Below, piece after piece: positions 1-20,143 of a stretch of 20,143 nt of DNA; the stretch's first letter is position 1; the number at the start of each line of letters is the position of its first letter. The stretch is from positions 1-20,143 of the IMG/VR virus record IMGVR_UViG_3300029908_000187. One strand, written 5' to 3'. Below the pieces are notes generated by a model. It was not told where the DNA came from and did no database searches. It saw only the letters and a list, made by a program, of their open reading frames with translations. Made by a program: the position numbers and the translations under genes. The stretch is from a virus.

Positions 1-21
1 CGTGTTAGGCAAACTAAACTA

Positions 22-36
22 GCAATCTTAATGTAG
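22..36 (+). promoter_or_regulatory. Copy of recurring CAATCTTA motif (candidate phage promoter)
   Basis: GCAATCTTAATGTAG matches the motif found ahead of the genes at 1304, 2278, 13624 and 17997. It lies about 80 bases before the tRNA-like element, so it could drive a non-coding transcript. The TAG block is one base closer to the CAATCTTA core than in the best copies. Confidence 0.35.
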
Positions 37-117
37 TCTTACAGCACTTAACGGTGTTGTCTGACATCAGGTTGTCACATACCCTAGTTGTGAGAGTTGG
101 GAAGCGCTGCTACTCTT

Positions 118-189
118 GGACTGATGGTGTAAGGCAGTTGCACCTCGCTCGTTGGAGCGATGGATCAGGTTCACGTCCTGTGAAGTCCG
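118..189 (+). tRNA. tRNA-like element, possibly a decayed tRNA-Asn
   Basis: The 72 bases can be laid out as a tRNA. The acceptor GGACT pairs with AGTCC (118-122 with 184-188), with two mismatches at the inner end. The D-stem is GTGT/GCAC (127-130, 140-143) around a loop containing GG. The anticodon stem is TCGCT/AGCGA (145-149, 156-160). The T-loop is TTCACGT (170-176) with a CAGG/CCTG stem, followed by discriminator G and CC. The defects are a 6-nt rather than 7-nt anticodon loop (CGTTGG), C instead of the conserved A in the T-loop, and the acceptor mismatches. If the U33 base was lost, the anticodon would read GTT (Asn), which agrees with the G discriminator. It is probably non-functional or a tRNA mimic. 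Confidence 0.35.
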
Positions 190-309
190 CCTAAATATCA
201 CGTTTATGATGTAATCGAGGTATGGAAGAGAGACTGGTGCGTAAAACCGCGTAGAAACCAGTTGGTAGCAGACGTACAGCCATCGTCTAGTTATGTTAGA
301 ATGCTTCCG

Positions 310-1011
310 CTAAATATCAATTTTAATGGGTTTGTGAACGGGCTTGTATTGGTCATCGCAAGATGAAGCGTTGATATATTTCACACCATCTTGAACCATG
401 ATATTGCCGCCCTTCATATGAAGGTGGCCAAAAGCGTGGATCTGCAAATCTTTCAAATAGTATATCTTTTTGGTCAATTCGTGGCATCCTACGTTTATGA
501 TTCTACCGGTACTATAATCTGCCACCCAATCAAGCGTACCTAGGCCTGGCCCGTGAGTTATTAGTATTTGGGTATCTAGAGGTATATCCTGCCAAAGATC
601 GCCTATAAACGGTTTAAAAATGTGGGCTGATTCGACTGGTGTTCTGCCAGCATTCCAGGCCCATCTAAAGCCAAAAGCAGGAGTCCACGGACTTCCAAAG
701 ATCTTTAAACCTTCGATTTCAATGGACTCATGTATTAAAACGTGTGCTCTTGGGCAGTGATCGGTAATCCATGTTTTACTGGATGGATCATGGTCTGAGC
801 CACTTAGGGCATTTTGGAAGGTTACTTCGTGATTTCCAGGAGTTATAACGATATGTTTAGCAGGTTGCTCATCCAACCATTTGGCAAAGGCTTCCACTTC
901 ATGTTTATGGCCTTTATAGGTCCAATCACCACAATGAAATAATATGTCGCATTCTGGAATGACAAGTTTGTCATGCATGGTATGCGTATCAGAAATAAAA
1001 ACCAATTTCAT
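310..1011 (-). CDS. Calcineurin-like metallophosphoesterase (MPPED/239FB-like)
   Basis: This 233-residue protein has the full series of metal-binding motifs of calcineurin-like phosphoesterases: SDTH (D8, H10), CGDW (D29), GNHE (N60, H61), ITHGPG (H153) and FGHLH (H196, H198). The FGSPWTP segment near residue 107 is typical of the MPPED/239FB branch, whose members hydrolyse phosphomonoesters or phosphodiesters with two metal ions. No signal peptide or membrane segment is visible, so it should act in the cytoplasm. The chosen start has AAGGAA about 6 bases upstream. It is transcribed leftwards, away from the structural genes, and shares the 1012-1303 gap with the gene at 1304. Known family properties support a nucleotide or nucleic-acid phosphodiesterase role, but the substrate cannot be read from the sequence. 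Confidence 0.85.
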   Translation of the reverse strand: MKLVFISDTHTMHDKLVIPECDILFHCGDWTYKGHKHEVEAFAKWLDEQPAKHIVITPGNHEVTFQNALSGSDHDPSSKTWITDHCPRAHVLIHESIEIEGLKIFGSPWTPAFGFRWAWNAGRTPVESAHIFKPFIGDLWQDIPLDTQILITHGPGLGTLDWVADYSTGRIINVGCHELTKKIYYLKDLQIHAFGHLHMKGGNIMVQDGVKYINASSCDDQYKPVHKPIKIDI

Positions 1012-1196
1012 TAAAATTCCTTATAAAACAGATGCTTAGGATCAGTCGCTACTCTGATTATGGCACTATTGTATTATTTTACTTCGAGGTGTGTGCATTC
1101 TGGACCTCGAACCCCATACGTGTCTCCAGGGAGTTACCTCTACAGAGGATTACCACAGCTTTCCACGCCGCCTAAGCATCATAGTTATATCATATC

Positions 1197-1210
1197 TGAG
1201 CCAATCTTAA
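1197..1210 (+). promoter_or_regulatory. Copy of recurring CAATCTTA motif, shared 14-mer
   Basis: TGAGCCAATCTTAA here is identical over 14 bases to 2232-2245 upstream of the gene at 2278. It lies 94 bases before the start at 1304. Its left half also pairs with GATGGCTCA at 1224-1232. Confidence 0.45.
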
Positions 1211-1241
1211 AAGGGTAAAAGTTGATGGCTCACATAAGCAA

Positions 1242-1257
1242 GCAATCTTTTACTTAG
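1242..1257 (+). promoter_or_regulatory. Second CAATCTT motif copy upstream of 1304
   Basis: GCAATCTTTTACTTAG keeps the core and the TAG block at the same spacing as the best copies. It is 46 bases upstream of the start codon at 1304, the same distance range as the copies before 2278 and 13624, so it is the better promoter candidate of the two here. Confidence 0.45.
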
Positions 1258-1303
1258 GACATAAACTGGAAGAATTCCCAGTTAATTTTAAGGAGAAACC
1301 AAC

Positions 1304-1621
1304 ATGTTGTCACTCGGACTATCAAAAAGACTTATCGAAGCTGTAACCAGTGCTAAAGACGGTAATGAATTAATTGCCGCGATCAATAATTCGGCATGGG
1401 GCGTAGCTGCCGCAATCGTAGCTGCTCACGTTAGCGCTACAACCGATTTCGCAGCACTACTTGCCGGCGATCTTTTGGTTCACATTCCAGCTACTGCCGG
1501 TAATGCAGCGTTTGAAAAAATCGTTACTGCAGGAACTAAGCCTTCGGCTGCTGTTGTTGGCGATTTGTACATTGCTCTACGATCAGCCGCTAACGCTGCC
1601 GCTTCAAGCGTTGTACTTTAA
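1304..1621 (+). CDS. Small Ala-rich protein, putative virion (decoration-type) protein
   Basis: A 105-residue protein, very rich in alanine and valine, with no charged tail and no clear signal peptide. The middle alternates strand-forming stretches with short turns (TTDFAALLAGDLLVHIP near residues 46-62, then AVVGDLYIALRS near 84-93), as expected for a small beta-rich virion or capsid-surface protein. I do not recognise a named family. Translation initiation looks strong: AAGGAG at 1290-1295, 8 bases before the ATG, preceded by a short hairpin. The gene stands alone between two motif copies and a strong terminator, which suggests an independently and highly expressed transcript. That is consistent with an abundant structural protein, but this is inference. 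Confidence 0.7.
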   Translation: MLSLGLSKRLIEAVTSAKDGNELIAAINNSAWGVAAAIVAAHVSATTDFAALLAGDLLVHIPATAGNAAFEKIVTAGTKPSAAVVGDLYIALRSAANAAASSVVL

Positions 1622-1633
1622 TTTAAAAGATCT

Positions 1634-1698
1634 TTAGTCTTTAGACTAACAGATTCTTTTGTTTTTAATTTCGCATTGCGAGGATGGCCATTCTCGCA
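1634..1698 (+). other. Two hairpins in the 3' untranslated region
   Basis: TTAGTC/GACTAA (1634-1639, 1644-1649) has a 4-nt loop and is followed by a T-rich stretch at 1654-1666. TGCGAG/CTCGCA (1677-1682, 1693-1698) has a 10-nt loop containing ATGGCCAT. With the terminator at 1705 they form three stacked stem-loops after the gene at 1304. The first could act as a weak terminator. Confidence 0.5.
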
Positions 1699-1704
1699 GT
1701 TCTG

Positions 1705-1747
1705 GGGTTCCAAATTGCCTTAAAAAAGCAGTTTGGGACCCTTTTTT
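1705..1747 (+). terminator. Strong rho-independent terminator
   Basis: A 14-bp stem with two G-T wobbles joins 1705-1718 to 1728-1741 around a 9-nt A-rich loop, followed directly by six T bases (1742-1747). It ends the rightward transcript of the gene at 1304 just before the convergent gene ending at 1749. The minus strand has no T-run after the stem, so it should work in the plus direction only. Confidence 0.9.
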
Positions 1748-1748
1748 A

Positions 1749-2141
1749 TTACTTATTTTCTTCTTTATATCGATCGTCAAGATCTTTGTTAGTCCTAAAA
1801 TATTGTTGTAAAAACATTACATTACAAGCAACGTGATCAATGTGAGGAAGTCCTGATTCTTTATCGTAGTCTTCTCCTCCCATAAATGCCAACAAATGTC
1901 TCATTAGGGAAGCTAAGCATCTGCTCCAAGCCATTCCTTTGCGCCAATTATGGGCCGCATACTTAACAGCTCCAAATCCAAGGATTTGGGCAGTTCCTTC
2001 CATGGCAACTGGCGAAAGTAGATCTAAGCGAGCCTTTCCGGCATCCGAACGCGCGGCGCCACCAGTTTTGGGCTGTTCTGTGTTTTTATAACTACCAACT
2101 TCAAGTGCGGCTGTCAATTGCTTAGCTTCATTTTCTGTCAT
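1749..2141 (-). CDS. dATP/dGTP diphosphohydrolase-like protein (MazZ/DUF5664-type)
   Basis: This 130-residue protein matches the phage dATP/dGTP diphosphohydrolase N-terminal family, related to MazG/MazZ all-alpha nucleotide hydrolases. Motifs seen are KARLDLLSPVAMEG (36-49), GAVKYAAHNWRKG (57-69), RHLLAFMGGEDYDKESG (81-97, with the metal-binding candidates E90, D91, D93 and E95) and HIDHVACNVMF (100-110). Family members remove pyrophosphate from purine dNTPs; in phages with 2-aminoadenine DNA, MazZ depletes dATP and supplies dGMP to PurZ. No PurZ or Z-type polymerase is in this window, so that role is only a possibility. The start has AAAGGA upstream. The gene points left, against its neighbours, and shares a divergent promoter region with 2278. 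Confidence 0.75.
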   Translation of the reverse strand: MTENEAKQLTAALEVGSYKNTEQPKTGGAARSDAGKARLDLLSPVAMEGTAQILGFGAVKYAAHNWRKGMAWSRCLASLMRHLLAFMGGEDYDKESGLPHIDHVACNVMFLQQYFRTNKDLDDRYKEENK

Positions 2142-2231
2142 TTGGTAATCCTTTCGATATTGTTAAACATTATTAGCTACTTCGTTCTAAGTATCTATTA
2201 AAACATGATATAAATCTAATGTCAAGACTTT

Positions 2232-2258
2232 TGAGCCAATCTTAACCATAGATTATAC
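2232..2258 (+). promoter_or_regulatory. Promoter candidate: CAATCTTA motif plus TATAC box
   Basis: TGAGCCAATCTTAA is followed by CCATAG and TTATAC (2253-2258), 20 bases before the start at 2278. It can also be read as a weak sigma-70-type site, TTGAGC (2231-2236) with a 16-base spacer to TTATAC. It begins the long rightward structural operon. The 14-mer is shared with 1197-1210. Confidence 0.5.
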
Positions 2259-2277
2259 CTTTTTGGAGTAAAAAGCA

Positions 2278-2760
2278 ATGCGACTTTCAGCACGGGCTAT
2301 AGTAAACTATGCCAATATCAATAATTTTTCTTATGCTAACCAATGGATAGTTAATGCCGGTGACCCTTTGACCTTGTATTTTCAGATAGTTGACTTAGAC
2401 CAGGGTCCATATGCTGTGATTGGTACCCCTTACAATATACTTGGGCAAAATAGCCAGTTAAGCGGTAATGTAGGCTTACGATACATTCCTGGTACTACTT
2501 GTGGTGCCTGTAATGCTGCTCCGCAGCCTGTGGCTGTCTCTGTGACGTTTCCATCTTTAGATAGTAGCAGAGTCATTACAGCTAATGCAAGCCTAGCAAA
2601 CAGTGCTGATGGCTCTATATGGTCAATTTCTTTGCCCTCCACACAACAACCTGCTGGCGGAAACGTGATGTTTTCAGTTACTGAATGTAATCAGACCAGA
2701 ACATTCAGCGTTTTGAACTTACTTAACGTAGTTTTCCCAGCTAATGATGGATGCTGCTAA
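2278..2760 (+). CDS. Unrecognised Cys-containing beta-rich protein, putative virion protein
   Basis: A 160-residue protein of a kind often found among phage structural genes; I cannot name a family. It is strand-rich, with few charges and many Asn, Ser and Thr residues. Cysteines are placed as CGAC (C75, C78), C137 and a terminal pair C159-C160, which could bind metal. The initiation site TTTTGGAGTAAAAAGCAATG gives a GGAG box at good spacing. It is the first gene of the rightward series after a promoter candidate. Its stop overlaps the next start by one base (TAATG), so the two genes are probably translated together. Confidence 0.65.
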   Translation: MRLSARAIVNYANINNFSYANQWIVNAGDPLTLYFQIVDLDQGPYAVIGTPYNILGQNSQLSGNVGLRYIPGTTCGACNAAPQPVAVSVTFPSLDSSRVITANASLANSADGSIWSISLPSTQQPAGGNVMFSVTECNQTRTFSVLNLLNVVFPANDGCC

Positions 2761-3620
2761 TGGCTAATTTTTTACATTCCAAGACCTATAATGGCGGAAC
2801 GGTATATCCCGTTCATGCATTAGAAACATCTGGTCTTTTACGTAGAGCGGAACCTCTCTTAACACCCGAACAATTGGTGTCAAGGTTTCTAAAAGGTATT
2901 CCATTGATGTTCAGAAATGGTGATGTTTTTACCGCAGACGAACTCAAAGATCGAATAAATCTTGCCATAAATACAGCTGAATTACTGTTGGGTAGAAATA
3001 TCACACGAGAAGCTTTCAATGAAAAAGCGCCGTTTGACTATAATCTTTACAAAGCATTTATTCACATTCACACAGAACATGGTCCAATCGTTAGTTTAGA
3101 AGAACTAGCCATTGTTAGTTCAGATAATCAAAATATATTCACGGTTCCTTCTCAATGGATAGAAGCTGCAAACTTTTCAAAAGGTTTAATTAACGTAATT
3201 CCTTTACTCGCAGCCTTTGGTACAAATCAAGTGGCTGGGAGTCCGGTTGGCCCATCTACGCCTGGTCAATTTGCCGCTGGCGGTATCGCATTTTTATCTA
3301 CACTGGGGCCTGGAAGTTCTGTTCCTGCTTACTGGGGTATCAAATATACTGCTGGATTGACAAGCGTAGAAGGTAAATATCCTATCCCTGTTAATGAATT
3401 GATCGGTTCCGTTGCTGCTATTGATATTTTAAGTGAAATTGCTGCTACTTTCTTTTTCACTTCTCAGTCATTAAGTCAAGATGGAATTGCACAAAGTTCG
3501 AGCGGCCCTGGCCCATTAGTATTTCAATTGCGTATTCAAGAGCTTATGCTCAAAAGAGATGAATTGGTTAGGAAATTAAAAGGAATTTTCGGTTCGAAGT
3601 ATTTTATCTCCAACATCTAA
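2760..3620 (+). CDS. Putative virion structural protein, function unknown
   Basis: The start at 2760 gives 286 residues. An ATG at 2751 in the same frame is less likely because 2760 uses the TAATG junction with the previous stop and has GGATG at usable spacing. The protein has an amphipathic helical N-terminal part (LLTPEQLVSRFLKGIPL), a Gly/Pro/Ser-rich centre (about residues 160-195) and a C-terminal helix with alternating charge (RIQELMLKRDELVRKLKG) that is probably a coiled coil. The segment LSQDGIAQSSSGPGP precedes it. No enzyme motif is visible. Position and composition suggest a head or neck component, but I do not recognise a named family. Confidence 0.65.
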   Translation: MANFLHSKTYNGGTVYPVHALETSGLLRRAEPLLTPEQLVSRFLKGIPLMFRNGDVFTADELKDRINLAINTAELLLGRNITREAFNEKAPFDYNLYKAFIHIHTEHGPIVSLEELAIVSSDNQNIFTVPSQWIEAANFSKGLINVIPLLAAFGTNQVAGSPVGPSTPGQFAAGGIAFLSTLGPGSSVPAYWGIKYTAGLTSVEGKYPIPVNELIGSVAAIDILSEIAATFFFTSQSLSQDGIAQSSSGPGPLVFQLRIQELMLKRDELVRKLKGIFGSKYFISNI

Positions 3621-3633
3621 AAAGTGTTATATT

Positions 3634-5187
3634 ATGGGAATGGCTAAGGGAATCAAATCAGCGCTAAAGGATCATAAGGAAAAGATCCAAGGGCCTCATT
3701 TCTTATTCTCAGCTGAAAATCCTAAGCATCCTGAAAAGAATGAACTTAAGATGGATCACAACCAAGTTCTTGGTCATTTAAGGGGAGCAGGTCACGATGC
3801 TCATTCTGTAAATGGTCATTATGGTGCTCCTGAAAAAAGTATAGCAGTGTATGGAGTTTCACCGGAACATGCAGAAAAATTACATGGTGTAGCATCAAAG
3901 CTAGGTCAAGATAGCTCCATTTATTCTACTGGTAAAAAACACGAGATGAGATTTCATCACGGCAACGATGCAGGTAAAAAAGTTCATGGCGAAGGTACTG
4001 TCTGGCATAAAGAGAAACCTAAAGATATGTTTACTACTTTGCCTGGGGGTAGGGACCATTTTACTCATAACTTTGATTTTGATAAGTCTGAGTCTGGAAT
4101 GGAAGATTACAAGGAATTTAAGAAATCTGAAAAAGAAAGTCCAAAAGAAAGCCTAAAGGCTGGGGACAAAATCCCACAGTGTTACAAAGAAGAGGCAAGT
4201 AAAGGCTTTGACGTTCTTTTTCGAGTTAAAATTAAAGGCGAAGATAAGTTAACGGATGGCATTTATCTTCACATGTCTCTTAAAATTTTCAAAGATCGAA
4301 AAGAATTCGATCTTGAAGAAATAAAGAAAATAGTAAAAGACTACAATATCGCTCCTCCTCCGGTAAAAGATTTACATTTCAAAACTACCATCTTAAAATC
4401 TGAGCGAAATGGTCAAGAATATCATATGCTAATTATCGAAGGACTCGATGATAAATATAAAAAACTCTATGATCATTTTAAAGATGTTGGGACCGTATAC
4501 AAGAAATTCTTAGCCCATATCACTATCAACAAATCTATTTATGATGATATCGAAAAAAATGGTCTAAAACCTGAAGATGTTAAGTTTGGTCCTCTTCTGA
4601 TTGAAGCAGGTCCTGGCAACACAATATGCCGCCTCGGAAAATCAGAAGATCTTGAAAAAGGTTTTAAAAATAAACTTGCTTCCGTGGCGTTGGGCACAGC
4701 AGGCTTACTCTCCAATCCCGCTAATACTCCAGCACCTCAAGCTCCTAAAATGAATCCGACTCCTAGCGCTTATTCTACTCAAAAAATGTTACGTACTATT
4801 GCTTCTGTTGAAAGCAATAACGGAAAAAACATGAATCACAAGCCTACAGCGCATGGCACAGCTTACGGCAAATGGGCATTGATGCCGGACACTATTCACG
4901 AAACCATTAACATGAGCCCTAAACTAAAGGCTAAGTATGGTAAAGCGACCAAGTTACAAGGCCAAGACTTACAGCATTATATGCAAGATAATCCAGGCTT
5001 AGAGGATCAAGTTGCAGAACAACACATTAAAAGACTAGAGCATCATTTCGGTCAAGACCCAAAGAAAATAGGGTACGGCTGGAATCAAGGTATAACCGGT
5101 ACAAATAGGGCATTGAAAGAAAAAAAAGATATTGATTCTCATCCCTATACGCAAAAGATATTAAATGATTGGTCAAAGGAAAAATAA
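3634..5187 (+). CDS. Multidomain protein: N-terminal phage domain, 2H-phosphoesterase-like domain, lysozyme-like C-terminus
   Basis: A 517-residue protein with at least three parts. Residues 20-150 form a His-rich domain with FSAENPKHPEKNE, LRGAGHDAHSVNG and a late FTHNFDFDK, resembling small phage domains of the DUF3293 kind (tentative). Residues about 190-335 carry the two HxS/T motifs of the 2H phosphoesterase superfamily, YLHMSLKI (H213, S215) and LAHITINK (H295, T297), 82 residues apart. Residues about 375-517 look like a lytic transglycosylase/lysozyme: IASVESNNG with candidate catalytic E393, GTAYGKWALMPDT, and IGYGWNQGITGTNRAL. A low-complexity Ala/Pro linker (350-378) separates the last two. 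Known 2H enzymes cleave or ligate cyclic phosphodiesters; the lysozyme-like part could open peptidoglycan during entry. ATG at 3640 is an alternative start; neither has a strong ribosome binding site. Confidence 0.6.
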   Translation: MGMAKGIKSALKDHKEKIQGPHFLFSAENPKHPEKNELKMDHNQVLGHLRGAGHDAHSVNGHYGAPEKSIAVYGVSPEHAEKLHGVASKLGQDSSIYSTGKKHEMRFHHGNDAGKKVHGEGTVWHKEKPKDMFTTLPGGRDHFTHNFDFDKSESGMEDYKEFKKSEKESPKESLKAGDKIPQCYKEEASKGFDVLFRVKIKGEDKLTDGIYLHMSLKIFKDRKEFDLEEIKKIVKDYNIAPPPVKDLHFKTTILKSERNGQEYHMLIIEGLDDKYKKLYDHFKDVGTVYKKFLAHITINKSIYDDIEKNGLKPEDVKFGPLLIEAGPGNTICRLGKSEDLEKGFKNKLASVALGTAGLLSNPANTPAPQAPKMNPTPSAYSTQKMLRTIASVESNNGKNMNHKPTAHGTAYGKWALMPDTIHETINMSPKLKAKYGKATKLQGQDLQHYMQDNPGLEDQVAEQHIKRLEHHFGQDPKKIGYGWNQGITGTNRALKEKKDIDSHPYTQKILNDWSKEK

Positions 5188-5188
5188 T

Positions 5189-5698
5189 ATGCAAATAACA
5201 CCTAACGAAATAGATTCGATAGAAGAAGCAGGAATGCTGGATGGTTCTCCTGTAAAAATGATCCGAACCAAAGGTGGTTTCTGGATCTGTGTTGGTAAAC
5301 CCAAGGGTAAATTTAAGGAAGAAGCCTTATCGGCCGGTAGTCACCCTGCAATAGTGAGATTCAATGTTGAAAAACAACATCCTGATTTCCAACCAGCAAT
5401 GATGAAAAGCGAACTTTTATCCGATAACACTGTTGTTGAAAAACACTCTCATTATCTTTCAGAAGATCTAAGAAAATCGGGGCATGATGTTTACTCTATT
5501 CAAAAAGGCGATAATGTAGAATTTCATGTTACTAAAAATAACATCAATGTATCGTCAGTAAAGGGTATTATTGAAAAGAATGCTCTTAGAATTCAAAGTT
5601 TAAATACGTCAAAAGAATTTTCAAGAGCCCTAGCTGGTGCTGCCACTGAGAAGGCCCTTTCTTCGGGTGCTGCTACAATAAAAGTGGATCGCAAGTAA
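5189..5698 (+). CDS. Unrecognised protein, possible relative of the preceding N-terminal domain
   Basis: The start at 5189 (169 residues) is preferred to the in-frame ATG at 5165 because it follows AAAGGA at good spacing and forms a TAATATG junction with the previous stop. No named family is recognised. Residues 50-110 contain AIVRFNVEKQHPDFQPAMM and LRKSGHDVYSI, which echo FLFSAENPKHPEKNELKM and LRGAGHDAHSV in the upstream gene at similar spacing. The two may therefore share a domain by duplication. The C-terminus is helical and rich in Ala, Ser and Lys. It is probably part of the same structural or entry module. Confidence 0.6.
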   Translation: MQITPNEIDSIEEAGMLDGSPVKMIRTKGGFWICVGKPKGKFKEEALSAGSHPAIVRFNVEKQHPDFQPAMMKSELLSDNTVVEKHSHYLSEDLRKSGHDVYSIQKGDNVEFHVTKNNINVSSVKGIIEKNALRIQSLNTSKEFSRALAGAATEKALSSGAATIKVDRK

Positions 5699-5699
5699 T

Positions 5700-6053
5700 A
5701 TGTGCGTCAAGTTCAAAAAAGAAAGCGCAGTGATTACGTATGATGTGGATCAGCCATTAGAGATGCAGATGGACGGCGCACATGAGGTTATCGTAGATTA
5801 TAAGCCACGCGATGCTTCCGTCATTAAGTTCGTAAAAGAAATAGAACGCATGACCAAAGAAGGCCTGGAAGAGTATCCAAGTATAACCGTTAGACACAAT
5901 AATCATATTACTGGTGCTAAATTGAAGAAAAAAGTTCAAAAGATATCACAAGATATTACTTTGAATAAATTAATGAAATTAATGGCTCTCTCTCATTACG
6001 AAGCAGATCGTAAACTTGAAGAGATGGTCACTATGTGCATAGACAGGAAATAA
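5700..6053 (+). CDS. Small protein of unknown function
   Basis: A 117-residue protein with mixed charge, starting at a TAATATG junction with the gene before it. GTGGATCG about 12 bases upstream is at best a weak ribosome binding site, so coupled translation is likely. The first half is predicted strand-rich (AVITYDVDQPLEMQMDG, HEVIVDYKPR), the second half helical (LKKKVQKISQDITLNKLMKLM). Three methionine-rich helical turns end in ALSHYEADRKLEEMVTM. I do not recognise the family and no catalytic motif is evident. Codon usage resembles its neighbours and the junctions fit a co-translated cluster. Confidence 0.6.
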   Translation: MCVKFKKESAVITYDVDQPLEMQMDGAHEVIVDYKPRDASVIKFVKEIERMTKEGLEEYPSITVRHNNHITGAKLKKKVQKISQDITLNKLMKLMALSHYEADRKLEEMVTMCIDRK

Positions 6054-6056
6054 GCG

Positions 6057-6980
6057 ATGTCTAAACGAATCCCAAATGGCGAACAAGTTGATGCAATCAC
6101 TCCGTTTGCCCCATTAGTGCAGGAATCATTTGACCTACAGCGTCAGGATGTATTTGTAACTAGCTTGGGTGTTGACTTTACTCACTGGCGAGCTATGCCC
6201 AGTCCTATAGGTCAAAAAGATCGAGGAGACTATCGCAGAAGCGATGGTGTTGATACAATAACCTCAAATGGCATGATTTACACTTGTGCTGGAAAATTCA
6301 CAGGTACTATAACAGATAACACACGTAAGGGTGGCAGATCAGACGGAGGTCTTCTAGATCCTTCCGAAAGCCGGCTAGTTTTACCAAGATTCTATAACCT
6401 GACAGGTCAAGCTGATGGGCCGAGAATCTATCTTGCCCCTGGCGATCGCGTATACATTTCTGATCCTGATGCGGATGTTAAGGTGTCAAACTACCATAAG
6501 ATGGACTATGAAGACGGCGTTGACAATGTCCCCATGTTTCCTATTTGTCAACTGGAAGCTCCGATCGTAGATAGTAGAAATACTGAGTATATTCAAGGAG
6601 TTGACTTTGCATTAACCAGTGATGGAAATATTCGTTGGATATCTGGTGGTAAAAATCCCGGAATTGATCCTGATACAGGAAAGGGTCGTATATATACAAT
6701 ACGTTATCTTTACAAAGCTTATTGGTACGTTACAGCCATTCCAAAAGAAGTTCGCATTACAAATGTAACTGAGGGTGGCGTTAGAGCGCCTGCTAGAATG
6801 CCCTATTATTGTGTAATTGTGCGGGAGTATATTTTTCACAATATGAATCGTGGAGATGTCAACAATCAACTCAAATCAAAAACACCAAAAAGGGTTGACA
6901 AAGGGCCTGTAGAATCGATAAATCCTGCTAACCCTACAATAAATGTAGACATGACCGATTATGAGGATGTAGATGAGTAA
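6057..6980 (+). CDS. Putative virion structural protein (head, neck or baseplate)
   Basis: A 307-residue protein, mainly beta-strand in character with many Gly, Asp, Tyr and Arg residues and no hydrophobic segments. Notable parts are DVFVTSLGVDFTHWRAMPSP (31-50), a DNTRKGGRSDGG loop, and a compact C-terminal core with YTIRYLYKAYWYVTAIPKE followed by RMPYYCVIVREYIFHN. A disordered tail rich in Asp and Pro closes it. Such proteins occur among myovirus neck and baseplate genes, but I cannot tie this one to a named family. The following HNH gene starts inside its last codons (8-nt overlap), and the protein itself looks complete. Confidence 0.65.
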   Translation: MSKRIPNGEQVDAITPFAPLVQESFDLQRQDVFVTSLGVDFTHWRAMPSPIGQKDRGDYRRSDGVDTITSNGMIYTCAGKFTGTITDNTRKGGRSDGGLLDPSESRLVLPRFYNLTGQADGPRIYLAPGDRVYISDPDADVKVSNYHKMDYEDGVDNVPMFPICQLEAPIVDSRNTEYIQGVDFALTSDGNIRWISGGKNPGIDPDTGKGRIYTIRYLYKAYWYVTAIPKEVRITNVTEGGVRAPARMPYYCVIVREYIFHNMNRGDVNNQLKSKTPKRVDKGPVESINPANPTINVDMTDYEDVDE

Positions 6981-7563
6981 GTCCTGCGTAAAATGTCTAG
7001 AATTTAAAGATTTGTCATTTTTTTCTCTGCAAACAGCAAAAAAGGACAAAAGAGACTCCTATTGCAAAATATGTAGAAATGAAATATCTAGACAGTTTTA
7101 TATAAATCACAGAGAAGATCAGATAAAAAGAACAAAAAAGTATCAATCTGAACATGTGGAAGAACTTCAATTACATAGAAAAGAAAATATACAAAAATTT
7201 AATGCTTATCAAGCTTCTTATGCAAGAAAACGACGCAAAAATGATCCTCTTTTTAAATTAAAGAGTAGTTTACGTAGAAATACTTCAGAAATTTTTAGGG
7301 GAAAAATACACAAAAGAACATTGGAATTGCTTGGATGTTCTTTTGAAGAAGCTAAAAAACATTTAGAGTCATTATTCAAATGTGATATGAACTGGGACAA
7401 CTATGGCTTTTATGGTTGGCACATCGATCATATTATCCCTTTAGCATCGGCTAAAACACAGGAAGAGCTTGAAAAACTCTGTCATTACACTAATTTACAG
7501 CCTCTCTGGGCTAAAGAAAACCTCATTAAATCCGATAAGATGCCTTTGGAAGGTAATCTTTAA
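6973..7563 (+). CDS. HNH homing-type endonuclease
   Basis: This 196-residue protein has an N-terminal zinc-finger pattern (C5, C8, C31, C34), a long basic helical middle rich in Lys and Arg (residues 40-120) for DNA binding, and a C-terminal HNH nuclease: GWHIDHIIPL (H150, D152, H153), TNLQPLWAKEN (N174) and ENLIKSDK (N183). This is the layout of free-standing phage homing endonucleases, which cut DNA lacking the gene and promote its spread. The start overlaps the previous stop by 8 bases (ATGAGTAA). The flanking genes are not split, so it is an intergenic insertion rather than an intron. The composition is more AT- and Lys-rich than its neighbours, in line with separate ancestry. Confidence 0.88.
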   Translation: MSKSCVKCLEFKDLSFFSLQTAKKDKRDSYCKICRNEISRQFYINHREDQIKRTKKYQSEHVEELQLHRKENIQKFNAYQASYARKRRKNDPLFKLKSSLRRNTSEIFRGKIHKRTLELLGCSFEEAKKHLESLFKCDMNWDNYGFYGWHIDHIIPLASAKTQEELEKLCHYTNLQPLWAKENLIKSDKMPLEGNL

Positions 7564-7568
7564 GATAG
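7555..7568 (+). promoter_or_regulatory. Partial AATCTT...ATAG motif upstream of 7593
   Basis: AATCTTTAAGATAG keeps the AATCTT core and the ATAG block at the same spacing as the copies before 2278 and 13624, but lacks the leading GC. It overlaps the stop of the HNH gene and is 25 bases before the next start. It may restore transcription of the genes after the inserted endonuclease. Confidence 0.3.
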
Positions 7569-7592
7569 TCCTAAGAAAGTTAAGGAGTTAAT

Positions 7593-8054
7593 ATGCCATC
7601 AGGTATTCAAAATAACAGACAATTGCAAGGTAATAATGCAGTTGATCCGAGTTCTATCCAACTCATGCAGTATAGTTCGGCTGCTGGGTCCCAAAAAGTC
7701 TCAGAAGTTGGTCGACATCTTTTGCCCTTGAATGCTACTGGAACTACCTTTACCACTAACGCCACAACCTCAATCGCACTTCCCAATCAGGGCTGTTGTT
7801 TGGCAGTCTATAACAATGCTGGCACGGTTGGATCAATCACTTTAGGCGAAAGTGCTTCAACTAACTTATCCTTAGCAGTAGGTGTAACAGATTCAGTTGG
7901 ACACGTTGGTATTCCATGTGCTCCCAATGCTTGGACTTACATTGCATGTAGTGTTCAACAATGGGTCATCGCAAGCGCTGCAACTTTGTTGGTTTTTCTA
8001 GTTGACGATAACACATACATACGTCCCGCACTTGGAAATCAAGTAGTTCTATAG
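7593..8054 (+). CDS. Small beta-rich protein, putative capsid decoration or virion protein
   Basis: A 153-residue, almost uncharged protein dominated by Ala, Gly, Ser, Thr, Asn and Val, with alternating strands such as TSIALPNQGCCLAVYNNAG and SITLGESASTNLSLAVGV. It ends in TYIRPALGNQVVL. It has two neighbouring cysteines near residue 68 and two more at about 110 and 119. No signal peptide or enzyme motif is visible. The ribosome binding site AAGGAG sits about 5 bases before the ATG, the strongest in this part of the cluster, so high expression is likely. An outer capsid or head-fibre role is inference; no named family is recognised. Confidence 0.65.
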   Translation: MPSGIQNNRQLQGNNAVDPSSIQLMQYSSAAGSQKVSEVGRHLLPLNATGTTFTTNATTSIALPNQGCCLAVYNNAGTVGSITLGESASTNLSLAVGVTDSVGHVGIPCAPNAWTYIACSVQQWVIASAATLLVFLVDDNTYIRPALGNQVVL

Positions 8055-8066
8055 TAGGGGCTTATA

Positions 8067-9059
8067 ATGGCTTCTAATGCAGATTTCTTTTTAAATAAGA
8101 CCTTGGGTAAGGATTTTATGGAATCCTTGGCTAAAGTAGAGCTATGGAAACCGGGTACTCGCTCGACCATAGATCATGAAGAAATACGAACTGCTCTTCA
8201 AATTGTTCCTCGTACTATTCTAAGCATGCTAATCAAAGAATTGGCCCCAATGAATATTGGCGAAACTAAAGAAGTGCAGCTCATGCTTCCGGGTAACGCA
8301 ATGATGCGCGTTACAAAGCACGAACGAGATGTCTTTTCTGGTGACATTGAACAAGAAAATAAAAAAGTTGTAGATTTCAAATTTCGCTCAATTCCTGGTA
8401 TTGGCCTAGTTATCATGAGTGCTTTTGAACTTTATGATCAAGCCAATCTCATAAATACGCCTGCGGTAGAGCCGGATGTAGCGGATAAAATACACAAACT
8501 TATCGATGAGCGTATGGCTATGCACGATCTTGTTGGAAAAGTTATTGATAAGAAGCTAATGGAAAAAGATGCAATCGAAAAGCTTCTTATGATGAAGCTT
8601 ACTGAAGCAATGGCACATCAAGAGAAAAAACTAGATAAAATAGTTGAAATAACAAAGATTAATGAACAAACTACTCCTGACCCTAGCGAGTATCATCGCG
8701 GAATGACTAATGGTCTAAAAGTGGCTGAATCAATAGCTACCGATAAAGAACCTACATTTTTAGAACCCAAAAAAGATAAGGGTTCAAAACAGCTTAAAGA
8801 ATTTTTTGAAAAAAGAGAAAAAAAGCTAAAAAAGAACGAATTCAAGATCGAAATGATCAAGGGTGAACAAGTTGATTGCCCTGATTGTGGTAAAAACATA
8901 TTTGATGGAAATGTGTTTAGTAGTTGTATTTGCTATGGAGATTGTGGTAAAGTATACCTAAAGAAGACAGAAACTGGCGTAAAAATCAGATTTGGTAAAA
9001 ATTGGGATGTTGATAATATGGCGATGCTTTTAGAAATACTTAGGAGGAGACATGGATAA
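8067..9059 (+). CDS. Phage protein with C-terminal zinc-binding motif, function unknown
   Basis: A 330-residue protein. The N-terminal 130 residues look globular, with LWKPGTRSTIDHEEIRTAL and a hydrophobic IPGIGLVIMSAFELYDQ. The centre (135-200) is a long charged helix rich in Lys, Glu and Met that probably forms a coiled coil, followed by a Lys-rich linker. The C-terminus has CPDC (C271, C274) and CICYGDC (C287, C289, C293), likely a zinc site, and ends in FGKNWDVDNMAMLLEILRR. I do not know a function for it. The preceding AGGGGC is a reasonable ribosome binding site. The next gene, an HNH nuclease, starts 8 bases before this stop, and this gene is not truncated by it. Confidence 0.65.
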   Translation: MASNADFFLNKTLGKDFMESLAKVELWKPGTRSTIDHEEIRTALQIVPRTILSMLIKELAPMNIGETKEVQLMLPGNAMMRVTKHERDVFSGDIEQENKKVVDFKFRSIPGIGLVIMSAFELYDQANLINTPAVEPDVADKIHKLIDERMAMHDLVGKVIDKKLMEKDAIEKLLMMKLTEAMAHQEKKLDKIVEITKINEQTTPDPSEYHRGMTNGLKVAESIATDKEPTFLEPKKDKGSKQLKEFFEKREKKLKKNEFKIEMIKGEQVDCPDCGKNIFDGNVFSSCICYGDCGKVYLKKTETGVKIRFGKNWDVDNMAMLLEILRRRHG

Positions 9060-9564
9060 TTTAAAAATTTGTAAAATTTGTGAAATACCTATGCCCACTG
9101 ACAGTTTTAGAATTTCTAAAAAAACTGGTAAATTGTTAAATCCTTGTCGATTATGTTGGTTGGAAAACAGAAAAAAGAGCAATCTTAAGGGTTTAAAACA
9201 AAACAATGCGACTAAAAAACGCTGGGCTGAAGAAAATAAAGAAAAAGTAAAAATTTCCAGAAAAAAATGGAAAGAAGCAAATATAGGCAAGGTCAATGCA
9301 GACCATGCTTATGGAAAATTAAGAATTAAGCAAGCTACTCCGCCATGGCTAACTAAGGAACAAAAACAAGTCATAGAATTTTATTATATGATGGCATCGC
9401 TTAGAACTAAAATGTTTGGAATCCCGTATCACGTGGATCACATCGTCCCTATTCGTGGTGAAAATGTTTCTGGTTTAAATGTGCCTTGGAATTTAGAAAC
9501 TATTCCAGCAAAAGAAAATATTGAAAAATCAAATAAATTATTACCCCATAGATTGAAAATCTAA
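9052..9564 (+). CDS. Second HNH homing-type endonuclease
   Basis: This 170-residue protein has an N-terminal zinc pattern (C7, C10, C32, C35), a very basic central helix (residues 40-80) and a C-terminal HNH nuclease with YHVDHIVPIRG (H127, D129, H130), VPWNLETIPAKEN (N147) and ENIEKSNK (N156). The spacing differs from the first HNH gene, and the two are only distantly similar outside the core. The start overlaps the previous stop by 8 bases (ATGGATAA), the same geometry as at 6973. The next gene follows through TAATATG. It is strongly Lys-rich and AT-rich. An intergenic homing endonuclease is the likely role. Confidence 0.88.
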   Translation: MDNLKICKICEIPMPTDSFRISKKTGKLLNPCRLCWLENRKKSNLKGLKQNNATKKRWAEENKEKVKISRKKWKEANIGKVNADHAYGKLRIKQATPPWLTKEQKQVIEFYYMMASLRTKMFGIPYHVDHIVPIRGENVSGLNVPWNLETIPAKENIEKSNKLLPHRLKI

Positions 9565-9565
9565 T

Positions 9566-11107
9566 ATGGAATTAAATAATTTACTATACATTGCTTATGA
9601 TGCAGATAATGCCGGTAGAAAAATAGGTAGAGCTATACTTGCTGATGATCCTGAGCAGCTTAAACAAGATTCCGAGCGCATTGAGCTTGGAAACGAAATT
9701 GTGGCCGAATGGGCAAACAAATGGGGCGGTGTATCCTATTCTTCTGGTGGTGACCAGGGGCTATTCTCTGCCCCGCAAGAAGCCTTAGAAGAGCTTGAGC
9801 AACTACGCAACGATTATCAATTCGCTACCAATTTAACAATGACTGTAGGTGTTGGTGCTAGTCTATCCGAAGCTGGTAAAGCGCTCATGGTTGGCAAATT
9901 TCGTGGTAAAAATATGATTGTCATTTATGATGGCAATGTTGAAAAAGAAGTAGATCAAGCTCAAGAAAATGTTACCAATGGTACCGCTTCTGATGAAGAA
10001 AGAAAGCTTGCTGAAGCTTATCTTAAACCTGAAAATGGCGAAGCGAAGCCTCCCGAAGAACAATTAGAAGATTACGCAAAAGCTGGTTTGATGCCTCCCC
10101 AAATTGGAAAACCAGATCCCAAAAAAGAGCCAAAACAAGAAGTGAATGATATTATGGAAACTCGTAGTAAGAACAATCACCCTGACCCTGATGAGAAGGA
10201 AAATGCTCAAGATAGGAAGATTGAATCCAATGATCAGGTTGCTGAAGATAAGCACTCCGAAGCTGCTATGAGATCAATTGCTCAGGCAATTGAAGGGGAC
10301 GAAAAACCAGGGCAAACTGTTAAAGATCAGCTGAGTCATGTTGATGACGAAGATATGGCTATTGGTGATGAAACTGAAGGCAATACTAGCCGACCTGACG
10401 GATTTAAAGATCAAAACAAACCAGGCGATATGGGTCTTTCCGAAGATGAAGTTCCTGAAGAGTCACCTGATTTAAGCTCGGTTTTAAAAGATGGGCTTGA
10501 TAGTCATGCCGATAACATGCAAAGAGATAAAGTTATCAATATGGTATCTGCAGCTCTTGCTGGGTTCAAGTCAAACAAACATATATTAGAACGTGCCAAA
10601 GACAAGGCGCCAGAGTTGTATAATTCGTGCCTTTCAATGCTTAAGGCAATGATCGAAATGACCAAGATGCTTGGTTTGGGTCAACAAGAAAACGAAGAAG
10701 ATCCTACTGAAGATCAAAATAAAGAGATATCCTCTGATCCTTCTGAGGCAGAAACAATGCCCAACGAATACGCGGATCAAACTGATCAAGAAGAACAAGC
10801 CTCTGCTTATGGTAGCCCTACTGTTGAAAATGATGAACAGCAAGATGCAGAGCATGATTCAGATAGCTGTCCTTATTGTCAGGCTCCTGAAAAAGAACAC
10901 GATGAAGATGATTGCCCTTACTGTCAAGATCCAGAGGAAGATTGCCCACATTGTGTAGCGATGGAAGATCAAGCTGCTTCTAGCAATCCAGCCGCTTCAC
11001 AAAATTCTCCAAAATCTGATGATGATTCATCTGATCCAAATCCTGCAAAGAAAAAGCCAGCTGCACCTTCGGAGGGCGATAAAAGCCCAAAAGCGATGGG
11101 GCGATAG
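9566..11107 (+). CDS. GGDEF/CRISPR-polymerase-like palm domain protein with acidic linker and CxxC knuckles
   Basis: A 513-residue protein. Residues 5-130 match the nucleotidyl-cyclase palm shared by GGDEF diguanylate cyclases, Cas10 and minimal CRISPR polymerases (mCpol): LLYIAYDADNAGRKIGRAI with D12 and D14 in the first metal-binding strand, SSGGDQGLFSAP (G61, G62, D63) for the GGDEF/GGDD turn, TMTVGVGASLSEAGKALMVG, and KFRGKNMIVIYDG, the counterpart of the K..GRN segment of GGDEF proteins. Position 64 is Gln where an acidic residue is usual, so activity may be changed or lost. Residues 140-320 and 372-435 are disordered and acidic, around a helical block (322-371). Three knuckles follow: CPYC (435-438), CPYC (450-453) and CPHC (460-463). 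Neighbours suggest a virion assembly role, for example scaffold-like. There is no clear ribosome binding site; the start uses a TAATATG junction. The end carries a frameshift signal. Confidence 0.7.
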   Translation: MELNNLLYIAYDADNAGRKIGRAILADDPEQLKQDSERIELGNEIVAEWANKWGGVSYSSGGDQGLFSAPQEALEELEQLRNDYQFATNLTMTVGVGASLSEAGKALMVGKFRGKNMIVIYDGNVEKEVDQAQENVTNGTASDEERKLAEAYLKPENGEAKPPEEQLEDYAKAGLMPPQIGKPDPKKEPKQEVNDIMETRSKNNHPDPDEKENAQDRKIESNDQVAEDKHSEAAMRSIAQAIEGDEKPGQTVKDQLSHVDDEDMAIGDETEGNTSRPDGFKDQNKPGDMGLSEDEVPEESPDLSSVLKDGLDSHADNMQRDKVINMVSAALAGFKSNKHILERAKDKAPELYNSCLSMLKAMIEMTKMLGLGQQENEEDPTEDQNKEISSDPSEAETMPNEYADQTDQEEQASAYGSPTVENDEQQDAEHDSDSCPYCQAPEKEHDEDDCPYCQDPEEDCPHCVAMEDQAASSNPAASQNSPKSDDDSSDPNPAKKKPAAPSEGDKSPKAMGR

Positions 11108-11116
11108 GAACGCCCC
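11071..11116 (+). promoter_or_regulatory. Predicted -1 programmed ribosomal frameshift signal
   Basis: In the zero frame (AGC CCA AAA GCG ATG GGG CGA TAG) the heptamer C CCA AAA occupies 11086-11092 and exactly fits X XXY YYZ. A Shine-Dalgarno-like GGAGGG lies at 11071-11076, nine bases upstream. After a 5-nt spacer (11093-11097) comes a 6-bp stem GGGGCG/CGCCCC (11098-11103, 11111-11116), and the zero-frame stop TAG (11105-11107) is in its 7-nt loop. This is the same arrangement as the well-known bacterial dnaX -1 site: upstream SD, slippery heptamer, downstream hairpin. Frameshifting itself is inferred. Confidence 0.75.
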
Positions 11117-11313
11117 TAGGTAAGTTACCCACCAAGCATACGACTCCCCACATAGCTAAAGACCCTATACCTCCTGGTGGTGTTAACGCTAAAGGTCAAA
11201 AAAAGGTTATCGATCCTCAAACGGGCAATGTTCGTTTCATTAATATGAAGGAAGGACGCGTAGCCAGTCCTAAAGGCATACCTGTTAAGCCTGGCAGTCC
11301 TGAATCACAATGA
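11086..11313 (+). CDS. -1 frame extension of the palm-domain protein (predicted 582-residue fusion)
   Basis: After slippage at C CCA AAA, reading continues AGC GAT GGG and so on for 73 codons to TGA at 11311-11313. The frame is closed just upstream by TAA at 11078-11080. Between that stop and an ATG at about codon 50 of the extension there is no ATG, GTG or TTG, so it has no usable start of its own. The peptide looks like real protein: KLPTKHTTPHIAKDPIPPGG, then NVRFINMKEGRVASPKGIPV, with about twice as many basic as acidic residues, in contrast to the acidic zero-frame end. Its TGA overlaps the start of the gene at 11310 (ATGA), a normal operon junction. Without it, 202 bases would be an unexplained gap. 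A sequencing indel or recent frameshift mutation is the main alternative. Confidence 0.7.
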   Translation, partial: PKSDGAIGTPLGKLPTKHTTPHIAKDPIPPGGVNAKGQKKVIDPQTGNVRFINMKEGRVASPKGIPVKPGSPESQ

Positions 11314-12065
11314 GTGGTCTTAAGATAAATATTGATGTATCTGCTCTAGCTTCGCATTTTAAAGATTTTATGCAAGAAGCTAAGGAAGATTTAGAGAAAG
11401 GTGTGGCCAATCTAGCTGCCATAACTCACGCCAAAGTTGCAGAATTGGCAGCTTCTGAGTTGAAGTCTACCAACAAAATATTTAGTGATAACTTAGGATT
11501 TGAAGAAATTTCAAGTGGAGTATGGGTTGTTAGCATTGATGAAGAAGCTCTCTTCATAGAAGATGGTATTGAAGCTAACATGGACATGAAGCCTGGGCTA
11601 TTGAAAAATGCCACGAAGACTTCTAAGGATGGACATAGATACCGAGTGATACCATTTGAGCATTCCAAAGGCCCTAGTCAAATGACACCGGCTTCTCAGC
11701 ATCTGGTTAGTATTTTAAAAGAAAAATTAAAACAGCATAAAGTGCCTTTTAAGAAAATTGAAAAAAATGCTGACGGTAGTCCTAAAGTAGGTAAATTACA
11801 CAGTTTAGATCTAGGTGGTCCTATTCCAGGTAAAGGAAATACACCTGGATTGAAGGGTGTAAGCATATATCAAACTGTTACTAAAACTGGAAACATTAGG
11901 CGCGATATAATGACCTTTAGGACAGTTTCTGGCGGTCCTGCCAGTTCAGGCAAATTTATACATCCGGGATTAACACCTAAGCACTTCCTTGATAGAGCAG
12001 CAGAATGGGCTCAAAATGAATGGGAACAATCAATTTTACCTGAAATTCTGAGCAAATACAAATAG
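11310..12065 (+). CDS. Putative neck/tail-completion protein (HK97 gp10-like)
   Basis: A 251-residue protein. It opens with a long amphipathic helix (HFKDFMQEAKEDLEKGVANL), followed by THAKVAELAASELKSTNKIF, then GVWVVSIDEEALFIEDG, KDGHRYRVIPFEH and, near the end, RRDIMTFRTVS, GKFIHPGLTPKHFLDRA and AAEWAQNEWEQSILPEIL. Helix, strands, a FIHPG element and a final helix are reminiscent of HK97 gp10/tail-completion proteins that sit at the head-tail joint. That comparison is from memory and partial. It starts through an ATGA overlap with the -1 frame extension, and it is followed by another likely connector gene before the sheath, which fits a neck role. Confidence 0.5.
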   Translation: MSGLKINIDVSALASHFKDFMQEAKEDLEKGVANLAAITHAKVAELAASELKSTNKIFSDNLGFEEISSGVWVVSIDEEALFIEDGIEANMDMKPGLLKNATKTSKDGHRYRVIPFEHSKGPSQMTPASQHLVSILKEKLKQHKVPFKKIEKNADGSPKVGKLHSLDLGGPIPGKGNTPGLKGVSIYQTVTKTGNIRRDIMTFRTVSGGPASSGKFIHPGLTPKHFLDRAAEWAQNEWEQSILPEILSKYK

Positions 12066-12080
12066 TGATATAAGATATTT

Positions 12081-13088
12081 ATGGGAATTTTTCAAAGCGA
12101 TCTTACAATAAAGTTTATGCTTGAAGCAGGCCTTGAAGATATGCGCAAGAACGCCTGGTTGATCGATGATGTGCTTTCTGATTGTGTGAGAAATCCTTAT
12201 CTAAGAGAAAAATATGGACAGGCACAAATAGATGCCGCTCGTGAATGGTTCTTAAATAATCAGATAGACGTATACATGCGCGATCGAAACGATAAGGATC
12301 GATTTCCGTGCATAACAATTTCTCTTGGTAATATTTCTGAAAAAGAAGAAATGAAGACCATGGGTGATTCGACAGCCGAAGAAACTGTCACATTGATGCC
12401 CAATACAATTGGCAAACCAATTCCCTACATAGTTAAACCTTTTGTCCCTACGGCCTACGATCAATCTACTGGAGAGGTCGATATTGATCCAGCAACTCCT
12501 AATTTAGATGCTGTACAGCCGGGTATGGTGCTAGTTAATCCTGCTAACGGTGAAGGTTACGTTATCCAATCGATTGTACCTAATGGTGTAACCATTTTGC
12601 CTAATTTGGAGCTGAATGCAACAAAATTGGCAATATTGCCTAAATATCCTTTTTATGTAGCCAAGAGAGAGCATACGTTCTTTCAAGAAACATACTCCAT
12701 TGGCTGCCACGTACATGGAGATGTGCAAACCCTTTTGTGGCTACATTCTATTGTTGTTTACATTATGGGTCGTTATAGAGAAAGTCTTTTAGAAGCTAAT
12801 GGCTTTGCAGAAAGCAAGTTTAGTAGTTCCGATCTTCTAGAAAATGCAGCCTTTACCGGCGCTGGTGGTGAAATGGCATGGAGCAGGGTAATCACCCTGA
12901 CAGGTCAAACGCAACCCAGCTGGATTAAAGCCCCTCATCGTATCATTGAAACAGCAGTTCTTAAGAAAAAGATCCCTGGTGGCTTTGAGGGTGGAATCAG
13001 CATCATTTCCAACACAGACCCTCCCGTTATTGATAAAACTGCCACAAACTGGTACACAGACACCGAAGAAGAGGCGGATGAAGACTAA
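12081..13088 (+). CDS. Putative neck or tail-terminator-type structural protein
   Basis: A 335-residue protein. The N-terminal third is helical (LTIKFMLEAGLEDMRKNAWLIDD, then YGQAQIDAAREWFLN). The centre is strand-rich, with FPCITISLGNIS, VQPGMVLVNPANGEGYVI and a repeat of short hydrophobic strands. The segment TYSIGCHVHGDVQTLLWLHSIVVYIMGRYRESLL is a strand followed by a long helix, as seen in tail-terminator and connector proteins. The tail is acidic (EEEADED). No catalytic motif is apparent. It lies between the gp10-like gene and the sheath region. The ATG lacks a strong ribosome binding site. The assignment to neck or terminator is inference from context and fold pattern. Confidence 0.5.
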   Translation: MGIFQSDLTIKFMLEAGLEDMRKNAWLIDDVLSDCVRNPYLREKYGQAQIDAAREWFLNNQIDVYMRDRNDKDRFPCITISLGNISEKEEMKTMGDSTAEETVTLMPNTIGKPIPYIVKPFVPTAYDQSTGEVDIDPATPNLDAVQPGMVLVNPANGEGYVIQSIVPNGVTILPNLELNATKLAILPKYPFYVAKREHTFFQETYSIGCHVHGDVQTLLWLHSIVVYIMGRYRESLLEANGFAESKFSSSDLLENAAFTGAGGEMAWSRVITLTGQTQPSWIKAPHRIIETAVLKKKIPGGFEGGISIISNTDPPVIDKTATNWYTDTEEEADED

Positions 13089-13108
13089 GGTCTTCCAATC
13101 TTTATATT

Positions 13109-13597
13109 ATGCCAGCATTTGTGAAGACTAAAGCCGACGAATCTCGATGGTCAAAGGCCAAGGAAGCGGCTGGAAAAGAAACTGAAAAAGGTTCTGAAGG
13201 CTATTGGAAGCTCGCGAATTACATTTTTCACAAAATGGGTAAAACCGAACAAGATAGTAAAAACGCAGAGTTAGCTAAGGTTGAACTTAAAAAGTTCGGC
13301 ATGGGCGGCGGTATTGGTGGCGGAATTAGCATGAATATTGGGAACATGAATCCTGGTGCTGCTGGTAAAACTACCGAAACAATCGGTGGTGGCGTTATCG
13401 GTAAAGGTGGCTCCAATCCTATGAAGGCTGGAACTGGCGGAAATGCTGCAAAGACCCCAAAGGCCAAAAAGCCTGCAGATCCGTTTGGAAAACCAAGTTT
13501 ATTTTTCAAAAACGAAGATTCCAGTAGTAAAAAACACTCAAGTGTTCGAAAACTAAAGAATTTCTTATTAAAGACTAAGGCCAAGCGCCAATCTTAG
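13109..13597 (+). CDS. Gly-rich basic protein, function unknown
   Basis: A 162-residue protein. The first 45 residues form a small conserved-looking segment (MPAFVKTKADESRWSKAKEA then YWKLANYIFHKMGK), a pattern I associate with the start of several unrelated phage virion proteins. Residues 65-115 are a flexible glycine-rich stretch (GMGGGIGGGISMNIGNM) and the C-terminus is basic (about 20 Lys/Arg in the last 45 residues). The start is preceded by CCAATCTTTATATT (13095-13108), which resembles the promoter motif core but leaves no room for a ribosome binding site. A DNA-contacting or packaged virion protein is possible, but nothing in it proves this. Confidence 0.6.
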   Translation: MPAFVKTKADESRWSKAKEAAGKETEKGSEGYWKLANYIFHKMGKTEQDSKNAELAKVELKKFGMGGGIGGGISMNIGNMNPGAAGKTTETIGGGVIGKGGSNPMKAGTGGNAAKTPKAKKPADPFGKPSLFFKNEDSSSKKHSSVRKLKNFLLKTKAKRQS

Positions 13598-13610
13598 ACA
13601 TAGAGTATTT
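13587..13610 (+). promoter_or_regulatory. CAATCTTA motif with ATAG and GTATT blocks
   Basis: GCCAATCTTAGACATAGAG followed by TATTT overlaps the end of the gene at 13109 and lies 14 bases before the start at 13624. Core, ATAG block and spacing equal those upstream of 2278. It could start a transcript that includes the sheath and tube genes up to the terminator at 17447. Confidence 0.45.
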
Positions 13611-13623
13611 AAGAGGTTTAAGT

Positions 13624-14466
13624 ATGAATCAAGACAAGAAGTATACCGCTAAAGAAGTCGCATTGACCGTCCTTAAAAAGGTTGGCGAGATGTTGACTAA
13701 ATCTGAATCGCTTAAGAAGTATGCTACTGAAAATTCTAAGAAAATTGGCTATAAGCTTTCCGAAGAAGGAAAGGCTGAAAAGCCCCAAGAACGGGACTGG
13801 GATGCATTTGAAGTTAAGGCTGGAAAAGCTAAAGTTTCTGATCCCCGTTTGGCTCCTCAAAAAGCTCCTCAAGATGATCCTAAACAGATCGAAAGAGAAG
13901 ATCTTGGTGGCCGTCTAGATAGCCAAGTTGGCCGTGAATTGACTGAAAAAGAAAGTACAGCTCACAAAAAAGATTACAAAAAAGAACTAGCTAGTCGCTT
14001 TGCTAAAACTGAAGAAATGAAGAAAAAATACGAAGGCTTCAAGGCCGTCGAAGAATCTGCTAAGGAAAGTGGCGCAAGCGATCCTGCAGCCGTTGCTGCC
14101 GCCGCAGGTCGCAAAAAATACGGAAAAGCTGCATTCCAACATGCCGCTGCTGCTGGCAAGAAAATGGGCAAGAATGAAGAAATGCCTGAACATGAAGAAA
14201 AGAATCCTGATGCCAAAGAAGATGCGACACTCGGCGAAAAGGTCGAAGCATTGGTTGCCCAGCACATGAAAGAAAACGCTCCTGCTGAACATCAAGAAGA
14301 AGAAAAACATGAAGGTCACGCTTCTCCTGAAATGAAAGAAGAAGCTGCTCACGAAGAAAAGGCTCCTGAAAAGGAGCCAGAACATCGCGGACATATCAAG
14401 CTAGCACATTTTATGGGTCGTATGGCACATAAACGCAGCATGAAAAAGGAACCTTCAGATGGCTAA
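13624..14466 (+). CDS. Highly charged low-complexity protein, function unknown
   Basis: A 280-residue protein made almost entirely of Lys, Glu, Ala, Asp and His. Residues 1-60 are helical and basic; 120-150 are a charged coiled-coil candidate; 155-190 contain ASDPAAVAAAAGRKKYGKAA and QHAAAAGKKMGK, an Ala-Gly-Lys element that I have seen in other phage structural proteins. Residues 188-262 are a His/Glu-rich acidic stretch (EHEEKNP, EHQEEEKHEGH, EHRGH), and the last 20 residues are basic. Minus-strand open frames over this gene are artefacts of the repetitive codons. AAGAGG upstream is an adequate ribosome binding site. The next gene overlaps its end by 8 bases. A scaffold-like or chaperone role is possible but unproven. 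Confidence 0.6.
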   Translation: MNQDKKYTAKEVALTVLKKVGEMLTKSESLKKYATENSKKIGYKLSEEGKAEKPQERDWDAFEVKAGKAKVSDPRLAPQKAPQDDPKQIEREDLGGRLDSQVGRELTEKESTAHKKDYKKELASRFAKTEEMKKKYEGFKAVEESAKESGASDPAAVAAAAGRKKYGKAAFQHAAAAGKKMGKNEEMPEHEEKNPDAKEDATLGEKVEALVAQHMKENAPAEHQEEEKHEGHASPEMKEEAAHEEKAPEKEPEHRGHIKLAHFMGRMAHKRSMKKEPSDG

Positions 14467-14740
14467 GAAATTACAGCAAGTAGCTACGGCTCAAGTTATG
14501 ACTTCTGAAGAAGCACGTTTGTATCGAGCTTCTTTGCATAAGCCTGAAAAGAAGGCTCTATCTGAGCAACAAAAAAGAGAATCGTTTAGACTTTTTTGGG
14601 CTGTGGAAAAAGCTAAATATGGTAAGAAAAAGGATTTAGAGGGCATTTTGTGGCTTCATCTAAAGGCCTCTAAATTAGATGAACCTGAACAATTCGAAGA
14701 TGGTTTGAAACATTTCGGATTGAAGAAGATTAAGAATTAA
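14459..14740 (+). CDS. Small basic helical protein ahead of the tail sheath
   Basis: A 93-residue protein, predicted almost all helix, with 19 Lys residues. Segments include VMTSEEARLYRASLHKPEKK, SEQQKRESFRLFWAVEKAKYG and LEGILWLHLKASKLDEPEQF. I do not recognise a family. It starts inside the previous gene (ATGGCTAA, 8-nt overlap) and ends 11 bases before the sheath start, so it is part of the same transcript. Size and place would suit a sheath-associated or assembly factor, which is inference from position only. Confidence 0.6.
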   Translation: MAKKLQQVATAQVMTSEEARLYRASLHKPEKKALSEQQKRESFRLFWAVEKAKYGKKKDLEGILWLHLKASKLDEPEQFEDGLKHFGLKKIKN

Positions 14741-14751
14741 GGAGAAATAAA

Positions 14752-16896
14752 ATGGCTCAAAGATTGGTTACAAGCTTTATCAATACCAACATCCCAGGAG
14801 CATACCCCAATATTACTGTTCAAAGTAATCCTGTGGCCCTAGGACAATCCGGTATCGTAGTTATTTTTGGAGAGGCTGATGGCGGCAATAGCTACCAAAA
14901 TGTAGCTCTAAAAAATAACACGTTCACCCCTGATCAGCTTGCAAAAGTAAAACAAACGTACATTAGCGGTCAAATCGTTGACGCTTTCTCCGCTTTTGCG
15001 GCTCCATCAAATGATGCCGATATCACTGGATCTGCAAATTTGATCTATATTGTAAAAACAAACGAAGGAACCAAGGCCTCTGCTATCGTAGACACGAACT
15101 ATGGAACTTTAGCAGACCAAAACTGGGGTCTTCCTGGTAATGCTTATACCTACCAAATCACTAATACGGCAGCTGAAGTCGCTCCGACGGTTACCGGTGG
15201 GACAATCCCTTCTCTAGCGGCATTAGATCCGGGTGGAACTAGCTTTAACATTCGTTTGAATGGCGGAGCTTCCGTGGTTGTAACCTTACCTGCTGGTACC
15301 TATACAACCGGCGCTCAAGTTGCTGCAGCTTTGACTGGTCTACCTTCAGGAATTACTGCCTCTGGTAGCTCCTCTGCTCCTGCTACTATTACTCTTACAG
15401 TTATGGCAGACGCTGCAGCTAACCGTAAGGGTTGGGGCAAGTCTTTTGAATTGATCGATTCTACTCCCGGCGATTTGGCCGCACTAGGTCTAGTTGCTGC
15501 TCTTACTGTTTCTTCTCAAGAACCTGCAATTGAAGTTCAAATCAATAACGCTTCTAGTGGTTTGAGTGAAACGCTAAACGTTAGTGAAGATATCGCTCTT
15601 TCTTTGGGATATCTCGGAACGACGGCAACCGTTACTGTTAACGCAACGACGTTGTCGACCACTGTTGCTGGTGGCTCAGGCGCAAATCTAAGCATTCCTC
15701 TCTCACAATACACAACTATTGCTAATTTAGCTGCTTATATCAATAGCCAACCTGGATATTCTGCTTCAGCTGCTGCTGCTGTTCAACAAGTTGCTCCTAG
15801 CGCTCTTGATCAAGTTTCCGCTGTTGGAATTGCTACTACGACTGCTGGTGATAAGCCAGGTCGTATTAAAGACGGTGCCGCTAATTTTAATGCAGTCCTT
15901 GCAACTTCTACCGCTCTCGCTTTCACACCAGAAGCAAATGCAGGATTACCCAGTGCTATGTCAACCCCCGTCTTTTTGGCTGGTGGTTTACGCGGTGCTA
16001 CTTCGGCTGCTGATATTATCAACGTTATCAACCAACTTGCCGGTATCAACGTAAATATCGTAGTTCCGTTGTTTTCAGAAGATGCCACACTAGATATTGC
16101 TGCAGGAACAACTGACCCTGGTTCTACGTACACGATTGATGCGATCAACGCTGCTACAAAGAATCATTGCATTCAATACAGCACACCAAAATTGAAGAAA
16201 AATAGAATTTGTATTCTTTCTCTGCAAGATACTTATGTAAACGCAAAACAAGAAGCCCAAAGTCTTGCAAATTACCGTTGCTCCATGACTATGCAAAAAT
16301 CTACTCAAGTCAATTCACTTGGTGTTATCACCACGTTCTTGCCTTGGTATGCTGCTTGTGTAGCTGCTGGTATGCAAACTGGTGGATTCTACAAGTCTAT
16401 AACCAACAAGTATGCTAACGTTATTAGCTTCGTAGATCCTAGTGGTTTCGATTCCGGTAGCCCTGGCGATGTTGAAGATGCTCTCGACGCAGGTTTGTTG
16501 ATTCTTACCCAAGATACCGCTGGTAGTCGCTGGGTTAGCGATCAAACAACTTACGGCTTTGATACCAACTTCGTATATAACAGTATTCAAGCTGTTTATT
16601 GCTCTGACATCTTAGCTCTCGATCTTGCTGCTAGCTTCCAAAGCGCGTTCGTCGGCCAAAGTTTGGCAGATGTGAATGCTGCTACCGCATTGAGCTTCTT
16701 GGCTCAAAAAATGGATGGTTACAAGAAACTTAAACTTATCGCTGCCAGCAGTGATGCTCCCCTTGGTTACAAAAACCAATCGGTTAGCATTCAAGGACCT
16801 GAGATGGATGTTGCGGTCGAAATCAAGCTTGCTACGGCAATCTACTTCGTGCCAATCAGTATCAATATTTCAGAAGTCCAATCGTCGGCTGGATAA
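14752..16896 (+). CDS. Contractile tail sheath protein
   Basis: A 714-residue protein with the features of a myovirus tail sheath. The start, VTSFINTNIPGAYPNITVQS, is the typical N-terminal arm and first strand; GIVVIFGEADGG follows at 34-45. Residues about 407-440 (VFLAGGLRGATSAADIINVI) belong to the conserved sheath core, and the C-terminal domain (IQAVYCSDILALDLAASF, LADVNAATALSFLAQKMDGY, then VAVEIKLATAIYFVPISINI) completes it. An insertion of roughly 260 residues (140-400) rich in Ala, Ser, Thr and Gly probably forms the outward-facing domains that vary between phages. Sheath subunits stack around the tube and contract to drive it into the host. AAGGAG at 14739-14744 gives strong initiation, as expected for an abundant protein. 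The tube gene follows 31 bases later. Confidence 0.92.
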   Translation: MAQRLVTSFINTNIPGAYPNITVQSNPVALGQSGIVVIFGEADGGNSYQNVALKNNTFTPDQLAKVKQTYISGQIVDAFSAFAAPSNDADITGSANLIYIVKTNEGTKASAIVDTNYGTLADQNWGLPGNAYTYQITNTAAEVAPTVTGGTIPSLAALDPGGTSFNIRLNGGASVVVTLPAGTYTTGAQVAAALTGLPSGITASGSSSAPATITLTVMADAAANRKGWGKSFELIDSTPGDLAALGLVAALTVSSQEPAIEVQINNASSGLSETLNVSEDIALSLGYLGTTATVTVNATTLSTTVAGGSGANLSIPLSQYTTIANLAAYINSQPGYSASAAAAVQQVAPSALDQVSAVGIATTTAGDKPGRIKDGAANFNAVLATSTALAFTPEANAGLPSAMSTPVFLAGGLRGATSAADIINVINQLAGINVNIVVPLFSEDATLDIAAGTTDPGSTYTIDAINAATKNHCIQYSTPKLKKNRICILSLQDTYVNAKQEAQSLANYRCSMTMQKSTQVNSLGVITTFLPWYAACVAAGMQTGGFYKSITNKYANVISFVDPSGFDSGSPGDVEDALDAGLLILTQDTAGSRWVSDQTTYGFDTNFVYNSIQAVYCSDILALDLAASFQSAFVGQSLADVNAATALSFLAQKMDGYKKLKLIAASSDAPLGYKNQSVSIQGPEMDVAVEIKLATAIYFVPISINISEVQSSAG

Positions 16897-16927
16897 TAAT
16901 TTAGGAATTTAAAGGAGATTATAATTT

Positions 16928-17419
16928 ATGGCAATTAATACAAGCCAAGGAACGCCTCCAGCACCAAATACATCACAAAAAGTGATGACTGGTGCACGGG
17001 CGCTCATTTACGTAAACAACGCTCTTTGCGGAGTTTATGAAACATGTTCATACACCGTTAGTTTTGGCACCGAGCCGATCCACATTCTTGGGCTATACAA
17101 TACTGCTGAAATCGCTATCACTAGCTACGAAGCTGTTACGTTGAATTGCTCTGGATTTCGCGTAGTCAATAACGGCCCTCACGTTTTGCCGGCCGTTCCT
17201 AAGATTCAAGATCTTTTGGCTTTGGAAGGTACTACGATTTCGGTTGTAGATCGTCAAACTGGCCTTAACATCCTTACCGCCATTGGTTGTGTTGTTACCG
17301 GCCATAGCGGAAGTTACAATGCTCGCGCTACAAGCCGAATCACTGTTAACTATACTGGACTAGTGTTGAGCGACGAATCCGGCGATCAAAACGATCCAGG
17401 TGCCGCAAACTTACCATAG
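16928..17419 (+). CDS. Tail tube protein
   Basis: A 163-residue, beta-rich protein directly after the sheath gene, the usual place for the tube subunit in contractile tails. It has the expected pattern: a flexible N-terminus (to about residue 20), a strand pair with ARALIYVNNALCGVYETCSY, a loop-helix region (LPAVPKIQDLLALEG) and final strands (ITVNYTGLVLSDE). Size is close to that of T4 gp19 (163 residues). Subunits form the hexameric rings of the inner tube through which DNA passes. AAAGGAG precedes the ATG at good spacing, and a strong terminator follows 28 bases after the stop. Family recognition rests on context plus fold pattern. Confidence 0.85.
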   Translation: MAINTSQGTPPAPNTSQKVMTGARALIYVNNALCGVYETCSYTVSFGTEPIHILGLYNTAEIAITSYEAVTLNCSGFRVVNNGPHVLPAVPKIQDLLALEGTTISVVDRQTGLNILTAIGCVVTGHSGSYNARATSRITVNYTGLVLSDESGDQNDPGAANLP

Positions 17420-17430
17420 TTTTGAGCTTT

Positions 17431-17442
17431 TATAGCGCTATA
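17431..17442. repeat. Perfect 12-bp palindrome
   Basis: TATAGCGCTATA between the tube stop codon and the terminator. It may be an extra stem ahead of the terminator or a protein-binding site. Confidence 0.5.
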
Positions 17443-17446
17443 GATT

Positions 17447-17486
17447 AAAGGCTGCCAGGGCGCTATGCGACCTAGGTAGCCTTTTT
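17447..17486 (+). terminator. Rho-independent terminator after the tail tube gene
   Basis: AAAGGCTGCC (17447-17456) pairs with GGTAGCCTTT (17475-17484) through ten base pairs with one G-T wobble, with inner AGG/CCT and CGC/GCG pairings closing the loop, followed by TTTTT and AGTTTTT. It ends the sheath-tube transcription unit. A CTTTTT-type end suggests little read-through. Confidence 0.88.
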
Positions 17487-17503
17487 AGTTTTTGAAAGGT
17501 AAT

Positions 17504-17911
17504 ATGTCTTCTACACCACTTGCTTCTCAGGCCAGCGCAGCTTCATTGGCTACGATGACTGCTATTGTAAATGCTGCCAATGCGGCTTGGATTGCTGATG
17601 CTAATACCATTATTACTAATCTGATGAATGTGCAAGGCAAATTTTCAGTCAGTTTGACTGTTACCAAACATGTATCTATAAGTGATATGGTGAATTACTT
17701 CAGAAACTTAGGTTACAACGTATTTGTACCACCTCAAACCCATGAATTTTCTGGTTTTGATTACGTCGGCGGATGGCAATTTGGCCCATTTTTCCCCTAC
17801 GATTGGTATATACCATTCCTGTATGAACGAAATTTTTGTAACTGTAAACAGCCTTGCCAATTGATCATTTCATGGCAACAACCCAATCCCTATCCGGGCG
17901 GTTGTCCTTAG
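17504..17911 (+). CDS. Small protein with aromatic and Cys-rich C-terminus, function unknown
   Basis: The start at 17504 (135 residues) follows GAAAGG at good spacing; a TTG further upstream at 17492 is less likely. The N-terminal half is an Ala-rich helix (LASQASAASLATMTAIVNAA) ending in NVQGKFSVSLTV. The C-terminal half is aromatic and Gly/Pro-rich (YVGGWQFGPFFPYDWYIPF) with cysteines at 112, 114, 118 and 134, perhaps a metal site. In composition it recalls the Cys-ending protein at 2278, but no homology is claimed. It stands alone between the tube terminator and a new promoter motif, so it may rely on residual read-through or a weak promoter of its own. Confidence 0.6.
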   Translation: MSSTPLASQASAASLATMTAIVNAANAAWIADANTIITNLMNVQGKFSVSLTVTKHVSISDMVNYFRNLGYNVFVPPQTHEFSGFDYVGGWQFGPFFPYDWYIPFLYERNFCNCKQPCQLIISWQQPNPYPGGCP

Positions 17912-17996
17912 TTCTAAGTATCAAGCAATCTTAAATGAGTATATCGCTAGCAAGGGCTAGGGATGAATGGGCCAGTAATGGCAGGTTAGGGATAAA
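17912..17996 (+). promoter_or_regulatory. Intergenic promoter motif, hairpin and short upstream reading frame
   Basis: GCAATCTTAAATGAGTATAT (17925-17944) is a copy of the recurring motif. It is followed by a CTAGC/GCTAG hairpin (17947-17951, 17956-17960). An 8-codon frame, ATG at 17963 to TAG at 17987-17989 (MNGPVMAG), has a purine-rich AGGGCTAGGG before it and ends 7 bases before the real start at 17997. It could be a leader peptide coupled to that start or a chance frame. Confidence 0.4.
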
Positions 17997-18674
17997 ATGG
18001 CTTTTGAGCGCACAATTGCGGCTGTACCACCACAGGCATTTACTGCCGATGGAACAGCGTTTGGCGTTATAACCATAGCTGACACACTCGGCATCAAGGT
18101 TAAACAAGAAGTTGTCCTTAACGCTAACACACTTCCTCCTCTAAGTTTACAAGTAAAACGAGTTCTTTCAACCACTCAATTCATAGTTGGTCCTAATGGG
18201 GCCATAAAAGCTAATAATTTCACTAATATAAGTGCTTATACCGTGGCTTTAGCTGCCAATGTATCTGCGCAAGAACAAAACAAAGTAAATATACCTGATG
18301 TAGATCACTATAAAGCTATCTATGAGATGGACCCAACAGTTGCGGATAGGGTTATACCAGTCGATCCTTACGGAAATCTATATGGTCCTGATAACCCCTT
18401 ACCCGTCAGTTTTGATGGTACTATCTCGATTGGAGAAGTAGAGATCAAGGGTTCGCCCAGCGGAAATTTACTAGATGTAAATTCCGACGGTTCAATCAAA
18501 ACGGTAGGTCTGTTTACGGACCCCTACGATTCAATAACAGCAACCTATCCTAGTGCAACCCAAGAAGTATATCAAAGTAGGCTTGGCGGCATTACAGGCA
18601 CAGTTCAGCAAACCGTTACTGTAAATTACACAGATTCTACAAAAAACTTCATACTTAATGTGGCGAGAGTATAA
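17997..18674 (+). CDS. Putative virion protein associated with tail fibres
   Basis: A 225-residue protein, strand-rich, with Ala, Thr, Val and Asn dominant. The segment NIPDVDHYKAIYEMDPTVAD followed by RVIPVDPYGNLYGPDNPLPV (about residues 98-138) is a linker type I associate with phage fibre-assembly or fibre-base proteins. Residues 190-225 include YPSATQEVYQSRLGGITGT and TVQQTVTVNYTD, consistent with a C-terminal beta domain. AGGG about 5 bases upstream supports the start. It ends with TAATG overlapping the next gene by one base, so the two are coupled. The next two genes look like fibre components, which supports the assignment by context. Confidence 0.6.
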   Translation: MAFERTIAAVPPQAFTADGTAFGVITIADTLGIKVKQEVVLNANTLPPLSLQVKRVLSTTQFIVGPNGAIKANNFTNISAYTVALAANVSAQEQNKVNIPDVDHYKAIYEMDPTVADRVIPVDPYGNLYGPDNPLPVSFDGTISIGEVEIKGSPSGNLLDVNSDGSIKTVGLFTDPYDSITATYPSATQEVYQSRLGGITGTVQQTVTVNYTDSTKNFILNVARV

Positions 18675-18997
18675 TGGGCTATAAATTTAATATATTTACA
18701 GGCACTTTAGACATAGCTGGTACATCTGGCGGTGGAACTGGCAACGTAACAGGAGTGCCTCCAACAACCATTACAGCTATCGCTAGATGGGCTGACACTA
18801 CCGGCACGACTATTGAGAATAGTCTAGCGACTATTCAGGATAGCGGTGCAATCGAATCTCAAGGATTCATAACTAATCGCAATATTTTTGGAACTGTAAC
18901 TGTAAATGCGACAGAATCTTGGATAGCACCAGCGCTTACCATCGAACCCGGTGGAAATATAATAATTTACCCAGGTGGAGAACTTATTCTTATATAA
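18674..18997 (+). CDS. Small fibre-like protein
   Basis: A 107-residue protein with almost no charges. The opening MGYKFNIFTGTLDIAGTSGG resembles the short segment present in many phage fibre or fibre-linker proteins. The rest repeats short Gly/Thr strands (GTGNVTGVPPTTITAIARWA, IENSLATIQDSGAIES) and ends in a strand-turn-strand (GGNIIIYPGGELILI). The ARWADTTGTTIENSLATIQDSG phrase is of the kind seen in tail-fibre collars. It is coupled to the previous gene by TAATG and is followed 9 bases later by the large fibre gene. It could be a fibre adaptor or tip; no specific family is named. Confidence 0.6.
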   Translation: MGYKFNIFTGTLDIAGTSGGGTGNVTGVPPTTITAIARWADTTGTTIENSLATIQDSGAIESQGFITNRNIFGTVTVNATESWIAPALTIEPGGNIIIYPGGELILI

Positions 18998-19006
18998 GGA
19001 AATTTT

Positions 19007-20143
19007 ATGGCAACAGGTTCAATTTTAACACTAGCAGCATTTAGTGCTACACCTTCACCTCCTCCTACTGGTTTTTTCGAGATGTATATCTTGGGAACGA
19101 CCATTTATTTGCAGGATAGTTCTGGTACTACCTACGCATTCGGCACAACAACAGCTATTTCTCAATTAACCGGAGATGTTTCTGCAATAGGTCCTGGGTC
19201 TGCCGTAGCGACGGTTAACTCCGTTGGTGGCGCATCTGCTGCCAATATTGCTAGTGCTACAGGTAGTGTTTTAAATGCTACTAGTGTTGCCACACCTAGC
19301 ACTTTAGTTACAAGGGATAGTTCTGGTAATTTCAGCGCAAACGTCATCACCGCTTCCATAATCGGTAACGTAACTGGTAATGTCAGTGGAAGCGCTGCCT
19401 CTTTCACTGGTTCTTTGGCTGGAGATGTCACGGGAACACAAGGAGCTACCCTAATAGCTTCTACCGTAGTTACCGGAAAATTGTTAACTGGATATACCGT
19501 TGGATCAAATACTCCTCTTGCAGCAACTGATTCTATATTAGGTGCTTTTGAAAAACTACAAGGTCAAATCAATGCCATAGGTGCCTCAGATGTTACCGCA
19601 GTAACCGCTACCTCGCCATTGTTTAGCTCTGGTGGTGCGACTCCCAACATTACAATTCAGCAAGCTACTACTTCTCAAAATGGATATCTTTCGGCTGCTG
19701 ATTGGAATACGTTTAATAGCAAACAAAATGCTTTGACAACAACCAATGATTTGTATGTTGCTCGTACAGGTAACGACGTTGTTGGTGCTGGAACTCTTAA
19801 CAATCCATTTCATACAGTTGGGTATGCGTTAACCCAAGTATCTTCTCCTTCCTCAACAAACATTTGGATCATTCATATTTCGGGTCGGTGTGATGCTGAA
19901 ACCGGCAATATACTTATCCCGCCGTATACATTTTTGGTTGGTTCTGGTGGCGGAGATGTGGCAAGTTATCTCAGACTTCCTGGGGGTAATTACATCGGAT
20001 TAGGAACTGGATGGACTTCTAATGGTCGTGCCGGTATACAAAATTTATACTTGGGTGGTGGAACTAGCGTAAACCTCGACTTTGCAGCTTACGGCGGATC
20101 GGCCGGATCAAATTTCATTTTTGATAACGTTTCCGTTACTGGC
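19007..20143 (+). CDS. Tail fibre/tailspike protein, 3' end beyond the window
   Basis: An open frame of 379 codons with no stop, running off the right edge. AAGGAA 7 bases before the ATG supports the start. Residues 1-25 are a Thr/Pro-rich arm. Residues about 50-160 are strand repeats typical of fibres (VSAIGPGSAVATVNSVGG, SSGNFSANVITASIIGNVTG, GSLAGDVTGTQGATLIAS). Near residue 195 is VTAVTATSPLFSSGG and then NGYLSAADWNTFNSKQ, a phrase repeated in many phage fibre proteins. After DLYVARTGNDVVGAGTLNNP (about 248-267) the pattern changes to one like the start of a right-handed beta-helix (pectin-lyase-like), suggesting a tailspike with possible glycan-binding or depolymerising function. The latter cannot be shown because the C-terminus is missing. 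Confidence 0.8.
   Translation, partial: MATGSILTLAAFSATPSPPPTGFFEMYILGTTIYLQDSSGTTYAFGTTTAISQLTGDVSAIGPGSAVATVNSVGGASAANIASATGSVLNATSVATPSTLVTRDSSGNFSANVITASIIGNVTGNVSGSAASFTGSLAGDVTGTQGATLIASTVVTGKLLTGYTVGSNTPLAATDSILGAFEKLQGQINAIGASDVTAVTATSPLFSSGGATPNITIQQATTSQNGYLSAADWNTFNSKQNALTTTNDLYVARTGNDVVGAGTLNNPFHTVGYALTQVSSPSSTNIWIIHISGRCDAETGNILIPPYTFLVGSGGGDVASYLRLPGGNYIGLGTGWTSNGRAGIQNLYLGGGTSVNLDFAAYGGSAGSNFIFDNVSVTG

Follow-up and report, generated by a model that had tools for sequence, protein, structure and literature searches.

The window, by which we mean the whole 20,143-nt stretch of viral DNA analysed here, carries a gene whose zero-frame protein consists of an mCpol domain, an acidic low-complexity linker and a conserved helical segment, and near whose 3' end a second, overlapping frame opens. 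The features of the locus, with the evidence for each, are as follows.

9566-11107, plus strand: zero-frame mCpol gene, 513-residue short form (open reading frame list, PF18182, predicted fold)
9587-9928, plus strand: mCpol domain, residues 8-121 (PF18182, OptS alignment)
11071-11076, plus strand: Shine-Dalgarno (SD)-like GGAGGG, 9 nt 5' of the heptamer (sequence; anti-SD duplex -10.0 kcal/mol)
11083-11107, plus strand: overlap of the zero and -1 open frames, 25 nt (TAA of the -1 frame at 11080, TAG of the zero frame at 11105)
11083-11313, plus strand: -1 open region encoding a basic C-terminal extension (frame reading, substitution pattern)
11086-11092, plus strand: slippery heptamer C CCA AAA in the zero frame, shift to CCC AAA (frame reading, relatives)
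11093-11097, plus strand: 5-nt spacer from heptamer to stem (sequence)
11098-11103 with 11111-11116, plus strand: putative stimulatory hairpin GGGGCG/CGCCCC, 6 bp (folding, relatives)
11310-12065, plus strand: next gene, PHROG 16819 (function unknown), coupled to the extension's end (PHROG match; anchor for finding relatives)

Judged from its sequence and predicted fold, the gene product is an mCpol (Cas10-like palm) protein; cyclic nucleotide synthesis is undemonstrated. The window protein matches PF18182 (E 3e-11), a domain present in all 21 members scanned, and its N-terminal 120 residues also match solved OptS of the Panoptes system by sequence. An AlphaFold2 model of the domain (pLDDT 95.5) had Panoptes OptS as its best Foldseek match (TM 0.81/0.88). 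OptS makes the cyclic dinucleotide 2',3'-c-di-AMP using two metal-binding residues, Asp6 and Asp57 (PMC12657218), which correspond in the alignment to D12 and D63 of the window protein. Of the 21 members, all have D14 and only Myxococcus phage Mx1 has lost D63, but in the clade of relatives that uses the heptamer AAAAAAG the D12 position is Asn; catalysis is therefore not a safe assumption across the family. The acidic linker contains CPYC/CPHC cysteine repeats (10860-10955 in the window, repeated and longer in the relative L002), which are possibly zinc-binding knuckles.

The two-gene Panoptes operon with its membrane effector OptE was not found at this locus, where the neighbours are phage late genes. 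In the window the mCpol gene lies upstream of sheath- and tube-like genes, identified from sequence and synteny and not by a profile match; in Mx1 it lies upstream of the annotated sheath gene, and in one large relative it is found about 12 kb downstream of the major head protein gene. Mx1 also has a nucleotide-cyclase-type gene near its prohead protease (17173-17904, GGDEF, PF00990 E 1e-9), and thus two palm-domain genes in one late gene block. HNH-like frames, recognised by eye and without a Pfam match, flank late genes including mCpol in the window (9052-9564 and 6973-7563), and L002 has a different open reading frame and a GIY-YIG endonuclease in neighbouring positions (3111-3911 and 6719-7510); these flanks look like a homing endonuclease hot spot.

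A first-pass annotation had placed four elements of a -1 frameshift signal in register at 11071-11116, and the SD-like element, heptamer, spacer and stem were each found there to base accuracy, with the zero-frame TAG (11105-11107) inside the 7-nt hairpin loop, ATAGGAA. The -1 frame has a TAA stop at 11080 and is then open from 11083 to the TGA at 11311-11313. Since the two frames overlap by only 25 nt, any shift is confined to those 25 nt, and CCCAAAA is the sole in-frame X XXY YYZ heptamer within them. A shift there would add 73 residues after Lys509, and the predicted forms of 513 and 582 residues given by the annotation agree with this frame reading (509 + 73). The junction-spanning peptide of the predicted long form is SPKSDGAIGTPLGK, and the tryptic peptide SDGAIGTPLGK is also expected.

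How unusual this signal is depends on the scale at which it is examined. Two other in-frame X XXY YYZ heptamers occur in the gene's remaining 506 codons, and the chance of one such heptamer falling in the overlap is about 0.03. The SD match beats every other codon position of its own gene. Within the gene the downstream hairpin ranks among the top 1.4%, and a folding energy of -13.1 kcal/mol (z = -2.45) was computed for its 31-nt region; taken as a 50-55 nt segment, the structure is unexceptional (z about -0.8 to -1.0 with dinucleotide shuffling). On both strands of the window there are 246 X3Y3Z heptamers, and this is the only one that combines an SD core, at 4-17 nt on its 5' side, with a perfect 6-bp stem, at 5-8 nt on its 3' side, against 0.045 such combinations expected per shuffled window. 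The heptamer is the A-ending version, CCCAAAA; CCCAAAG is better documented. Rfam held no family that matched the signal. Two other readings of the same bases were set aside: the G_GGG tetramer at 11098-11101 as an alternative slip site, which lies inside the stem and was not seen in relatives, and the 11098-11116 hairpin as a minus-strand terminator, as which it also scores, the genes around it being on the plus strand.

When the full zero-frame protein was used as a query, no relatives were found in the viral collection, because most of the protein is of low complexity. Relatives were instead located through the conserved neighbour gene at 11310-12065, which gave about 35 loci. A gapped DNA pattern spanning the junction found no second copy of the window's phage, no relatives of the neighbour gene were found in bacterial genome contigs, and a plasmid search gave no match; the mCpol alignment was too diverse to be used as a query against bacterial contigs. 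Mx1 was the only named phage in which the gene turned up.

In 20 distinct loci, the window and 19 metagenomic phage contigs from many metagenomes, the -1 frame holds a homologous extension. The frames overlap by only 10-91 nt in these loci, and in all 20 an in-frame CCCAAAA, CCCAAAG or AAAAAAG lies inside the overlap. The combined p for this placement is about 1e-17 (20 loci, rows not independent), and combined values for the family signals run from 1e-14 to 1e-20; as the rows are related, such values overstate the case. Half of the relatives have AAAAAAG. The residues encoded by the heptamer differ by clade, Pro-Lys in one and Lys-Lys in the other, with slipperiness kept, which indicates that it is the slip that is conserved and not the peptide. 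Of the -1 motifs measured in E. coli, CCCAAAG and AAAAAAG belong to the most efficient or highly shift-prone types (PMC4066793, PMC5009743), and slippage on C_CCA_AAG reaches up to 54% (PMC4066793).

The stimulatory elements are kept to differing degrees. A hairpin begins 5-7 nt 3' of the heptamer in 19 of the 20 loci, and in 16 it is among the most stable 3.4% of sites in its own gene, even as hairpin sequences vary widely, from the 6 GC pairs of the window to a stem of 14 pairs in L015. Of 18 loci tested, 11 have an upstream SD-like element that falls in the strongest 4% of its gene, and a clear SD element is missing in about a third of relatives. These elements also bear on whether the second frame might be reached by slippage of RNA polymerase, in transcription, and not by the ribosome. 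The AAAAAAG clade does include relatives with runs of 6-7 A, but the runs of the window are of only 3 C and 4 A, and conserved hairpin spacing and SD-like elements are stimulators of ribosomes; we give transcriptional slippage hardly any credence.

Read in the -1 frame, the extension shows purifying selection. Substitutions fall mostly at third positions of that frame (17/12/39 at positions 1/2/3 between the window and L010), and for the same pair dN is 0.29 and dS 2.4. The conserved tail follows the pattern KLPTKxTTxHIAK...GAxNxKGQxKVxDxxTGKxRWI..., and the tails are basic, with a net charge of +6 to +18. Neither Pfam nor PHROG gave a significant match to the extension. Its structure model is a beta-hairpin of only moderate confidence, for which reason it was left out of the fold search. 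The extension stops -4 to +8 nt from the start of the next gene in 16 of the 20 loci, the TGA overlapping the ATG of that gene in the window (ATGA), and the zero-frame stop falls 189-334 nt short of the same start.

An overlap of a few bases resembles the arrangement of coupled genes, and the extension could on that account be a separate small gene, translated from a start of its own or by ribosomes that reinitiate past the TAG. Some relatives (e.g. L018 and L022) do have GTG or TTG codons early in the extension, but no early start is common to the family, and in the window none of ATG, GTG and TTG occurs in the extension before codon 54. The heptamer, moreover, is at every -1 locus, and five relatives have the extension fused in frame to the same protein. 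According to the first-pass annotation, homologues in which the extension was a gene with its own ATG would have refuted the frameshift; none were seen, and a separate gene is in our judgement an extremely improbable account of the locus.

Where the upstream gene can be followed, it is mostly of the same kind as in the window: the mCpol domain is visible at the N-terminus of the upstream frame in 17 of the 20 -1 loci, the contigs of L009 and L029 ending before the region and L025 seemingly lacking the domain. L025 (1773-3731) keeps the helical segment, heptamer and tail behind an unrelated N-terminus without visible mCpol, a pattern which, on sequence alone, suggests that the partner of the frameshift tail is the helical segment and not the cyclase fold. 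In L019 and L021 the region upstream of the neighbour gene showed neither an mCpol gene nor a tail on the same strand; apparently the mCpol gene has been lost, moved or replaced there.

Exceptions to the -1 arrangement are found among the relatives. The extension is in frame in four metagenomic forms (L002/L003, L008, L030 and L031) and in the distant Mx1; L032/L033 and L066 have it in the +1 frame and show no heptamer of the canonical -1 type. The same annotation had held that homologues with an in-frame extension would refute the frameshift as pointing to an indel; such homologues do occur, but they are a minority and scattered. In the window's part of the neighbour-protein tree, 20 of 26 rows have the -1 arrangement, and dispersed among them are all four of the in-frame forms from metagenomes together with the two +1 forms, from which it follows that the mode of expression has switched several times, in a direction that remains unresolved. 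The in-frame forms are what one would expect to meet if a single-base indel, be it an error of sequencing or assembly or a recent mutation that disables the gene, had split a continuous gene in the window contig. That explanation has to contend with the same -1 offset in 19 other distinct relatives from many metagenomes, always with a strong heptamer and usually with a hairpin at the same spacing, and with purifying selection on the extension past the junction. An indel or assembly error cannot explain a family with a -1 majority and scattered in-frame forms, whereas repeated switching can, and we regard the indel as very unlikely. There is a precedent, in phages with Ig-like tails, for one extension being expressed in a mixture of -1, +1 and in-frame modes (PMC5009743). 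Because in-frame and +1 relatives exist, a ratio of two products is not universal in the family.

Two of these exceptions show further features. The close relatives L032 (5774-5810) and L066 (2745-2785), and also L033, have in common the stretch CCCCACAG near the zero-frame stop, possibly a +1 (or -2) recoding site or else the result of indels. At the matching site (5760-5780) L008 still reads CCC AAA, there as ordinary codons in frame, which hints that frameshifting may have been lost there through an upstream length change.

The comparison of homologous loci, which the first-pass annotation had said would support the frameshift if the heptamer, the downstream stem and frame-dependent substitution were kept, thus came out in its favour: a heptamer in 20 of 20 -1 loci, a hairpin 5-7 nt on in 19, and substitutions at third positions. 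With the signal, its spacing, its conservation across the family and coding selection on the tail all observed, we hold with high confidence that the gene at 9566-11313 yields two proteins by -1 programmed ribosomal frameshifting; slippage itself is inferred, there being no protein or reporter data. Signals of this type work on bacterial ribosomes. Most ribosomes would halt at the TAG at 11105 and release the 513-residue mCpol-type protein. A fraction, the size of which is likewise a matter of inference, would pause at C CCA AAA, aided by the upstream GGAGGG and by the GC hairpin 5 nt downstream, and the Pro and Lys tRNAs would re-pair one base back; translation in the -1 frame would then run to the TGA at 11311 and give the 582-residue form with its basic C-terminal tail.

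The purpose of the shift is inferred from other phage proteins. By analogy with lambda gpG/gpGT or with frameshift-extended capsid proteins, it is most likely to place a basic interaction tail on a minority of the subunits of an oligomeric head-tail protein, where the tail would contact another component of assembly. A more speculative proposal, which we consider doubtful, is that the protein is a virion- or assembly-associated Cas10/mCpol nucleotide cyclase and that the frameshift sets the fraction with a basic anchoring tail; a second-messenger enzyme or sensor would then be held in the particle at a fixed dose, perhaps against host CBASS or Panoptes.

The annotation knew of no such site in this kind of gene, and in the open-access literature, which was available only in part, we found no earlier description of frameshifting in this mCpol family. 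With this locus, a well-supported family joins the short list of frameshifted phage genes beyond the tail chaperone and the major capsid and tail proteins. It also places the cyclase-fold mCpol, so far studied as a bacterial anti-phage enzyme, in the late gene block of large phages; the hosts of the gene are little-known tailed phages, in which it lies among the head-tail genes. The mixture of -1, +1 and in-frame forms is a natural series on the gain and loss of recoding, and gene callers will drop about 60-115 residues from such proteins.

Several known systems resemble the locus in part. Panoptes OptS, a bacterial anti-phage enzyme, shares mCpol by Pfam, sequence and predicted fold, with Asp6/Asp57 corresponding to D12/D63, but the window gene is in a phage late context with no OptE-like neighbour, and it has a long linker and a frameshifted tail. 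Gene 10 of T7/T3, Lactobacillus phage A2 and Listeria phages A118, A500 and PSA also put a C-terminal extension on part of a structural protein, and within this class of frameshift-extended phage structural proteins -1, +1 and in-frame versions are found among phages related to one another (PMC5009743). The proteins extended in these cases are those of the major capsid or the tail, a number of them with Ig-like tails, whereas the tail of the window is basic, has no Pfam or PHROG counterpart and is borne by an mCpol protein. The parallel drawn in the first-pass annotation with lambda gpG/gpGT, and so with tail assembly chaperones, is good for the strategy of expression, a -1 shift near the end of the frame of a phage late gene giving an extended minor form. 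It does not extend to the identity or position of the gene: no sequence relation was found, the domain in the window is mCpol, and the placement of G/GT between tube and tape measure is not shared, the mCpol gene lying upstream of the sheath- and tube-like genes. With E. coli dnaX (tau/gamma), to which the annotation likened the layout, the genes are unrelated, and the shift in dnaX occurs mid-gene and makes the shorter product, whereas here it occurs at the end of the zero frame and makes the longer one. The elements nevertheless match those of dnaX, namely an SD-like sequence about 10 nt upstream, an X XXY YYZ heptamer, a spacer of about 5 nt and a GC hairpin, and the heptamer of dnaX is AAAAAAG, as it is in half of the relatives.
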